A DNA stretch of 64,000 nucleotides from Tardiphaga alba (GTDB lineage: Bacteria > Pseudomonadota > Alphaproteobacteria > Rhizobiales > Xanthobacteraceae), in NCBI RefSeq assembly GCF_018279705.1, contig NZ_CP036498.1, positions 5,721,001 through 5,785,000 of the forward strand. The letters run 5' to 3'. Shown here piece after piece: positions 1-64,000 of the stretch. A program made the translations under genes and the position numbers. Position 1 is the first letter of the stretch, and each line of letters starts with the position of its first letter. The notes under the pieces were generated by a model. The model worked only from the letters and a program-made list of their open reading frames with translations. It did no database searches and was not told where the DNA came from.

Positions 1-2
1 GG

Positions 3-563
3 GGTTGGCATCACTCAGGCGCGTTCGCGGACCTTCGATACGGCGACGACGGTCGGTCGATGGCCGACCCGTCGTCTTCCGCATCGCCGGCGACCTTGAC
101 CGGAAACTACGGCTTTTGGGGCGTCTTCGAGCAGCAGCTTTACCGGGTGGCGGGAGACGATGATCGCGGCATCGGCGTTTTCGCTCGAGCAGCCTACAGC
201 CCGCCCGACCGGAGCCTCCTAGATATCTACGCCGATTGCGGGATCGAATGGATCGGCCCGACCGACGCTCGGCCGAACGACAAGGTCGGGATGGCGATCG
301 CCTACGCCCATGTCTCGCCTAGAGCCCAGGCGCTGGATGCGGACTTCCGACGCATCCATTCGCCGACTTGGCCACGCAGGACGTCGGAGACGATGATCAC
401 CGCCGCTTATCAATAAGAGATCAAGCCGGGTCTAAGCCTCCAACCCAACCTCCAGTACGTCGTTCGCCCAGGAGGCGGCGCAACGGACCCGTTGAGCGCC
501 GACGCAGGTCGCAGACTCAGAGATGCTGCCGTCGTCGGCCTGAGAGCCGTCGTCAAGTTCTGA
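3..563 (+). pseudogene. OprB-family carbohydrate porin, 3' part, interrupted by TAA
   Basis: The reading frame is open from the left window edge and encodes the C-terminal barrel strands of an OprB-type carbohydrate-selective outer-membrane porin (W-H-H-S-G-A-F-A at the edge, YRVAGDDDRGIGVFARAAYS, YADCGIEW strands). An in-frame TAA at 414-416 follows 'TAAYQ'. The same frame then continues for 48 codons (417-560) with a typical OprB ending (PNLQYVVRPGGG ... AVVGLRAVVKF) to TGA at 561-563. A single nonsense change in an otherwise intact 3' end explains this. The 5' part is outside the window, so upstream damage cannot be judged. Confidence 0.8.
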
Positions 564-694
564 CCCTCGGGCCGACCATTTCGACGCATCCATCACCGGA
601 CCGCATTACCTGTTTTGGGAACGCGGAGGCATGGTGGCAGACGGGAGCGTCCAAAACTTCGTCGTGGCGCTTCTGCTTGATAGCGAGCGCGCGA

Positions 695-1003
695 CTACAA
701 TTGGTCGGAGGCGTTTACCTGCTTGGCGGCCGCTTTGCTTGAGGAACGCAGGTCGCGAAGTTTGCAGAGCAGGACCGCCCCGCTGAGGCCGGCGCCGACC
801 GTGTTGGCGACGACGATGACCCAGTCGGTCTTCAGGACTCCATATACGACCCACATCGCCAGACCGGACGTAAGCACTGCGAGCATTTTAAGAGACAGAT
901 CACTCGTCGATCCACGTGGCAGCGCCTTTCGGACCTGAGGAATGTAGGACAAGGAGGTACAGGCCGCTGCGATCAAACCGATCCATGACGTGATGCTGTC
1001 CAT
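695..1003 (-). CDS. SemiSWEET-family sugar transporter
   Basis: 102 residues with three predicted membrane helices and the PQ-loop motif YIPQ near residue 21, the size and layout of bacterial SemiSWEETs, which work as dimers to move sugars across the inner membrane. The motif KALPRGSTSDLSLK follows helix 1. It is a close paralogue of the protein at 10814-11092, which has the same YxPQVRKALPRGST core. It lies downstream of the cupin gene at 1010-1627 on the same strand with a 6-bp gap, so the two may be co-transcribed. Substrate unknown. Confidence 0.85.
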   Translation of the reverse strand: MDSITSWIGLIAAACTSLSYIPQVRKALPRGSTSDLSLKMLAVLTSGLAMWVVYGVLKTDWVIVVANTVGAGLSGAVLLCKLRDLRSSSKAAAKQVNASDQL

Positions 1004-1009
1004 ACCGCG

Positions 1010-1627
1010 TCAGCCTTCACGCGATCGCGACCGCCCCCACAGGCGGCTCAGCGGCCCCATTCTGCCGTAGACAGGGTCTTTGAGAGGCTTCCGGACTTTG
1101 CTGATACGCTTCTTCGCCTCGATGCGGTCGCGGGTATCGGTGACCTCGTCGTAGGTGCCCGTTTTCGGATAGGCACCAACCACTTTGAAATCGCGCGTAG
1201 ATTCGATGAGACGGTGACCGGTGCCTGCGGGCAAAGCAATTACATCGCCGGCCTTCAAGTACAGCACGCGGCCCTTAACGCCGCCGCATTCGAGCTTGGC
1301 GGACCCTTTCGATACGCCTAGGACCTCATGGATCTGTGAATGGTAATGCACGAAGTTGTAGACCGTATCGCGCCAAGACCGGGTCCAGCCGTTGAGTTCG
1401 AAAAGCGCGTCGATGACCGCCGCCGCATCAAAGCCGTCACGGTCGACCGCGATCGCGCCTCGATACACGATCGACGGCAGGCGCGGATTGTTGGGCACGA
1501 TTCCGTCGTCGGCAAAACGAACCGCTAAAGGCTTTCTGGGCCGTGTCAGTTTTTTCAACGCGGTGGCGTCCGGACGATCCTCGATGAACTTCCGCGCGAC
1601 GTTTTTGATCTGGTCTTTCAGAGGCAT
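1010..1627 (-). CDS. YjlB-like cupin domain protein
   Basis: About 205 residues if it starts at ATG 1627; a TTG at 1651 would add 8. The C-terminal half is a cupin: HYHSQIHEVLG supplies the metal-binding histidines and glutamate, followed by a GGVKGRVLYLKAGDVIALPAGTGHR strand pair, the layout of the YjlB family. Enzymatic role unknown. The N-terminal 60 residues are basic. It is followed after 6 bp by the SemiSWEET gene, which suggests a joint transcript. Neither start candidate has a strong ribosome binding site. Confidence 0.75.
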   Translation of the reverse strand: MPLKDQIKNVARKFIEDRPDATALKKLTRPRKPLAVRFADDGIVPNNPRLPSIVYRGAIAVDRDGFDAAAVIDALFELNGWTRSWRDTVYNFVHYHSQIHEVLGVSKGSAKLECGGVKGRVLYLKAGDVIALPAGTGHRLIESTRDFKVVGAYPKTGTYDEVTDTRDRIEAKKRISKVRKPLKDPVYGRMGPLSRLWGRSRSREG

Positions 1628-1948
1628 CTGAACGGTCCGTTTCGGCCTCAACGGGAGTCACCAGGTTTGGTTCACGAACGCGGCGCGATGCTGCGGATCC
1701 GACCACCTTTCCAAACTGCCGATGAGGCAGCCCGTCGACTTGCCGACCTCTCCACGTCCAGACGTTCTCGCAGAATTGGCACGATCGAGGCGGCTCGAAG
1801 CGGACAGAGCATCAGGCTTGTTCAGGCACAGGTCGTGACGAACGATTGGACGGCACAACCAGGCAGTGAGGCAAGCTGGCAATCTCGCGATCTGATCTGC
1901 AGACCGCGCCTCCTCCCTGATGCATTCTGCGATTCTTGGAAGGTGTGG

Positions 1949-2179
1949 ATGCCGAATAGCTGTCTTCTCAACGCGCCGATCTGTGCCGATTGCGATATCC
2001 GCATGAGCTTGGTGCGTGCGTCGTTGCCGCTTTCCGGCCCCGATCACTACTGGTTCGAATGTTCGCGATGTCAGATGCTGACTGATGAGATCGTGGTGCA
2101 GATTGTTGAGGATCAGGCCTCGACTTCGTCGTCGGCGATCGAATCTGGGTCGTCCTCCTGCAGCAGGCGCACCACTTGA
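1949..2179 (+). CDS. small zinc-ribbon protein
   Basis: Start ATG 1949 is preceded by GGAAGG at good spacing. The 76-residue product has two CxxC knuckles (CADC near residue 12, CSRC near residue 37) around HYWFEC, the pattern of a small treble-clef or zinc-ribbon protein. The last 25 residues are Ser-rich and lie antisense to another apparent coding segment (2113-2276), so the original stop may have been lost. Function unknown. Confidence 0.55.
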   Translation: MPNSCLLNAPICADCDIRMSLVRASLPLSGPDHYWFECSRCQMLTDEIVVQIVEDQASTSSSAIESGSSSCSRRTT

Positions 2180-2276
2180 GCGAGATCTGTCGGTCGATCA
2201 GAGGCGCCGATATCTCTTTGATCTGGCCGACCATCTCGGCAGGAATCCGCAACTGACTGACGAACCAACGAAACAT
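2113..2276 (-). pseudogene. small unknown gene, probably frameshifted
   Basis: Reading from ATG 2276 gives MFRWFVSQLRIPAEMVGQIK, then the coding signal moves to another frame that ends in LLQEDDPDSIADDEVEA and TGA at 2113. The second half has clear codon bias and an acidic tail. Joined, it would be about 53 residues. The frame change near 2205-2220 suggests a small indel. No family recognised. It overlaps the 3' end of the zinc-ribbon gene head-to-tail. Confidence 0.35.
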
Positions 2277-2506
2277 GAGCACCTCGAACGGAGGAAGTGC
2301 AGTCGCCGGATTTGTTCCAAAAACTTTTTGCGAAAGATTTCTCGATTCTTGCCGCGTTTTGGTACCCACTGAATTCGTCACCGCGCGGGTGGCCGATATC
2401 GGTGATGAGAACGCCTCATCGCGCTTCCGCCCTCCTCCGGCATGGAAGGGAATGCGCGCATGACCTTCTTATGTTTTCAGCACATCGAAGCACGAAAGAG
2501 GTCCTT

Positions 2507-2689
2507 GTGGATCGAGCCACGCTGCTGCGCGCCGAAGCACGGCGGATGCCCCCGTGCGTCGAACGCGATCGACTGATGAAACAGGCCCGCCAGAACGAGG
2601 CTGAAGCTAACGCCCCAGCCTGGGCGACTCGCCAGACCTGCAACCCCCGACCTGAAGGAGTGGATCATGCCCCACGTGACAAGCCGTAG
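2507..2689 (+). CDS. small conserved protein, unknown function
   Basis: 60 residues from GTG 2507, which has GAAAGAGG a few bases upstream; an in-frame ATG at 2471 lacks such a site. The core LRAEARRMPPCVERDRLMKQARQ resembles a widespread rhizobial family of about 60-residue cytoplasmic proteins with unknown function. Its 3' end overlaps the start of the SANT-like gene at 2667, so the two are probably translated together. Confidence 0.55.
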   Translation: MDRATLLRAEARRMPPCVERDRLMKQARQNEAEANAPAWATRQTCNPRPEGVDHAPRDKP

Positions 2690-2879
2690 CTGGACGGATG
2701 CCGACATCGCGGACCTGAGCAAGTTCTCCGATGAAGGTGCAACTGTGAACCGTGCTGCTGCAGCCTTGAACCGCAAAGCCGAAGCGGTGAAGAAGGTCTG
2801 TCGCGTTCACGGCTTCACGTTGATCGGCACACGCCAGGCTAGGGCGGCCATCCGAAAGCTGGAAGCCGCTGCCGCATGA
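2667..2879 (+). CDS. SANT/Myb-like small HTH protein (copy 1)
   Basis: 70 residues, ATG preceded by GAAGGAG. The pattern W-T-x-x-D ... L ... GATVNRAAAALNRKAEAVKK ... HGF ... G-T-R-Q-A-R-A-A-I-R fits a three-helix SANT/Myb-type fold that may bind DNA. Three relatives are in this window: 16332-16628, 22696-22920 and 35134-35349. Its stop codon overlaps the ATG of a tiny membrane protein at 2876 (ATGA). Target unknown. Confidence 0.7.
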   Translation: MPHVTSRSWTDADIADLSKFSDEGATVNRAAAALNRKAEAVKKVCRVHGFTLIGTRQARAAIRKLEAAAA

Positions 2880-2977
2880 TGCTCGAACTCGGGCGCGTTC
2901 TGTTCGCGCTGACGGCGACGCTGGCTCTGATCGCCCTGTCGTATTTCACCCTCAGATACCTCGCCCCGGTGCTCTAG
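2876..2977 (+). CDS. 33-residue single-span membrane protein
   Basis: Starts with ATGATG overlapping the stop of the SANT-like gene (ATGA), a sign of coupled translation. The product is one hydrophobic helix (LGRVLFALTATLALIALSYF) followed by TLRYLAPVL and TAG. No family recognised. The codon use and the overlap support a real gene. Confidence 0.5.
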   Translation: MMLELGRVLFALTATLALIALSYFTLRYLAPVL

Positions 2978-3041
2978 CCGCGCGACGGAACGAATCACCG
3001 GGGTGTCTCTTGAATCCGCCGTTCAGTTGCGGAGTTGCGTC

Positions 3042-3392
3042 ATGCGTTCGGGGTGGAGCCCATCCGCGGTGCCGGCCGGCGTCCACGATACTGTGTACCT
3101 CGTCGTCGATTGTCACGGTCCCGGCGGCTGTGTCTGGCGGGAAGCAGACATCAACGGCACCGATCTGGAGACCGTCATCACCGACCTGATGCGCGGGGAA
3201 TATTCCGACCCTCTCTGCATCGTCGCCTTCAACACGACCGAGAACTGGTCGAGGGATGTGACCTCCGATATCGCCCGAGAGGTCCAGGAACGATGCGATC
3301 TCGCCTATGAAGACGTGCCGGCCTGGCTGGAGGATCTGGTCCATCGCCATGTACATCCGGAGCGCCAGTTGCCGCTGAGGCTGAAGCGATGA
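3042..3392 (+). CDS. conserved hypothetical protein
   Basis: 116 residues from ATG 3042, which has GGAG seven bases upstream; a GTG at 3003 would add 13 less convincing residues. The sequence begins with a small beta unit (VYLVVDCHGPGGCVWREAD), has a TDLMRGEYSDPLCIVAFNT segment and ends in an acidic helix. I do not recognise the family. The stop overlaps the next ATG at 3389 (ATGA). Confidence 0.6.
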   Translation: MRSGWSPSAVPAGVHDTVYLVVDCHGPGGCVWREADINGTDLETVITDLMRGEYSDPLCIVAFNTTENWSRDVTSDIAREVQERCDLAYEDVPAWLEDLVHRHVHPERQLPLRLKR

Positions 3393-3606
3393 CCGATCTC
3401 AGCCCCTCCATCGCGCCCCAGATCGACGCCGCCCGGCTTGGTCCGGATGCATTGCTCGATATCGTCGGACACCTAGGCGCCGCGCTGATCAAGTCGGACA
3501 AGATCACCGACTCAACCGTTGTCGATCACCCAATCCGCTCACCGGCTGGCGCTCGATCTACACTTCATCGGGCGGAAACCACCGATACCATTCCGTCGAA
3601 GCGTGA
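3389..3606 (+). pseudogene. small unknown gene, apparently frameshifted
   Basis: Begins with ATG overlapping the previous stop. The first 45 codons (MTDLSPSIAPQIDAARLG, LLDIVGHLGAALIK) look coding; after about 3530 the original frame loses sense while another frame ends in GGNHRYHSVEA and TGA at 3604-3606. The first frame now runs on into the LigD remnant and the gene behind it. Function unknown. Confidence 0.4.
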
Positions 3607-3613
3607 GGCACAT

Positions 3614-3853
3614 ATGCCCTACGCCAAGATCAAGGCGCCGGATGGCGGCCTCCGCGCGAAGTATCCGGGCTTCGTGAAGCCTGCGCTGGCGTCCTCTATC
3701 GGCCGTGTCCCTGCGGGCGACCGCTGGGTGCATGAGATCAAGTTCGAGCTATCGGGTGCAGGTCCACATCATCAACGAAGCCATCAAGGTCTGCACGCGG
3801 AATGGCCCCGACTGGACCGATCGCTTCAAGAAGATCGCGACCGACGCTTGGTG
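3614..3853 (+). pseudogene. LigD-type ATP-dependent DNA ligase remnant
   Basis: From ATG 3614 the product reads like the start of a LigD ligase domain (KYPGFVKPALASS, DRWVHEIKFE). At the position where LigD has HEIKFDGYR, two bases are missing, and the family sequence resumes in another frame as YRVQVHIINEAIKVCTRNGP and DWTDRFKKIATDAW, then stops matching at about 3853. Only about 80 of the several hundred ligase codons remain. The catalytic lysine motif itself is not reached. A non-homologous-end-joining ligase may once have stood here; DUF763 and TolA-like genes nearby fit that setting. Confidence 0.75.
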
Positions 3854-3874
3854 GGCAAAAAGCCGGGAATTGTG

Positions 3875-4072
3875 ATGGCAGAGAACTACGCTGGCCGCTG
3901 CGTTAATGGGCCGAAGGCTGGCGAGCAACTAAGCGCGCCTAGCAACAGTGTGCCGGTCATAGCGCCTGGAAGCGACACTGAAGGACAGCTCGTTGGGTTC
4001 TATGAATATAAAGCTGGCGGTTGGGAATGGCGTCCCGAAACTACTCCCGACGAGAAAGAGCGGCTCCGTTGA
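3875..4072 (+). CDS. small hypothetical protein
   Basis: 65 residues starting MAENYAGRCVNGPKAGEQL and ending in a W-rich segment (GFYEYKAGGWEWRPETT). It is in frame with the upstream fusion frame, but ATG 3875 marks where a self-contained small gene begins. I do not recognise its function. A short beta-rich fold is plausible. Confidence 0.5.
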   Translation: MAENYAGRCVNGPKAGEQLSAPSNSVPVIAPGSDTEGQLVGFYEYKAGGWEWRPETTPDEKERLR

Positions 4073-4116
4073 TGCGCGTTCCGACCTGTAGTGCCGAGGT
4101 GAATGCTTAAGCAACG

Positions 4117-5154
4117 TCAGCTATCGAAGGTCAGCACGATCTTGCCGAAATGGCTGCCGCGCGCCATTTCCTCGACGGCGAGCCGAGCATCGGTCCATGG
4201 GAGCACACGGTCGACCACCGGCCGGATGCGATGCAGGGTCAGCGCGCGACACATCGCCTCGAACATCTCCCGGGAACCAACCGACAAGCCCTGCACCTTC
4301 GCAGCGGTCGCGATCATCACCGAAGCGGAGAGTTTCGCCGGTGGGGCACTAGCATCGGTCAACACGCCTATCACCGCGATATGTCCCGCCATGCGGACGG
4401 ACTTCAGGCTTTCGATCAACGTACCCGCTCCTCCGACTTCCATGATGAAGTCGGCACCGCGACCGCCGGTCAGTTTGCGAACCGGACGGTGCCAATCGGG
4501 AACGTCCTTGTAGTTCACCGTGTGGGTCGCTCCGAGTACCGTGGCCCGTGCGAGCTTCTCATCGGAGGACGATGTGATGATCGTCCTCAGCCCGGCCGCC
4601 TTCGCGAATTGCAGACCGAAGATCGAAACGCCGCCGGTCCCCTGCAGCACCACGGTGTCGCCGGGCTCAAGGCGCGCATCGACGAACATCGCCCGCCATG
4701 CTGTCAGTGCGGCACACGGAAGCGTCGCCAATTCCTCATCGGTCAGATAGTCGGGCACTTTCGAAACCGCCGTTTCCGGAAACAGAGCGAGTTCCCTCGC
4801 CGCTCCGGGTGCGCCGGGCGACCCCAGCGGTCCGTCGCGCTTGTCCGGCGTCGGCGGGCCGGCCTGCCAGTTAGGAAAGAACAAGGTCGAGACGCGGTCG
4901 CCCACGGCGACGCGGCGCACGCCTTCGCCAATCGCCGCGACGATGCCGCAACCGTCAGAAAATGGAATAATGGGCGGCGCATCGGCGGCGCCAGCCGAAT
5001 AACCGCCTTTCGCGATGATGGCCGTATCACGGAAATTGAGGGAGATCGTGCGCATTTTCACAACGACCTCGCCTTTGCCGGGCGTGGGATCGGCTTGTTC
5101 GACCATCTTCAGGTTCTCGGTGCCCCAAGGATGGGAAAGCTCCAACGCTCGCAT
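4117..5154 (-). CDS. zinc-free MDR-family NAD(P)-dependent dehydrogenase / quinone-oxidoreductase type
   Basis: 345 residues from ATG 5154 (an upstream ATG at 5238 adds 28 unlikely residues). GroES-like N-terminal domain (SLNFRDTAIIAKGGY), then a Rossmann domain with the dinucleotide motif GTGGVSIFGLQFAK near residue 170 and GGRGADFIMEVGG. The Cys/His ligands of zinc-dependent relatives are absent, so a reductase acting on quinones or enones is likely. Probably cytoplasmic. No close partner on the same strand. Confidence 0.8.
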   Translation of the reverse strand: MRALELSHPWGTENLKMVEQADPTPGKGEVVVKMRTISLNFRDTAIIAKGGYSAGAADAPPIIPFSDGCGIVAAIGEGVRRVAVGDRVSTLFFPNWQAGPPTPDKRDGPLGSPGAPGAARELALFPETAVSKVPDYLTDEELATLPCAALTAWRAMFVDARLEPGDTVVLQGTGGVSIFGLQFAKAAGLRTIITSSSDEKLARATVLGATHTVNYKDVPDWHRPVRKLTGGRGADFIMEVGGAGTLIESLKSVRMAGHIAVIGVLTDASAPPAKLSASVMIATAAKVQGLSVGSREMFEAMCRALTLHRIRPVVDRVLPWTDARLAVEEMARGSHFGKIVLTFDS

Positions 5155-5324
5155 GTGAGTCCTCGCAACGTGCCTCGACCCTGCAGTCGTGACGCGGACC
5201 GGAGGTGACCGCAAGCCCAGATGCAGCATTCCTCTCAAGCGCAGGCCCGCCCGTGGAACATGGACCGAGTTCGGACATTTTCGGGTTGCAGCGCTTCCGC
5301 TGATTCACCCATGAAGGTCACACG

Positions 5325-5864
5325 ATGAAGAAGTCATTCCTCGCCGCTGCCGCCATCCTGTCTCTTGCCCTTGCCACCAACGCCTCGGCGCAATCCCTGG
5401 GAGAGAAAACCGGCGTGAATTCGGTCCTCGGCGTCGCGCCTACCACCGCCGATTTCGTCAAGGAAGCCGCGATGAGCGACATGACCGAAATCGCGACCAG
5501 CAAGCTGGCGCAGGAGCGTGGAGACGCCGACGCGAAGACGTTCGCCGGGCAGATGATCACCGACCACACCAAGACGTCAGAAGAGCTCAAAGCGCTCGTC
5601 GGCGGCAGCGTGAAAGCGGAAATCCCGTCCGCACTGGACGATACCCACCAAAAGATGGTCGACAAGCTCAAGGACGCGAAGCCGGAAGACTTCACGTCCG
5701 ACTATGCGTCGATGCAAGTCAGCGCACACAAGGACGCAGTGTCGCTATTCGAACGCTACGCGAAAGGCGGAGAAGATCCGAAGCTTAAGGATTGGGCCGG
5801 GAAGACGCTCCCGCACTTGCAGCATCACCTCGAAATGGCGCAAAATCTGAACAAGAAGAAGTAA
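5325..5864 (+). CDS. DUF4142 secreted ferritin-like protein
   Basis: 179 residues. Residues 1-22 are a signal peptide (MKKSFLAAAAILSLALA ... ASAQ). The rest is helical with the DUF4142 pattern: TADFVKEAAMSDMTEIATSK, FAGQMITDHTKTSEELK and a His-rich ending LPHLQHHLEMAQNL. The family is periplasmic, four-helix and common in stress-linked loci; the molecular role is unknown. It stands alone and is followed by a strong terminator at 5886-5918. Confidence 0.88.
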   Translation: MKKSFLAAAAILSLALATNASAQSLGEKTGVNSVLGVAPTTADFVKEAAMSDMTEIATSKLAQERGDADAKTFAGQMITDHTKTSEELKALVGGSVKAEIPSALDDTHQKMVDKLKDAKPEDFTSDYASMQVSAHKDAVSLFERYAKGGEDPKLKDWAGKTLPHLQHHLEMAQNLNKKK

Positions 5865-5885
5865 CTTCGACAGCCGACCTCGGAA

Positions 5886-5918
5886 GGAAAAGACCTCGGT
5901 TTCGTCGAGGTCTTTTCC
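5886..5918 (+). terminator. intrinsic terminator after DUF4142
   Basis: Perfect 13-bp inverted repeat, GGAAAAGACCTCG and CGAGGTCTTTTCC, with a 7-base loop (GTTTCGT), 21 bp after the DUF4142 stop. The right arm carries the T run. Confidence 0.85.
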
Positions 5919-6030
5919 GCGCTTGGGAAGCATCCGCCGCGCTGCTCTCTACTGCCGCAGGTTGAGCCTTTTAGGAGCAATTGTCCTTGCGTAGATCCGG
6001 ATGGCCCCTGATGCGCCCGGTCCGCGACTG

Positions 6031-6648
6031 ATGGCCAGAAAGCTTAAGACCTACCAGACCTCCATCGGCTTCTACGACCTCGCCGTCGCCGCTCCATCTA
6101 TGAAGGCCGCCCTGCAGATTTGGGGCGCCGACAGCAACCTATTTCATCAGGGTTTCGCCAGGGAGGTCGAAGATGCCGAGGTCGTCGCGGCGACGCTTGA
6201 GCATCCCGGCACGGTGCTACGAAGGCCGGTTGGTACAGATGGCTCGTTCAGGGTGACGAGCGACCTGCCGAAGGATCTGGTTGAAGGGCCTGCTCGGACA
6301 AGGCAGCGAAAGGAGCCGGCGCGGCGGTCTGAAGGCAAAACGGTTAAGCCCGATGGGGCCGCGGCGCGCAAGGCGGCGGCAGCGTTCGACCAGCAGCAGC
6401 GGAAGCGCGAACACGCGCAGCGCCGAGCGGACATAGCCGAGGCGAAGCAGCGGGAACGACGATCGGCACGTATCGCCAAAGCGCAACAAGCACTCGACGC
6501 GGCAGAGCAGGAGCACGACGCACAGGACGCCGCCTTACAAGCGGAACGCGAGAAGCTCGACAAGCGTGCGGATGCGGAACAGCAGCGCTGGGAAAGACAA
6601 CGTGACAAGTTGCGCGCCGCCCTAGATCACGCGAAGGAGCATCGCTGA
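6031..6648 (+). CDS. TolA-like coiled-coil protein
   Basis: 205 residues from MARKLKTYQTS (ATG 6031). The first 65 residues form a small domain (GFYDLAVAAPSMKAALQIWG, FHQGFAREV). Then a long charged Ala/Arg/Gln/Glu-rich helix follows (about residues 105-200), typical of proteins labelled cell-envelope TolA-like in rhizobia. No membrane helix is seen, so the label reflects coiled-coil composition. It precedes DUF763, a neighbour often found with LigD/Ku genes. Confidence 0.65.
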   Translation: MARKLKTYQTSIGFYDLAVAAPSMKAALQIWGADSNLFHQGFAREVEDAEVVAATLEHPGTVLRRPVGTDGSFRVTSDLPKDLVEGPARTRQRKEPARRSEGKTVKPDGAAARKAAAAFDQQQRKREHAQRRADIAEAKQRERRSARIAKAQQALDAAEQEHDAQDAALQAEREKLDKRADAEQQRWERQRDKLRAALDHAKEHR

Positions 6649-6723
6649 CGAAACGGGTTTGACGCGATCGAGCGGGGCTGCGGAGGCGGCGTGCGAGGGC
6701 GCAGAATCGGATATTGACGGCTG

Positions 6724-7959
6724 ATGGCGAAACGAACCGGCAGCGCTGATCTTGCTCTTCACGGCGGCCGCGTGCCAGCGTGGCTGGCGACCCGCATGTC
6801 GTCGCTTGGGGCGGTCGTAGCCCAGGCAATCGTGCACCATTACGGTCGGGACGAATTCCTTCGCCGCCTGTCGCATCCTTTCTGGTTTCAATCGTTCGGC
6901 GCGGTGATGGGCATGGACTGGCATTCGTCCGGGATCACCACCAGCGTCATCGGCGCCCTCAAGCGAGGTCTGGGGCCGCTGCAGGACGAACTCGGTATCC
7001 ATGTCTGCGGCGGCCGTGGCCAGCATTCCCGCAAGACGCCGGATGAGCTCCGCGCGCTCGGCGACCGCATAGGCTTAGATGCCGTCGCACTCACCCGCGC
7101 CAGCCGTCTAGTCGCCAAGGTCGACAGCGCCGCCGTCCAGGATGGCTTCGATCTTTATCTGCACGGATTCTTCGTCACCGACGATGGCCGCTGGACCGTC
7201 GTCCAGCAGGGCATGAACGGGGACAGCAAGCAGGCGCGCCGATATCACTGGCACTCCGAAACCGTGAAGAGCTTCGTCGATGCGCCGCACAGCGCCATCG
7301 ACGGGCCGCCGCATGGCGAAGTCGTTAATCTGACCGACCAGCGCGCCGCACCGTCGCGGAGCGCGCAACTGGACCTGCTGACGGCACTCGGCGCGGACGG
7401 CATCGTCGACGAATTCACCGCGTTGACAGGCCGCGCAGCCGCTGCTGCCGCATCTGATCATGCCAGCGCATCACGATGTCCGCTCGAGCGACGTCTTCAC
7501 GCGGCGCCTACACGGTACCCTTGCCGCGGCGGCCGAGCGCGGCCCCATCGACTTTCCGGACTTGCTGCTGACACCGGGCGTCGGCGCGCGCACTGTGCGC
7601 TCCCTCGCGATGGTCGCGGAAATCGTCCACGGCGCCCCTATCGCTTCCGCGATCCCGCCCGCTTTTCGCTCGCTCATGGCGGCAAGGACCGCCATCCCTA
7701 CCCGGTGCCCATCAAGGTCTATGACGAGACCATCCGCGTATTGAAGTCGGCCGTGCAGAAAGCGCGGCTCGGCCGCGAAGAGGAACTGGACACCCTGAAG
7801 CGGCTCGACGACCAGGCACGGCAGCTCGAGCGGATGGCGTCCGGTCCATCGCTTAAGGAGTTTGTCGATGGCGAACTCGAGGCTTCCGCGTCCCTCGGCG
7901 GGCGCTCAGTGTTCGGTTGGGAAGAGGATCGGCGCGATCCACTGGCGGCGGCGAAATGA
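6724..7959 (+). CDS. DUF763 protein with two compensating frameshifts
   Basis: 411 codons remain open. Residues 1-238 match DUF763 (GSADLALHGGRVPAWL, IHVCGGRGQHSRKTP, WHSETVKSFV). From about 7440 to 7640 the family sequence is in another frame (LPHLIMPAHHDV, PDLLLTPGVGARTVRSLAMVAE) while the open frame reads Arg/Ala-rich nonsense. The family sequence returns to the first frame at YRFRDPARFSLAHGGKDRHP and continues to the end. So about 65 central residues are scrambled and the product is probably inactive, unless the two indels are sequencing errors. DUF763 has no settled function. Confidence 0.8.
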   Translation: MAKRTGSADLALHGGRVPAWLATRMSSLGAVVAQAIVHHYGRDEFLRRLSHPFWFQSFGAVMGMDWHSSGITTSVIGALKRGLGPLQDELGIHVCGGRGQHSRKTPDELRALGDRIGLDAVALTRASRLVAKVDSAAVQDGFDLYLHGFFVTDDGRWTVVQQGMNGDSKQARRYHWHSETVKSFVDAPHSAIDGPPHGEVVNLTDQRAAPSRSAQLDLLTALGADGIVDEFTALTGRAAAAAASDHASASRCPLERRLHAAPTRYPCRGGRARPHRLSGLAADTGRRRAHCALPRDGRGNRPRRPYRFRDPARFSLAHGGKDRHPYPVPIKVYDETIRVLKSAVQKARLGREEELDTLKRLDDQARQLERMASGPSLKEFVDGELEASASLGGRSVFGWEEDRRDPLAAAK

Positions 7960-8645
7960 CGGTACGGCCTCCAGCCGAAACGCCGGTGGCGCTCAAAAGC
8001 GGCTATATGCCGGCGCTGTCGGCGCTGCTCATGAAGCCGCGAAAGGCGCGGGCATGCTTCGTCCTTGCCCATGGCGCCGGCGCCGGCATGGCTCACCCGT
8101 TCATGGCGGATGTGGCGGCCGATCTATACCGACATGGCGTCGCCACGCTGCGGTTCCAGTTTCCATTCATGCAGCGAGGAAGTCGACGGCCGGATAGTCC
8201 TGTTATCGCGCATGCGGCGATCCGAGCGGCGGTTGCCGAGGCCCGCCGGCGATGCCGTGGTCTGCCGCTCGTCGCGGGCGGCAAATCCTTCGGCGGCCGC
8301 ATGACGTCTCAGGCGCAGGCGGAGAAGCCGCTGGCTGGCGTCGTCGGCCTCGTTTTCCTCGGCTTCCCGCTGCATCCTGCGGGCAAACCATCGACCGCGC
8401 GTGCCGAGCACCTCAAAGACGTCCAAATCCCGATGCTGTTCGTCCACGGCACCCAGGACAAGCTCGCGGAGCCTGCGCTGCTGCGCGGCGTCGTGAAGCG
8501 GCGGCGATCACTGGCCACCGCGCATCGCGTCGATGGCGCCGACCACGGTTTTCACGTTCCGGCCCGCAGCGGTCGGGCCGACCGCGAGGTCGTGGCCGAC
8601 ATCGCGCGCGTCGTCTCCGGATGGATTGGATCGCTCGGAAGCTGA
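7956..8645 (+). CDS. alpha/beta-fold hydrolase
   Basis: 229 residues from ATG 7956, which overlaps the DUF763 stop (ATGA). The motif AGGKSFGGR near residue 112 carries the nucleophile serine; AHGAGAGMAHPF is the oxyanion loop; HGTQDKLA and GADHGFHV supply the likely acid and histidine. This is the small dienelactone-hydrolase-like family with G-K-S-x-G-G. Substrate unknown; cytoplasmic. Confidence 0.82.
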   Translation: MTVRPPAETPVALKSGYMPALSALLMKPRKARACFVLAHGAGAGMAHPFMADVAADLYRHGVATLRFQFPFMQRGSRRPDSPVIAHAAIRAAVAEARRRCRGLPLVAGGKSFGGRMTSQAQAEKPLAGVVGLVFLGFPLHPAGKPSTARAEHLKDVQIPMLFVHGTQDKLAEPALLRGVVKRRRSLATAHRVDGADHGFHVPARSGRADREVVADIARVVSGWIGSLGS

Positions 8646-8713
8646 CCGGCCACCGTCAGGACCCATTCCGTGGCCTCGCCGTTGTCCTGCGAGAATCAAT
8701 GCGGAGAGATCCG

Positions 8714-9481
8714 ATGTCGACGGACCGATTCAAGGACAAGGTAGTGATCGTGACCGGTGCCGCGTCGGGCATCGGCGCGGCCACCGCCCGCCGTTTTTCC
8801 GCCGAAGGCGCTCGGGTCGCCCTTATCGACCGCGACCGGACCAACCTGGAAACCGTTGCGCAAGAACTGCCCCCTGACCGAACAACCCACCACGTCGTCG
8901 ATGTCTCGGATTCCGCCGCGGTAGAGGCGATGGTGTCCGCCGTCGTCTCGCGTTTCGGCGGACTGAACGTGATGGTCAACAATGCCGGCGTCCACGCTGG
9001 CGGCGCCCCCGACAAGATAACCGACGACCAGTGGCGGAAGGTGATGGCGACCGATGTCGATGGAGTATTCTTCGGCTGCCGGGCTGCCATCCCGCATCTG
9101 ACCAAGACCAGAGGCTCCATCGTGAACACGGCATCGGTTTCCGGCACCGGCGGCGACTGGAGCATGAGCCCCTACAACGCTGCCAAAGGCGCCGTTGTCA
9201 ACCTGACCCGCGCGCTTGCGATGGATCTCGGCAAGAAGGGTGTCCGCGTCAACGCCATATGCCCTAGCCTCACCCGCACAGGCATGACTGCCGACATGAT
9301 GGACGACGACAAGTTGCTGGCGGAATTCGCGGAGCGGATTCCGCTGGGCCGCGTCTGTGAGCCCGAGGAAGTCGCAGCGGTGATCGCGTTCCTCGCCAGC
9401 GAAGACGCCAGCTTTATGACGGGCGCCAATGTTGCGGTCGACGGAGGCGTTTCCGCATCAAACGGGCAACCGCCGCAGTGA
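8714..9481 (+). CDS. SDR-family oxidoreductase
   Basis: 255 residues; ATG 8714 has GGAGAG upstream. Classical short-chain dehydrogenase: TGAASGIG cofactor motif at residues 14-21, NNAG near residue 90, catalytic S-Y-K as SVSGTGGDWSMSPYNAAKG near residues 140-160 and the C-terminal VDGG. The N-terminal motif with an acidic residue after strand 2 (LIDRDR) favours NAD. Substrate unknown. Not tightly coupled to its neighbours. Confidence 0.88.
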   Translation: MSTDRFKDKVVIVTGAASGIGAATARRFSAEGARVALIDRDRTNLETVAQELPPDRTTHHVVDVSDSAAVEAMVSAVVSRFGGLNVMVNNAGVHAGGAPDKITDDQWRKVMATDVDGVFFGCRAAIPHLTKTRGSIVNTASVSGTGGDWSMSPYNAAKGAVVNLTRALAMDLGKKGVRVNAICPSLTRTGMTADMMDDDKLLAEFAERIPLGRVCEPEEVAAVIAFLASEDASFMTGANVAVDGGVSASNGQPPQ

Positions 9482-9641
9482 TCGAACCGGGTGTGAATTC
9501 GGGGTTCGTGCGATATTCCGTCGGCGCCGTGGGTCGAATTTTTAAAGAGCGTCCGTAAGAGTTCATACCTGAGAGAGGATGGCCCCGCCGCCCCGCAGGG
9601 CGTTCTGTGTCGCATGGAGAGCTTTGCAGCTTGGAAACATC

Positions 9642-10628
9642 ATGAGCGTCGGACTGATCGCCTTACTGGATGATGTCGCAGGTATCGCGAAAGTGGCCGC
9701 TGCTTCCGTGGATGACATCGCCGGACAAGCCGCGCGCGCCGGCGCGAAGGCGGCCGGTGTCGTCATCGACGACGCCGCGGTGACGCCGCGCTATGTGGTC
9801 GGCTTCGACCCGTCGCGTGAACTGCCGATCGTCCGGAAGATTGCTGTGGGGTCGCTCAGGAACAAGCTACTGTTCCTTCTGCCGGCAGCGCTACTGCTGG
9901 ACTTTTTGGCACCCTGGGCTGTCACGCCATTGCTCATGATCGGCGGCGCGTACCTCTGTTACGAGGGTGCCGAAAAGGTTGCCGAGGCCGCGCTTCCTGG
10001 GCATGCCGCCGATACCGACGACCCTCGCACATTGGCCGTTGACCCGACGGCGATGGAGCAAGACAAGGTCTCCGGCGCCATCAAGACCGATTTCATCCTC
10101 TCTGCGGAAATCATGGCTATAACGCTTGCGGCCGTGCCTCCTGGACCGTTCTTCGTGAGAGCAATGGTTCTCGCGATCGTCGCAACCGGTATCACGGTTC
10201 TAGTCTACGGCGGCGTCGCGCTCATCGTGAAGGCCGACGATGTCGGCTTGGCGATGGCGAAGGGTGATCTCACCTCAAGTGTTGGACGCACGAAGGCCTG
10301 TATCGGCCGCGGATTAGTACGCGGCATGCCGCATTTTCTAAAGGCGCTTAGTGTCGTTGGTACGGCCGCCATGATCTGGGTCGGCGGCGGCATAATCGTT
10401 CACGCGTTGGCCGGCTACGGTCTGGCAGGCATCGAACATCTGATTGCATCGGTTGCTGAGCCCGCCGCTCAGGCTTTTCCGGCGCTCGATGCGACAATCG
10501 TTTGGATCGTAACCGCGGCGGGATCGGGCATCTTCGGACTTTTGCTCGGCGCCGCCCTGATACCCGCGGCGAAATACATCGTGACACCTGTCGGGGAGCG
10601 GTTACGGCAACCAACCAAAGTCAGGTAA
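9642..10628 (+). CDS. DUF808 (YedI-family) membrane protein
   Basis: 328 residues starting MSVGLIALLDDVAGIAKVAA, the standard DUF808 N-terminus; ATG 9642 has TTGGAAAC upstream, and the longer frame from 9579 is unlikely. After an N-terminal cytoplasmic helix pair it has several membrane segments (LLFLLPAALLLDFLAPWAV, AVPPGPFFVRAMVLAIVATG, MIWVGGGIIVHALAGYG, GIFGLLLGAALI). Inner-membrane protein of unknown function. Confidence 0.88.
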   Translation: MSVGLIALLDDVAGIAKVAAASVDDIAGQAARAGAKAAGVVIDDAAVTPRYVVGFDPSRELPIVRKIAVGSLRNKLLFLLPAALLLDFLAPWAVTPLLMIGGAYLCYEGAEKVAEAALPGHAADTDDPRTLAVDPTAMEQDKVSGAIKTDFILSAEIMAITLAAVPPGPFFVRAMVLAIVATGITVLVYGGVALIVKADDVGLAMAKGDLTSSVGRTKACIGRGLVRGMPHFLKALSVVGTAAMIWVGGGIIVHALAGYGLAGIEHLIASVAEPAAQAFPALDATIVWIVTAAGSGIFGLLLGAALIPAAKYIVTPVGERLRQPTKVR

Positions 10629-10813
10629 ACAACGCACGCCCGCGAGACGTCGAAGACGCATCCGAATTGCGATCAATGCCGGATACCCTAACCGTGCAAT
10701 CTCGGGTTTGCGTGAGAATTGGCGCCTGCGGGGCGTCCGGTATCGTTCTTGACCAATTATCCCTCGGCACCAACGAACCTTATGCAAAGGGCCGCACGGT
10801 TGGCGCCGCTCCT

Positions 10814-11092
10814 TCAAGTCGTCGATCGCATGTCGCGCACCTTACAGCCGAGCACAATGGCGGAAAGCGCCGCACCGACGCCATTGCCTGCCAGGATCAC
10901 CCAGTCCTCCTTCAGCGCCCCGTAGACGATCCAGGTGCCGAGGCCCGCCGTGAGGATAATCAAGGTCTTGAGAGACAGATCCTCCGTTGATCCGCGCGGC
11001 AACGCCTTACGGACTTGGGGCACATACGACAGGGAAGTCATGAGTGCGGCGAGCGAACCGATCCACGGCAAAATTCCCTCTAATGTCACCAT
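10814..11092 (-). CDS. SemiSWEET-family sugar transporter, second copy
   Basis: 92 residues, three helices, motif SYVPQVRKALPRGST near residue 22. Paralogue of 695-1003 (same core, about two thirds of positions alike by eye). It lies 4 bp downstream of the alcohol dehydrogenase gene on the same strand and is probably co-transcribed with it. Substrate unknown. Confidence 0.85.
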   Translation of the reverse strand: MVTLEGILPWIGSLAALMTSLSYVPQVRKALPRGSTEDLSLKTLIILTAGLGTWIVYGALKEDWVILAGNGVGAALSAIVLGCKVRDMRSTT

Positions 11093-11096
11093 TTGG

Positions 11097-12266
11097 TCAG
11101 GGCTTCATCACGACCTTGATGCATCCGTCCTTCTTGGCGCGGAACGTCTTGTAAAGCTCCGGCCCGTCCTCAAGTTTGGCGCTGTGCGTGATGACAAAGG
11201 ATGGGTCGATTTCGCCCGTCTCGATACGCTCCAGCAGGATCGGCAGATAGTGTTGCACGGGGGTCTGCGCCATGCGGAAGGTCAGGCCGCGGTTGATCGC
11301 GGATCCCATCGGGATCTTGTCGACGAACCCTCCGTAGACGCCCACGATCGAAACCGTGCCGAAGTTGCGGCAACAATGGATGGCCTGTCGCAACACGTGG
11401 GGGCGGTCGGTACCCATGAAGGTCGCGACCTTGACGCGGTCGATGACAGCGTCGACGCCGGACATTGTCTCCGGCTCGGTTCCGACGGCGTCGATACAGG
11501 CGTCCGCGCCCCGCCCGCCCGTCAGATCCTGGATCCGGTCGTAAACATCCTCGTTTCTGAAATCGATGATCACGGCGCCGGCTTCGCGAGCCATCTCCAT
11601 CCGCTCGGGAACGGTGTCGATCGCGATTACGCGCTCCGCGCCGAGCATAAAGGCGCTGCGGATCGCGAACTGGCCGACAGGTCCGCATCCCCAGATGGCG
11701 ACGGTCTCGCCGCCCTTCAAATTGCAGAAATCTGCAGCCATGTAGCCCGTGGGGAAGATGTCCGAGAGGAACAGGACCTGATCGTCGGTGAGATGGTCCG
11801 GCACCTTGATCGGGCCGACGTCGGCGTAGGGGACGCGGAGATATTCGGCCTGGCCGCCGGAGTAGCCGCCGAGAAGATGGGAGTAGCCGAACAACCCGGC
11901 CGGGGAATGGCCCCACAGCTTGGACGCCTTGTCGGCATTGGGATTGGATCGCTCGCAGCCCGAGAAGAAACCGCGTTTGCAGAAGAAGCACTCGCCGCAG
12001 GATATCGTGAAGGGCACCACGACCCGATCCCCGACCTTCAGCTTCTTGTTGTCCGCGCCCACCTCGACGACCTCGCCCATGGTTTCGTGGCCGAGAATGT
12101 CGCCATGCTCCATCGAAGGAATGACACCGTCGAAAATGTGGAGATCGGATCCACAGATCGCACAGGCCGTCACCTTGATAATGGCGTCCTGACCATGCTG
12201 GATCTTTGGATCCGGTACGCTCTCGCAACGAATGTCGTTCTTGCCATGCCACGTCAGCGCTTTCAT
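11097..12266 (-). CDS. zinc-dependent alcohol dehydrogenase, formaldehyde-dehydrogenase-like
   Basis: 389 residues from [15 protein letters not shown] (ATG 12266); longer upstream starts are not convincing. Catalytic zinc ligands: CAICGSDLH near residue 38 and [12 protein letters not shown] near 60. Four structural-zinc cysteines: [15 protein letters not shown] around 90-105. Rossmann motif [10 protein letters not shown] near 190. The length and the [10 protein letters not shown] region resemble glutathione-independent formaldehyde dehydrogenase-like proteins. Oxidises an alcohol or aldehyde with NAD; cytoplasmic. Confidence 0.88.
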
Positions 12267-12324
12267 GGAATCCTCCATCGGTCTGCCATCACAAGCGACC
12301 AAAGACGGCACCGTTCCTCCCGCA

Positions 12325-12349
12325 GGAACATGACCGACATCAGCAGGTT
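12325..12349 (+). promoter_or_regulatory. EcfG-like promoter for the SDR gene
   Basis: GGAAC (12325-12329), 16-base spacer, GGTT (12346-12349), 30 bp before ATG 12379. The general-stress sigma factor EcfG of alphaproteobacteria uses GGAAC-N16/17-CGTT, so this matches eight of nine positions. The same GGAAC-N16-GGTT form precedes manganese catalase. Confidence 0.5.
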
Positions 12350-12378
12350 GGCAGCACGCCATCTCACAGGAGCCTGCT

Positions 12379-13164
12379 ATGTCCGCCAACCGACCATTCG
12401 CCATCGTCACCGGCGCCTCAACCGGCATCGGTCTGGAATTGGCAAGATGCTGCGCCTTGGGTGGCTTCGATCTGCTCGTTGTCGCCGATGAGCCGGCAAT
12501 TGAGGATGCTGCGGCGCAAGTCCGCAGCAGCGGCGCCCACGTTGAAGCGCTCACTGCCGACCTCGCAACGCTGGAGGGCGTTGATCAATTATATGAGGCG
12601 ATCAAAGGTCGTCAGGTCGATGCGCTTCTGGCCAATGCGGGCCGCGGCCTCGGGCGCGCGTTTTTAGACCAGGATTTTGCCAAGGCCCGTCATGTCATCG
12701 ATACCAACATCACCGGCACCACCTATCTTATCCATAAAATCGGCAATGACATGCGACGGCGTAACGCTGGGAAAATCCTGATTACCGGTTCGATCGCGGG
12801 TTTCATTCCGGGCAGCTTTCAGGCGATCTACAATGGCAGCAAGGCATTCCTCAATTCCTTCTCGTTTGCGCTACGGGAGGAGCTGAAAGACACCGGGATC
12901 ACGGTGACCTGCCTGATGCCGGGCGCGACCGACACCGAATTCTTCCGTCGTGCCGACATGATGGATACCGATGTCGGCACGACCGAGAAGGACGATCCTG
13001 CAAAGGTTGCCGAAGACGGCTTTAAGGCCATGATGAGCGGCGCTGGCGACGTCGTCAGCGGGCTGAAAAACAAAGTCCAATCCGCCGCCGCCAACGTCAT
13101 TCCGGCTGGTGTCCTTGCCGGGCAGCATCGCAAGATGGCGGAGCCGGGATCGGCGAAGGACTAG
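12379..13164 (+). CDS. SDR-family oxidoreductase
   Basis: 261 residues, a DltE/YqjQ-like short-chain dehydrogenase: [13 protein letters not shown] at residues 11-23, NAG near 88, S-Y-K triad as [20 protein letters not shown] near 137-156, then [12 protein letters not shown]. The C-terminal segment is Ala-rich. Transcribed divergently from the alcohol dehydrogenase and preceded by an EcfG-like promoter, which points to stress induction. Substrate unknown. Confidence 0.87.
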
Positions 13165-13275
13165 GGCGAGGCCGCTTAGCTTCCCCTTGCTCGACAATAT
13201 GCAGAGCGAATGGTGTCTGCGGGGAGCCGCACCTTCGGTCAAACGTCGCCCTTAATCGGCGGTCCGCCGAGCCGA

Positions 13276-13473
13276 TCAGGTACGAAAGAAAAAGAACCAG
13301 ACGACTGCCAGAACTGACCCTGTAAGACCCAGACTCGCAACGAGAAGCTTGAGGATCGACGGTCCAGGCTCGGCTTGGCGACATGCGTCATGACGTGGAC
13401 TTTCCGGCAACCGGTTTGATCGCCCGCGATGCAGGCGGCTCCTATAAACCAGCACAATCGGCAAAAGGTCCAT
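13276..13473 (-). CDS. possible 65-residue membrane protein
   Basis: Frame with an Arg-rich N-terminal half and a C-terminal hydrophobic helix (LKLLVASLGLTGSVLAVVWF) ending FFFRT. Two other minus-strand frames cover the same DNA, so the start is uncertain. It is listed because the hydrophobic helix followed by a stop is typical of small membrane proteins. The rest of 13165-13550 shows nothing else. Confidence 0.3.
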   Translation of the reverse strand: MDLLPIVLVYRSRLHRGRSNRLPESPRHDACRQAEPGPSILKLLVASLGLTGSVLAVVWFFFFRT

Positions 13474-13550
13474 CGCCGCCGCCCGGACATCCAGTTCACC
13501 GAAAATTTCGTGGCCTACATGCGAAGCCGATCTCGCGAAGATGACTCCTG

Positions 13551-13811
13551 ATGCTCCGAGGCAGCCACACTGCCGCGAAGCACCATTCGAGCGCCTTGCA
13601 CGCGGTGCTCGCAGGCAAGATCACGGTCTTGTCGGCAGAGGAGTGCGCCAGCGCATGCGAAGCTGCCCAGACGTTTGATATGGGGACCGCTGCCCTGGTG
13701 CGTGCTTGGCGCAGCCGCCTGCCGACGTCAGTGACGCTCGCGGCGAGCGAAAGGGAAAGATTGGTGCTTGGTCGCTTGAGAACGGCCCATCCACGGCCGG
13801 GAATTCTTTGA
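13551..13811 (+). CDS. hypothetical protein
   Basis: 86 residues. The middle (HAVLAGKITVLSAEECASACEAAQTF) looks like a folded helical segment; the ends are basic. No family recognised and the ribosome binding site is poor. It is the only sensible frame between the SDR gene and 13863. Confidence 0.35.
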   Translation: MLRGSHTAAKHHSSALHAVLAGKITVLSAEECASACEAAQTFDMGTAALVRAWRSRLPTSVTLAASERERLVLGRLRTAHPRPGIL

Positions 13812-13862
13812 CCAGACGCCCGCGGTGCTAGGTGCCGACGGCCGCGCGACGGTTCCCTACAA

Positions 13863-14054
13863 CTACATATCGTCAGACCTTGACGCCTGCTTCCCGAAAT
13901 CGACCTTCACCAGACGGCCATCCGGGTATTCGATTTGAACGTCCCAGTAATTGGCCTCGACGAGTTCGCGAGCCTTCTTCTGCGCGCCCTCCAGCGAGTC
14001 CCGTCGCAGGCGGAGACAGCAGGCGGCATCGGTTGCATGGACCTGGAACGGCAT
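13863..14054 (-). CDS. small conserved protein, unknown function
   Basis: 63 residues with the pattern LRRDSLEGAQKKARELVEANYWDVQIEYPDG, found in small rhizobial stress-locus proteins. One helix is followed by two strands. No catalytic motif. It stands alone on the minus strand. Confidence 0.55.
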   Translation of the reverse strand: MPFQVHATDAACCLRLRRDSLEGAQKKARELVEANYWDVQIEYPDGRLVKVDFGKQASRSDDM

Positions 14055-14287
14055 GGCGGCATGAAAATCGATTGACGAAAGGCAGCCCAGTATCAGCCTT
14101 CGCGGTGGAACACAAAGACACTGCCACTAGCCATTCGTCGAGGTCGGTGATTTGATGGACCGCCTGACGGGATCCCATTCTCCGCAGGCAAGCCCGGCGC
14201 GCCTCCCTCCAGCATTCCCCGGCGCGTCGGGCCTCATTCAAGCGAGGCCGGCGCATCGTCGTCATGCCCAAGGGTTGCGGTCCTTCG

Positions 14288-14767
14288 ATGTCCTTCAGTA
14301 CGAATTCGCTCTTGGTCCTGGCTGTCGCGCTCGGTCTGTGCTTCGGCGCAGCAGCGCTCGGTGCGAAAGTGACGACGCCCGAAATCCCGACCTGGTACGC
14401 CAGCCTCGCGAAGCCGTCATGGACGCCGCCGCGAGCCGCCTTTCCGATCGTCTGGCCCATTCTCTATCTTCTTATGGCCGTCGCTGTGTGGCTGCTCTGG
14501 CAGGCCGAGCCGTCGCCGGCCAGGACGGCCGCATTGATCGGCTTTGCAGCTCAGCTCTTCCTCAACACGATCTGGTCTCCCGTGTTCTTCGGTCGGCACG
14601 ACATCACCGGCGGACTGGTCATCATTTTGCTCTTGGCGCTCACGTTGACGTTCACCGTCGCCATGGCGTTCCAGGTCTACTGGATTCCGGGCGCGCTGTT
14701 GGTGCCCTACCTGCTATGGATTCTGTTCGCGGCCGCGTTGAACTTCAGGATCTGGACACTGAACTGA
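14288..14767 (+). CDS. tspO: TspO/MBR family tryptophan-rich sensory protein
   Basis: 159 residues from MSFSTNSLLV (ATG 14288; an ATG at 14264 would add 8). Five membrane helices. Family motifs are clear: TPEIPTWYASLAKPSWTPPR after helix 1, PIVWPILYLLMAVAVWLLW, LNTIWSPVFFG and YWIPGALLVPYLLWILFAAALNF. TspO proteins bind porphyrins and are linked to oxygen, light or stress signalling in alphaproteobacteria. Inner or outer membrane. It is followed closely by a 59-residue unknown gene. Confidence 0.92.
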   Translation: MSFSTNSLLVLAVALGLCFGAAALGAKVTTPEIPTWYASLAKPSWTPPRAAFPIVWPILYLLMAVAVWLLWQAEPSPARTAALIGFAAQLFLNTIWSPVFFGRHDITGGLVIILLLALTLTFTVAMAFQVYWIPGALLVPYLLWILFAAALNFRIWTLN

Positions 14768-14786
14768 CGCCGCGTTGGAGCACGCC

Positions 14787-14966
14787 ATGGACGAGATCCT
14801 TGATGAGATCGCCTTGCGATGGGCCTTGAGAGACATCATAGCCCGGCGACACCGGTTCCTTCGTGTGAGCGAGGCCAAAATACAGCGATTGCGTGAGCTT
14901 CAATGGGTCGAAGACCGCGACGGCGAGGTCGAGGTCACCGAAGCGGGCCGACAGGCACTGGGATAG
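14787..14966 (+). CDS. small winged-helix-like protein
   Basis: 59 residues from ATG 14787 with GGAG eight bases upstream. Helical N-terminus (LRDIIARRHRFLRVSEAKIQRL) and an ending WVEDRDGEVEVTEAGRQALG that looks like the wing and last helix of a winged-helix domain. 19 bp after tspO, so probably co-transcribed. Function unknown. Confidence 0.55.
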   Translation: MDEILDEIALRWALRDIIARRHRFLRVSEAKIQRLRELQWVEDRDGEVEVTEAGRQALG

Positions 14967-15107
14967 CAGGCGGCGGATTGGCACATGACGCCGCAGTGTC
15001 AGGCTCTGTGGAGCGGCGAAGGGCCTGACCGGGTAACTTCCCCAAAGTTCGCAACTTTTCGTCCATCTGACTGTTTAGTGCGCACCTCATATAGACGGAG
15101 AATGCAA

Positions 15108-15482
15108 ATGAAGAAAGGTGCACTCGTCATCGCGGCTGCGGCTATCGGCGCTACCGCCTTATCTGCCCCTGCTGAAGCTCGCGGCTGGCGCCATGGCGGG
15201 TGGGGCGGTGGCTGGGGCGGACCTGCGATCGGCTTTGGCCTAGCCGCTGGCGCCCTGGCGGTCGCTGCTTCGGGTCCGGCCTATGGGTATGGTCCCGGCT
15301 ATTACGGATATGGTCCGCGCTACTACGGCCCACGCTATGGCTACTACGGGCCGCGCTACTATCGTCCCGCCTATTATGGCGGTTACTACGGTGGTCCTCG
15401 TTACGCTTGGGGCGGTCCGGGATACGGCTGGGGCGGCGGACCATGGGGCGGCCGCGTCTATCGAACTTACGGCTATTGGTGA
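15108..15482 (+). CDS. secreted Gly/Tyr-rich repeat protein
   Basis: 124 residues from ATG 15108 with GGAG at good spacing. Signal peptide at residues 1-22 (KKGALVIAAAAIGATALSAPAEA). The rest is low complexity: Gly-Trp stretch, one hydrophobic stretch (FGLAAGALAVAASG) and then YGP/YYG repeats up to GYW. Such proteins are exported and often induced by stress; the function is unknown. Confidence 0.8.
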   Translation: MKKGALVIAAAAIGATALSAPAEARGWRHGGWGGGWGGPAIGFGLAAGALAVAASGPAYGYGPGYYGYGPRYYGPRYGYYGPRYYRPAYYGGYYGGPRYAWGGPGYGWGGGPWGGRVYRTYGYW

Positions 15483-15488
15483 CGTGCA

Positions 15489-15902
15489 ATGGGCTCGGAC
15501 CTTGTCCGGGCTCAACCCGTTGGAGACCCCTGCCCAGCTTGGGCAAATGGTTCTCCTCCTTTGAAACCTTCCTTGGATCAGCGCGCGATATCCGAAGATG
15601 ACGACATCCCCGAGATCGTTTCTCCACCCGTCATGGTGGCGGAGACCCATCGCATATTCCGCCTATCCCCCGCTTTCGACGACCTCTCCCAGTCTAGCAG
15701 GCAGATCGCCTTCGTCCCGGCCCAAACCGAGCAAATAGCACGCGCTATCGCAACGGCAGCCGATGCTCTCGGTCGGGACTGGCAGGACGAACGGGCATTC
15801 ATTGCGGACAGTACCGAGACCGAAGAGCGTCATGTCGTCGGAGATGTGATCTTCCGGTCGACACCGAATGCTACGACCATAAAAAGGCGCAAGAGAGAAT
15901 GA
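15489..15902 (+). CDS. hypothetical protein
   Basis: Up to 137 residues; an inner ATG at 15633 would give 89. The part from VMVAETHRIFRLSPAFDDLS to STETEERHVVGDVIFRS has a coding look (amphipathic helix QTEQIARAIATAADALG). The stop overlaps the SD-ATG of the next gene, one base apart. No family recognised. Confidence 0.45.
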   Translation: MGSDLVRAQPVGDPCPAWANGSPPLKPSLDQRAISEDDDIPEIVSPPVMVAETHRIFRLSPAFDDLSQSSRQIAFVPAQTEQIARAIATAADALGRDWQDERAFIADSTETEERHVVGDVIFRSTPNATTIKRRKRE

Positions 15903-15903
15903 A

Positions 15904-16161
15904 ATGGCTAAGAAGAGCAAGACCGCGAACGACAAGGAGACGCTCGAGATGTGGGCGACAGATCTTTTGCTCGAAGCTCATGCCATCTACGCCTGTCCAG
16001 ATCACGGGTACATGCGGTTGCGTCACAGCCATCACGCCGTCGACTACGCCAAGGACCTTGCCGAGCATCGCAAGTTCTCGGGAAAAAACAAACGTGAACG
16101 CGTTTGCGCTATCGAAGAAGTCCTCGATGGTCTCGGCGATAGCTGTTCCGGCTGCGAGTGA
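15904..16161 (+). CDS. hypothetical protein
   Basis: 85 residues with SD GAGAGAATGAA directly before ATG. Contains CPDHGYMRLRHSHHAVDYA in the middle and ends GDSCSGCE; the Cys/His content hints at metal binding, but no known motif is complete. Probably translated with the preceding gene. Confidence 0.55.
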   Translation: MAKKSKTANDKETLEMWATDLLLEAHAIYACPDHGYMRLRHSHHAVDYAKDLAEHRKFSGKNKRERVCAIEEVLDGLGDSCSGCE

Positions 16162-16331
16162 GCTATCGAGATCTTTGAATGGACCAGCACGCTCTGTCCG
16201 ATGAGCCCACGCCCAGCCAGGTCGCATAGTGGAGAAAATGGGGGCGATCGCTTCTGACCCGACTAACCAGATAAGTGAAGTAGCCGTTCAGACGAAACCG
16301 TAATCGCATATCAAAATCGAAGGAGACCGAG

Positions 16332-16628
16332 ATGGCAAGGAAAGCCAAAGCAACGAAATCCACCAAGAAAGCGACAAATGCAAAGGCGAAGGCATCAAAG
16401 ACGTCTGCCAGAGCAGGTGCGCGAAAGTCCTCGTCGCCAAAATCAAGCGCCAGCCCGCGTAAGGATTGGACTGATGCGGAGCTGAGATCGATGAAGACGA
16501 TGATAAAGCAGAATACTCCGACCGGCATCATCGCGTTGAAATTGAAGCGCTCAGTCACGTCGGTCTACGGAAAAGCGGCGCGGGAAGAGATCTCGCTCGC
16601 ACCGGCCAACCGCAGCCCGCGGGATTGA
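16332..16628 (+). CDS. SANT/Myb-like HTH protein with Lys/Ala tail (copy 2)
   Basis: 98 residues; ATG preceded by GAAGGAG. Residues 1-45 are a histone-H1-like Lys/Ala/Ser tail. Residues 46-88 carry the small HTH: DWTDAELRSMKTMIKQNT, then IALKLKRSVTSVYGKAARE. The tail suggests DNA association. Related to the domains at 2667, 22696 and 35134. A terminator follows. Confidence 0.7.
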   Translation: MARKAKATKSTKKATNAKAKASKTSARAGARKSSSPKSSASPRKDWTDAELRSMKTMIKQNTPTGIIALKLKRSVTSVYGKAAREEISLAPANRSPRD

Positions 16629-16637
16629 AGCAGAGAT

Positions 16638-16660
16638 GCCCGCCGTTCAGGCGGGCTTCT
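16638..16660 (+). terminator. hairpin after SANT-like copy 2
   Basis: GCCCGCC (16638-16644) and GGCGGGC (16650-16656) with loop GTTCA, followed by TTCT. Ten bases after the stop codon. The T run is short, so termination may be partial. Confidence 0.6.
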
Positions 16661-16677
16661 CCGCCGATCAATGCTGC

Positions 16678-16971
16678 CTATCGAATTTCGCCGCCGGCAT
16701 CCCGCAGAGCTTGGGCGACCCGATCGACTTTCTCTCGGTCGCACCCGACCGACATGTTGATCTCCCCTTCCAACACGGGAGCCGCGGCTCTAGATTCGGC
16801 GAGGCTGCCATGAACATCGGCACCTGCTTGCCTGCTACCCGAGGTGTTCTGAGCGCCGTTGGCAGCAATGAATATATCCGTCCTCTCCAGGCCGATCTCT
16901 TGGACGAGATGCTCGAGTGCGATCTCCGCGGCGCGGCGATCTCTGAATGCAGCCTTGACTTCCAAATCCAT
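16678..16971 (-). CDS. conserved hypothetical, stress-locus type
   Basis: 97 residues from ATG 16971 with TTGGAGATT upstream. Two-part alpha/beta pattern: EVKAAFRDRRAAEIALEHLVQE, then ERTDIFIAANGAQNTSGS, an Ala-rich linker and INMSVGCDREKVDRVAQALRDAGG. This resembles the fold of small ferredoxin-like stress proteins and the N-terminal region of 31346-31948. Function unknown. Confidence 0.6.
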   Translation of the reverse strand: MDLEVKAAFRDRRAAEIALEHLVQEIGLERTDIFIAANGAQNTSGSRQAGADVHGSLAESRAAAPVLEGEINMSVGCDREKVDRVAQALRDAGGEIR

Positions 16972-16989
16972 CACGAATCTCCAAAACTT

Positions 16990-17181
16990 TCATGCAAGTG
17001 TCACGCCCTCTTCCATGACGCTAATGACGGACGACGAGGTCAGTTCCTGACATGTCGACGCCTCGGAGGGAGGTGACTTGACGCACATGACGCCGCGGTA
17101 AACGCTTCTGAGCACCTGGACACGGCGAGGGATCGCCATCGCGGCCACCATGTCACCAAGCCATCGTCCGACCCGTATCAT
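16990..17181 (-). CDS. small protein coupled to the Mfd-like gene
   Basis: 63 residues beginning MIRVGRWLGDMVAAMAIPRR. Its ATG overlaps the TGA of the Mfd-like gene (ATGA), which is the main argument that it is translated. No family recognised. Confidence 0.4.
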   Translation of the reverse strand: MIRVGRWLGDMVAAMAIPRRVQVLRSVYRGVMCVKSPPSEASTCQELTSSSVISVMEEGVTLA

Positions 17182-20100
17182 GCATCCGTAGATGGCTTGC
17201 CCGCTGCGCTCGAAGGCGGAATTTCGTCAACGGCAGGTGTGGACGTCATCCTTTCGACTGCTGCAACGAACGCTTCGAGAACGGCCACGCGCTCCGATGG
17301 CGGCGCCGGTCGGCCATAGGCCAAACGGCCATCCTTCCATTCGAGTGCAGCGTCGCCATCAACAGACTTGTTGAGGTCGGCACGTCGTCGGTCATCGAAT
17401 ATCGCCGCCAAAGATTTGGGGCCGGCATCGACGCTCGAGATCCCGAGACGGATGCAAGCGAGCTCGAAGCGCGCCAGTCCGAAGAGATTCTCAGCCTCCA
17501 TCGGAATATCCCCGAAGCGCTCATCGACCTCGTCTTCCAATTCTTCCAACTGACCGTCATCATCGGCGCGGAAGATGCGGGCATAAAGCTCCAAACGGAT
17601 GCCCGCATCCTTGACGTAAGAGCTCGGCAAGAAAGCCGGAATGTCGAGATTGACCTTCGGATGCCGTTCGACCACCGGCGGTGGACCAGCCCGCCTCATC
17701 TCTCGATCCAACAGATGACGAGACAACTCGGTCCCGAGAAGCTGAATATGTCCGCTCTGCTCGTCCGAAAGGAAGTCGCCACCTCCCCGCATATCCATGT
17801 CACCCGCACTCACCAGAAAACCGGCGCCTTGGTCGTGCAGCTTCTTCAACGTGTTCAACCGTTTGGCCGCCGCGCCCGAAGGCTTGCCTTCGGGGTCGGT
17901 GAGAAAGAGGGCGAACGATCTCGTACTCCGGCGGCCCACCCGGCCTCGCAACTGATGCAGCTGCGCCAAGCCGAATTTGTCCGGACGCCACACGATGATG
18001 GTGTTGGCGCGCGGGAGATCCAAGCCGCTTTCGATGATGTTCGTCGCGAGCAGTATGTCGGCCTCGCCTGCGGCAAAACTCATCATCGCAGCATCGATAT
18101 CGGCAGCCGGCATCTTGCCGTGCAACGCGACGGCCTTCAATTCGGGCACCGTGTCCTTGAGACGCCGCGCCATCGGCGCAATGTCCTCGATCCGCGGGCA
18201 TACAACAAAGGATTGGCCACGGCGCCGATGTTCGCGGCGGAGCGCCGCGGCGACGGTGGCTTCATGAAACGGTTCGACGACAGTCACGACCGCGACGCGT
18301 CTGACGGGCGGGGTCGCAATGATGCTGAGCGCCCGCAATCCTGCGCTCACTTCATTCAAGGTCCTCGGAATCGGAGTGGCCGTCATGGTCAGCACGTTCA
18401 AACCTTCAGCCAAAGCCTCGAGTTTGGATTTTTGCGCCTTTCCGAAATGCTGCTCCTCGTCGACGACCAGCAGGCCCAGATCGTCGAATTTGACGCCCTT
18501 GGCGGCCACTGCATGAGTTCCGATCACGACGGACATCGAGCCATCCGCTAACTTCGCCTTGATGGCCCGAGCTTCGGAGGCCGTCGTAAAGCGGGACAGC
18601 AATCCCACCTCCACTCCGAACGGCTCGAAGCGACGGCGGAAGGTCTCGAAATGTTGTCGCGCCAACACCGTCGTCGGGACGGCCAACGCTATCTGCCTTC
18701 CCGCAAACACCGCCGCCGCGGCCGCTCGCAGCGCGACCTCTGTCTTGCCATAGCCGACGTCGCCACACACCAGACGGTCCATCGGGCTGTCGGCGGCTAG
18801 GTCGTTCAGGACATCTGTGATGGCCGAAGCCTGATCTACCGTAGGGATGTAAGCAAAGGCGGACGCGAAAGTCTCATAGTCCGCGACTTTCGGCACGATA
18901 GGATCAACGCGACGCTGCCGACGTTCGGACATGCGATCAGTGATGTGTCTGGCTGTCGCCGCTATGTCATTTTCGGCTTGCGATCGGCGTTGCAGCCATG
19001 ACGAGCCGTCAGCTTTGTCGAGCGAAACACCACCGGGATCCGAAGAATAACGCCAGATCGACCGTAAGTCCGATAATGGAAGCAAGACCTGGTCATCGTC
19101 TGCGAATTGCAGTCGAACCATCTCCGTGTCCGGAACGCCTGCCGCCGACAACGGAACGAGGTCCCGCAGAATGGCCATGCCGCGGTCCATATGGATGACG
19201 ACATCACCTAGCGACAGTCCCCGATCGCCGATGCTCCGTCGGCGACCGACCCTCATGATGTCTTGATGCGTCGCCCGGCTCCCGAGAACATCGGCGGCCG
19301 CCACGACGACCACGCTTCCAGGCCCGCCGAAGCCGCTATCGAGGTCGGCGATCATCGCTGCGGGATCTTCGGGCTTCGCCTGCGCGGACGCTTGTTTCCA
19401 GTCCGGGCACAGGGTGCTGGCCAACCCCGCCCGTCGGTCCATTGCCCGCAGATCTCGCTTCGATGCTGCCGTGAAGATCACCCGACGACCGCTATCGTGC
19501 TGCTCCTTGAGGAAGCGTCGGAAGGATCCCGTGGGTGCAGCGTCTTTGAAGAACGTTCGCGGCTCTGGCCCGGAAGATGTTTCCGGCAGGATGACGATGT
19601 CGCGATGCGAAAGATGTTGTTCCCATTCGTCGAGGGACATGACGGACGACGCCTCCTTGCCATCGACCCGGCTCAGCCACCGTTTTGCGATCGATTCCAC
19701 GCCATGATCAACGACAAGTGCGCAAGACGGGCAGTAGTCGAAAACCGTCGACGCGATCCGAGGCTTTTCCGAGACTTGGGGTTCGTCAGCCGCGCATGCA
19801 CTGGTTTCATCGACGACGTCGATTACGACCGCGTCGAGCGCATCCAGATCTCTCTGATCCGTCAGATCGTAAAAGTGAATGTCGGTGACCCTGCCTGAGT
19901 CGTAGCCGATGCGCACCGGACCCAGCGCGCCTGCCGGGAAGATTTCGACGGCGTTGCCCAAAAATATCGCGGAGCCAGGCGCTTCGATCCGCTCATCGAT
20001 CAGATACTTGCTGACGGTCAGAAAGCTGCGCACCTCGTCTTCGACGAACGGCCCACCGTTCGACACGCGCAGCGCCGAAGTCAACATGTTCTCCGGCTTT

Positions 20101-20487
20101 GGCACCCGCCTTGCGAGAGCATGTACGGTTGTGATGGCTAGTGCGCCCTGAGCCTGTGCGAGGCGCCGCAGGACCGAACTTCGCCGCCCGGCGATCTCAG
20201 GCGACGGTTCAAGATCATCGGAAGCCGACGGTCCGAGGCTCGGCAGCACCATGACTTCGGCTCGAGGTTCGAACGCGTGAACGACAGCGCCCAATCGCTC
20301 CGCGCGGCGCTCGTCTTGACAGATGAAGATAACCCCGGCGCGGCCCGCGGTGCGCCAGACGTCGAGCAGATAGAGTGCCGTCATTCCCAGAGGGGAAGCG
20401 GACGATGGCAGCGGAGGCGTTGATCTGGATGGAAATCGTCCATCTTCCCCTGGAGAAGACTTTGTCGGTCTGGATCGCGCGGAGCAT
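17178..20487 (-). CDS. Mfd-like transcription-repair coupling helicase, second type
   Basis: About 1100 codons. Layout of Mfd: N-terminal UvrB-like module (numbered from an alternative GTG at 20498: residues 39-230), RNA-polymerase-interacting segment (431-485, GDVVIHMDRG ... VLLPLSDLRSIWRY), then helicase lobes with CGDVGYGKTE (578-587), VVDEEQHFG, TATPIPRTL, ATNIIESGLDLP and LHQLRGRVGRR, and the C-terminal TRCF domain. All helicase motifs look intact. The N-terminus is damaged: ATG 20487 gives MLRAIQTDKVFSRGRW ... IVRFPSG, which joins sensibly to MTALYLLDVWRT only after a one-base shift near 20385. Translation could also restart at ATG 20384. The RID is divergent from housekeeping Mfd. Lies in a three-gene minus-strand unit. 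Confidence 0.82.
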
Positions 20488-20494
20488 GTGGAAC

Positions 20495-20815
20495 TCACGT
20501 GGCCTTCTTCCGTTTCACGGCCTTCTTCACGGCGGTTTTCTTCCTGCCCTTCTTGGCTTTGGGCGGCGCGGAAGACTTTTTCGGCGCTATGTTCTTCTTG
20601 GCTTTCCGCGGGGCGGCGGATGAATTGGCTACGATGTTCGCTTTTCCACCGATCACGCCGACTTGGGCAAACGGCAGTTCGGAGAACACCGCGATTTCCG
20701 GAATCCCGACGGCTTTCTCCGATGCTCCCGAAGGTTCGGTCGCCGCCCTTCCTCCTGTTGCCGCAGCCCTGAGGCCTTGCAAGGCCTTGCCAACCAGACC
20801 CGTCCTTCTAACCAC
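20495..20815 (-). CDS. basic protein with histone-H1-like tail
   Basis: 106 residues from GTG 20815 with GGAGG at ideal spacing. The first 70 residues contain IPEIAVFSELPFAQVGVIGG; the last 40 are a Lys/Ala/Pro tail (KAKKNIAPKKSSAPPKAKKG). Such tails bind nucleic acid non-specifically. It ends 8 bp before the Mfd-like start, suggesting a functional link to DNA repair or chromatin. Confidence 0.6.
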   Translation of the reverse strand: MVRRTGLVGKALQGLRAAATGGRAATEPSGASEKAVGIPEIAVFSELPFAQVGVIGGKANIVANSSAAPRKAKKNIAPKKSSAPPKAKKGRKKTAVKKAVKRKKAT

Positions 20816-20874
20816 GCCAGACCTCCAATCGAGAGAGGGTCGGGGACATCATCCCCGCTCATGTCATCAACCCA

Positions 20875-21789
20875 TCAACGAGATTTCTTGTAGAGTTTCG
20901 AAGCGATTTCGTAGAACTCTTCGGGCGCATAGTCCGGAGCGAAGGCAGACGGCGTACCTTCCAACTCCGCAATCTTGGCGCCATCCGGCATCCCCTCGAC
21001 GACTTCCAGATCGCCGACCGGATCTCCCGGCAGCGCCATCTCGCCGTTGCCCCAAATCCCGGCCATCTCGACGTAGTCCTTGGGGCTGAAGGTGTAGAGC
21101 CGACGGTGGGATCCTTCGGCCAGATACTTCTGACATTCCGGAATGTTGTCGAGATTGATCTTCGGCGCGGGCAACATCTTCTCGATCTCGACGCCCGTCA
21201 GCTTCTTGATGGCCAAGGCATATGCGTGAGCATGGACGCTGCCGCGGACAAGGAGATAGCCACAAACTTCCCGCCCGGTCGGCTCCGTCATCGTCTCGTA
21301 GACGCGAAGCTTGTGAAGCCGGGCGCCGCATTCGAGATGAAAATTATGTAGCAGGTCCATGATCACGTTGCCGCTCGACGTCACGAAATCCATGTTCCAC
21401 GACGCGCCGTTACTGTTCATCGGCATCGCACCGCCCGCACCCGACACAAACGAAGCCGCCAACCGGATGTCCTGCATGTCCTCGAACGGCGCGCCGCTGA
21501 GATCGACACCTTCGGTCGGATCGCCGGGACCGTTGTTCAACATGGCAACGCCGTTGCTGACGAGTTCTACGTGCCCAAGCTCTTCAGCGGTGATGGCCGC
21601 GACGAGACTGTAGAACGGACGAAGCTTGGATTTGCTGCGAAAGTTGAAGCTCTGGAACATGTAATTGTTTAGCGTGGACATCTCGCCGTACTTGCCGCCG
21701 AGAAGTTCCTGGAGTGCGGCTCCCGCGTTCGGGTTCGGAGCCTTAGGAATCGGAAGCTCGGCCTGCAGTTTGTCGACACGAAGGAACAT
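20875..21789 (-). CDS. manganese catalase
   Basis: 304 residues from MFLRVDKLQAELPIPK (ATG 21789; SD AGGAGA). Four-helix ferritin-like enzyme that breaks down hydrogen peroxide at a di-manganese centre. Ligand-bearing motifs: the Glu in KYGEMSTLNNYMFQS, AAITAEELGHVELVSN, FHLECGARLHKLRVYE and RGSVHAHAYALAI. Length is normal. Cytoplasmic. An EcfG-like promoter lies 32 bp upstream and a divergent Crp/Fnr gene follows it, so regulation by both is possible. Confidence 0.93.
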   Translation of the reverse strand: MFLRVDKLQAELPIPKAPNPNAGAALQELLGGKYGEMSTLNNYMFQSFNFRSKSKLRPFYSLVAAITAEELGHVELVSNGVAMLNNGPGDPTEGVDLSGAPFEDMQDIRLAASFVSGAGGAMPMNSNGASWNMDFVTSSGNVIMDLLHNFHLECGARLHKLRVYETMTEPTGREVCGYLLVRGSVHAHAYALAIKKLTGVEIEKMLPAPKINLDNIPECQKYLAEGSHRRLYTFSPKDYVEMAGIWGNGEMALPGDPVGDLEVVEGMPDGAKIAELEGTPSAFAPDYAPEEFYEIASKLYKKSR

Positions 21790-21820
21790 CGTGCTATCTC
21801 CTGGGTTGTGGTGCCTTCTG

Positions 21821-21845
21821 AACCTGCGCCTGAGTGGTCTGTTCC
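21821..21845 (-). promoter_or_regulatory. EcfG-like promoter for manganese catalase
   Basis: On the minus strand GGAAC (21845-21841), 16-base spacer, GGTT (21824-21821). Same spacing and -10 variant as at 12325-12349. ATG 21789 is 31 bp downstream, with room for a short leader. Confidence 0.5.
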
Positions 21846-21919
21846 TGCGCGCCCACTTATATTTGGATGTCGCTTGATCCAAGGATTCATGCCAGCAGGA
21901 AAATGCGGCGCGTCAAGCA

Positions 21920-22663
21920 GTGAGGGAGGCATCCATTCGACCCGCAGAACTGATGATCAGGAAGCTGTCCGAGCATTCTCGACTGACTGCCCGTGATGTC
22001 GCAGAACTCCGTAAGCTTCCCATGATGACGCGAGTGCTGGATCCTGACGACGATATCGTACGGCAGGGCGACAGACCCACGTCTTCCGCACTCGTACTCG
22101 AGGGTTTGGTCGCGCGATATCATCTGTTGCCGGACGGGAGGCGCCAGTATCTGTCCTATCATCTAGCCGGCGACCTTCCCGATACCCAGGCGCTCTTCGT
22201 AGACCGGATGGACCACGCGGTGTGCGCGATCGGACCTGCCGTCGTGGGCCTGATTCCTCACGCCGCCCTATTTGCAGCCTTCGAGAGGCGATCGTCGCTC
22301 GCGGGAGCTGTTTGGCGCGAGACCTTGATCGATGCCGCGATCTTCCGCGAAGCGATCACGAACAACAGCTCCCGCGGTCCAACCGCGCGCATGGCCCATC
22401 TTTTCTGCGAGTTGGTTTATCGGTCGAAGGCTGCCAAGCTGACGACCAGCCACGATTGCAGCGCACCGATCGGCCTCAGGCAACTAGGGGAGACGTTGGG
22501 ACTGTCGTTGGCCACCGTCAACAGATCTCTGGCAGAGTTGAGAGCGAATGGCACCGCCGATCTTCAGAATGGGCGCATAACGATCCGCGACTGGAAGACA
22601 TTGTCAGATATCGGACAGTTTCAGCCGACCTATCTGCATCTGCGGAAACCACTCGATCCCTGA
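21920..22663 (+). CDS. Crp/Fnr-family transcription regulator
   Basis: 247 residues from GTG 21920; ATG 21953 would give 236. N-terminal cyclic-nucleotide-binding-like barrel (DDDIVRQGDRPTSSALVLEG, LSYHLAGDLPDTQAL), dimer helix, C-terminal winged HTH with RQLGETLGLSLATVNRSLAELRANG. No cysteine cluster of Fnr, so not an Fe-S sensor. Divergent from manganese catalase with a 130-bp shared region, so it may control that gene. The ligand is unknown. Confidence 0.85.
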   Translation: MREASIRPAELMIRKLSEHSRLTARDVAELRKLPMMTRVLDPDDDIVRQGDRPTSSALVLEGLVARYHLLPDGRRQYLSYHLAGDLPDTQALFVDRMDHAVCAIGPAVVGLIPHAALFAAFERRSSLAGAVWRETLIDAAIFREAITNNSSRGPTARMAHLFCELVYRSKAAKLTTSHDCSAPIGLRQLGETLGLSLATVNRSLAELRANGTADLQNGRITIRDWKTLSDIGQFQPTYLHLRKPLDP

Positions 22664-22695
22664 GGGCCGTCTTGTCTGTGCTAGTCCCAGCGCCG

Positions 22696-22920
22696 CTACC
22701 GAACGCGGGGTCGCTCGATGGCGCCGGTGTCGCGCAGCGCCGCACGGACTTGTCGGACACCCGGAAACGTCATTCCCAGCTGATGAGCCTTTTTCCTCAC
22801 CGAAGCGATTGGGCGACCCAGCGCCGCAGAGGCCCGTAGCAACGTGGCTCCGCTCGCCGCAAGTTTGAGGAGCAGGGCGACGTCTTCCGGACGCCAACTC
22901 TTCACGATCGGTTTCGACAT
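22696..22920 (-). CDS. SANT/Myb-like small HTH protein (copy 3)
   Basis: 74 residues from MSKPIVKSWRPEDVALL. The pattern SGATLLRASAALGRPIASVRKKAHQLGMTFPGVRQVRAALRD is the family core; it is closest to copy 4 (35134), with which it shares the GVRQVRA/GVKQVRA ending. Probable DNA binder. Convergent with the Crp/Fnr gene. Confidence 0.7.
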   Translation of the reverse strand: MSKPIVKSWRPEDVALLLKLAASGATLLRASAALGRPIASVRKKAHQLGMTFPGVRQVRAALRDTGAIERPRVR

Positions 22921-23105
22921 CAACGATCCTCGCGTTTCCTCGTCGAACTATAAAGCTGCCGAAACCTTCGAACGTCTCATTTGAGACGACCAGCTCTCCA
23001 TGTTCGTCGAATATGGGCCGTCGAATAGCGCGTTCGATTGCGGCCGGTTCGCCTCTTTGCTCGACGACGTCGCCTGTTCCGCGGCCGGGTTCACCGGAAC
23101 CTGCC

Positions 23106-24314
23106 ATGTTGCGAGGCATTAGCAGCGCGATCGAGAGGATATCCCAAGCCATGGCCGCTGTTACTGCGTTCGCCAGCATAGCCATCCCCGCCTGCAACGA
23201 GGCCGAGCGAATCGGCGCATGCCTCGCCGCACTCGCTGTACAGCGGGATCTGCACGGGTCTCCGTTGTCCGCAGACGCTTTCGAGGTACTGGTTTTCGCC
23301 AACAACTGTACGGACGACACGGTCGCCGTCGCCGAACGCATTGCTAGACTTCTTCCGCAGCGTGTCGTCGTCGCCGAAGAATGTCTCCCGCGCGAGATGT
23401 CCAACGCCGGATGGGCACGCAAGCGCGCCATGGATCTGGCTGTCGATCGTCTCGAAAAGTTCGGCAATGGCAGGGTCGTCATGACCACGGATGCCGACTC
23501 CTGCGTCAGCCCGACATGGGTCTGTTCCAATCTTTGCGAACTGGCGAAGGGCGTGGACTGCGTGGCGGGCTATGTCGATGCAGCCCCCTCCGAGATCGTG
23601 ATGCTTGGGCGCGGCTTCTTGCAGAGAGGGCGCCTCGAAGACACCTATCTCAGGCTGGTTGCCGAGATCGTGGCGCGCTGCGATCCACGGCCTCACGATC
23701 CATGGCCGAACCACCGGGTATCGTCGGGCGCGAGCCTCGCAGTCACGGTCGAGGCGTACCGGGCGATAGGGGGGCTTCCCGCCCGGCCGCTAGGTGAAGA
23801 TGCGGCCCTGACGGCGTCGCTCGAAGAAGCCGGCTTCAAGGTGAGGCATTCGCTGGATGTGACCGTGCAGACATCCTGCCGCCTTTCAGGCCGCGCGACG
23901 GGCGGCGCGGCGGATACGATGCAGCGCCGGTTGACCGACCTCGATGCTCCCTGCGACGAAGATCTGGAGCCCGCGCTGCACTTGACCCGGCGGGCTCTCT
24001 GCAGATCGTTTTTCCGCAGAGCATGGAGGGGTGACTTGGACGCCGACACCTTTTCCGCCCGGGTCGCTATTCCACCCTACCTTATTCCCCGTCTCCGTGC
24101 GGAGGAAGCGACCTTCCTCGAAGCTTGGGAGGCTATTTCGGTAGCGAGCTCCGCGTTGAGCGAGCGACGCACCTTGCGGCCTTCCGAACTTCCGCGCGAG
24201 ATTTCCGCCGCGCGTTTGGTCCTCGCAGCTCTCCGAACGGAGAGCCCTACGACGACAACGTTTCCAAGCGGTAGACATGATCGCGAAGGATCCGGCGAGA
24301 CGGAGCTCGCTTAG
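23106..24314 (+). CDS. family 2 glycosyltransferase
   Basis: About 402 residues from ATG 23106 (other in-frame starts: 23013, 23151). GT-A fold: IAIPACNEAERIGACLAAL at the start of the domain, VFANNCTDDT, DADS as the DxD-type metal site, and VSSGASLAVTVEAYRAIGGLP with GEDAAL as the acceptor-side motif. No membrane helix. Neighbours are a NodS-like methyltransferase, a PIG-L deacetylase and an acyl-CoA dehydrogenase, a set that suggests synthesis or modification of a glycolipid or surface sugar. Its 3' end overlaps the methyltransferase gene by 68 bp tail to tail, so its last residues may not be original. Confidence 0.82.
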   Translation: MLRGISSAIERISQAMAAVTAFASIAIPACNEAERIGACLAALAVQRDLHGSPLSADAFEVLVFANNCTDDTVAVAERIARLLPQRVVVAEECLPREMSNAGWARKRAMDLAVDRLEKFGNGRVVMTTDADSCVSPTWVCSNLCELAKGVDCVAGYVDAAPSEIVMLGRGFLQRGRLEDTYLRLVAEIVARCDPRPHDPWPNHRVSSGASLAVTVEAYRAIGGLPARPLGEDAALTASLEEAGFKVRHSLDVTVQTSCRLSGRATGGAADTMQRRLTDLDAPCDEDLEPALHLTRRALCRSFFRRAWRGDLDADTFSARVAIPPYLIPRLRAEEATFLEAWEAISVASSALSERRTLRPSELPREISAARLVLAALRTESPTTTTFPSGRHDREGSGETELA

Positions 24315-24822
24315 CCACGGCGGCGGCAAAGATGTCGCTGGCCTGGCAGCCGGTGAGCGGGTAGTCGGTCTCCCCGAGCCAGTGACACAGCACCATCTCG
24401 CCGCCCGGCGCCCGCGCTGTGCAGCACAGATCCGCGACCACGCGGAGATCGGCTTCGGTGAAGTAGTACAGGACTTCCGAAAGCACGATCAGGTCGAAAT
24501 GGCCTCCAGGAAAATCCCCTGGCAGAACACGCTTCTCAAGCGTCACGTTCGACGAAGCACCCTCACGCGCCACGTCAATGGCAGTCTGCGAAGCGTCGAT
24601 CGCCAGCAATCGTTCGCTTCGTTTCGCCAGCTTGCCCGTCAACACCCCGATCGAGCACCCGACCTCCAAGACATGCCGATAGGTCCGGCTGCCAAGCGCG
24701 GCCAGCGTCGCATCGTATTTTTCGCGCTCGTAAGCACTGCTACGGAAGTCCCATGGATCGATATTCTCGCGATAGCGACCTTCGAAGTATTCGGCAGGCA
24801 GGCTTTCGGTGTGCCGCGTCAT
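24247..24822 (-). CDS. NodS-like SAM-dependent methyltransferase
   Basis: 191 residues; ATG overlaps the stop of the PIG-L frame (TCATGA). N-terminal YFEGRYRENIDPWDFRSSAYEREKY is typical of NodS-like enzymes; SAM motif I is VLEVGCSIGVLTGKLA near residues 50-65, and LIVLSEVLYYFTEAD is motif IV region. Methylates a small or sugar substrate. Third gene of the ACAD / PIG-L / methyltransferase unit. Confidence 0.82.
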   Translation of the reverse strand: MTRHTESLPAEYFEGRYRENIDPWDFRSSAYEREKYDATLAALGSRTYRHVLEVGCSIGVLTGKLAKRSERLLAIDASQTAIDVAREGASSNVTLEKRVLPGDFPGGHFDLIVLSEVLYYFTEADLRVVADLCCTARAPGGEMVLCHWLGETDYPLTGCQASDIFAAAVAKRAPSRRILRDHVYRLETLSS

Positions 24823-25555
24823 GACGGGATCTCGAGAACGTATTCATAGTCGGTCATGAATGGCGCGAGCGTCTCGGCAGTGAATCTAAAACCCGTCGGG
24901 TCGTCTTCGATCAGGCTGGACATCTGCGACGCATGGGCGGCTATGGCTTTTTGCTTTATCGTACGCTCGGATCGGATATGCAGACGGTACCCCGAGGCTC
25001 TCCGGGTAGATGCTCCTCCGTATTCAAATGCCATCCCCAGATGGGATAGGCCCACAGATGAACGACAGGGTTATCGCTCAGAACGCTGGCGGCGAGAGCG
25101 GCTGCGGCCTTGTGGTCGCAATGAGGGTCCTGATCCCATGTGACGAAAAGGTTCTTCGCGCCTGTCCTGCGGACGAGCTCGGACACGAACCTGACCGCCT
25201 CAACGAACGCCGGCCCCTCGGAAGGAGCTTGCGTATCGGGCAAGTCTAAATGGTAGACGCAAGCTGGGTCCATGCCGAGGATTTCCCCGGCAGCGCGGAC
25301 CTCCGCTTTGCGAAGATTGACGAGCTTTTCGGGCGGATATTCGATCGAATTGGGATGTGATCCTGCTCCGTCTGTCAGGACCACCACGTGAACCTCCTGG
25401 CCGGCCGAGCGCGCTTGTGCGATGAGCCCGCCCAGGCCGAGGGTCTCGTCGTCCGGGTGCGGCGACAGGACGACGATCGGCGCATGACTTGTCAATTCTT
25501 CGCGGCTGATGATTGGTAGCTTCCTTGCCGCCTCCAGGTACTGCGCGATTTTCAT
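24819..25555 (-). pseudogene. PIG-L family deacetylase, frameshifted near its 3' end
   Basis: From ATG 25555 the first 190 codons are a PIG-L zinc deacetylase: VVLSPHPDDETLGLGG near residue 30 and DQDPHCDHKAAAALAAS supply the metal and base residues. At the G4 run 24990-24993 (minus strand) the frame breaks: the family sequence continues in another frame as GYRLHIRSERTIKQKAIAAH and ends in TDYEYVLEIPS, stop 24819-24821. Loss of one G explains it. The frame as written ends about 15 codons later, so the enzyme loses its last 60 residues. ATG overlaps the preceding ACAD stop. Confidence 0.82.
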
Positions 25556-26754
25556 CAGAATTCCCCCACCGAAAGTGCCGTCTTGAGAAAAACGCGCGCG
25601 CCGTCACTCATGGCCAGATCGGGCACGGGCTGACGCAGATAGGTTGCCAGGTCCCTGCAGACGCGCTCCACGTGGTTGGGCCTCACGAAGGCGCGGAGGC
25701 CGACGCCTCTCTGAACCCTCTCCATGACATTCAAGGCCGACCTTTCGACGACCATTCGAGTGAGGTTCGCAAATGCCACGATGGTTTCGGGATCGGTGTC
25801 CGATGCGAGGCGCCGTGCGGCCTCTTCCACCCAGAAACGTGCGGTCGTCGCATCCGCAACGCAGCCAGCCAACCGCTCAAGCTGATAGGCGTCCTCACCT
25901 CTGCCGGAGGACCTCAGATGGTTCCGGAACACATCCACCAGACGTTCCGTCGCGCCGACATGTGCTGCACAGAACCGCCAAGCTCCGCCGGAGAAATGCG
26001 GCTGCTGCATGAAGTCGCCGGGATCGCCGACGATTTCCCGGGCGCCAACGGAGCGCCCGGTGAATTCCACCGTCCCTGTCGCCGTGGCACGCATCCCCTG
26101 AGCTTGCCAGCCGGAAATGTCGTGAACGTATCCCGGCTCGAGATCCAGCAAGCACATCTGCTGTCCCCGAGGTCCTTTAGCGGTGACTAGGGGACGCGTG
26201 ACGAAACCTGCTCCCGAAGCGAGTATCTTACGTCCTTTCAGGACCTCGCCGCCTTCGCCGGAAACGATCGTGAGCCCCTCTGCGTCGTCAGCTCCCCAGA
26301 CCGCGGAAAGCGCGCCGGCAGCCACGTCCGTCGCCAAGTCCTCGATCTGCTCCCGTGAGCCATAGCGGCACACCAGGCCAACGGCGTTGAGATGCCCCTC
26401 GTACAGCCGGGCGATCGACAGGTCCGCCGCGCCGAGGGCCCGCAGAACCGCGCAAAGCCGCTCGCCGTGTCGTGGCTCCCAGAGACCGACGCCGCCAAAT
26501 TCCTCCGGCAACGGGCTCTTGCCCAAACCGCTGGAATGGAAATCCTCCCAAATCTCTGGAGCGATAAGCGCATCGCTATCGGTTTTCGCGGCACGCTGCG
26601 CGGCTTTCGCGGCGAATTCGAAGATGTTCTCAATGGATCGGTTCGCTGGAGCTAAAATGGTCTTACCCTCGCGTTGCTGCGCTTTTGAAGTCCGCAACGC
26701 GCCGCTTGTTCCAAGAAACCGGAACAACGATGCATATCCGCATTTGTCAGACAT
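25555..26754 (-). CDS. acyl-CoA dehydrogenase-like flavoprotein
   Basis: 399 residues from MSDKCGYASLFRFLG (ATG 26754); upstream codons are antisense to 26776-27003. Acyl-CoA dehydrogenase fold: LPEEFGGVGLWEPR near residue 80, a middle beta domain (LKGRKILASGAGFVTRPLV) and the C-terminal helix bundle. The usual catalytic glutamate region is not obvious, and such proteins in PIG-L/GT2 clusters may act on unusual acyl substrates. First gene of the minus-strand unit, TGATG overlap with PIG-L. Confidence 0.75.
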   Translation of the reverse strand: MSDKCGYASLFRFLGTSGALRTSKAQQREGKTILAPANRSIENIFEFAAKAAQRAAKTDSDALIAPEIWEDFHSSGLGKSPLPEEFGGVGLWEPRHGERLCAVLRALGAADLSIARLYEGHLNAVGLVCRYGSREQIEDLATDVAAGALSAVWGADDAEGLTIVSGEGGEVLKGRKILASGAGFVTRPLVTAKGPRGQQMCLLDLEPGYVHDISGWQAQGMRATATGTVEFTGRSVGAREIVGDPGDFMQQPHFSGGAWRFCAAHVGATERLVDVFRNHLRSSGRGEDAYQLERLAGCVADATTARFWVEEAARRLASDTDPETIVAFANLTRMVVERSALNVMERVQRGVGLRAFVRPNHVERVCRDLATYLRQPVPDLAMSDGARVFLKTALSVGEF

Positions 26755-26775
26755 CGCTTCCAACGGACAGGCGTC

Positions 26776-27003
26776 ATGGCCACCATCGAACTGCAACCGC
26801 ACAACGAATTCCCGGAGACCTGGTTGCTTGTATGGACTGAGCGACAGGAGATCATCGGCCGCGTCCGCCGCGGAGAGGACGGCAAGTTCGGAATCACGAC
26901 ACACGGGCCCCACTGGAGCCCAATGAAGAGCTTCGCTGCCGACAAGTTTGACGAACCGGAAGGGGCGTTGAAGATAGTCCAAGCCTACCTCGGTGGGCGT
27001 TGA
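26776..27003 (+). CDS. small hypothetical protein
   Basis: 75 residues, beta-rich (TWLLVWTERQEIIGRVRRG, FGITTHGPHWSPM), ending KIVQAYLGGR. Divergent from the acyl-CoA dehydrogenase with a 21-bp gap. No family recognised; codon use and length support a gene. Confidence 0.55.
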   Translation: MATIELQPHNEFPETWLLVWTERQEIIGRVRRGEDGKFGITTHGPHWSPMKSFAADKFDEPEGALKIVQAYLGGR

Positions 27004-27188
27004 GCTGCGCGCCCCAATGACGTTCGAGCACGACTCGTCCTACGAAGCGCCTCTCCCACACTGACCATACCGGTCGAGCGTCTATGCAGTTCCGAGAGCG
27101 TCTATTCCCGGAAATCCGCCAAGCTCCTAAGGTAGGCAGCGCAATCGACGGGCCCGCATTGCACTCTGCATCCGCCCGCGAAATTCGT

Positions 27189-29170
27189 TCACCTCGCAAT
27201 CTCTGCCAGCTCGCTCTCCGGCTGAGTGGTGATCGGGACGGACGCCGCGGCGTCCAGAAGGATAGTGAGCGCGTGACTGGGGGAAGTCGCGACCAGATCC
27301 GCCCTCACCTCCAGACGACGTTGCTCCGCGGCCTCTTCATCGATCCGGCCCGACCACCAACAAAGCATGACCCTCGCCTTCGGCATCTTTCGCTTTAGCC
27401 GCCTGATCGCGAACCGGGTGTGCGACGACACCTCGTCACCCATGTGGACGAGACAGACCACCTGCACGCCATCCGGCTGCAGTCGAACGATGTTGGTGTT
27501 GGCGAGCGCCTCCGACGGCTCGGCCTTTGCGGCGATCCCATGCACCTCAGCGAGGTGAGCCATCGCCACGGCCGCGGCTTCGTCGAGCAACGATCGTCCC
27601 GCCACGCAGAGAACCGCCGGATTTCCATGCCACGCTGGAGCCAGATCCTCGCGTTTAAGAACGGGCATGCGCTCCGCGGGCTCTTCCTCGAGGCTACGGT
27701 CCACTGCGGTCGCGGCCTCGGTGTCCGTAGTCGGGACGTCGTCCTCGGTTTCTTCGTCGATCTCAGCCAAGTCTGACGTGAACTCGCGAACCGAGTCCCG
27801 CACTTTCGCCTGCCGCTCGAGTTGAAGCGCGCCGCGGTCAAAGTCGTTTTGTGCCAGGCGAAGGCCAGGAACAGCGACTTGATCGTAGTAGGAAGCGAGG
27901 GAGCGCTCCTTGAGGAATTGCTCAGCCTTTTCGGCTGCTTCCGTTGGATCTCCCGCGAGCATGCGCTGGTAAAAGATCTCTGGCGGCGTCAGGGCCGGTC
28001 TGTCGCCGAACATAACGTCCAGGAATTGCAGTTTTTCCACGTGACGACCGAGGACCACGAGACACACCGTAAGAGGGGTGGCGAGGACGAGGCCGATCGG
28101 CCCCAGAGTGCGGTCCAGAAGGTCGCGGCGACGACGACGGCGACGGGCGATAGGCCGGTGCTGCGTCCGTAGACTAGCGGTTCGATACCGTGTCCAACTA
28201 GCGGCTCGACCACAACGAAGAGGGCTGCCGTCCAGAGCAGGAGCGACCAGCCCGGATCGACGGCAACGGCGAGGATCAATGGGAACGCCGCCGCGATTAT
28301 GGCGCCGACATACGGCACAAACCGCAGCACAGCAGCCAATATTCCCCAAAGGATCGGACTCGGGATGCCAATGGCCCACAGTCCTAGACCAATCACGATG
28401 CCAAATGCCCCGTTGACGGCGATCTGAGTGAGAAACAACCGGCTGAGACGCGCGGCGGCGTCGTCGAGCGCGGCGGTTGTCCGCTGTAGGTCGTGGGCGC
28501 CGGCCAGCCGGATCAGCCGGTTGCGGAGGTCTTCCCTCTGGATGAGGATGAAGATCACGAAGATGACGATAATGCCGGTGGTTGCCAGCGGGTGGACCAA
28601 GGGCGCCAGAACCGTTCTCAGGTTCTCAAGCGCGCTGGGATCGGGCTGCCGAACCTCGACCGGGACCGGCGTCACCGTTCCGGGCGGCGTTAAGGAGACC
28701 TGTCCTGGGGGGCCGCCGTGAACCGCAGGCGCAGGCTTGTCCAGCTCATTGCTTAGATCCCTGAGCATGTCGGAGGCGCGTTCTAGTGTCCCTCGTCCGG
28801 CCGTCGTGCTCCGCAACGAACTGATCTTCTGGCTGATGGTGGTTTGGTATTTGGGAAGCTCGCCGGCGAGATCGTTCAACTGCGCCGCGAACAGGCTGGC
28901 CAGACCAAGGATGCAGGCGAACGCGCATAGGACAACCCCCACAACGGCAAGGCTCCGCGGCACCCGAATATGCTGCAGGGCGTGTACCGCAGGCGCCAGC
29001 ACAAAGGTCAGCAGGATGGCTAATGCCATCGGCACGAAGATTTCCCGCCCGAAGTAAAGCGCGGAGATGACCATCGCCGCAAGGATCGTACTTGCCACTG
29101 CGGCGACCAGACCTGCCGCCTCTCGGTTGGTATCGAGATGTTCGCCCGGAATTGGAGGATCGATTCGCAT
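27189..29170 (-). pseudogene. AI-2E family (PerM-like) transporter, frameshifted
   Basis: From MRIDPPIPGEHLD (ATG 29170) about 355 codons encode the AI-2E/PerM membrane domain: VISALYFGREIFVPMALAI, LFLTQIAVNGAFGIVIGLG, FVPYVGAIIAAAFPLILA, GLSPVAVVVAATFWTALWG. At the G4 run near 28105 one base is missing; the family sequence continues as PIGLVLATPLTVCLVVLGRH in another frame, followed by a cytoplasmic domain of about 270 residues that ends at 27189 (QFLKERSLASYYDQVAVPGL, DEVSSHTRFAIRRLKRKMP). So a 660-residue transporter is split into two frames. Export or exchange substrate unknown. Confidence 0.82.
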
Positions 29171-29192
29171 CCGCAACTCCTCCACGATCGGC

Positions 29193-29699
29193 CTAAGCTG
29201 ATCGTCGTAAATTTCGCCGCCGCAGCATCGCCCATCCGAAGAGAGACGACGCGACAACGAGTGCAGAGATGGCGGCACCGCCGCGCGCCTCGCTGCTGCG
29301 CGTAGCCAACGACGCGATGGTCGCCGCCGGCGCGATTTCGTCGCGAGATGGCGATGAGCTGATTGCGACACGCAATCGGCTCGCAAGTGGCATGATGCGC
29401 TTGGCAGGGCGTTGCGAGCGATAGATGGCGAGAAAGGTGAAACCGACCATCAGTGCGCCGAGAAGAGCAGCCAAAGCGCCAAACGCTTCGAAATGACCAT
29501 AGTTGAACTCGGTCCACCGAAAACCAGCCATGGCTCCGACAAGTATCGTAGCGATGAGGAAGATGGCCGCCGCCGCGTATAGTCCAATAGCCACGGCATA
29601 AGAGGTTACATGGGCTTGAGTCTGATCAAGTTGGTCATGAAGGTAGGACCCGGCGGCATATTTGGCGCGCTCGATCTTTCGGCTCAGCTTGTCGAGCAT
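29193..29699 (-). CDS. two-helix inner-membrane protein, holin-like
   Basis: 168 residues from MLDKLSRKIERAKY (ATG 29699). Two strong membrane helices (VAIGLYAAAAIFLIATILVG and FGALAALLGALMVGFTFLAI), and a weaker third near the end. Its ATG overlaps the TGA of the DUF883-like gene (TGATG). Pairs of this kind occur in rhizobial stress loci. Function unknown. Confidence 0.65.
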   Translation of the reverse strand: MLDKLSRKIERAKYAAGSYLHDQLDQTQAHVTSYAVAIGLYAAAAIFLIATILVGAMAGFRWTEFNYGHFEAFGALAALLGALMVGFTFLAIYRSQRPAKRIMPLASRLRVAISSSPSRDEIAPAATIASLATRSSEARGGAAISALVVASSLFGWAMLRRRNLRRSA

Positions 29700-29923
29700 C
29701 ACCAGCGCCTCTTAGAAGCTCGGCCCACCAGAAAGGCGACGACCAATGCCGCGAGGGGCGCCTGGCGCACGACCTTGCTTAAAGTATCGAGCGAGTTGCC
29801 GGGCTTCCGGCCCTCCTCGATCACGCCTTTTATGGTGCTCGCGGCGGACTTCACGGTCTCTGTCACGGTCGAAGTGACGTCCGACAGTTGCTCGGTCTCG
29901 GAAGGCGTCTGATCGTCGGTCAT
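29699..29923 (-). CDS. DUF883-like (ElaB/YqjD type) membrane-anchored protein
   Basis: 74 residues: acidic helical N-terminus (TSTVTETVKSAASTIKGVIE), then the C-terminal anchor PLAALVVAFLVGRASKRRW. The ElaB/YqjD family has this layout and associates with the inner membrane, with a reported link to ribosomes in stationary phase. Coupled to the next membrane-protein gene. A weak GGAAC-N16-CATT site lies at 29977-30001 on the minus strand. Confidence 0.7.
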   Translation of the reverse strand: MTDDQTPSETEQLSDVTSTVTETVKSAASTIKGVIEEGRKPGNSLDTLSKVVRQAPLAALVVAFLVGRASKRRW

Positions 29924-30265
29924 GAAAACCTCTCAAAAGGAGCCGGCAGGCAGCCGTTAGTGTCGGGCGACGGTGCAATGTTCACGTTGCGCGCTCGTTC
30001 CACAAGCGCTGTAGTTTGTTTGCAGCAGAGGAAAGAATGGCGCTTCAGGCATCGCGTTTCCTTCATCCAGCGCTACGGATCATTGTGCACTGCAGACCAT
30101 ATCGGCGACATCTGCGCCCGTGAAACCAAGGGCTTTCCCGCCGCCCTTCCGCTCAGTTTCAGGCACCGTGAAGGAGACTGCTTCGTGGGCATTCCGGCTT
30201 GTCGTGGTAATGCAAACGAGCGAGGACGCGTCGCCAGCGTCGCGACTGCGGGCTGCTTCGCCGCT
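29924..30265. other. gene-free stretch
   Basis: No convincing gene. Open frames here are short and basic with no ribosome binding site. It holds the upstream region of the DUF883-like gene (candidate weak EcfG site at 29977-30001) and the 3' end of the ClpP-like remnant. Confidence 0.5.
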
Positions 30266-30834
30266 TCATAAAATGGATGCGATGATCCCGAGCTCCCGCG
30301 CCTCGTTCGCCTCAAGATACCAGTTGCTGGGGCTTTCTTCAGCAGGTCATCCATCGAAACATGCGACCCGCGCACCAGGTTCTCGAAGCCCTCATTCTGG
30401 ATCGCTATCGAGCACTCGATCTCGTTCAGCGTCGCTTAGACGGTCGCCCGGCAAGTCGTGAGAGGCCCATCGATTGTTAGAGTCTTCGACAATTTACGCT
30501 CGTGGATCATTAGACGGCTCCCACGCGTGACGTAACGGTTCTCCCGGACAAAAAAGCTCATAAACGTTACACCGGCAGAGTAGATCGCAGCCTTCCCTAA
30601 AAACACGTATCTCCGGTCGGGAGCCAACTCGCTGTTGAACCGGATGTCCTCTCCCATCATGCGTGCGACCTCCGGGTCGCCGCCCAAGGTCGACAATTCG
30701 CAAACGACGAGGGTTCTTTCACCCGCTTGGTCGAGCTGTTGGCGGAAACTCCTGTACATGTCGTAGTCGACGACGCCGGAAAGCATGACGGCCGGCGAAC
30801 GGAAGTCTTCGGTCTTGAGGGCGGCATTCGGCAT
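30266..30834 (-). pseudogene. ClpP-like (S14/crotonase fold) protease, broken twice
   Basis: From ATG 30834 the product shows a ClpP-type fold: VVCELSTLGGDPEVARMMGE, then GKAAIYSAGVTFMSFF with the likely nucleophile serine and GSRLMIHERKL with the histidine. An in-frame TAA at 30436-30438 interrupts it; the frame continues ATLNEIECSIAIQNEGFENL and MDDLLKKAP. At a C4 run near 30325 one base is lost, and the real end NWYLEANEARELGIIASIL with TGA at 30266 lies in another frame. The product as written would stop after 132 residues. Confidence 0.8.
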
Positions 30835-30957
30835 CGGGTGTATCCTTCGTTGTTTGCTTGCGAGTCAGGCGGCAAAGTATTCCCATACAAGGATCGGACC
30901 AAACACGGCCGCCGCCTCGATTGCCGACCCGACTGAATACTTCAAACTTAAAGCAAC

Positions 30958-30982
30958 GGAACTGAGCATGTTCGAAGATGTT
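30958..30982 (+). promoter_or_regulatory. EcfG-like promoter
   Basis: GGAAC (30958-30962), 16-base spacer, TGTT (30979-30982), 33 bp before ATG 31016. It matches GGAAC-N16-xGTT. It would drive the two-gene unit 31016-31948. Confidence 0.45.
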
Positions 30983-31015
30983 GGAAGGGCCCGTCACCCA
31001 CATGTGAGGATTTGC

Positions 31016-31333
31016 ATGAAACCGATCTCCAATCTCATCGTAGCCGCTTCCCTGCTCGTCTCCGGAGCCGCTTTCGCGCAGAACCCGCCGGCCAAGGACG
31101 GGCCGAACAACAGCGCCGTCAACTCAGAGCAGAAAAATTCAAACGCACCGGTCGCCGGTCGCAACTCTTTCACCGAAGGCCAAGCCAAGTCGGCCATCGA
31201 GAAGGCTGGCTACGGCAACGTGACGGAGCTGAAGAAGGACGACAACGGCGTCTGGCGCGGCAAGGCCTCCAAGGGTGGCATGACGACCGGCATTAGCGTC
31301 GATTTCCAAGGCAACGTTAACGCGGCCAAGTAA
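31016..31333 (+). CDS. secreted PepSY-like small protein
   Basis: 105 residues from ATG 31016 (SD GAGGA). Signal peptide at residues 1-21 (ISNLIVAASLLVSGAAFAQ). A disordered Asn-rich linker is followed by one PepSY-like unit: FTEGQAKSAIEKAGYGNVTELKKDDNGVWRGKA and DFQGNV. Periplasmic. Twelve bp before the next gene, so same transcript. Confidence 0.7.
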   Translation: MKPISNLIVAASLLVSGAAFAQNPPAKDGPNNSAVNSEQKNSNAPVAGRNSFTEGQAKSAIEKAGYGNVTELKKDDNGVWRGKASKGGMTTGISVDFQGNVNAAK

Positions 31334-31345
31334 GGAAGAAAAAAC

Positions 31346-31948
31346 ATGACAACGACCATTTCCCGTCTTTACGACAACCACTCCGACGCCCAGGCCGCAG
31401 TGACAAAGCTTGAGGCCGCCGGCGTTCCTCACTCCGACATCAGCATCGTCGCGAACAACTCGGACGGGTGGTTCGACGGCAAGAAAGACCGCGACGGCGA
31501 CGGCGTCGATGACCGCGCCGAAGCGGCAGGTACCGGCGCCGGCGTCGGCGCTGGCATCGGTGGCGCTGCAGGTCTGCTGGCCGGCCTTGGCCTGCTTGCC
31601 ATTCCTGGTCTTGGACCGGTCGTTGCAGCCGGTTGGCTGGCCGCGACCGCGGTCGGTGCCGCGGCAGGCGCAGCGACGGGCGGTCTGGTTGGTGCGCTGA
31701 CCCAGGCCGGCGTATCCGACGACGAGGCTCCGCTTTATGCCGAGGGCGTCCGCCGCGGCGGTTCGCTGGTGACGGCCAAGGTCGCCGATGTCGACAAAAC
31801 CCGTTTGGAAGCTGTTCTGGATACGTCCTCGGTGAACCTGCGAGATCGCAGCGCCGCTTGGCAGAAGAGCGGCTGGACAGGGTATGATCCTGCGAGCCAG
31901 CCCTACGGCGCCGATGAGGTCCGTAAGGAGCGGGCATTGTATCGCTAA
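31346..31948 (+). CDS. general-stress-type protein with Gly-zipper (YflT/DUF1269-like)
   Basis: 200 residues. N-terminal alpha/beta unit (ISRLYDNHSDAQAAVTKLEA, DISIVANN), then an Asp-rich loop (KKDRDGDGVDDRAEA), then a long Gly/Ala membrane-like stretch (GAGVGAGIGGAAGLLAGLGL and VGAAAGAATGGLVGAL), and a C-terminal EGVRRGGSLVTAKVAD strand-helix unit. This is the layout of stress proteins with a glycine-zipper segment. Strong terminator follows. Confidence 0.75.
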   Translation: MTTTISRLYDNHSDAQAAVTKLEAAGVPHSDISIVANNSDGWFDGKKDRDGDGVDDRAEAAGTGAGVGAGIGGAAGLLAGLGLLAIPGLGPVVAAGWLAATAVGAAAGAATGGLVGALTQAGVSDDEAPLYAEGVRRGGSLVTAKVADVDKTRLEAVLDTSSVNLRDRSAAWQKSGWTGYDPASQPYGADEVRKERALYR

Positions 31949-31955
31949 GCCAGAT

Positions 31956-31981
31956 GGCCCGCTTCGGCGGGTCATTTTTTT
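31956..31981 (+). terminator. intrinsic terminator
   Basis: Seven-bp stem GGCCCGC / GCGGGTC with TTCG tetraloop and then ATTTTTTT, 8 bp after the stop of 31346-31948. Strong. Confidence 0.9.
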
Positions 31982-31996
31982 GAGAACGGGAGTTGT

Positions 31997-32191
31997 ATGT
32001 GTTGGTGGACGAGCCGCGTCCCGTGGAGCGAGGCGCAGCATGATGCAACGTGCGCGACACGAGCAGGACATTTCATCAGTCAACACCGAGGGCGTCATGG
32101 AGAGTCTGAAGACAACAGACCGAGTGAGGCGGTCAACCCAGACAATCGCTCCGACAAGGCTAAGCTTGGCGAGCGGTTGGAATGTTGCTGA
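31997..32191 (+). CDS. possible small protein
   Basis: 64-codon frame with GGGAG before ATG 31997. Product is His/Arg/Glu-rich without any hydrophobic core and codon bias is weak. Listed because of its ribosome binding site only. The rest of 31982-32275 holds nothing else. Confidence 0.22.
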   Translation: MCWWTSRVPWSEAQHDATCATRAGHFISQHRGRHGESEDNRPSEAVNPDNRSDKAKLGERLECC

Positions 32192-32275
32192 TCAGCTGTG
32201 ATCACGTCCTCAACGCGCCGGATCAAGCATTCCACGCGCTCCGACCTACTGCGGTCCGAGTGATTGAAGCAAAGT

Positions 32276-32296
32276 AGCCCGCCGAGTCGGCGGGCT
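32276..32296 (-). terminator. hairpin after the minus-strand secreted-protein pair
   Basis: AGCCCGCC / GGCGGGCT with a 5-base loop; on the minus strand it is followed by ACTTTGCTT. Eight bp after the stop at 32304. Confidence 0.6.
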
Positions 32297-32303
32297 CTTC
32301 GCG

Positions 32304-32585
32304 CTAGTTCTTCGGCGAATTATAGCGAGGGGCCGACTTGATGTTCGTGTTTGGCGCCTTGTCTCGACCTTGATCACCGTTGTCGTCCCGCCCGCCAGAT
32401 GTCGATGTCCCGCTGCCGCTCGGATTGCTTCTCTGCGACGAGGGACTGCTGGACGCTGAACTGGCGGCTGGATCGCCAGTCTTACTCGTCGCTGCCGTGC
32501 CCCCCGGGTCCGAGGTCTGAGCGACGACGCCACCGCTCGCCCAAAGCGTGATGACGGTCGCGTTGGCCAGCGCTCGACCGATCAC
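32304..32585 (-). CDS. secreted Ser/Gly-rich protein
   Basis: 93 residues. N-terminal helix (RALANATVITLWASGGVVAQ) looks like a signal peptide. The rest is disordered, rich in Ser, Gly, Asp and Asn (SSASSSPSSQRSNPSGSGTS) and ends SAPRYNSPKN. Its ATG overlaps the stop of the preceding gene (ATGA). Function unknown. Confidence 0.6.
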   Translation of the reverse strand: MIGRALANATVITLWASGGVVAQTSDPGGTAATSKTGDPAASSASSSPSSQRSNPSGSGTSTSGGRDDNGDQGRDKAPNTNIKSAPRYNSPKN

Positions 32586-32839
32586 TTGCCGCCACCGATA
32601 TTGCCGCCCTTGATGTGTCCGAGCGAATTGCTGCCTTGGCCCGAATTGCCGTTGTTGCCCTGCAACGCTGCGTTCCCGCCGGTGTATCCCGATCGGGACT
32701 GGCCCGTTGTCATGCTACCTTGATTCTGGCTCTGAGAATGGTGCTTTCGACCTTTGCCCGCTGAAGCGTCAGCGGCGAAACCAACGAGAAGCGCCAGCGC
32801 AGTAAAAAGCGTCAATACCTTGCTCATGTTATTATCCAT
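32582..32839 (-). CDS. secreted Gly/Asn/Gln-rich protein
   Basis: 85 residues from ATG 32839; a second ATG at 32827 (MSKVLTLFTALALLVGFAAD) starts right at the signal peptide. The mature part is low complexity (SQSQNQGSMTTGQSRSG, NAALQGNNGNSGQGSNS). A perfect EcfG-like promoter lies 27 bp upstream. Exported; function unknown. Confidence 0.65.
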   Translation of the reverse strand: MDNNMSKVLTLFTALALLVGFAADASAGKGRKHHSQSQNQGSMTTGQSRSGYTGGNAALQGNNGNSGQGSNSLGHIKGGNIGGGK

Positions 32840-32865
32840 TCAGTTGAGTGCTGTTATGCCCGTTG

Positions 32866-32890
32866 AACGGCGGATTAACGGCTCTGTTCC
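32866..32890 (-). promoter_or_regulatory. EcfG-like promoter, full consensus
   Basis: Minus strand: GGAAC (32890-32886), 16-base spacer, CGTT (32869-32866). It matches GGAAC-N16-CGTT at every position and points at the secreted-protein pair 32839-32304. Confidence 0.65.
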
Positions 32891-33043
32891 TCGCTTTAAC
32901 GGCCCACAATTTCGATGCATCGGAAGCGTAAGGTTTGGCACGCTCCCTAAGTCGAACTTCATCAATCAAGCGGCGCAGCCCCCTTGGAACCGAGAGGCCG
33001 CCTCGCAATTGAAAGGAAAACAAGGCGATGGATGCGTCGAGAA

Positions 33044-33280
33044 ATGCCGAGGATCGAATTCACGCCGAATGAGCTTCAAACGCTGATCAAGCTCGAGCTG
33101 CGCAAGACACGAGAAATTCCCGACGGGCTGCTTATCCAGATCATCCGTAATGGTGGAACGTGGCACCCGCGTATCCGCTTCAAGGTTGGATATGCAGAGG
33201 CGCCAGACGCGGTCGAGCTCGCTCATGCGGTAAACACCATCGCGGCTGACCTGGCTATCAAACATCCGCTGATAGGTTGA
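33044..33280 (+). CDS. hypothetical protein
   Basis: 78 residues from MPRIEFTPNELQTLIKLEL (ATG 33044); a longer frame from 32984 is unlikely. Helix, then beta hairpin (QIIRNGGTWHPRIRFKVGY), then helix (AVELAHAVNTIAADLAIK). No family recognised. It precedes the phosphatase gene by 41 bp. Confidence 0.55.
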   Translation: MPRIEFTPNELQTLIKLELRKTREIPDGLLIQIIRNGGTWHPRIRFKVGYAEAPDAVELAHAVNTIAADLAIKHPLIG

Positions 33281-33321
33281 ATGCTTCGCCGGGTCCACGA
33301 CGAGGGCGAGGAGGAATGCAA

Positions 33322-34122
33322 ATGGGGGCACGTGTGGGCGTCGATGCAGGAACCCGAACGGGGAATGCCAAGCAGCGCTGGCCGACGACCCTTTGGATCG
33401 TGCGGCACGGGGAAAGCTCCGGAAATGTGGCCCGCGATGCGGCTCATGCGGCTGGACTGGCCGACATTGCCATCGACACGCGGGACGTCGATGTGCCTCT
33501 GAGCGGCTTGGGCGAGCGTCAGGCGGAAGCTCTAGGTCGCTGGTTTGCGGATCTTCCAAAGCTCGAACGGCCGAGTGTAGTTCTCAGCTCACCGTACATG
33601 CGAGCGCAACAGACTGCAGAAATCATTACGCGAGTGACTTGTACCGACGATCGGGTCCTGAAGATCGCGCACGACGAGCGGCTGCGGGAGAAGGAATTTG
33701 GAATACTCGATCGTTTGACGAGGACCGGCATCGAGCAGCGTTATCCGGACGAAGCGAACCGACGCGCACTTGTCGGCAAATTCTACTACCGACCACCTGC
33801 AGGTGAGAGCTGGGCGGATGTTGTGCTGCGGCTGCGGAGCGTTCTCGACTCCGTTAGTTTGCACTACGCTGGAGAACGCGTGCTCATTGTTGCCCATCAG
33901 GTCGTCGTCCTATGCCTGCGCTACCTTCTGGAATCGATGGACGAGAAGACGATTCTCGCGATCGATCGCGAGGGTGATGTGGCGAATTGTTCCGTGACCG
34001 AATACGGGTTGCTGGACGGCGACGAAGCGATGCAATTGGCGAGGTACAATTACGTGGCTCCGCTGAAGCGCGAAGGTGCGCCCGTCACGGAGGAGCCGGA
34101 CGACAACGGAGCGGCGCGATGA
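33322..34122 (+). CDS. histidine phosphatase family protein
   Basis: 266 residues from ATG 33322, chosen because GAGGAGG lies 8 bases upstream. Catalytic motif IVRHGES near residue 26, SSPYMRAQQTAEII with the second arginine near 90, EKEFGILD with the acid and IVAHQVVV with the second histidine near 190. Phosphoglycerate-mutase-like fold acting as a phosphatase on small phosphate esters. Overlaps the next gene (ATGA), which suggests a metabolite-repair or salvage pair. Confidence 0.85.
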   Translation: MGARVGVDAGTRTGNAKQRWPTTLWIVRHGESSGNVARDAAHAAGLADIAIDTRDVDVPLSGLGERQAEALGRWFADLPKLERPSVVLSSPYMRAQQTAEIITRVTCTDDRVLKIAHDERLREKEFGILDRLTRTGIEQRYPDEANRRALVGKFYYRPPAGESWADVVLRLRSVLDSVSLHYAGERVLIVAHQVVVLCLRYLLESMDEKTILAIDREGDVANCSVTEYGLLDGDEAMQLARYNYVAPLKREGAPVTEEPDDNGAAR

Positions 34123-35006
34123 CAGCGTATCGCGAGCTCTCAACAGATTATCTACGCGCTAACCCGCTTCCCTTCCATGAAAACGGCAGCGGAAAGGAAG
34201 CGCGTGGGCGCGTGCTGGTCATATCCGGAAATGCGCGGGTTCCCGGAGCGGCAATCCTTGCCGGCGTGTCCGCGCTGCGGTCGGGAGCAGGTATCCTGCA
34301 GATTGCAACGAGCGCATCGGTAGCGCCTCATATCGGAGTGGCGGTGCCCGAGGCCATGGTCGTGGGGCTATCAGAGACATGCGGAGGCGAGATTGACCCA
34401 GCCAATACTGGAGAAATCGTGTCTCTGGCGGAGGGCGCCGACGCGGTCGTCGTGGGGCCTGGCATGATGGATGAGGACGCGCTGCGTCCGCTGGTGATGG
34501 CGCTGCTCGCGGGTACGAAGGCACGCATCGTCCTGGACGCCGCAGCCATCACCTGCTTGCGCGGGAAGCTGGGCAGTCTCCGTGGCGGATCGAGCAGAGC
34601 GATTATCACCCCGCATGCCGGTGAAATGGCCCGTCTTCTACAGACCGGGCGGGACGAGGTCGAGCGCGAGCCGCTGCAGGCCGCTCATCGCGCAGCAGGG
34701 CACGCCGAGGTCGTTGTCATGAAGGGCGCCGAGACGTATGTCGTCGGCGAAGAGACATGGCGGGCGTGCTTCGGCTCGATCGCTTTGGCCACGTCCGGCT
34801 CCGGAGACGTCCTCGCCGGCATCCTCGGAGGCATCCTGGCCCGCGGTACAGATTCCACCCTTGCAGCGCTCTGGGCGGTGTGTCTCCACGGCGAGGCCGG
34901 GCGGATGCTTAGTGTCCGGCACGGAAGTGTAGGCACGCTGGCGAGGGAATTGCCGGATGAGGTCCCGCGGTTGATGGCCAACTTCGAGGGTGTTCATACC
35001 GATTGA
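34119..35006 (+). CDS. nnrD: ADP-dependent NAD(P)H-hydrate dehydratase (YjeF C-terminal domain)
   Basis: 295 residues starting at the ATG that overlaps the phosphatase stop. Ribokinase-like fold: GRVLVISGNARVPGAAILAG, VVVGPGMMDEDAL, IITPHAGEMARL, VVMKGAETYVVG and the ADP/NADHX motif ATSGSGDVLAGILGGILARG near residue 225. Repairs hydrated NADH and NADPH. The usual N-terminal epimerase domain (NnrE) is absent, so this is a stand-alone dehydratase and probably an extra copy on the island. Confidence 0.87.
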   Translation: MTAYRELSTDYLRANPLPFHENGSGKEARGRVLVISGNARVPGAAILAGVSALRSGAGILQIATSASVAPHIGVAVPEAMVVGLSETCGGEIDPANTGEIVSLAEGADAVVVGPGMMDEDALRPLVMALLAGTKARIVLDAAAITCLRGKLGSLRGGSSRAIITPHAGEMARLLQTGRDEVEREPLQAAHRAAGHAEVVVMKGAETYVVGEETWRACFGSIALATSGSGDVLAGILGGILARGTDSTLAALWAVCLHGEAGRMLSVRHGSVGTLARELPDEVPRLMANFEGVHTD

Positions 35007-35133
35007 CGCGAACGGCACGCACGCGTCCTTCCCATTCGGCACGGGCTTCACAGCGAAAACACATTCGGTCCCAACGACGCGTGAACATTCGTATTAAATT
35101 GGCGTTAGTGCCCAAACAAAAGTTGAGGACGCC

Positions 35134-35349
35134 ATGCCGAGAAATGCGAACAAGCTTTGGACTGACCGTGATGAAAACCGGCTTCGCGAGTTGGCGTCCT
35201 CCGGCGCGTCATTAATTCGAGCAACTGCGGCGCTCAGGCGCTCGTCGTCGAGCGTTAAACGGAAGGCGCTGGATCTTGGACTCGCGTTTCGGGGCGTCAA
35301 ACAAGTCCGAGCCGACCTGCGGGCGGCGGGTGTTTTCGACAGGCCATGA
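35134..35349 (+). CDS. SANT/Myb-like small HTH protein (copy 4)
   Basis: 71 residues: LWTDRDENRLRELASSGASLIRATAALRRSSSSVKRKALDLGLAFRGVKQVRADLRAAG gives the full family pattern in a single short domain. Closest in the window to copy 3 (22696). Stands alone. Probable DNA-binding protein. Confidence 0.7.
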   Translation: MPRNANKLWTDRDENRLRELASSGASLIRATAALRRSSSSVKRKALDLGLAFRGVKQVRADLRAAGVFDRP

Positions 35350-35694
35350 GCACTGTGGGTCTTCGCTCTTCGAGGGCTAGGGCGCAGCTGCCCCCTTGAT
35401 CGCGGCGCCAGATGAGCTCGCCACGTGGCGAACGCGACATCGATCGCTGGGAGAAATTGCGCCATCCTGCTGTGTAGGAAAGGCAGATCTGGGAAGAATC
35501 GTCTCACGAATGGACTCTCCCTATCGAGCTTCCCGAAAGTTATCCGGCTCGACTGAGCGCGAATGCTGCCGCCTGCCCGGGATCGCAGGGTGGAGTAAAC
35601 AGCCTTACCTAAGCACGGCGAAGCAAGCCGCCGTCAGTATCGAAACTTTGCTTGACCTCGGCAGTTACTCAGCCTCTCAACGCAGGAGGCCCGC
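35350..35694. other. gene-free stretch
   Basis: No convincing gene on either strand; open frames are short, basic and lack ribosome binding sites. It carries the leader of the DUF2171 gene. Confidence 0.5.
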
Positions 35695-35934
35695 ATGGTC
35701 GATACAGCAGCTATCAAAGAGCATATGGACGTGATTTCTTCCGACAAGAAGGTCGTCGGTAAAGTTGATCACATGGACGGCACCGACAAAATCAAGCTCA
35801 CCAAGGCAAGCTCGCCTGACGGCCAGCATCATCACTACATTCCCACGGAATGGATCGATCACATCGATGAACACGTACACCTGAACAAGTCAGGCGAGGA
35901 CGTCACAACGCATTGGCAGCACGGCCGGTCTTAA
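35695..35934 (+). CDS. DUF2171 domain protein
   Basis: 79 residues, SD CAGGAGG. PRC-barrel-like: VISSDKKVVGKVDHMDGTDKIKLTK, HHHYIPTEWIDHIDEHVHL. Small cytoplasmic beta protein of unknown function, frequent in stress loci. Confidence 0.85.
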   Translation: MVDTAAIKEHMDVISSDKKVVGKVDHMDGTDKIKLTKASSPDGQHHHYIPTEWIDHIDEHVHLNKSGEDVTTHWQHGRS

Positions 35935-36151
35935 TCTCCAGCGCGGAGATCTTTGAGATCTCGATCCCGCTGAACCAGATCTGCAATTGTGTCGCGACGG
36001 GTCGTTTTCCCGTCGCGGAGTTGAGGCGATCACTGCCTCACTTACAGAAGCGGACCGCAAAAGGCCGCCCGCTGCCGCCTTCGACACGTGGAACAAACCG
36101 CTGGGAAAGCCGTCATAAAGACGTATTCGATCCGGGCGGTGACGGCAACGC

Positions 36152-37837
36152 ATGCAATCGAGAGTGGCAATCATTGGCACCGGCCCCACGGGTATCTACA
36201 CGCTTGCTGGGCTCGTCGGCCATATGGTGCCGATGGAGATTTCCATCTTCGAAGTCGAAGCGGAGCCGGGAAAAGGCACCCCATATCATCCCGATGCCAA
36301 CGACCGAATCATGTTGGCAAACATCGCAAGCGTCGAACTTCCTCCGATCACCCAATCTTTGACCGAGTGGCTTTCAGGTCTCCCAGACCAGGAGCTCTTC
36401 AGATTGGGGATCGCTCGGACCGCAATCAGCGAGCGCGAATTTTACCCCCGCGTCGTCCTCGGTGAATTTCTGCAAACGCAATTTCGCGCACTCGTCGATG
36501 TCGGAACGGCCAACGGCCACTCGATCGTGGTTCGATCCTGTCATCGCGTTGTCGATATCCGTCTCAATAACGACGACATTTTCCTGAGTGCGGAGACTTT
36601 GGCGGGAGAGCGAAAGGATTACGCCTTCGACCACGTCGTGATGGCAACCGGCCACAACTGGCCGGACAGGACCGAAGTGAAGCCCGGCTACTTCATTTCC
36701 CCTTGGCCAGCAGGCGATCTCAAGGCGATTGCACCAGGGCCAGTCGGCATTCTAGGCACCTCCCTAAGCGCGATCGATGCGCTTATGACCGTCTCGACGG
36801 CACACGGCGTCTTCTACAGGGACGCCGCCGGTCAGCTTCAATATGCACCGTCGGCGGGCTCCGAGACTCTGCACGTGACCATGATGTCGCGAAAAGGCCT
36901 GCTTCCGGAAGCCGATTTCCATTGCGAGTATCCGTATCGGCCATTGACGATTTGCACGCCCAACGCCGTGGCAGACGCCATTGCCGCAGGAAAATCGCAG
37001 CTTTTGGACCGGGCTTTCGATCTGTTCGCGCGCGAGCTTGCGGCGTGCGATCCTGATTACGCGGCGCATGTCGCACTTTCCTCCTTGAATGCCGACAACT
37101 TCGCCAACGCATATTTCGCGGACCGCGATGAAGCGGATCCATTCGCTTGGGCCGCGCGCAATCTGGCGGAAGCCGAACACAACAAACGTCACAACGTCAC
37201 TGTTGAATGGCGCTATGCCATCCTGCGGATGCACGAAGTGATCGCGAAGATCGTACCGCATCTCGATGAAGACGACTTGAAGCGGTTCGGACGGGGACTG
37301 AAGACGATTTTCATTGATGATTACGCGACGGTCCCGCACCTGTCGATCGAGCGCATGCTTGCCCTTCACCGAGCTGACAAGCTCAGCATCATGCGGCTCG
37401 GATCGGGCTACGAACTCGACACGGACAGCGTGGAGATCGGCGCGCGCATACTGCTCGACGAGCAAACGCATGACTTCGAGGCGTTTATCGATGCGACCGG
37501 GCAATCCGCGCTGTCGGTACGCGATCTTCCCTTTCCGAGCTTGCTGTCGCAGGGCGCCGTCAAGCCCGCCAAAACATTGACATCCGCCGAACAAGCCGAC
37601 TTATCGGATCCCGCCTACAAGTCAACGGGCGGCATCGAGCTTGACGCTCAATATCGGCCGATCGTCACAGCACCCTTGTGCGCGAACCTGTATTGTGCGG
37701 CGATCCCTTTCCTTCTCCACAAGTCGCCTTTTGTTCAAGGAATAACAAGCGCCAAGGAAATCGGCGACATTGTATCGGCGGCGATCCGCGGCAACGCGAC
37801 GGACACCACGCCGTCGCTGATCCTCGAAAGCGCATAG
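36152..37837 (+). CDS. FAD/NAD(P)-binding protein
   Basis: 561 residues. Begins MQSRVAIIGTGPTGIYTLAGL with the dinucleotide motif GTGPTG at residues 9-14. GKGTPYHPDANDRIMLANI follows, as in the FAD/NAD(P)-binding family whose members work near MOSC or molybdenum-linked enzymes. DHVVMATGHNWP and GTSLSAIDAL are the second cofactor-binding parts, and EAFIDATGQS closes the FAD domain. Redox reaction unknown. Convergent with the MOSC gene, only 2 bp between their stops. Confidence 0.82.
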   Translation: MQSRVAIIGTGPTGIYTLAGLVGHMVPMEISIFEVEAEPGKGTPYHPDANDRIMLANIASVELPPITQSLTEWLSGLPDQELFRLGIARTAISEREFYPRVVLGEFLQTQFRALVDVGTANGHSIVVRSCHRVVDIRLNNDDIFLSAETLAGERKDYAFDHVVMATGHNWPDRTEVKPGYFISPWPAGDLKAIAPGPVGILGTSLSAIDALMTVSTAHGVFYRDAAGQLQYAPSAGSETLHVTMMSRKGLLPEADFHCEYPYRPLTICTPNAVADAIAAGKSQLLDRAFDLFARELAACDPDYAAHVALSSLNADNFANAYFADRDEADPFAWAARNLAEAEHNKRHNVTVEWRYAILRMHEVIAKIVPHLDEDDLKRFGRGLKTIFIDDYATVPHLSIERMLALHRADKLSIMRLGSGYELDTDSVEIGARILLDEQTHDFEAFIDATGQSALSVRDLPFPSLLSQGAVKPAKTLTSAEQADLSDPAYKSTGGIELDAQYRPIVTAPLCANLYCAAIPFLLHKSPFVQGITSAKEIGDIVSAAIRGNATDTTPSLILESA

Positions 37838-37839
37838 CG

Positions 37840-38616
37840 TCAACTCAATTCGAAGTCGTCCCCGACAGACAGAACGCCCGTCTCCGCCACCGTGCAATAT
37901 GCGCCCAGCCGCCTCCGGTTTCTCCGCAGGATCGTACGGAGGATTTCTGGGTCGTCCTCGATGCCCGGTTGAGGGATGATTGTCATTCCGCAGCGGGTCG
38001 CTTCCTCCTCAACCGCCATGACGACATCCTGCGTACGACCCCGCTTCCCGATCCACGCCGCTTCGGCGAAGCAGATATCCTCATCGTTGGAGTTCGATCG
38101 CAACAGGATGTTGGGCCGAAACCTGCGGACGTCCACTGAATGCACCTCCCGCAGTTGGGCCAAATATCGAAGCGACCCAGTGGTCAATAGATGGATGGGA
38201 AAGTGCGGCTGGCGATGCTGGAGAGACGGGAAATCCGTGACGTGCGGTTCCGATCCTATTTGTCCAATGCCAACCTCGAATCCGAGGAAATCCGAAAGGT
38301 AGATCGGCGCGCTCGCAGCACTTAACTCAATTTCGTTGCTATCGGGAAAGCGGATCGTAATAGTGCCATCTTCGGTGCGCGTGGCGATCAACGACAGTGC
38401 CTTGTGCCACCGACAATCCTTTTCGGGCGCCGCCGGCGCTTTGGATGCCGCGTCGAAAAGGCCATACATCCTGTCGCCCACCAGCCCCTGCGCGCCGACA
38501 ATTGCTGACGAAACGGCCTCTCCGCCGATCGAGGCGACGGGATATCGCCAGAGTCCAGCAATGCGGTAGGAAGTCTGCAAATCTTGAAACTCCAGATTTG
38601 GCAGACAACCTTGCAA
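37840..38616 (-). CDS. MOSC domain protein
   Basis: 258 residues. N-terminal MOSC barrel (IAGLWRYPVASIGGEAVSS, GLVGDRMYGLFDA) and C-terminal MOSC domain (VDVRRFRPNILLRSN, WIGKRG) with the conserved cysteine in EEEATRCGMTIIPQPG near residue 212. MOSC proteins handle sulfur or N-hydroxylated substrates with molybdenum cofactor, as in YcbX/mARC. Its redox partner could be the adjacent FAD protein. Confidence 0.85.
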   Translation of the reverse strand: MQGCLPNLEFQDLQTSYRIAGLWRYPVASIGGEAVSSAIVGAQGLVGDRMYGLFDAASKAPAAPEKDCRWHKALSLIATRTEDGTITIRFPDSNEIELSAASAPIYLSDFLGFEVGIGQIGSEPHVTDFPSLQHRQPHFPIHLLTTGSLRYLAQLREVHSVDVRRFRPNILLRSNSNDEDICFAEAAWIGKRGRTQDVVMAVEEEATRCGMTIIPQPGIEDDPEILRTILRRNRRRLGAYCTVAETGVLSVGDDFELS

Positions 38617-39138
38617 GCACGGTCGCGTTCCGACGGGGAAGCAACTCGCTAGGCGGCGCTTGTGCAGGCAGTAGTGGTATCAGTTCTCGCTTGGTCGCAA
38701 CACAGCGCTACAGCGCGATATTGCTTTCCGTGAGGTCACTTAGTGGAAATGGTCATCTTCTCGATGTAAAGCTGCATCCACCTAATGTCTGCTTTGCGCC
38801 AAGAGTAGCCTATACCCCAAGTATCTTGCCCGGCTTTTACGCTTGATGCCTCCATAAGTCAGGCTTTGGTGCTGTCGTTAATCGGCTGCAGCCAGCAAAC
38901 CTAGCCCTGGGTCGGTCGTGAGGCTTATCGGCAATAGTTACCAGCATTTCGGCCTACGCTAGACAATACTTGTGAATTCGTTTGCAATGTTTGAGGGCGC
39001 TCAGACATTCCGAATACATTCAAGACTCGTCCAATCTATTGGCGCAACTTGTTGCACCCCACCGGAGTAGAAGATCGACGCATAATCTGACACGCTAGTC
39101 GCTCAAAATGCTCCAGCGCTTGAAACAGACCCTACCCT
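38617..39138. other. gene-free, AT-richer stretch
   Basis: No gene supported. Base composition is lower in GC than the flanks, as in 40.3-40.8 kb, which fits recently acquired DNA around the recombinase-like gene. Confidence 0.5.
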
Positions 39139-40293
39139 CTAAAAGCCTCTTCTAGACATTAACTTACGCGCCATGACACGAAGAGAGAAGACCTCAAGTC
39201 GCAAACGCATATTGGCGACGAGCTTTGCAGAAGGGATCGGAATGTTCTTGATCTCGTCATCCTGCCATGCTGCGCGACGATGATGATAAGATGCCCGATT
39301 GAATTCCAGACAAATGGTTCCCACCAGTGCGGCCACGTCTTCCTCTGCACACTTAGTCCGCATATTTTCGATGAACTGATAACGGGCGCTCTCCAAACTA
39401 TATGGCGCCTGCAACCTCGGAATTGCAGCTTTACACGCCCTACTCAAGAGAGCGTTCGCTTCACTCTGCTTCTTCGCGAACCTGCCCGAGGTGGCCCAAC
39501 TGCGCCCACGATCTACCATTCGTGCGATGGACGCCAAAACCTCTGGATTGAAATTGGAGATGTCAAGAGATCGATAAGACCAGGCAGAATACTCCGGATC
39601 AACCTCGGAGCTAACCACATGCAACCAGATCGACGATTTCCCGACTTGCTCGATGTCTGTGAGGGCCCATTCCTGTGGCGAGAGCCCCGTGTGCAGGCTA
39701 GAGACAAGCCAATCCTCCGCACAATCCGATCCACCATACAGCGTGCTTGCCCGAAGAAATTTCCTAACGACATTGTGGTGGTGATAATCAAATCTGGTTG
39801 GCACATTGGAATTTTGCCGCGCGCGTGACCTGACTCCAGCCTCGACCGACAGCATCGCCAAGGCTTCCCCTCTGCTGTGGTCCGGAAATGTCTCGATCAA
39901 CGCTGTCGCGAACGCATAGTAGTTGCGCCTTGTGCTCAGATCCAGCAACGGCTCACGACCTAGGATCCAACTGGCAAATGCTAGAGGACTCAGTCGGTCC
40001 TTCGAGCACGGCAATCCCGTTTCATGAGCGTACAGCGAAAACAGTCTCTCTCCACGCCTCAAATATTCAGCTCGCATCGCAGATGTCGCCTCGTAGAGAC
40101 GAGGCTTTTGAGCCAATGGAGATGCGTCTCCCCCATCCGTGATCTCATGCTTATTCCGCCAGCGACGGCGATATTCCTGGCGCGTCCTTTCAATACCTTC
40201 TCGGGCCTTATTGATCGCTGCGAAGTCTGGCCCCTTGGGCTCGCACGCTCCACTCGCTGCGCTCTGATCAAGTAATCGAACGACCCCATCCAT
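39139..40293 (-). CDS. divergent tyrosine-recombinase-like protein
   Basis: 384 residues from ATG 40293. The layout is that of a phage integrase: a helical core-binding-like region (EYLRRGERLFSLYAHETGL, PLAFASWILGREPLLDLS, YYAFATALIETFPD), then SSLHTGLSPQEWALTDIEQVG where integrases have TGLRxxEL, and YQFIENMRTK ... AALVGTICLEFNRASYHHRR where they have HxLRH and the GH...Y end. The first catalytic arginine is replaced by Ser, and the HxxR box and LGH are not clear, so it is either inactive or from a distant family. This assignment is by pattern only. Confidence 0.45.
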   Translation of the reverse strand: MDGVVRLLDQSAASGACEPKGPDFAAINKAREGIERTRQEYRRRWRNKHEITDGGDASPLAQKPRLYEATSAMRAEYLRRGERLFSLYAHETGLPCSKDRLSPLAFASWILGREPLLDLSTRRNYYAFATALIETFPDHSRGEALAMLSVEAGVRSRARQNSNVPTRFDYHHHNVVRKFLRASTLYGGSDCAEDWLVSSLHTGLSPQEWALTDIEQVGKSSIWLHVVSSEVDPEYSAWSYRSLDISNFNPEVLASIARMVDRGRSWATSGRFAKKQSEANALLSRACKAAIPRLQAPYSLESARYQFIENMRTKCAEEDVAALVGTICLEFNRASYHHRRAAWQDDEIKNIPIPSAKLVANMRLRLEVFSLRVMARKLMSRRGF

Positions 40294-40296
40294 CAA

Positions 40297-41026
40297 TCGC
40301 GTTCCTTGCGCTTACGGAGGGATCGTAAGGTGTGAATGCGAAAGCTCCAACGATCCTTTCACATCGTTGAAACGCTAGATGGACGATTCAAGGACCCGCT
40401 CTTTATGCCATTGAAAATAATAGCTATTTTCTAATTTCACACTGTCTTACCGGTGAATCACCTTGTTTACGACGTCGATCAACGAGGAACCGAGCAAGCC
40501 ATCGCGCGACGATAACGCTCGGATTGTCTATGATGAGTTGTCTCCGGTGGCGATAAGAGTTGTCTCTGCGTGTACTAAGTAACGGGGGGCGCAAGTCGGA
40601 TGTCTCCCCACAAACGTTCCCACTGTAAGTAAAGCCCGCCAATCTCGGAGCCTCTCTCAACATCCCTCTTCAAAGGCCAAGCAGTTTACCGATGCGACAC
40701 GCGACTGTGCCTCGACAAAGCATACGAAGAATTCCCCAATTTTTGTCACACCGTCCCCTCACCTCTTTACCGCCCGACGAGCCGACATGAGCTCGAAAGC
40801 CAGCGCCGCCTTCACCTCGTCAGACAGCCGGGGATTTGCGAGACCCCAAAGCCGTTTCTGCACGACGAGGTATCTCCCGTCTGGCTGAGCGGATGCTGCA
40901 ACGCCAAGGGCGAATTCACCGCGAAGCGCCCGTTCGCCGACAGCCGGAGCGGACCACCAACTGCCGCGTCAAACGGCGCCCCTTTTGCACGCTCTTCCGA
41001 TGACCGGAGGCCGCTCGCGTCCAAGA
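40297..41026. other. gene-free, AT-rich stretch with an inverted repeat
   Basis: No gene supported. At 40413-40431 there is a perfect repeat GAAAATA-ATAGC-TATTTTC, upstream of the recombinase-like gene (starts 40293), which could be an operator or part of its promoter. Confidence 0.45.
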
Positions 41027-41994
41027 TTACCCGGAGCGGCTTGCCGTCATTAGTCGAGCCGCTCCAAGACGCCGCCTCGTCGAGAAGCGCTCATATGCCG
41101 TGCGCTTTTCGACGATCGGGCGGAAGTCGCTGCGGCGCACGGCCCCGCGTAGGAATTCGACTTCGTCCGCGACGCCGTCTTTTTCGACGTCACAGAACCA
41201 GCACCTCGGACCAGATTGGGCGTCGCCGTTCCAACTGTAACCCCGGCTCTTAAGTGCGCTCTTGCACTCGAAGGGGGCGCCGTCGGCCCAGGCCCGCCAT
41301 GTTGTCCGACGGGAGCGATCGAGAAGCTGCTCCATTGCGGGCCTTCGGTGCTCGGTAATTGCTGCGCCAGGATCTCCACCGCGGCGAAGCAGTCGTCCGC
41401 TGCCCGGTGCCCTTCGAAAAAGAAGCCCGTGCGCATGGCGAGATAGGCGAGTTTCGATCCCTCGTAGCCTTCCCTCGCCCAATCGACGTCTGCCATCGAG
41501 CATGCCCACGGCTTTTTGGCGACGTCGCCGATTAGCTTTTCGACGAACTTGCGGTCGAAGGCGGCATTGTGCGCGATGATGAGATCGGCCTCGGCAATCA
41601 ATGCAACAGCCTTCGCGAGATCGAGCTTCTTGCCCACGACCATCTCGTCAGTGATCCCCGTCAAGACGGTAACCGCCGCCGGGATCTGCCTCGTCGGTTG
41701 TCGCAAGTTCACGAAAGCCTCGCCAACCTCGAAGATCCGACCATCAAGGCCGTAGACGACAGGCAGCAGCGCGAGTTCGATGACCTCGTCGCTTTTGGGG
41801 TCTAGGCCGGTGGTCTCGACGTCTACGAGCAACGCACGCCGGGTCGGCGATCCGTCTCGAGGCTCGAAGATCGACCGCGGCTTTAGGCGCTGCAGTACGC
41901 GAAAATCGCAGCTCGCCTGCAGCAACGCTGCCATCCTACCCAGATCGTCGTTCTCGGCGATTATGTCGTCTTCTGTACTCAAATGGGCTTTCAC
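41027..41994 (-). pseudogene. DnaQ-like 3'-5' exonuclease, frameshifted
   Basis: From GTG 41994 (SD GGAG) the N-terminal 220 codons are a DEDD exonuclease: ALLVDVETTGLDPKSDEVIE (first two acidic residues), TGITDEMV, LIIAHNAAFDRKFVEKL and EGHRAADDCFAAVEIL with the last catalytic Asp/His. Near 41345-41370 the frame is lost: the family tail continues in another frame as MEQLLDRSRRTTWRAWADG, FECKSALKSRGYSWNGD, RCWFCDVEKD and AYERFSTRR. The frame as written reads on in nonsense to 41050. The nuclease core itself may still fold. Confidence 0.75.
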
Positions 41995-42122
41995 AAACTT
42001 TCTCCACCCGCCTCGGATGGAACCGATCATCCAGCCAACACGTGAACTTGACGAAGCACGGCAGTTAGTGCGCCCCACCGCCGCCGCGGTCCGTCTCATC
42101 GAGACCGTCTACTCCTATGAGT

Positions 42123-44360
42123 TTATGCTCGGAGTGCCTTCCAAGAATTCTGTTCAGCCATGAGCCGTGCCACCGCGACGCCGTCGATCCGGCCGAACTC
42201 GACGAGAACTTCTGCGACTGCTTGCAGCGCACCGCGATGCCGCTGTAGTAGAGCGCGACAAGCATCCTCCGCCTTCAACAATTCTTCACCGGCGGCGCGG
42301 CGGATCTCGGAATAGGTCAACAGCTCGTCAGTGCGCTCCCGAGATGCGAGATAAAGCAACGGGTGCGGACCTGAGTGTCCGATCGAACCCGCCATGGCGG
42401 CCGCCATCGCGCCGGCGATCTGCAAGTCGGATCCCGGCACCCCACCGGATCCGTGTCCGCAATCGCCGAGCAAGAGTATTTCCGCCGTGCGGCCCGCGAG
42501 CAGTACCTGCAGACGCCGGGCATAGTCCTCATACGTGCCGGCAGCATCCAGATCCCTAGTTCGGACAACGCGACCGCCAATGCGCGACGACACTGCGATG
42601 GTGGCGTGCACACCATCGGCACCGTTCAGCAACACTTCGATAACGATGTGGCCGGCTTCATGCACAGCCGAACGGCGCCGCTGCACGTCGGACATATCGT
42701 GCGTGCTGCTAACTGCATTTCGAAGATCTCCATAAGTCAAGCTGCGACCTCCGTCCCGGCGCGCCATGCGGCGTGCGTCCGCGACAACACGCTCGACGTC
42801 AGCACCTGCGCCTCCCAGCGACCGTTCGCAAATGTCCGTCAGATCTTCATTTTTAAGATCGTCACCGAGCCTTACGCGAAACATGCGCTCCAACGTAGCG
42901 AGGTCTGGAAGTTTGATCTCGATCACCGGATTCAGGCGGCCTGGCCGAACCAATGCGGGATCGCATCGACTGACGTCGTTACATGCACCGATGATGATTA
43001 GGTGGCCTTGCGACGCTAGGCCGTCTACCTGCTCAAGCAACGCGTTCACGACTTCGATTTGGTAGTCTTTGTGCGAGTGCGTCAACTCCGCGCGATTTGG
43101 AAATGAATCGAACTCGTCGATGAACAAGACGCAGACCGGATCGGCCAATGCTCGCGCGCGATCGAAATCCTGTTTCATCGCCCTGAGCAAATGTCCAAGA
43201 TGTCCTTCACCTGAACCCTGCCATTGCGCTAAACTGGCGGTTACCAGAGGAAACTTCGCTTCTGCGGCAAACACTTTCGCAAACGTCGTCTTACCGGTGC
43301 CGGGTGGGCCATTCAAAGCGATCTTCGCAGATATCGAACTGAACGGAATCTTTTTGCGCTTCCACGCTTCGACATCGTCGATTGCCGAACGGGCCCAATT
43401 GACCGCTTCATCCATACCGTGCAATTGATCGAGTGTCAGGTCGCGTGAATCGCGTGTTGCATTCTTTTCCGCGGCGAGACGCTCAAGAGCCGTGATGCAG
43501 ACGGTCGGCTTGCGATCGAACCTAACTGCGATCGCGATGTCCGCCATGCTCGTGACCGAAGCAGCAGCCGACGTCAATCGCTTGCGGCACTTCCGTCCGC
43601 TCACGATTTCAATCGTCCGCGTGATCGTGGCGGAGTCAAGACGCGACAGCGTGAGGCGGTGAGTGCAGGCGCGTTGGAGTTCGGCGGGAAGGTGAGCCTC
43701 AGCCCCCGGCGTAAAAGCGAAGACTGGCACCGCCAAAGCGAGCGCCTCCAACACGCTGCGACGGATGTCGTCTACATCGCGAGGTTTCGCAGGTGACCGG
43801 ACGACCATATATGCCGCGTCGTGTCGGCCATGCCTGAGACCGCCCGCGGAGATTTTCGCGCATGCGGCGGCCGAGGGTAGCATGACGTCCCTCCAAATCA
43901 GGGCGATCCGCTCCAGCAGTTCGAGATCGGTCACATCGACAAGCACCACAGGAGATCCGTCCCGGATCTCCTGAGCCAGGCCGATGGAAGCGTCGATCGC
44001 GTCGGCAAGCGCCAGCTTAGCCGCCACATCGATGGCAGTGACGGCGACGATGTCCGGCGCCTTGAAGGCTACGGTCGCACCTTTGTGGTCGTCGTCGTCA
44101 TGGTCAAATTTGCGAAGGGCGGCAAGGCCGGTGACACCCCTCACTTCGGGCGGTACGGATATCTGAAGTTCGTCAGCGCGCTTCGCTTTCGTCGTCAACA
44201 TGCTACGTCGGTAGACACGAGCGGCTTCGGAGCTCTTGCGATGGACTTCTGCTGCCACCGGCCCCATAGCCGGTGGTGCTTCGGATTTCTTGGTGGTGGC
44301 GATGCCGGAGGTGCTGTTGGCACGCCCGCGATTTACGCCGGATTTGTTATTAGTCTTCAT
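42123..44360 (-). CDS. soluble FtsH-like AAA+ zinc metalloprotease
   Basis: 745 residues from MKTNNKSGVNRG (ATG 44360). Residues 100-300 are a unique N-terminal domain with a P-loop-less ATPase look (DGSPVVLVDVTDLELLERIA). AAA+ module: Walker A GPPGTGKT (351-358), Walker B CVLFIDEFDS (Asp/Glu 415-416), arginine finger RPGRLNP (about 475). Peptidase-M41-like domain: SAVHEAGHIVIEVLL with HExxH at 567-571, and GSDLQIAG (Asp near 645) as the likely third zinc ligand. FtsH normally has two N-terminal membrane helices; none is present here, so it is cytoplasmic. Last gene of a minus-strand unit that includes two micro-ORFs and a 171-residue protein. Confidence 0.82.
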   Translation of the reverse strand: MKTNNKSGVNRGRANSTSGIATTKKSEAPPAMGPVAAEVHRKSSEAARVYRRSMLTTKAKRADELQISVPPEVRGVTGLAALRKFDHDDDDHKGATVAFKAPDIVAVTAIDVAAKLALADAIDASIGLAQEIRDGSPVVLVDVTDLELLERIALIWRDVMLPSAAACAKISAGGLRHGRHDAAYMVVRSPAKPRDVDDIRRSVLEALALAVPVFAFTPGAEAHLPAELQRACTHRLTLSRLDSATITRTIEIVSGRKCRKRLTSAAASVTSMADIAIAVRFDRKPTVCITALERLAAEKNATRDSRDLTLDQLHGMDEAVNWARSAIDDVEAWKRKKIPFSSISAKIALNGPPGTGKTTFAKVFAAEAKFPLVTASLAQWQGSGEGHLGHLLRAMKQDFDRARALADPVCVLFIDEFDSFPNRAELTHSHKDYQIEVVNALLEQVDGLASQGHLIIIGACNDVSRCDPALVRPGRLNPVIEIKLPDLATLERMFRVRLGDDLKNEDLTDICERSLGGAGADVERVVADARRMARRDGGRSLTYGDLRNAVSSTHDMSDVQRRRSAVHEAGHIVIEVLLNGADGVHATIAVSSRIGGRVVRTRDLDAAGTYEDYARRLQVLLAGRTAEILLLGDCGHGSGGVPGSDLQIAGAMAAAMAGSIGHSGPHPLLYLASRERTDELLTYSEIRRAAGEELLKAEDACRALLQRHRGALQAVAEVLVEFGRIDGVAVARLMAEQNSWKALRA

Positions 44361-44383
44361 GGTATTTCCATTCGGAGATAGCG

Positions 44384-44443
44384 TTAGGGAGGATGCACCT
44401 GCGGGTTCAGGCCTCTGGCGAAGTAGTTTGTGAGATCGGACAT
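44384..44443 (-). CDS. 19-residue micropeptide, copy B
   Basis: MSDLTNYFARGLNPQVHPP, stop TAA, 23 bp before the AAA+ protease start. GGAGA precedes its ATG at proper spacing. It shares residue 1, FAR at 8-10 and QVHPP at 15-19 with copy A, at identical length. In the shared FAR codons the third bases differ (TTC/TTT, GCC/GCA), as expected if the peptide is selected. Confidence 0.55.
   Translation of the reverse strand: MSDLTNYFARGLNPQVHPP
44385..44402. repeat. 18-bp direct repeat, copy 1
   Basis: TAGGGAGGATGCACCTGC; identical copy at 44489-44506, offset 104 bp. On the minus strand the repeat encodes the shared peptide ending QVHPP and part of the stop codon. Confidence 0.9.
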
Positions 44444-44487
44444 CGATGTCTCCGTTGTGGTGATGGCGAGGTCGGCGACTTTGCATG

Positions 44488-44547
44488 CTAGGGAGGATGC
44501 ACCTGCCACGTTCCGAGTCTTGCAAAGGACGGAATGAAAGTGTTCAT
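44488..44547 (-). CDS. 19-residue micropeptide, copy A
   Basis: MNTFIPSFARLGTWQVHPP, stop TAG. Its ATG (44547) overlaps the TGA of the 171-residue gene, preceded by a strong AAGGAGA. Second copy of the pair with 44384-44443. Could be a leader peptide, a precursor peptide or a small partner of the protease; the sequence cannot tell. Confidence 0.55.
   Translation of the reverse strand: MNTFIPSFARLGTWQVHPP
44489..44506. repeat. 18-bp direct repeat, copy 2
   Basis: Identical to 44385-44402; ends inside the stop region of micropeptide copy A. Confidence 0.9.
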
Positions 44548-45062
44548 CATAGGTCTCCTTCGATGCGACGGACGCGTTCGACACTTTCATCGAGTTCGGG
44601 CCACGCCTGCCGGAAATTGTGCGCAAGCCACGACGCTGCGATACAGAGGCGGTCGATGCGATCGATCGGCATGCGTTTGATCAAGCTTGAGAGCACCAAG
44701 GTCGCCGCAGTGTCGCCGCGGAGAACGTTGTGCAGCAGCACGGTCATCGTGAGATCCGTGCGCACCGTGATCCGGCCGGGGACGCCCATAGTAAGAGCCA
44801 GCTTGATCGCACAAGCCGCATCGCCTGCAATAGCGGCACGCCAAATCGCCATGGTTGAAGATGTCCGTCGCATGCATTCATTGACGGCGTGACGGTGATC
44901 ACGATGGAACGCGTGTGCCGGCACGGACCGCCACAAAACAGTGGCCTGTTGCCAACTCGTCGGCCGTTCGTCGAAGAAGCGCGCCGCGATAGAGTTCGGC
45001 CGCTTGAGTTTGAGTGCGCGGCCGTCGTCAATACGGCCTTTCTCATCCAGTTCGCTACGCAT
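44547..45062 (-). CDS. 171-residue protein of unknown function
   Basis: ATG 45062 has GGAGAACT upstream. The product is mainly helical: ATVLWRSVPAHAFHRDHRHA, TMAIWRAAIAGDAACAIKLA, VLLHNVLRGDTAATLVLSSL and CIAASWLAHNFRQAWPELDE. The alternating helix pairs are reminiscent of ankyrin- or TPR-type scaffolds, but no consensus is met. It is coupled to micropeptide A and lies in the unit ending with the AAA+ protease, so it may be a regulator or adaptor of that enzyme. Confidence 0.55.
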   Translation of the reverse strand: MRSELDEKGRIDDGRALKLKRPNSIAARFFDERPTSWQQATVLWRSVPAHAFHRDHRHAVNECMRRTSSTMAIWRAAIAGDAACAIKLALTMGVPGRITVRTDLTMTVLLHNVLRGDTAATLVLSSLIKRMPIDRIDRLCIAASWLAHNFRQAWPELDESVERVRRIEGDL

Positions 45063-45095
45063 GACAAAGTTCTCCTGTTCGCGCCGGATGGCGCG

Positions 45096-45254
45096 TTACG
45101 ATCCGTTTGGATCGCGTTGGTATTTGCTCTGGATCCCGACTGTCGCGAGATTTCCACGTTTCACGGTCAGTGTAGTCTCCGCCGGTCGTTCGTTTGGTGA
45201 GCGTTTCTGGCGTTGTTCATCGGGAGCGATGATGGAGATGCAGAAGCAATGCAT
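45096..45254 (-). CDS. possible 52-residue protein
   Basis: MHCFCISIIAPDEQRQKRSP, then a basic helix-strand tail ending YQRDPNGS. It fills the 280-bp gap between the 171-residue gene and the phage-type gene on the same strand. Weak ribosome binding site; no family. Confidence 0.3.
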   Translation of the reverse strand: MHCFCISIIAPDEQRQKRSPNERPAETTLTVKRGNLATVGIQSKYQRDPNGS

Positions 45255-45343
45255 CCCCATCATCTCATTAGGCGGACCACACCATTGCTCGCCGGGCCAC
45301 GCCCCGCCACGCCCTACCAAACCGTGGCATCGGTAGCTTTTGG

Positions 45344-45916
45344 CTACCCGATTTGTTTGACCGTGAAGGTCCCATTCTGGGGTCGCCAGTCGCCTACGCC
45401 CTTAGTGAAACCCGCGATGATGAAAAGTTCGACAATCTCGGCGGGGTTCAACAACGTCGGCAGGAAAGACGCACTGAACTCTGCGCTCCAATCTTCGAAG
45501 CAGGGACGGGTACGCATGGCACGCGCGCTGTTCACGCGCACCGGCACTCGCAGCCGGAAGCGATGGTCTTCCCATAGGGCGTCGAGGTCTGCTGGACCGG
45601 CGTATTCCAGCTTTGCATTTGTCTCAACGACCAAGCCGGCGCTCGCCTGAGGTCCTCGTCGACGAGTACGGGCTGCACCGATGAACGTGGCCATCAAAGC
45701 TTCTGCGGTGATGCACGGCACGCCACCGTCGAGCCACAAGCCACCAAACCACTCAGTTTTCCCGATCGCTTCGTGGTCAGCCTCCGTTTTCATCTTCTTC
45801 GAGGTCAATCGGGCGAGGTTCTTGGAGACCGGGTCTAGCGGATCAGCCAGACGACCAGCGTGCATGATGAGGCGTCGCGTTCCCTCAATCCGAATTTTCA
45901 CGTGCTCGGCATTCAT
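45344..45916 (-). CDS. phage-type conserved protein
   Basis: 190 residues from MNAEHVKIRIEGTRRLIMHA (ATG 45916, overlapping the HNH stop). Contains LTSKKMKTEADHEAIGKTEWFGGLWLD, PCITAEALMATFIGAARTRRRG, FRLRVPVRVNSARAMRTRPCFEDW and GFTKGVGDWRPQNGTF. This pattern is common in genes of unknown function in tailed phages and prophages; the strand order suggests a RAMP/Cas7-like beta fold, but that is inference. Confidence 0.65.
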   Translation of the reverse strand: MNAEHVKIRIEGTRRLIMHAGRLADPLDPVSKNLARLTSKKMKTEADHEAIGKTEWFGGLWLDGGVPCITAEALMATFIGAARTRRRGPQASAGLVVETNAKLEYAGPADLDALWEDHRFRLRVPVRVNSARAMRTRPCFEDWSAEFSASFLPTLLNPAEIVELFIIAGFTKGVGDWRPQNGTFTVKQIG

Positions 45917-46233
45917 GGATTGGTGCTCCCGCGGGTCGGATCGACAAGGGTGAGGCGACGACCACGGACGCGAGGCGCATCCGGACTCAGAGGACGGAGG
46001 GCTTGGTAGCGCCGGCGACGCAGGATGCAGGTCACCTCGCGGTGGCATGTAATACACAGGGCGATAAGGTCGCCGTCGCGCTCATCGCCAAGGTTGACGG
46101 AATCGCGGTGGTGGACCTCAAGCGGTCCTGCGTAGCCACAAAGCCGGCACTGACCGCCAGCGATTGCGAGCTCGCGCAGGCGCGCTCCGTTGTTGCGCCA
46201 GCGATGGCTCGAGATGTAGGCAGTGTAGTTCAC
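45913..46233 (-). CDS. HNH endonuclease
   Basis: 106 residues from GTG 46233, which has GGAGCACGAT upstream; the longer frame from 46395 is not supported. HNH core: CRLCGYAGPLEVHHRDSVNLGDERDGDLIALCITCHREV with two CxxC zinc knuckles and the HH catalytic pair. N-terminal SHRWRNNGARLRELAIAGG is the usual lead-in. First gene of the minus-strand unit, divergent from an XRE regulator, overlaps the next gene (ATGA). DNA nuclease of phage type. Confidence 0.82.
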   Translation of the reverse strand: MNYTAYISSHRWRNNGARLRELAIAGGQCRLCGYAGPLEVHHRDSVNLGDERDGDLIALCITCHREVTCILRRRRYQALRPLSPDAPRVRGRRLTLVDPTRGSTNP

Positions 46234-46270
46234 ATCGTGCTCCAGTTTGCGAGTGTCTCCAAAAGCGACA

Positions 46271-46285
46271 GTCACTATATGTGAC
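46271..46285. promoter_or_regulatory. palindromic operator candidate GTCAC-N5-GTGAC
   Basis: Perfect inverted repeat GTCACTATATGTGAC centred in the 140-bp region between the HNH unit and the XRE gene. A further half site GTGACA lies at 46317-46322. This is the typical position and size of an operator for the divergent XRE repressor. Confidence 0.5.
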
Positions 46286-46373
46286 AGTATTGGGCAAATG
46301 TCCAGTGCTCCTTTAAGTGACAATCGGCTATGGTTAATTCTTGCTGATTCGCTCCAGGAGGCTGGTAAACGAC

Positions 46374-46634
46374 ATGTCGGATAAGCTCCCGTCACCGCGC
46401 ATGATCCGAGCCGCGCGCGGGTTGCTGAACATGGATCAATTGACGCTTGGCGAGCATGTTGGCGTGTCGCGGCGCACGATAATTCGCCTCGAAAACGACG
46501 ATACGATACCGACTAACCAACGTCGTATCGACGTCATCGATGCGATCCGGCTCAAATTTGAGGAGCTGGGCGTGCGATTCATTTACGCAGATAGATCGAC
46601 TGGAGAAGGCGCAGTCATGAGTCGCGGAAAGTAG
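46374..46634 (+). CDS. XRE-family HTH regulator
   Basis: 86 residues from MSDKLPSPRMIRAARGLLNM (ATG 46374, SD CAGGAGG a little upstream). HTH: MIRAARGLLNMDQLTLGEHVGVSRRTIIRLENDD. A C-terminal strand-helix (IRLKFEELGVRFIYADRST) follows as in small plasmid or phage repressors. Likely represses the divergent HNH/AAA+ unit and itself through the palindrome at 46271-46285. Confidence 0.82.
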   Translation: MSDKLPSPRMIRAARGLLNMDQLTLGEHVGVSRRTIIRLENDDTIPTNQRRIDVIDAIRLKFEELGVRFIYADRSTGEGAVMSRGK

Positions 46635-47279
46635 TAGCGCCCCCTACGTCGCCCGATGCCGCCAGTTGCGAGATCAGGCTGAATGCGTCTTGCATCTACG
46701 TTTCCGTCTTCACGATAATCAGCATTGAGGAATTTTGCTCGACTTCATCCATACGCATGATCTCGGTTATATCGATGGCGCCCGACGGCCGTATGCACCT
46801 CGGCTCGCGCCTTCGCGTTGCGGGACCTGCGGGCCATTTTGCTGGGCGTCTGCTCGGGAGATGGTTACGCCGGAGCACCTTTTCGAGCGTTTCACGCTGC
46901 TCCGCGGTGACCGCGATTGCACTTTCCGAGTCTCGGTATTGGGAGAGTAGTTAGTTGGAGCGCAACGCGGTCCTCTACAGGCCGCTGTTTTCTTCGACCA
47001 CGCGACGATTAGAATCTTTGAGAAACCCATAGACGCGAGCAGCTCTTCGGAATGCAAATCCAGGTAGCTTAGTTGGCCGGATTTGCGCTCACGGTCGTGA
47101 TGACTGCGAATGGCCGGAGAGGGTGGAGCGCGAGCCGATGCCGGATCGACTTCATCTCGTTGAACTGGGCCCATATCCTCGACTCGTCCCACGCGGAAAG
47201 CGGCAACGAATAACGTGGAAGAATATTTCCATCCAAGAGATCTCGCCTAGCAAGACCGGACGATCGTGCGGAAGCGCCC
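46635..47279. other. gene-free or degenerate stretch
   Basis: No intact gene. On the minus strand 46698-46947 a frame reads SQYRDSESAIAVTAEQRETL and EKVLRRNHLPSRRPAKW without any start codon, so it may be the remains of a gene. The rest shows nothing. Confidence 0.4.
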
Positions 47280-48191
47280 GTGCTTGGCGATCAGTTCAGG
47301 CAACGCTACGCCTCCGAGGAGGCCGGTGTCTCCAACGTCGTACCGCACTTCATCGGCGTGTGGGACACCGTCGCCGCGATCGGCGTCAGTTCGTCGCTCG
47401 TTCCCTGGCTATGGACGGCTGCTGCCGTCGTCGTATGCGGATTGGCGGCGCTCCTCGCATGGTTTCTCACACGATACGATTTCGTCTTCTGGATGACGTG
47501 GATCGAGACCGTTGCCGCCGTCGGCTTTGTGGGTCTCGCATCGTACTATCTGCTGCGGCTCAAGGTCTCGGTCGGCGTACCTGGGTTCAAATGGTGGCAA
47601 ACGGTGCATCTGACGAATGTGCAGATGAAGTTCTTCGATCGTCACCTCAATTCGCTCGTCCGCTACGCACGCCACGCTCTTTCCCTCGACGAACGGCGAG
47701 CGGACTTCGACCGCGTGCCTTGGGCGAACGATACGGAGCCTCCCAACCGCGAAGTCGAGGAAGGCGCGTATCTGAGGCAGCTATGGTTCGCGGGCAACCA
47801 TTCGGACGTCGGGGGCAGCTATCCCGAAAACGAATCCAGATTGTCGGACATCGCACTCAAGTGGATGGCCAACCAGGCGAAGAAAGCGGGCCTACTGGTG
47901 AACGAGAACCTGCTGTCGACGTATGGCCGCCATACCGGGCAGCAGCACGACGAATGCAAGACGGGCGTCCGGCTGCTGTTCTGGCGGCTGAAGTGGAAGG
48001 AAAAGGCGCGGAAGATCATTCCCAAAGCCACTTATCATCCTTCGGTCATGCGGCGTTTCAAGGCGCCTCGCGTCCTCGTCTATGATCGCGAAATGCCGTA
48101 CCGGCCGGAACTTCTGGCCGGACATATCGACTTCCAGGACGTCTACCTCGCTGAACAGAAGGATCGGAATGGGGCCCCGATATCCAGCTGA
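47280..48191 (+). pseudogene. DUF2235 (Tle1-like) lipase, N-terminally truncated
   Basis: Open from 47211 without a good start; GTG 47280 is the first plausible codon. The product keeps the middle and C-terminal parts of a DUF2235 alpha/beta hydrolase: VVPHFIGVWDTVAAIG, two membrane helices (LWTAAAVVVCGLAALLAWF, TWIETVAAVGFVGLASYYLL) and QLWFAGNHSDVGGSYPE with the catalytic His/Asp. The upstream part with the GFSRGA nucleophile motif is missing, so it cannot be an active esterase. Family members include type VI effectors and membrane-anchored phospholipases. Confidence 0.7.
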
Positions 48192-48329
48192 CCTGAGCAG
48201 CGCTGCAATGCTCACAAGCTGACGAAGCGGGCGGACGGAGGCGAAGCGAACTCGCGGCGGCTATGCTCGTAGTCTCACATTCCACACCCGATCCAGGTGC
48301 GCACGCTCACCAGCCGCCGAGCGCACGCC

Positions 48330-49934
48330 TTACCGAGCCTTCCTTCTCCGTCCGTCGCGCAGTTCGCCCGGCTCGACCTCGTAACGCGGCAGCTTCAGAA
48401 TTTCCGGAAGCATCACGTCCGGCGGGATTTCGCCATAGTTCTCGCCTTCGGTGCGGGGCGCATGGCCCTGGATGGCGTCGCGCTTTTCCGCGTCCAAGCC
48501 CGCCTTGCGCGCCACGGTCTTGAAGCGGTGACGCCAGCCGTGGTTGGGGGCGACCGTCGGATCCGTGATCTCGAGGTCTTCCCGCACCCAACTTGCCAGC
48601 TTGTTTCCGACGGACGTGTAGGTCGGGTTCTTACGGTCTTTCTTGCGCTGGCGCTCAATCGCGTAAAACAGCGGCGTTTCGCCCTGCTTCTGTGCCGCGA
48701 ATTCGAGGAAGCCCTGCTCGACCAGATGCGGGTGGATCGGCACGCTGCGGGCGCGCAGCGTCTTCACCGTGCCCGCCTCCGGCCGGATGTGGACGCACCA
48801 GATGCCATCGTACGTGTGGACGTCCATGGCGCGAAGCTGGGTCATCTCATTGACGCGCGCGCCCGTGTAGGCGCACAGCCAAGGCACCCAACGGCGGGCC
48901 GCCCGGCTCTCCGCCGTCATCTGCTCGCTCATCGGCGCCAGCGCCGCCGACAGGATCGTGGCGGCCTCGTCGTCCCTGAAGCCGCGCATCTTGATGGCTT
49001 TCTTGCTGACGACTTCGACATGCACCTCGGCGGCCGGATCGGACGGCAGCCGCGAATTTCGCTTGGCCCAGCCGAAAAAGCTCTGCGCCGCGGCGATGTA
49101 GGCGAACCTTACGGTCTTGGGAGTGATCAACTTCTTCCGCGGTATCGACTTGTCCAGCAAATTGTCCCGCCAGCCCAGGATGTGCTTCTCGGTGACCCGC
49201 GACATGTCGCGCGTGCCGGCGAAGGACATCAAGGATTCCATGCACGGGAGCCATCGCTTCACCGTGGATGCTGCCAAGGCGCGCCCGACGTCGCCTTTGT
49301 AGTCGTCCCACAGCACGTCGAACTGGTGCGCCGGGTCGGCCGGCCGATCGTAAGCCGGAAAGTCGTCCGCTGCCGGATTCTTCTTGTATTTACCATTGGC
49401 GTTTTCGAGAAGCTCCTCAAGGGCCACGCTCTTGGCGTCGACATACGCTTCCAGGAACAACTTGAGGCGATCTCCGACCAGGATGATGCCCTTCTCCGTC
49501 AGGAATCGGCGAGCCTCCTCGCTGAAGCTCCCGTAGAGATGGCCGTCGTGCATCGGGATGCCGGGGGGCGGAAACCGGCGGCGCTTGGTGGCCGAGAGCT
49601 CGGCTTGGATGTCCAGCGGCTTACCCGGCTCCTCGCTGCGGGCTCCTATCGTCTCCCGGTAGAACTCGCCTGCAAGCCCCGCGATCTGCCGGAACGACAT
49701 CTGTGTCGGCTTCTCTCCGACCAGGCCGGCCTTCCACTCGCGCTCAAGGCGGAGATTGTGCTCCGCACAGAGAGCTACCGCCTCTTCCCAGATCCTGGTC
49801 TCCAACGAGAACCTGATCTCGGTCGGCATTCCAAATTTAAGGTATTTCGCTGGCACGCGCCGACGGAACCAATAGATGGAACTGCGAGGATGTACCCAGG
49901 GTGAGAGCATCTTCTTCTTCGCCAGTCGGCGCAT
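48330..49934 (-). CDS. tyrosine-type site-specific integrase
   Basis: 534 residues from MRRLAKKKMLSPW (ATG 49934); an ATG at 50006 adds 24 and one at 49910 removes 8. N-terminal DUF6538-like part (YWFRRRVPAKYLKFG), a core-binding domain near 220-300 and the catalytic domain with Arg in CAYTGARVNEM (360), Lys near 391, HGWRHRF (His465, Arg468), IQGHAP (His491) and the tyrosine in GENYGEIP (500). All catalytic residues are present. It reads away from tRNA-Ser, whose 3' end is about 90 bp from the start; island integrases of this type insert at tRNA 3' ends. Confidence 0.9.
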   Translation of the reverse strand: MRRLAKKKMLSPWVHPRSSIYWFRRRVPAKYLKFGMPTEIRFSLETRIWEEAVALCAEHNLRLEREWKAGLVGEKPTQMSFRQIAGLAGEFYRETIGARSEEPGKPLDIQAELSATKRRRFPPPGIPMHDGHLYGSFSEEARRFLTEKGIILVGDRLKLFLEAYVDAKSVALEELLENANGKYKKNPAADDFPAYDRPADPAHQFDVLWDDYKGDVGRALAASTVKRWLPCMESLMSFAGTRDMSRVTEKHILGWRDNLLDKSIPRKKLITPKTVRFAYIAAAQSFFGWAKRNSRLPSDPAAEVHVEVVSKKAIKMRGFRDDEAATILSAALAPMSEQMTAESRAARRWVPWLCAYTGARVNEMTQLRAMDVHTYDGIWCVHIRPEAGTVKTLRARSVPIHPHLVEQGFLEFAAQKQGETPLFYAIERQRKKDRKNPTYTSVGNKLASWVREDLEITDPTVAPNHGWRHRFKTVARKAGLDAEKRDAIQGHAPRTEGENYGEIPPDVMLPEILKLPRYEVEPGELRDGRRRKAR

Positions 49935-50022
49935 GTTGTGGACACTTTCGTGTACACCGAACCGATTGCGAAAGCCTTGTTTCGAAAGAAACAATTTGAA
50001 TTTCAAGGCTTTAAGGGGCTAC

Positions 50023-50112
50023 TGGCGGAGAGAGAGGGATTCGAACCCTCGGTACGGTTTCCCGCACACACGCGTTCCAGGCGTGCGCCTTCAACCACTC
50101 GGCCACCTCCCC
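50023..50112 (-). tRNA. tRNA-Ser (GGA)
   Basis: 90 nt on the minus strand including an encoded CCA (50025-50023). Acceptor stem GGGGAGG pairs with TCTCTCC using G-U pairs; D arm TGGCCGAGTGGTTGAAGGC; anticodon stem CACGC/GCGTG with loop CTGGAAC (GGA); long variable arm; T arm GAGGGTTCGAATCCCTC. The 3' end abuts the integrase gene and is the likely attachment site. Confidence 0.95.
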
Positions 50113-50317
50113 AGTGCGCCTCTCATGACGGGCTCACGACCGATTTGCAAGAGAGCGCCGCGAGAGATCGGCGATTTTTCGCAATGAATTGGAAAATAAA
50201 GGGTATTTTGGCCGCTCCGGGATCGGCGCAGCCCACCTGATGGTGGGGAAAGCGCCCGATTCGGCCGCTTTGAACCCAGTCACCGGCGCCGAAGAGCGCG
50301 CCTACCCAGCAGCCGCG

Positions 50318-51793
50318 TCAATGCAGCCTGGTTGCGGCGCCGGATGCAACCGAATGGACCGGCCATACCACCGGAGGTTCGGAAGCGGGCACATCGTCAT
50401 TGGCGGCGGTGTCGTTCAGCGCATGGGCGCGGTCCAGCGCATCGACGAAATCGCTGAACCATTCCTGGATGGTGCCGGCACGCAGCTTGGTCATCATGGC
50501 TTCCCAGCGCATGCGGCGTTCCAGCAGCGGCATCGAGAGCGCGGTCGCGATGGTGCGGGCCATGCCGTCGATATCGTTCGGGTTCACCAGCAGCGCCGTA
50601 TCGAGCTCATTGGCGGCGCCGGCGAATTTAGACAGCACCAGCACGCCGGGATCCACCGGGTTCTGGGCCGCGACATATTCCTTGGCCACCAGATTCATGC
50701 CGTCATGCAACGGAGTCACCACACCGACCTGCGCGGTGCGATAGAGGCCGGCAAGGACGGTCTGGCTGAATCCCTTGTTGAGATAGCGGATTGGCGTCCA
50801 GTCCACCTCGCCGTGGCGGCCATTGACGTCGCTGACCAGCTTGGCGAGCTGGTTCTGCAGATCGCCATAAGCTTCGATATTGCCGCGCGACAGCGTTGCG
50901 ATCTGCAGCAGCGAGACCGAGCGCTTGAGCTGCGGCTGCGCCGTTAACATGCGATCGAACGCCTCGATTCGATTGACGAGGCCCTTCGAATAATCGACGC
51001 GATCGACACCGATGGCGAGCTTCTCGCCATTGAGGCTGCGGCGCAAACGCGAGACATCCGGATGCGACGACGACTTCGCGGCAAAGGCGGCGAACTTCGC
51101 GGGATCGATGCCGATCGGGAACACGGCGCAGCGCGCAGCGCCATAACGCGACTGCACCGTGCCGCCCGACACTTCGAGGCCGAGATCGGCCTCCACATAA
51201 GACAGGAAGTTATCGCGATCGCCATCGGTCTGGAAACCGATCAAGTCGTAAGCCAGCATGGCTTCGACCAGTTCGCGATGATGCGGCACGCCGCCGAAAA
51301 TATCGCGGGTCGGCCATGGCGTATGCAGGAAGAAGCCGATCGGATGCGTCACGCCAAGCGCACGCAACTCGGCGCCGAGCGCGAGGAAATGATAATCCTG
51401 AATCCAGAAGGCGGTGTCCGGCTTGCGGAACTTGAGCAGCGCACGTGCGAAGAACGAGTTCACCTCGCGATATGATTGATAATTGTCCTGCGTGGTGCGG
51501 ATCAGATCGGTGCGGGAATGCAGCGCGGGCCACAGCGCCGAATTCGCGAAGCCTTCGTAATAGCCCTCGTAATGCGCAGCCGGCAGATCCAGCATCGCCA
51601 GCGCGCCGGCGCCAAGCGCTTCAATTTCAGCGAAAGGCTCTTTCTGCGCGCCTTCGCGCAGGCGGCCCGAGGAACCCACCCAAATCGCGCCGGACTTCTC
51701 AACCACGGGCAGCAATGCTGCCGCCAAACCTCCCGTCATCGGTTCATTTGCCGAAGCGCGCGAGACACGGTTTGAGACGACGACGAGATTCAC
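50318..51793 (-). CDS. otsA: trehalose-6-phosphate synthase
   Basis: 491 residues from GTG 51793, which has AGGAGGG upstream; the ATG at 51859 is before that site and unlikely. GT20 enzyme joining UDP-glucose and glucose-6-phosphate. Motifs: NLVVVSNRVSRAS, MTGGLAAAL, DTAFWIQDYHFLALGAEL, GFFLHTPWPTRDIF, GVDRVDYSKGLVNRIEAF and TPLHDGMNLVAKEYVA. Cytoplasmic. otsB lies upstream on the same strand (175-bp gap). Makes the osmoprotectant trehalose. Confidence 0.95.
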   Translation of the reverse strand: MNLVVVSNRVSRASANEPMTGGLAAALLPVVEKSGAIWVGSSGRLREGAQKEPFAEIEALGAGALAMLDLPAAHYEGYYEGFANSALWPALHSRTDLIRTTQDNYQSYREVNSFFARALLKFRKPDTAFWIQDYHFLALGAELRALGVTHPIGFFLHTPWPTRDIFGGVPHHRELVEAMLAYDLIGFQTDGDRDNFLSYVEADLGLEVSGGTVQSRYGAARCAVFPIGIDPAKFAAFAAKSSSHPDVSRLRRSLNGEKLAIGVDRVDYSKGLVNRIEAFDRMLTAQPQLKRSVSLLQIATLSRGNIEAYGDLQNQLAKLVSDVNGRHGEVDWTPIRYLNKGFSQTVLAGLYRTAQVGVVTPLHDGMNLVAKEYVAAQNPVDPGVLVLSKFAGAANELDTALLVNPNDIDGMARTIATALSMPLLERRMRWEAMMTKLRAGTIQEWFSDFVDALDRAHALNDTAANDDVPASEPPVVWPVHSVASGAATRLH

Positions 51794-51968
51794 AAGATTC
51801 CCTCCTGATTGGCTGCGGATTATAAACGTCCGTTCATGAATATGGTTCCTCGTCATCATTCGACCCGATTGAAACCAAATTCGGGCAAGCAGAAGTGGAA
51901 CTCGACATTTTTGTGAAGTTCCGAATGTTCGACAGGAGACACAGTGACGCGCCTACGCGCTGCGTTAG

Positions 51969-52793
51969 CTATTTCAGTTTGGCATCATCGATGAGCAATC
52001 GCCCGAGCCACGCACGCACATCGCGCGGTTCGGCGAAATGACCAGCAACACCTTGCGCATGACGGCCGACGGAGAATGCAAGACCATTCATGCCCGGCAT
52101 GATGGCGAAGACGCTTTCATCGGTGACATCATCGCCGAGAAAAATCGGACGACGCCCCTTGAACGGTTCATGCGTCATCAGTTCGATCACGCCTGTCGCC
52201 TTGGTGAAGCCGGCCGGCTTGATTTCGCAGACAAACTTGCCAGGCAAGACTTCGATCGGCGCATTCGGAAGATCGGCGCGGATGGCCGACACCGCATCAT
52301 AGATCGCCTTTTCCGCATGCGGGGCGAGACGATAATGCAGCGCCAGCGAATAGCCCTTGTCCTCCAGCAGAATGCCGGGTGAGAGCTTTGCGATCGCAGC
52401 CAGCCGCCGCTTCAATTGCTTGTCCATCGGCGGCGCGCCCGACGCGACGGATTCCACCTCGCGGGCAAGCCGCATCTCGGCGCCATGGCCACCAACGGCG
52501 GGAAACTGCATCGGCGCGAAAATCAGATCGATATCGTTGACGGAGCGGCCGGACACCAGCGCCATGGCGCCATTGGTTCGCTGCAGCAGTTTGCCCATAT
52601 TCGTGGCGAGATCCGGCGGCACCCAGACCTCGCGCGGCGTCGGCGCCATGTCGAGCAGCGTGCCGTCGATATCCAGCAGCAGCGCGCATTCGCTGAGGCG
52701 CGGCAGCGCGATGTCGACATGATCGAAGATCGCAGAGGCCGCGGGCGGCGCATCGTCCATGGCAATTTCGATGATTTTCTGCGGTGATGTCAT
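51969..52793 (-). CDS. otsB: trehalose-6-phosphate phosphatase
   Basis: 274 residues from MTSPQKIIEIAMDD (ATG 52793; MDDAPP 11 codons on is an alternative). HAD phosphatase: LLLDIDGTLLD (nucleophile Asp41, Asp43), AMALVSGRSVNDID, VCEIKPAGFTKATGVI with the lysine and IFLGDDVTDESVF with the metal-binding Asp pair. Dephosphorylates the OtsA product to trehalose. 4 bp after the MFS gene stop. Confidence 0.94.
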   Translation of the reverse strand: MTSPQKIIEIAMDDAPPAASAIFDHVDIALPRLSECALLLDIDGTLLDMAPTPREVWVPPDLATNMGKLLQRTNGAMALVSGRSVNDIDLIFAPMQFPAVGGHGAEMRLAREVESVASGAPPMDKQLKRRLAAIAKLSPGILLEDKGYSLALHYRLAPHAEKAIYDAVSAIRADLPNAPIEVLPGKFVCEIKPAGFTKATGVIELMTHEPFKGRRPIFLGDDVTDESVFAIMPGMNGLAFSVGRHAQGVAGHFAEPRDVRAWLGRLLIDDAKLK

Positions 52794-52797
52794 GGTG

Positions 52798-54276
52798 TCA
52801 CTCCGTCGCGGCCAGTGGCCGTGCAACTGATTCAAGCGGCTTGCGTTCCGCGGCGATGGCATAGCGCCAGCCGACGAACGCTGCGACGATCATCAGCACG
52901 GCACCAAGGAGGTAACCGGCGAACACGCTGAGGCGTGAGCCGGAATCGATCAGCACGCCGAACAGCGCAGGGCCGGCGACGCCGCCGATCCCGGTGCCGA
53001 TGGCATAGAACAGCGCGATGGCGAGCGCACGCACCTCGATGGGGAATGTTTCGCTCACCGTGAGATAGGCCGCACTCGCCGCCGGCGAGGCGAAGAAGAA
53101 GATCACCATCCAGGCGATGGTCTGGGTCTGTGCGCTCAGCACATCGATGGAGAACAGATAGCCGGAGATCGCGAGCAGGATGCCCGACATGCCGTAAGTG
53201 AAGGCGATCATCACGCGGCGGCCCACCGTATCGAACAGCCGGCCGAGCAACAGCGGGCCAAGGAAATTGCCGGCGGCGAAAGGCAGCAGATACCAGCCGA
53301 CATGGTTCGACGGAATGTTGAAGAAATCCGTCAGCACCAGCGCATAGGTGAAGAAAATGGCGTTATAGAAGAACGCCTGCGCCGCCATCAGCACCAGCCC
53401 GACCAGCGAGCGCTGCCGATATGACACCAGTAGCGTCTTCGCGACCTCGGCCAAGGGCGTGTGATCGCGCTGCGTCAGCTTGATTTTTGGCAGCGATGCG
53501 ATCTCCGACGGCTTCGCCTGCTGATGCGCGGCGGCCTCGATGTCTCCCACGATCTTTTCGGCGCGTTCGGGCTGGCCGTGGATCATCAGCCAGCGCGGGC
53601 TTTCCGGAATCCACATGCGCATGAACAGCACGACGAGACCGATCGCCGCCCCCGTGAAGTAAGCGATGCGCCAGCCATAGGACTGCGACACCACCGCGGG
53701 ATCTAGCAACACGATGGCGCAGACGGCGCCCATGGCCGCGCCGAGCCAGAAGCTGCCATTGATGACCAGATCGGTCCAGCCGCGATAGCGCGCCGGCACC
53801 AGCTCCTGGATGGTCGAATTGATCGCGGTGTATTCACCGCCGATGCCGGCGCCCGTGAGAAAACGAAACAAAGCGTAGCTCGCGAGATTCCACGAGAACG
53901 CGGTCGCGGCGGCCGCCGAGAGATAAAGCGCGAGCGTGATGAAGAACAGTTTCTTGCGACCGATCCGGTCGGTGAGCCAGCCGAAGCCGAGCGCGCCGAG
54001 CACGGCGCCGGCGAGATAAGCGCTGTTGGCGAGACCGATATCGAGATTGGAAAATTTGAGGACCGGGTCCTCCTTCAGCGCGCCGGAGAGCGCGCCGGCC
54101 AAGGTCACTTCGAGCCCGTCGAGAATCCAGGTGACGCCGAGCGCGATGACGACGCGGGTGTGGAAGCCGCTCCAGTGCAGATTGTCGAGACGCGCCGGAA
54201 TATCCGTCTCGATGACCCGCGCGCCCTGCAGCGAAAGCCCGTCCGGCGCTGTGGCCTCGGCGCTTGCACTGCTCAT
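52798..54276 (-). CDS. MFS transporter (sugar-porter/SV2-like)
   Basis: 492 residues from MSSASAEATAPDG (ATG 54276). Twelve membrane helices; GWLTDRIGRKKLFF between helices 2 and 3 and LFDTVGRRVMI between 8 and 9 are the MFS loop motifs; FLTGAGIGGEYTAINS in helix 5 and WIPESPRWL at the middle loop resemble the sugar-porter/SV2-like group. Only 4 bp before otsB, so transcription with the trehalose genes is likely. Substrate unknown. Confidence 0.87.
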   Translation of the reverse strand: MSSASAEATAPDGLSLQGARVIETDIPARLDNLHWSGFHTRVVIALGVTWILDGLEVTLAGALSGALKEDPVLKFSNLDIGLANSAYLAGAVLGALGFGWLTDRIGRKKLFFITLALYLSAAAATAFSWNLASYALFRFLTGAGIGGEYTAINSTIQELVPARYRGWTDLVINGSFWLGAAMGAVCAIVLLDPAVVSQSYGWRIAYFTGAAIGLVVLFMRMWIPESPRWLMIHGQPERAEKIVGDIEAAAHQQAKPSEIASLPKIKLTQRDHTPLAEVAKTLLVSYRQRSLVGLVLMAAQAFFYNAIFFTYALVLTDFFNIPSNHVGWYLLPFAAGNFLGPLLLGRLFDTVGRRVMIAFTYGMSGILLAISGYLFSIDVLSAQTQTIAWMVIFFFASPAASAAYLTVSETFPIEVRALAIALFYAIGTGIGGVAGPALFGVLIDSGSRLSVFAGYLLGAVLMIVAAFVGWRYAIAAERKPLESVARPLAATE

Positions 54277-54483
54277 GTCGCCCTGCTTCGACACATCGAC
54301 ACCCGGGCTCCTTTGATCCACCGCACGACTGATGCCAAAGCAAAAATCACCCGATGCCTCCGGGCACGGGTTGCTCTGGCTCACACCTTGAATTCCCACA
54401 AATCCTAACCGGCGCGGACCACGAAAGTTCCGCAGGTGAAAATCCCCGTGCGGAAACAGGGGATTAGCCGAAGCGTCGCGCCG

Positions 54484-55203
54484 CTAGAGCGAGACGGCGT
54501 AATGCTCGTATTCGTCGCGCACCAGCACGATGTGATCGCGCATGGCAGCCGCGGCGCCGCTGCGATCGCCGCGCATGATGGCCACGACGACGCGATCATG
54601 CTCGGCATGCGACTTGGCGAGCCGGCCGAGATTGCGGAACTGGGCGCGGCGGAACGGCTGCACGCGCGCACGCGTCGCCAGGGTGATCTCGGCGATGTAG
54701 TCGTTCTGCGATCCCTTGTAGATCGCATTGTGGAAGCGCTCGTTTACTTCATGAAAGCGCTCGGGATTGCCGTCATAGCTGAGCACGCGCAGCTCTTCAT
54801 GAATCGCCTCAAGCTGACGGCGCTGCACCGCGGGCATGCGTTCGGCGGCAAGGCCCGCACACAGCGCCTCGAGTTCGGCCATCGCCTCGAACATGCCGAC
54901 CAGACGATCTGCAGACGGTTGCGCGACGACGGCGCCGCGATGCGGGCGGGACTCGATGAGACCGCTGGCGGTGAGCTGACGCAACGCCTCGCGCACCGGC
55001 GTGCGCGAAACGTTGAAGCGCTGGGCCAGTTCGGTTTCGTCCAGCGGCGCACCGGGTGGCAGCGCGCCGCGCACGATATCGTCGGACAATTGCTGACGCA
55101 GCTCCTCGGCGCGCGTGAGCTTGCCTGTCGCACGATCCACCGCGCCAGTGCTGCGCAGACGGCGCGGCTTGCCCGGCGTCATCAACATGTCGTCGAAGCT
55201 CAT
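54484..55203 (-). CDS. GntR-family regulator (FCD subfamily)
   Basis: 239 residues. Winged HTH: LSDDIVRGALPPGAPLDETE and LAQRFNVSRTPVREALRQLTASGLIESRPHRGAVV (residues 35-95); FCD ligand domain with FHNAIYKGSQNDYI and HAEHDRVVVAIMRGD whose histidines usually bind a metal. Last gene of the 62612-54484 operon, 6 bp after the AtzH-like gene. Likely senses a substrate or product of this pathway. Confidence 0.9.
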   Translation of the reverse strand: MSFDDMLMTPGKPRRLRSTGAVDRATGKLTRAEELRQQLSDDIVRGALPPGAPLDETELAQRFNVSRTPVREALRQLTASGLIESRPHRGAVVAQPSADRLVGMFEAMAELEALCAGLAAERMPAVQRRQLEAIHEELRVLSYDGNPERFHEVNERFHNAIYKGSQNDYIAEITLATRARVQPFRRAQFRNLGRLAKSHAEHDRVVVAIMRGDRSGAAAAMRDHIVLVRDEYEHYAVSL

Positions 55204-55209
55204 TGCGGC

Positions 55210-55608
55210 CTATGCTTTTGCTGCCTGCGGTTCGTCGATCAGGCTGACAGAGGCCGCCACGATTCGCCAGCCTTCGGGGAAGCGGACCCAGGTCTGCATC
55301 TGTCGGCCGACCTTGCCCGGTGCATTGTCGCGATAAAAAAGCGTCGAGGCCACCGCGGTGTCGCGGCCATAGGAGGTGATCACGGTGCGATCGGTGCGGC
55401 GCATCAGGCCGACCGGCGAGCGCGCGCCACGAAAAGCCTGAATCTCGTCATAGCCGTAGAGATTTTCGCCCATGCCGTAGCGGATGGTGCGCGAATCGTT
55501 GCGGAAGAGTTCGCCGAGCACGGCGGTGTCATTGGTCGTCAGCGCCGTCTCGTAACGCGCGAAAGCCGCGCTCACTTCGGCGATGACGTCCGGCAGATCG
55601 ATATCCAT
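55210..55608 (-). CDS. AtzH/HpxZ-like protein (DUF3225, NTF2-like)
   Basis: 132 residues from MDIDLPDVIAEVSAAFARYE (ATG 55608); the longer frame is antisense of the amidase. NTF2-like cone fold: LGELFRNDSRTIRYGMGENL, YGYDEIQAFRGARSP, VASTLFYRD and GRQMQTWVRFPEGWRIVAAS. AtzH and HpxZ occur beside AtzE/HpxY amidases; their role is not fully settled. 13 bp after the amidase. Confidence 0.87.
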   Translation of the reverse strand: MDIDLPDVIAEVSAAFARYETALTTNDTAVLGELFRNDSRTIRYGMGENLYGYDEIQAFRGARSPVGLMRRTDRTVITSYGRDTAVASTLFYRDNAPGKVGRQMQTWVRFPEGWRIVAASVSLIDEPQAAKA

Positions 55609-55621
55609 TTCCAGTCCCTGA

Positions 55622-57040
55622 TTAGTTGAACGCTTTTGCGTGCGGTGCGGCGACGACGCCCGCTTCCTGCAGATGATAGGCGACACGCAGCGCGATGTCT
55701 TCACGCCAGGGTGCTGCGATGACCTGCACGCCGATGGGCATCGGATCCTGCGGCACCGGCACTGCAACAACGGGCAGGCCGATGAAGGAGATCGGCTGGG
55801 TGTGGATGCCGATATTGGCGCGGACCGGCAGCTCGACACCGTCGAGCTCGAACGTCGCCTGGCCGATTTTTGGTGCAATGCAAGGCGTGGCCGGGGCGAT
55901 GATGACGTCCACGTCCTTGAAAATCTCCAGCACACGGGCGCGATACCAGCGCCGGAATTTCTGCGCGCGATCGACCAGTGCCGCCGGCACCATGGCGCCG
56001 GCGATCAGGCGGTCGCGCACCGCGGGATCGAAATCGGCAGCACGCTGGCGCAGGCGATCGAGATGCAGCGACGCGCCCTCGGTGGTCGAGATCAGATAGG
56101 CGGCCGCACGCGCGCGGGCGACTTCGGGCAGCTCGACATGTCGTGTGACACCGAGCGCCTTGGTGACGATGGCAACGGCTTCCCGCGCCTCCGGCATCAG
56201 ATTTTTCTGGAAGTAGCCACTGGCCGTCGCAATGCGGAGACTGCCAATATCCTGTCCGATCAATGCCGATATGGGCTCTATCGGACGGTTGCTGCAGGCG
56301 GCATCCTCCGCATCCGGCCCCTGCATCGCGTCATAGGACAGCGCGAGATCTTCGACATTCCGCGCGAACGGGCCGAGATGGTCGAGGCTCCCCACGAATG
56401 GAAACGAACGCGCGCGCGACAGCCGGCCATAAGTGGGCTTGAGACCGAAGATGCCGCAGAATGAGGACGGCACGCGGATCGAGCCATTGGTATCGGAGCC
56501 GAGCGCCAGCGGCACCAGACTGCCACCCACCGCGCCGCCCGAACCGCCGGACGAGCCGCCGGTCATGCGCGTGATGTCATGCGGATTGCGCGAGGCGCCG
56601 TCATGGCTGTTCTCGCCAGTGAAGTCATAGGCGTATTCGCCCATATTGAGCCCGCCGACCAGCACCGCGCCGGCGGCCTCCATGCGCTCCACCGGCGTCG
56701 CATCGCGGAGCGCAGCCGGCCGATCGCGGTTGATCTTCGATCCCGCCCGTGTCGGCAGGCCTTCGATGTCGAGCAGGTTCTTCACCGCAAAGGGCACACC
56801 GGCGAGCGGGCCGACGCTTTCCCCTTTGGCAATGACTGCATCGAGCGCATGCGCCGTGGCACGGGCACGATCCGCCGTGACATCGGTGAAGGCGTTGAGC
56901 ATCGGATTGTGACGCTCGATTTTCCCCAGCGCCGCCTCGACGACCGCGAGCGCAGAGATTTTTTGCGCGGCGACGGCCTTGGCGATATCCGAGGCCGGGC
57001 GCCAGGCGCCATTCGGCGTGAAAACGTGATCAAGCGACAT
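55622..57040 (-). CDS. AtzE/HpxY-family amidohydrolase
   Basis: 472 residues from MSLDHVFTPNGAW (ATG 57040, which overlaps the AtzG-like gene by 11 bp). Amidase signature enzyme with Ser-cisSer-Lys triad: Lys87 in GVPFAVKNLL, cis-Ser163 in TGGSSGGSGG, nucleophile Ser187 in GSDTNGSIRVP. With AtzG it forms the 1-carboxybiuret hydrolase of cyanuric acid breakdown, and HpxXY is its oxalurate counterpart. No AtzD or AtzF gene is nearby, so the substrate here is open. Confidence 0.9.
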   Translation of the reverse strand: MSLDHVFTPNGAWRPASDIAKAVAAQKISALAVVEAALGKIERHNPMLNAFTDVTADRARATAHALDAVIAKGESVGPLAGVPFAVKNLLDIEGLPTRAGSKINRDRPAALRDATPVERMEAAGAVLVGGLNMGEYAYDFTGENSHDGASRNPHDITRMTGGSSGGSGGAVGGSLVPLALGSDTNGSIRVPSSFCGIFGLKPTYGRLSRARSFPFVGSLDHLGPFARNVEDLALSYDAMQGPDAEDAACSNRPIEPISALIGQDIGSLRIATASGYFQKNLMPEAREAVAIVTKALGVTRHVELPEVARARAAAYLISTTEGASLHLDRLRQRAADFDPAVRDRLIAGAMVPAALVDRAQKFRRWYRARVLEIFKDVDVIIAPATPCIAPKIGQATFELDGVELPVRANIGIHTQPISFIGLPVVAVPVPQDPMPIGVQVIAAPWREDIALRVAYHLQEAGVVAAPHAKAFN

Positions 57041-57209
57041 AGATATCAGCCGTTTCGGATTCATCGGGCAGCGGGAATTCATCGACGAGACGCGCCATGC
57101 GCAGCGATACTTCGAGATTCATTTTTACTGCGGGCTTCCATGCGGCATCGATGGGCAGCGACAGCGCCGCCGCGACAGCATCGATATAGTCGTCCAGACT
57201 GTCGCTCAT
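57030..57209 (-). CDS. AtzG/HpxX-like small amidase partner (DUF4089)
   Basis: 59 residues, too short for most gene callers: MSDSLDDYIDAVAAALSLPI, then DAAWKPAVKMNLEVSLRMAR and LVDEFPLPDESETADIYVA. AtzG stabilises AtzE; the two chains form a complex, as in GatCA. Between the ABC ATPase (13 bp gap) and the amidase (11 bp overlap). Confidence 0.88.
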   Translation of the reverse strand: MSDSLDDYIDAVAAALSLPIDAAWKPAVKMNLEVSLRMARLVDEFPLPDESETADIYVA

Positions 57210-57222
57210 GGTCCGTCCTCTC

Positions 57223-59037
57223 TCAATGCACCGGCAGCGGCGGATGCGGGATCGCGGTCAAAAGCTGCTTCGTATAGTCGTCCTGCGGCGCGCTCATCAC
57301 CGTCTCGGTCGCACCCTGCTCGACGATGCGGCCCGCGCGCATCACGATGACACGATCGCATAACAGCCGCACCACATTCAGGTCATGCGACACGAACAGG
57401 TAGCTCATGCGCATGGACTGCTTGAGATCCTGCAGCAGATTGAGCACGACCGCCTGCACGGAGACGTCCAGCGCCGCCGTCGGCTCGTCGAGAATGATCA
57501 ACTTCGGCTGCAGCGCGATGGCGCGGGCGATGCCGACACGCGCCTTCTGGCCACCGGACATCTGATGCGGAAAGCGATCGAGCAATTCCAGGGGCAAGCC
57601 GACCTGCCGCGCGAGGTCTTCGCATTTTGCCCGCAACGCATCGGCGCCCTTGATATCGCCGAGCTGCAGAAGCGGATCGGCGATGGCACGCGCGGCGGTG
57701 AAGCGCGGATTGAGACTGTCGGTCGGATCCTGGAACACCATCTGGATGCTCTTGCGCAACGGCAGCCGCGCGAAGGATTTTGGTGCGATTTCACCGATCT
57801 CGTCGCCGTCGAAGGCGATGCGGCCGGAAGTCTTGTCGATCAGCCGCATTACCATCATCGATGTGGTGGACTTGCCGCAGCCGGATTCGCCGACCAGGCC
57901 GACACTTTCGCCGCGGCCGACGCTGAAGCTGATGCCATCCACGGCGCGGAACACATCGGGCTCCAACGCCGGCTTGCGGCCGAACAATTTTGACAGTGTC
58001 GCGGTGGCACCCTGGCGGGGATATTCCTTGATGAGGTTTTCCACCACAAGCAGCGGTGATTGCCCCCTCTCCCCTCCGGGGAGAGGGCCGGGGTGAGGAG
58101 GAGCCGCGGGTGCCGTCGGCGTGAAGTCCCCCTCACCCGCTCCGGCTTCGCTATGCTTCGCCGGATCGACCTGTCCCCGGAGGGGAGAGGTGAAGGAAGC
58201 CATCGCCGCACGCTCCTCCACCGGCAACAGATCCCGCAATGACACGCCAAGCCGCGGCGTCGCCTGCATGAGTTTCTTCGTATAGGGATGCTGCGGATTG
58301 GCGAAGATGTCGGCGGACAAAGCCGTCTCCACCACCCGCCCCTTCTCCATCACCACAACGCGGTCGCAATAGGCCGCGGCCAGACCGAGGTCATGGGTGA
58401 TCAGGATCGTGGACATGCCACGGCTCCTGGTCAGTTCTGTCACGAGATCCATCACCGCCTTCTGCGTGGTGACATCGAGACCCGTGGTCGGCTCATCAGC
58501 GATCAGGAGCTGCGGATTGCAGGCCAGCGCCAAGGCGATGACGACGCGCTGGCACATGCCGCCGGACAATTCGAACGGATAGGCATGGTAGCGCTCGCGC
58601 GGCCGCGCGATCTTGACCTGCTCCAGCGCCTCGATGGCCTTCTCGGCGCGATCTGCGCTGCCCGCTTGGGCATGCTGACGCAGCACGTCCTCGATCTGGT
58701 GGCCGACCTTGCGGATCGGATTGAGCGCCGCGCGCGGATTCTGGAAGATCATCGAGATTTCGCGACCACGCAGGTCGCGCATCTGCGTCTCGGTCGCGGC
58801 TTTCACATCGACGCCGGAAAACATCACCGAACCCTCGGCGATGCTGCCGGCGCGATCGAGGATGCGCATCACCGCATAGGATGTCACCGACTTGCCGGAA
58901 CCGCTCTCGCCGACAATGCCGAGCGTCTCGCCCTTGGCGACGGAGATATCGACCTGCTGCACCGCCTTGACGATGCCGCGGCGGGTGGCGAATTCGACGG
59001 TGAGATCGCGGACGTCGAGCAATGGCTGTGCGGTCAT
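57223..59037 (-). CDS. double ATPase of a dipeptide-type ABC transporter
   Basis: 604 residues with two nucleotide-binding domains, as in DppD-DppF fusions. Domain 1: Walker A GESGSGKS (43-50), signature LSGGMCQRV, Walker B LLIADEPTTGLD. Domain 2: GESGCGKS near 385, MSGGQKARVGIARAIAL, LIILDEPTAALD. The linker (about 281-327) is encoded by a GC-rich palindromic repeat (58057-58197) and reads HPGPLPGGERG. Powers the permeases 59048-60976. Confidence 0.92.
   Translation of the reverse strand: MTAQPLLDVRDLTVEFATRRGIVKAVQQVDISVAKGETLGIVGESGSGKSVTSYAVMRILDRAGSIAEGSVMFSGVDVKAATETQMRDLRGREISMIFQNPRAALNPIRKVGHQIEDVLRQHAQAGSADRAEKAIEALEQVKIARPRERYHAYPFELSGGMCQRVVIALALACNPQLLIADEPTTGLDVTTQKAVMDLVTELTRSRGMSTILITHDLGLAAAYCDRVVVMEKGRVVETALSADIFANPQHPYTKKLMQATPRLGVSLRDLLPVEERAAMASFTSPLRGQVDPAKHSEAGAGEGDFTPTAPAAPPHPGPLPGGERGQSPLLVVENLIKEYPRQGATATLSKLFGRKPALEPDVFRAVDGISFSVGRGESVGLVGESGCGKSTTSMMVMRLIDKTSGRIAFDGDEIGEIAPKSFARLPLRKSIQMVFQDPTDSLNPRFTAARAIADPLLQLGDIKGADALRAKCEDLARQVGLPLELLDRFPHQMSGGQKARVGIARAIALQPKLIILDEPTAALDVSVQAVVLNLLQDLKQSMRMSYLFVSHDLNVVRLLCDRVIVMRAGRIVEQGATETVMSAPQDDYTKQLLTAIPHPPLPVH
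58057..58197. repeat. REP-like palindromic element inside the ABC ATPase gene
   Basis: Two inverted GC-rich palindromes: CCCTCTCCCCTCCGGGGAGA (near 58069) with CCGGGGTGAGG, and on the right CCCCTCACCC (near 58127) with GTCCCCGGAGGGGAGAGG (near 58175). Elements of this kind are scattered in Bradyrhizobiaceae genomes. Here it lies in frame and codes for the linker between the two ATPase domains. Confidence 0.75.
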
Positions 59038-59047
59038 GCCGATCTCC

Positions 59048-59959
59048 TCACGTCCGCCGCTGCGGATCGACGATGTCGCGCAGACCGTCGCCGAGCAGGT
59101 TGAAGCAGAACACCGCGATCATCAGCGCGAGGCCGGGAAACAGTGCGATCCACCATTCGCCGGACACCATGAAGGACGCGCCTTCCGCGACCATGATGCC
59201 CCATTCTGCCGTGGGCGGTCGCACGCCGAGGCCGATGAAGGACAGGCCGGCTGCATTGAGAATGGCGTAGCCCATGGTCAGCGACATCTGGACGATCGTG
59301 ATCGGCATGATGTTGGGCAGGATATGCACCAGCAGGATGCGCATCTCGCTATTGCCCGACAGTCGCGCGGCCTGCACGAAGCCGGCCTCGCGGCGCACAT
59401 TGGCCTCAGCGCGGGCGACACGCGCATAGAGCGGAAAATTCACGATCGCCGTGGCGATGATGATGTTCTGCACGGTGTTGCCGAGGGCCGCGACGATGCC
59501 CATGGCCAGCACGAAGAGCGGAAACGCCATGATCGTATCGCCGATGCGGCCGACGATACGGTCGGTCCAGCCGCCGAAATAGCCGGCAGCAATGCCGGCC
59601 AGCCCGCCCATGGCGAACACAAGCGCCACCGACGCGACGGCAATGAAGAGATCGAGCCGCGTCGCCACCACCACGCGGCTGAAGATGTCGCGGCCGAGTT
59701 GATCGGTACCGAACCAGTTGGCCGCCGACGGCGGCTTCAGCGCCTGCATCGTGTTGCTGGCGAGGGGATCGTGCGGAACGATATAGGGGCCGAACACCGC
59801 CGCAAACACGATTACGACAAGCAGGCCGAAGGCGAAGGCCGTGACGCGGTTCTCGCCGAGAATGTAACGGGTGTGCTGCAGCGTCGCTTTAAGGCTTGAG
59901 GTCCGGCGCGGTGATGCCGACGTATCGACGGCGATGGGCGTGATCGCATTCATGGTCAA
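59048..59959 (-). CDS. ABC transporter permease, DppC type
   Basis: 303 residues. N-terminal cytoplasmic part and helix, DppC-like NWFGTDQLGRDIFSRVVVATR, five or six further helices, and the EAA loop ALRADAN-equivalent RAEANVRREAGFVQAARLSG. Moves the substrate delivered by 60993-62612. 3 bp after the DppB-type gene. Confidence 0.92.
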   Translation of the reverse strand: MTMNAITPIAVDTSASPRRTSSLKATLQHTRYILGENRVTAFAFGLLVVIVFAAVFGPYIVPHDPLASNTMQALKPPSAANWFGTDQLGRDIFSRVVVATRLDLFIAVASVALVFAMGGLAGIAAGYFGGWTDRIVGRIGDTIMAFPLFVLAMGIVAALGNTVQNIIIATAIVNFPLYARVARAEANVRREAGFVQAARLSGNSEMRILLVHILPNIMPITIVQMSLTMGYAILNAAGLSFIGLGVRPPTAEWGIMVAEGASFMVSGEWWIALFPGLALMIAVFCFNLLGDGLRDIVDPQRRT

Positions 59960-59962
59960 ACC

Positions 59963-60976
59963 TCAGCCTTCCAGCCGCACGCGCGGATCGATGATGCCGT
60001 AAAGGATGTCGATGACCAGATTGATCAACACATACATGATCGCCATGGTCAGCACGAAACCCTGCACCGGCGCGAAATCCGACGCGATCAGCGCTTCCAC
60101 CGCGTAGGAGCCGATACCCGGCCAGGCGAACACCTTCTCCACCAGCACATTGGCACCGAGCAGGAAGGAGAAGGTCATCGACAGCGTCGTGATGACCGGC
60201 AGCATGGCGTTACGAAATGCGTAAGTGACGATGACCGCGCGCGGCGACAGGCCGGAGGCACGCGCGGTGCGGACGAAATCGGAGGCGAGAACGGCCAGCA
60301 TCGAGGCGCGGGTCATGCGCGCGATGGGCGCCAGCGAGAAGATCGCAAGCGTGGCCGTCGGCAAGATCAACTGGCTGAGCGCCGATCGTAAAGTCTCCCA
60401 GTCGCGGGCGATGATGCTGTCGATCACATAGAAGCCGGTCACCGTCGGCGGCGCACTGGCAAAGACATCGAGACGCCCGAGCGGTGCCGGCGCCCAGCCG
60501 AGCTTGAAATAGAACACATAGACCAGCACGAGCCCGGTGAAGAAGACGGGCAGCGAGACACCGGCCGTCGTGGTCACGCGGCAGAGGTGATCGATCCATG
60601 ATCCCGGCCTGGTCGCCGCGAGAATGCCGAGCGGAATGGCGATCGTGATCGAGACGAGAAGGCCGAGCAGCGTCAGCTCCGCCGAGGCCGGCAGGCGATT
60701 GCGGAGTTCAGTCGCCACCGGCTGGCCGGTGGTGAGCGAGTCGCCGAAATCTCCGCGCGCGAGATCAGCGCTGTAGCGGACGAACTGCTCGATCAACGGC
60801 TTGTCGAGGCCGAGCTTCTTGCGGATGTCCTCGACGACCTGCTTGTCAGCCGCAGGCCCTGCAAAATATGCCGCGGGATCGCCCGGCAACGCGCGAGTCA
60901 GCAGAAAGGTGACGATCACCACCCCAATCAAACTCGGGATGGCGAACATCAGGCGCTTGCCGATAAGAGCGAGCAT
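59963..60976 (-). CDS. ABC transporter permease, DppB type
   Basis: 337 residues, six membrane helices; starts MLALIGKRLMFAIPSLIGVV. Family motifs: LLTRALPGDPA, LGLDKPLIEQFVRY, IPLGILAATRPGSWID and the EAA loop DFVRTARASGLSPRAVIVTYAFRNAMLPV. Pairs with the DppC-type permease. 16 bp after the binding-protein gene. Confidence 0.92.
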   Translation of the reverse strand: MLALIGKRLMFAIPSLIGVVIVTFLLTRALPGDPAAYFAGPAADKQVVEDIRKKLGLDKPLIEQFVRYSADLARGDFGDSLTTGQPVATELRNRLPASAELTLLGLLVSITIAIPLGILAATRPGSWIDHLCRVTTTAGVSLPVFFTGLVLVYVFYFKLGWAPAPLGRLDVFASAPPTVTGFYVIDSIIARDWETLRSALSQLILPTATLAIFSLAPIARMTRASMLAVLASDFVRTARASGLSPRAVIVTYAFRNAMLPVITTLSMTFSFLLGANVLVEKVFAWPGIGSYAVEALIASDFAPVQGFVLTMAIMYVLINLVIDILYGIIDPRVRLEG

Positions 60977-60992
60977 GGCGATCCCCCGACGC

Positions 60993-62612
60993 TTACGCCT
61001 TGACCATGGCCCGATAGTCGAGCCGGCGGTGGAACCAGTACTGGAAGCCGGACACGTTCTTCTGCATCGCGACGTTCAGATAGGGCTGATAGATCGGGAT
61101 GCGTGGGATGTCGGTGAAAGCGAGATCGACAAAGCCTTTCACGTCCTTGTCATAGGCCGCATTGTCCCCATTCGCTGCGGCCGTACGGGCGCCTGCGATC
61201 AGCTTGTCCATCTCCGGCGATGAATAGTTCATCGTGTTGAAGATCGAATTGCCGGAGCGGTAGCACCAGTAGAAGAAGTATTCGGGGTAATCGAGCCAGC
61301 CCGAGAAGATGTTGACGTAGAGCGGCAGCACCTTCTTGTTCAGCTCGGTGCGCCAGTTAGCGCCGGGGATCTTGTTGATGGTGGCGCGGATGCCGATCTG
61401 CGCAAGCGCTTCCTGGATCAGGATGCACATCGGCTCATTGACGCCGGCAAAGCCGAGGTCGAATGACAGCGTGGTGTCGAAACCGGCAGCCATTCCGGCT
61501 TCCGCCATCAGCGCCTTCGCCTTGGCCATATCGGTATTGTACTTGGTCGCGTGCGGCCACTTCGCCTCGGTCGGCGCATTCGCCGCGGCACCGAACATCG
61601 GATTTGCCAAGCCGAACATCACGGCATCGATGATCTTCTGATACGGGATCGCAAGCGCGACGGCTTCGCGCACCTTCGGATTGTTGAAGGGCGGCTGGGT
61701 GACATTCATTCCGAGATACTGGATGCCGTTGCTGATCGGCACCGAGGTGACGTTGAGCTTGCCAGCCCGCTTCATCTCGGCGAAATCCTGGTTCGGCAAT
61801 TCATACGAAATGTCGGCATCGCCACGCTCGAGCAGCGCACGACGGTTGCCGGCCTGCGGCACCATGCGCCAGATCACGCGCTTGATCTTCGGCAGGGGAC
61901 CACCGACCCAGGCGTCGTTGCGCTCCATGATCACTTCGGTGCCGGCCGTCCACTTGGTCACCTTGTAGGCGCCGGAGCCCACCGTGTTCATCTTGGTATA
62001 TTCGAGACCCCACGGATCCTTTTCCGTGGCATTCTTCTTCACCAGTTCCGAATTGATGATGCTCGGCACGATGACAGCCAGATCGGGGATCGTCAGCTTG
62101 TCCTTGGTGAGGAAATCGACGCGCACGGTGTTGTCATCGACCACCACGAATTGTTCCGGCTTGGTAAGCGATCCCGCGCTCATCTGGAAGGTCGGGAAGC
62201 CACCGACGCTGACGGACCGATCAAGCGACCACTTCACGTCCTTCGCCGTCACCGGCGTGCCGTCCTGGAATTTCGCGTTCTTCTTCAGTTTGAACGTCAC
62301 CGACATGTCGCCGATATTCATGTCTTCGGCGAGTTCGCCCTTGAACTTGTCCTTGTCGTAATAGGTGACGCCGCCCGGCCCTTCCTTCATCTCATGGGTG
62401 ATCAGGCGGTCGTAGCAATTCCAGGCAACCTCATAGCTCGGCACATTGGTGCCGACGCCCATGATGTCGAGATTGTTGGGGCCGCTCTCGGACACCACCG
62501 GCAAGGTCTCCGACCGGGCATCCGCCTTTGCGGCGGACCAGATGGCCGGGCCGGACACCATGGTGCCAGCGGCGGCACCGGTGGCGGCCTTCAGAAAATC
62601 GCGACGCTTCAT
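60993..62612 (-). CDS. ABC transporter substrate-binding protein (family 5), Tat-exported
   Basis: 539 residues from ATG 62612 with GGGAGAG upstream. Twin-arginine signal MKRRDFLKAATGAAAGTMVS with cleavage after SAAKADA. SBP_bac_5 fold: VTFKLKKNAKFQDGTPVTAKDVKWSLDR, GSGAYKVTKWTAGTEVIMERND, DADISYELP region and FQYWFHRRLDYR at the end. Periplasmic; family 5 proteins bind peptides, nickel or amide-like compounds. First gene of the operon. Confidence 0.92.
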   Translation of the reverse strand: MKRRDFLKAATGAAAGTMVSGPAIWSAAKADARSETLPVVSESGPNNLDIMGVGTNVPSYEVAWNCYDRLITHEMKEGPGGVTYYDKDKFKGELAEDMNIGDMSVTFKLKKNAKFQDGTPVTAKDVKWSLDRSVSVGGFPTFQMSAGSLTKPEQFVVVDDNTVRVDFLTKDKLTIPDLAVIVPSIINSELVKKNATEKDPWGLEYTKMNTVGSGAYKVTKWTAGTEVIMERNDAWVGGPLPKIKRVIWRMVPQAGNRRALLERGDADISYELPNQDFAEMKRAGKLNVTSVPISNGIQYLGMNVTQPPFNNPKVREAVALAIPYQKIIDAVMFGLANPMFGAAANAPTEAKWPHATKYNTDMAKAKALMAEAGMAAGFDTTLSFDLGFAGVNEPMCILIQEALAQIGIRATINKIPGANWRTELNKKVLPLYVNIFSGWLDYPEYFFYWCYRSGNSIFNTMNYSSPEMDKLIAGARTAAANGDNAAYDKDVKGFVDLAFTDIPRIPIYQPYLNVAMQKNVSGFQYWFHRRLDYRAMVKA

Positions 62613-62753
62613 TCTCAACTCTCCCAAGGGAATCCTGACTGGAATGCTGCATCGCAAGGTTCGTGCCAGCCGACGGAACCGGGCGTGAGAAGTCCAGAGG
62701 ACTGATACCGCTCAGCTTTCTCGACATCGGGGCCATCCTGCCCGCCGCTTATT

Positions 62754-62789
62754 GCATACATAAATGCTTAAACGCCTATTTATTAGGCG
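62754..62789. promoter_or_regulatory. operator candidates upstream of the ABC/amidase operon
   Basis: Two short inverted repeats: GCAT-N6-ATGC at 62754-62767 and CGCCTA-N5-TAGGCG at 62773-62789. They lie 140-180 bp before the binding-protein ATG, a position fit for the GntR regulator of the operon. Which one is used cannot be told. Confidence 0.4.
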
Positions 62790-62831
62790 GTCTCAACGGC
62801 CCGCCCACGGGGTAGCCAGCCTCATCGCTTC

Positions 62832-62864
62832 TTGACAGTCATTCGCAATAGACATCTATTGCGA
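62832..62864 (+). promoter_or_regulatory. promoter with overlapping operator for the TonB-dependent receptor
   Basis: TTGACA (62832-62837), 17-base spacer, TCTATT (62855-62860). A perfect 9-bp inverted repeat TCGCAATAG-ACAT-CTATTGCGA (62843-62864) covers the spacer and -10, so a bound repressor would block the promoter. Two more TTCGCAT motifs follow at 62870 and 62881. A metal-responsive repressor is a reasonable guess for a TonB receptor. Confidence 0.55.
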
Positions 62865-62907
62865 CTAGTTCGCATTAGCATTCGCATGAGACTGTCGGGG
62901 GAATAGT

Positions 62908-64000
62908 GTGAAGCTGGGGAATTGGGCGTCGGTCGCGGCACTATCGGGGGCAGCTTGCATTCCCGTCGCATGGGCGGAGATGGCGCGCGCGCAGGAAGCG
63001 TTGTCGGAGATCGTGGTCACTGCCGAACGCGAAAAGGACACCGACGCATTCCAGACCACGACCCAGTTGAGTGGTGAAGCGCTGCAGCGCGCTGCATCGT
63101 CGTCTTTGGCCGACCTGCTCGCGACCCAGCCCGGCATAGCCGCCTCCACTTTCGCGCCGGGGGCGAGCCGACCGAACATCCGCGGCCTCGACGACTACCG
63201 CGTCCGCATTCAGGAGAACGGCGTCGGCAGCCAGGATGCGTCCGACTTCAGCCAGGACCATCAAGTGCCGGTCGATCCGCTCACCGCCGACAAGGTCGAG
63301 GTGATCCGCGGGCCGGGCACGCTGCGCTACGGCAACCAGGCCATCGGCGGCGTGGTCAATGCCATCAACAATCGCATTCCGGAGAATCTGGTGCCGGACG
63401 GTTTTGCAGCCAAACTGAAGAGCGGCGGCTCCACCGTGGACGGCAGCATCGACGGCGCTGCGAGCATCGATGCATCAGGCAACAATGTCGCCATCCATGT
63501 CGATGCATTCGGCCGCCGTGCCGGCGACTATCGCATTCCCGGCGGCGGCGTGCAGGCCAATACGCGCCAGCAGTCCGAAGGCCAGGCGATCGGCGGATCC
63601 TATATCTTCGACGGCGGCTATATCGGTACCGCGATCCAGCACATCACCAGCCTCTATCATATCCCCGGCATCGCCGAATCCGCCGCGCGCACGCGCATCG
63701 ATCTCGAACAGACCAAATGGACCACCAAGGGCGAATGGCGCGCGCCGAATGAGCAGATCGCCGCGATCCGCTTCGCAGTCGGCGTCAGCGACTACAAGCA
63801 CGGCGAATACGGCCTTGACGGCAATGGCGTCGATGGCTTGCAGAACACCATCACCAACAAGGAAATCGAAGGCCGCGTCGAACTCGATCACGCTGCCGTT
63901 TCGACGCCACTCGGTGCTCTCACCGGCAGCTGGGGCATTCAGGCCAGCAACCGCAAGCTCGGCACATTCGGCGTGCTCGGCGGCCTGCTGGCGCCGACCA
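62908..64000 (+). CDS. TonB-dependent outer-membrane receptor (partial)
   Basis: Starts GTG 62908; no stop before the window end (364 codons seen). Signal peptide at 1-27 (VAALSGAACIPVAWAEMARA). TonB box EIVVTAERE, then the plug domain: LADLLATQPGIAASTFAPGA, RPNIRGLDDYRVRIQENGVG, VEVIRGPGTLRYGNQAIGGV. The barrel follows. It takes up a siderophore, metal complex or other large ligand across the outer membrane. Divergent from the ABC/amidase operon. Confidence 0.92.
   Translation, partial: MKLGNWASVAALSGAACIPVAWAEMARAQEALSEIVVTAEREKDTDAFQTTTQLSGEALQRAASSSLADLLATQPGIAASTFAPGASRPNIRGLDDYRVRIQENGVGSQDASDFSQDHQVPVDPLTADKVEVIRGPGTLRYGNQAIGGVVNAINNRIPENLVPDGFAAKLKSGGSTVDGSIDGAASIDASGNNVAIHVDAFGRRAGDYRIPGGGVQANTRQQSEGQAIGGSYIFDGGYIGTAIQHITSLYHIPGIAESAARTRIDLEQTKWTTKGEWRAPNEQIAAIRFAVGVSDYKHGEYGLDGNGVDGLQNTITNKEIEGRVELDHAAVSTPLGALTGSWGIQASNRKLGTFGVLGGLLAPT

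Follow-up and report, generated by a model that had tools for sequence, protein, structure and literature searches.

Two tandem micro-ORFs, referred to as A and B, precede the gene of an FtsH-like protease in the DNA stretch studied here (64,000 nucleotides, hereafter the window), and the comparison with orthologous loci indicates that their common QVHPP tails are constrained on residues and codons together and in a frame-dependent manner, which represents the main new result of this analysis. Within a group of soil bacteria, the pair stands in the same order upstream of the protease at each of the nine distinct full-length loci with a protease of at least 52% identity to that of the window, which is itself counted among the nine. 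As deduced from these comparisons, A and B may represent translated, cis-acting tandem leader peptides within the operon that gate the protease by a pause at termination, an interpretation to which we assign about an even chance of being correct.

The protease operon in the window

The gene order comprises a divergent HTH gene on the plus strand, followed on the minus strand by an HNH-like gene, a gene of PHROG family 4652, the gene of a 171-aa protein, A, B, and the protease (Table 1). Direct reading and domain search confirmed the original prediction of two tandem 19-codon ORFs ending with QVHPP-stop in front of an FtsH-like protease. Likewise, a GGAGA-type ribosome-binding site is present for each ORF, A starts on the stop of the upstream gene, and B ends 23 bp before the protease, as had been stated. 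The ATG of A overlaps the TGA stop of the 171-aa gene (44549..44547) within the string TGATG, and an alternative in-frame ATG is located one codon earlier (44550), which would give MMNTF... as the start of the peptide. The third bases of the FAR codons, which had been described as differing between the copies, do so for Phe (TTT/TTC) and Ala (GCA/GCC), but the Arg codon is identical (AGA/AGA).

Table 1. Coordinates of the micro-ORFs, their conserved elements, and neighboring genes in the window.
Feature	Position	Strand	Sequence or description	Remarks
Micro-ORF A	44488..44547	(-)	MNTFIPSFARLGTWQVHPP, TAG stop, 19 codons	Read directly; orthologous A at 8 other loci
Micro-ORF B	44384..44443	(-)	MSDLTNYFARGLNPQVHPP, TAA stop, 19 codons	Read directly; orthologous B at 8 other loci
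Conserved tail of A	44488..44505	(-)	CAG GTG CAT CCT CCC TAG, then C	
Conserved tail of B	44384..44401	(-)	CAG GTG CAT CCT CCC TAA, then C	
Conserved block of A	44518..44526	(-)	TTT GCA AGA (F-A-R)	12 nt before tail of A; third codon is ATA (Ile) at other loci
Conserved block of B	44414..44422	(-)	TTC GCC AGA (F-A-R)	12 nt before tail of B
Ribosome-binding site of A	44554..44560	(-)	AAGGAGA	Read directly
Ribosome-binding site of B	44449..44453	(-)	GGAGA	Read directly
Spacer A to B	44444..44487	(-)	C 39%, G 20%	Length varies among loci
Spacer B to protease	44361..44383	(-)	23 nt in the window, 23-37 nt over nine loci	Weak ribosome-binding site
AAA+/M41 FtsH-like protease	42123..44360	(-)	745 aa	ATG at 44360, 23 nt after the B stop
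171-aa protein	44547..45062	(-)	Gene upstream of A in the window	
Protein of PHROG family 4652 (phrog_4652)	45344-45916	(-)	Between the HNH-like and 171-aa genes	PHROG match; family of unknown function

The protease carries an HEAGH motif and matched the Pfam families PF00004 (AAA) and PF01434 (Peptidase_M41) above their cut-offs. However, its score for the NCBIfam FtsH equivalog was 146 bits and thus far under the cut-off of 600, so that the designation 'FtsH-like' is right for this protein and 'FtsH' is not. The HNH-like gene reached 20.1 bits for Pfam HNH, slightly below the cut-off of 21.4, and was matched by several PHROG HNH families. For the 171-aa protein, no match was obtained in Pfam, NCBIfam, PADLOC, or PHROG. 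When six other QVHPP loci were compared, five of them featured ORFs resembling phrog_4652 ahead of the protease gene.

An integrase-like gene is located approximately 3.8 kb upstream of A, featuring DUF6538 above the cut-off and Phage_integrase with 25.6 bits (cut-off 27.1). At 48330-50112, this gene abuts a tRNA-Ser (GGA) gene, which is consistent with a genomic island inserted at tRNA-Ser, in which the protease operon appears to reside. PADLOC reported no defence system, the AAA-domain, HNH, and HTH similarities being restricted to parts of known systems.

Distribution and evolution of the tandem micro-ORFs

Homologues of the protease were searched for at the protein level in 200 relatives (195 with any match, mostly weak), in 391 genomes of the family (43 at E <= 1e-60, the own genome counted), in 265 genomes of the G424 genus (19 at E <= 1e-90), in 16 genomes of the G319 genus (one), and in plasmids (11 records at E <= 1e-40), while the same search of an assembled-genome contig collection gave no match. 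Each retrieved locus was oriented by its protease, and up to 600 nt upstream were scanned for ORFs ending with QVHPP-stop. The nine loci carrying the pair are the window, G017, G013, G012, G015, G319, G424, G572 (= L045), and G557 (= L046); G009 repeats G012 and was not counted as a distinct locus. Protease identity between the six groups of loci ranges between 50 and 75%.

Homologous loci devoid of FAR/QVHPP ORFs had been named beforehand as the observation that would speak against the prediction. Such loci were not encountered among the full-length homologues of at least 52% identity, whereas the more distant homologues examined do lack the pair: it was absent from all 17 distinct loci at 40-49% and from all 38 distinct loci at 27-37% protease identity, counts that cover the loci retrieved. 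This distribution indicates that the pair is an innovation of one protease clade. Two loci with a local identity above 52% but without the pair are partial genes, namely, L024 (G011; 150 residues aligned, open frame of 376 aa) and L063/L084 (G465; 398 residues aligned, open frame of 584 aa), and possibly represent decaying copies of the protease gene.

At the nucleotide level, the tail pattern was found in 8 of the 391 family genomes (the own genome counted), and the tandem pattern in seven stretches of the assembled-genome contig collection, the named contigs being titled Xanthobacteraceae, Hyphomicrobiales, Tardiphaga, Rhodopseudomonas, Bradyrhizobiaceae, and Bradyrhizobium. Even if two mismatches are tolerated, the tail pattern occurs in the 5.86-Mb genome only at the two window sites, and the reversed pattern, used as a control, had no match in the same genome. 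A phage origin was rejected, since no match was obtained in phage records at E 1e-20 and the tandem pattern was absent from the viral contig collection; a looser scan of the viral contigs for single tails gave one match, which featured no stop after PP and was taken as chance.

The micro-ORFs comprise 19 codons in 16 of the 18 copies and 21 codons in the B copies of G013 and G012, where the extra length originates from an in-frame insertion near the start, representing the only indel within the ORFs. In all copies, an in-frame ATG is preceded by a GGAG- or GGAA-type site, and neither an internal stop nor a frame-breaking indel was detected. While the N-terminal halves vary at every locus, the last 12 codons form a module without any indel in all 18 copies ([F/L/S]-A-[I/R]-x3-[W/F/P]-Q-V-H-P-P-stop). 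The tail-to-tail distance amounts to 104, 107, 108, 110, 111, or 117 nt over the nine loci, so that the spacers take indels that are not multiples of three, whereas the ORFs do not. This difference between spacers and ORFs argues that the micro-ORFs are translated. Translation and the originally proposed selection on the peptide are both well supported by the comparison of the loci.

Furthermore, each copy possesses features of its own. The A copies of all nine loci feature CTC after ATA or AGA, and W, F, or P as the residue before Gln, while the B copies carry Pro before Gln throughout. Since A and B retain these features across loci, the duplication is deduced to predate the split of these lineages, the proteases of which have diverged to the identities given above. 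The caveat that a recent duplication alone could explain the repeat was rejected on the same evidence, at least as the whole explanation.

In contrast to the pair, the gene upstream of it differs between loci. As judged from the reading frames (with Pfam Metallophos tested on G012), a metallophosphoesterase gene runs into A in seven of the nine loci, whereas the 171-aa gene runs straight into A in the window. In G017 (L054), a gene of the 171-aa type is followed by a short 3' relic of the metallophosphoesterase directly before A. The position of this relic between the two indicates that the upstream gene was exchanged and the pair was kept. At the eight loci inspected in this respect, A overlaps the stop of the upstream gene; after the metallophosphoesterase, or its relic in G017, the overlap lies within ATGACTGA or a similar string.

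Among the distant M41 homologues, L010 and L012 (33-34% identity) feature a metallophosphoesterase-like frame that appears to end at, or overlap, the protease start, so that metallophosphoesterase and FtsH-like protease may form a wider module. In relatives devoid of QVHPP, the metallophosphoesterase stop is overlapped by a small ORF of another type, which contains several prolines in a row (RKPxHER...PPP). This applies to L081 (approximately 5105-5281; the same in L108), where a DUF6634 gene comes next, and to L082 (near 7556-7670, reverse-complement orientation). These two distinct loci hint that proline-rich small ORFs may have arisen at this place more than once.

Codon-level constraint and alternative explanations

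Among the tail codons of the 18 copies, GTG and the CCC of the last Pro are invariant, CAG is present in 17 and CAT in 16 copies, and the Ile codon of the module is ATA in 16 out of 16 cases, the two window copies featuring AGA instead. For the first Pro of the tail, all four codons are used, and the third base of this codon is the only one in the tail that is free to vary. For the proteases encoded at these nine loci, CCC accounts for 22% of Pro, GTG for 35% of Val, and ATA for 1.1% of Ile codons. The corresponding values for 177 long ORFs sampled from the genome are 23%, 38%, and 7.2%; this sample may include false ORFs, which renders the rarity of ATA (1.1% vs. 7.2%) less certain. None of the invariant protease columns for Val (0/17) or Pro (0/12) keeps one codon in all nine loci. 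When one locus from each of the six diverged groups was considered, 9 of 14 invariant degenerate columns kept one codon in the tails as compared to 29 of 239 in the protease (Fisher p = 1.8e-5). The columns are not entirely independent of each other, and sequence may have been exchanged between the A and B copies of the same locus.

The constraint extends to the stop codon and the base following it. The copies end with TAG (16) or TAA (2) and never with TGA, which terminates 94 of the 177 sampled ORFs, and the +4 base is C in all 18 copies vs. 57 of the 177 genome ORFs (32%). Over 12 copies, the near-invariant nucleotides read GC.A.A..C.........CA.GTGCA.CC.CCCTA.C, corresponding to two blocks at a fixed distance of 12 nt.

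Folding of ten tails resulted in z values between -1.9 and -3.1 for five of them, while the other five, including both window copies, folded no better than shuffled sequences. At the level of the alignment, the energy of the tail hairpin was reached by 1% of 100 column shuffles. However, in neither of the two candidate hairpins evaluated on 12 copies did both partners of any pair differ between copies, and re-dealt hairpin partners reached the observed share of paired cells in 203 and 482 of 500 shuffles, respectively. A stable RNA hairpin was rejected as the cause of the synonymous conservation, because half of the tails folded no better than shuffles, compensatory pairs were missing, and re-dealt partners performed about equally well. 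In the same sets of ten folded tails and 12 copies, no conserved attenuator structure was found, and Rfam gave no match at E <= 1 for the region 44300-44700.

The two spaced blocks, together with the hairpin seen in some copies and its alignment-level energy, would fit tails that are bound, as RNA or DNA, by a regulator, by a small RNA, or by the HTH protein encoded divergently, the ORFs being incidental. We regard this explanation as unlikely, because ATG, ribosome-binding site, and open frame are maintained in 18 out of 18 copies with frame-breaking indels confined to the spacers, and because the sole free base of the tail coincides with the third base of a Pro codon. Moreover, neither hairpin features a compensatory pair, no further tail occurs in the genome within two mismatches, and Rfam contributed nothing.

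A and B could also be two small proteins acting in trans, with the shared QVHPP C-terminus docking on the protease (as inhibitor, adaptor, or degron) or on another product of the operon. The exact conservation of the five C-terminal residues in both copies and the linkage to one protease clade are in agreement with this possibility, and FtsH-type enzymes read chain ends. However, a trans-acting peptide needs no conservation of synonymous sites, which are far more conserved in the tails than in the protease, and purely trans-acting peptides would thus be insufficient. The variable N-terminal halves also speak against it, and the stop class and the C at +4 are left unexplained, so that we consider a role in trans distinctly unlikely. 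Of the three roles envisaged in the original prediction, the leader peptide fits best, and small protease partners are possible but leave the synonymous conservation unexplained. For precursor peptides, no support was obtained, as none of the window proteins scanned (six with Pfam, five with NCBIfam) was recognised as an enzyme of modification or export.

The stop/start overlap at A, the short spacers, and the ribosome-binding sites at each step would likewise suit a simple translational relay, in which the micro-ORFs do no more than hand on ribosomes between the upstream gene and the protease, thereby fixing the ratio of these two, with no pause involved. A relay needs neither a specific peptide end nor specific codons, yet these represent the most conserved nucleotides of the leader, which makes it quite improbable.

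Regarding the reading frames, B is connected to the protease by the +1 frame in four of the nine loci, by frame 0 in another four, and by the -1 frame in the window, whereas the +1 frame from A reaches the protease in two of the nine loci. In the window, the +1 frame continues from the end of A into the protease without a stop (44525-44361; 800-aa ORF), which is otherwise the case in G013 only and is probably incidental. Programmed recoding, by which the peptide would be extended into the protease through +1 slippage at CCC-UAR or stop-codon read-through, could draw on this open frame and on CC[C/U]-[C/U], CCC-U included, being slippery (PMC4519876), but was rejected as highly improbable since the nine loci share no common frame.

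A proposed tandem leader peptide in comparison with known systems

For A and B as cis-acting leader peptides, the following course of events may be proposed. Ribosomes ending the upstream gene would start on A by way of the observed stop/start overlap, through presumed translational coupling. The 12-codon module would then join several slow features, namely, an uncommon codon, Pro-Pro with the slow and slippery codon CCC occupying the P site, and UAG or UAA as the stop with C as the next base. These two stop codons are read by RF1, and C after the stop constitutes a weak termination context. The result would be a programmed pause at termination, during which the nascent VHPP would reside in the tunnel. 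The dwell of the ribosome at the end of A, and subsequently at the end of B, would decide whether the protease is made. A ribosome at B may block or feed initiation 23-37 nt downstream, the protease start being within approximately one footprint, or, as a second option, it may protect the leader, which is rich in C and poor in G, against Rho in the manner of the tna operon; during a pause at A, it would cover the start of the A-B spacer. Such a pause could raise or lower protease synthesis, and no signal or ligand was indicated by the sequence analysis.

A further part of the pause module may be provided by the SD-like stretch AGGUG in CAG-GTG, which is complementary to CACCU of the 16S rRNA 3' end and ends 6 nt before CCC, i.e., at the normal initiation distance for SD-type pairing. 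Duplex energies with the 16S tail reach -15.8 kcal/mol, which is not exceptional among synonymous recodings. The complementarity was equalled by 9-17% of these recodings in 15 of the 18 copies and by 30-52% in the other three, and, taken alone, it represents weak evidence.

In the whole leader, the excess of C over G was above that of all same-length windows of the own protease gene, which served as the only control, in eight of the nine loci, and above 98.5% of them in the ninth. For single spacers, the corresponding fractions ranged between 0.002 and 0.34 (A-B) and between 0.025 and 0.55 (B-protease) and were clearly exceptional in some loci only. Leader structure was no greater than that of mononucleotide shuffles in the six of nine loci tested.

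Published data on the individual features, as far as covered by the parts of the sources cited here, partly agree with a pause. Diproline synthesis was reported to be slowest with CCC (PMC8129111), CC[C/U] to be slippery if C or U comes next (PMC4519876), both RF1 and RF2 to release peptides inefficiently after a C-terminal Pro (Pierson et al. 2016, quoted in PMC7246954), and a C-terminal Pro to induce ssrA tagging (Hayes et al. 2002, quoted in PMC7246954). As a counter-point, C-terminal Pro-Pro only mildly lowered expression in one reporter library (0.81), in which a single C-terminal Pro caused no significant drop (PMC7246954).

More tentatively, and with considerable doubt, the loci may represent a new class of termination arrest, in which peptide and codons jointly build the pause. 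It would be composed of AUA or AGA, V-H-P-P with its last codon CCC occupying the P site, a stop readable by RF1 with C as the next base, and the SD-like AGGUG at initiation distance, and be arranged as an obligatory tandem pair gating an FtsH-like protease, the synthesis of which would report on termination (RF1, charged tRNA-Pro, tmRNA, or a drug).

TnaC, the leader peptide of the tna operon, features a C-terminal His two residues before the final Pro, which resembles VHPP. It comprises 24 aa and stalls while Pro24 occupies the P site and the stop codon the A site, a Rho site being located just downstream (PMC8429421, in part). A leader with a Pro-stop end upstream of the regulated gene is thus common to both systems, PP-stop being present here in all 18 copies of the nine loci. 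On the other hand, TnaC differs in its sequence, UGA stop, single copy, and tryptophan signal from the two UAR-terminated copies described here, for which arrest is proposed. Its Trp12 is fixed, whereas Trp is confined here to position -6 of the A copies at three of the nine loci (window, G015, and G319). With respect to the Rho site after the TnaC leader, a whole-leader excess of C over G with little structure was observed here, single spacers being unexceptional in several loci.

The prfB frameshift site reads CUU UGA C. Similar to the tails, it combines a slippery P-site codon, a stop, C after the stop, and an SD-like stretch upstream (general description in PMC4519876, in part); unlike prfB, the micro-ORFs have no conserved frame into the downstream gene.

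The copper-related leaders CruR and CutF likewise represent upstream ORFs with a proline motif near the end (PMC9426467, PMC9973294), and a C>G, unstructured stretch of the CruR leader coincides with a proven Rho terminator (PMC9426467). However, CruR is described in these partial sources as a protein of approximately 145 residues that features CXXC as a copper motif and carries RAPP at a distance of three residues from the end, as opposed to two copies of 19-21 aa with terminal HPP and no CXXC. Moreover, the proline-rich stretch of CutF is not by itself a strong stalling sequence according to its authors.

For the NSP-stop/NAP-stop peptides upstream of secA/secDF, arrest was mapped with the stop in the A site after the final Pro (PMC10987492, in part), but these peptides are tied to secretion genes and possess a different motif. 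The RAPP-like arrest peptides (RQH family, ApdP, and SecM) carry RAPP, RGPP, HAPP, QAPP, RAGP, or RAPG as described in part of the same source, whereas V-H-P-P was found in all 18 copies here, and they are encoded upstream of secA, secDF, or yidC rather than of an AAA/M41 protease. An N-terminal localisation signal is a further characteristic of these arrest peptides, the peptides described here comprising only 19-21 aa. Two short ORFs in one leader are also known from mgtM/mgtP of mgtCBR, mgtP being a cis-acting ORF of 17 codons with three consecutive prolines (PMC3641672, in part). According to this source, the two mgt ORFs differ from each other, respond to two signals, and act by stem-loop switching, which was not seen here, where the tail is shared.

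In the literature covered, with most subscription papers outside this scope, no description of QVHPP or of such a micro-ORF pair was found. Leader peptides with a proline-dependent pause are a known kind, on which the 12-codon module with its constrained codons and the invariable tandem arrangement represent a new variation. If the proposed function is true, the small set of known termination-arrest peptides would be extended by a leader-peptide module whose codon requirement can be tested, and the pair would represent a termination-arrest leader in Alphaproteobacteria located before a protease rather than before a secretion or metabolic gene. The nine loci provide natural variants that are directly testable in a cell-free or reporter system, and the strict pair of identical tails raises the question of why two pauses, and not one, would be required.
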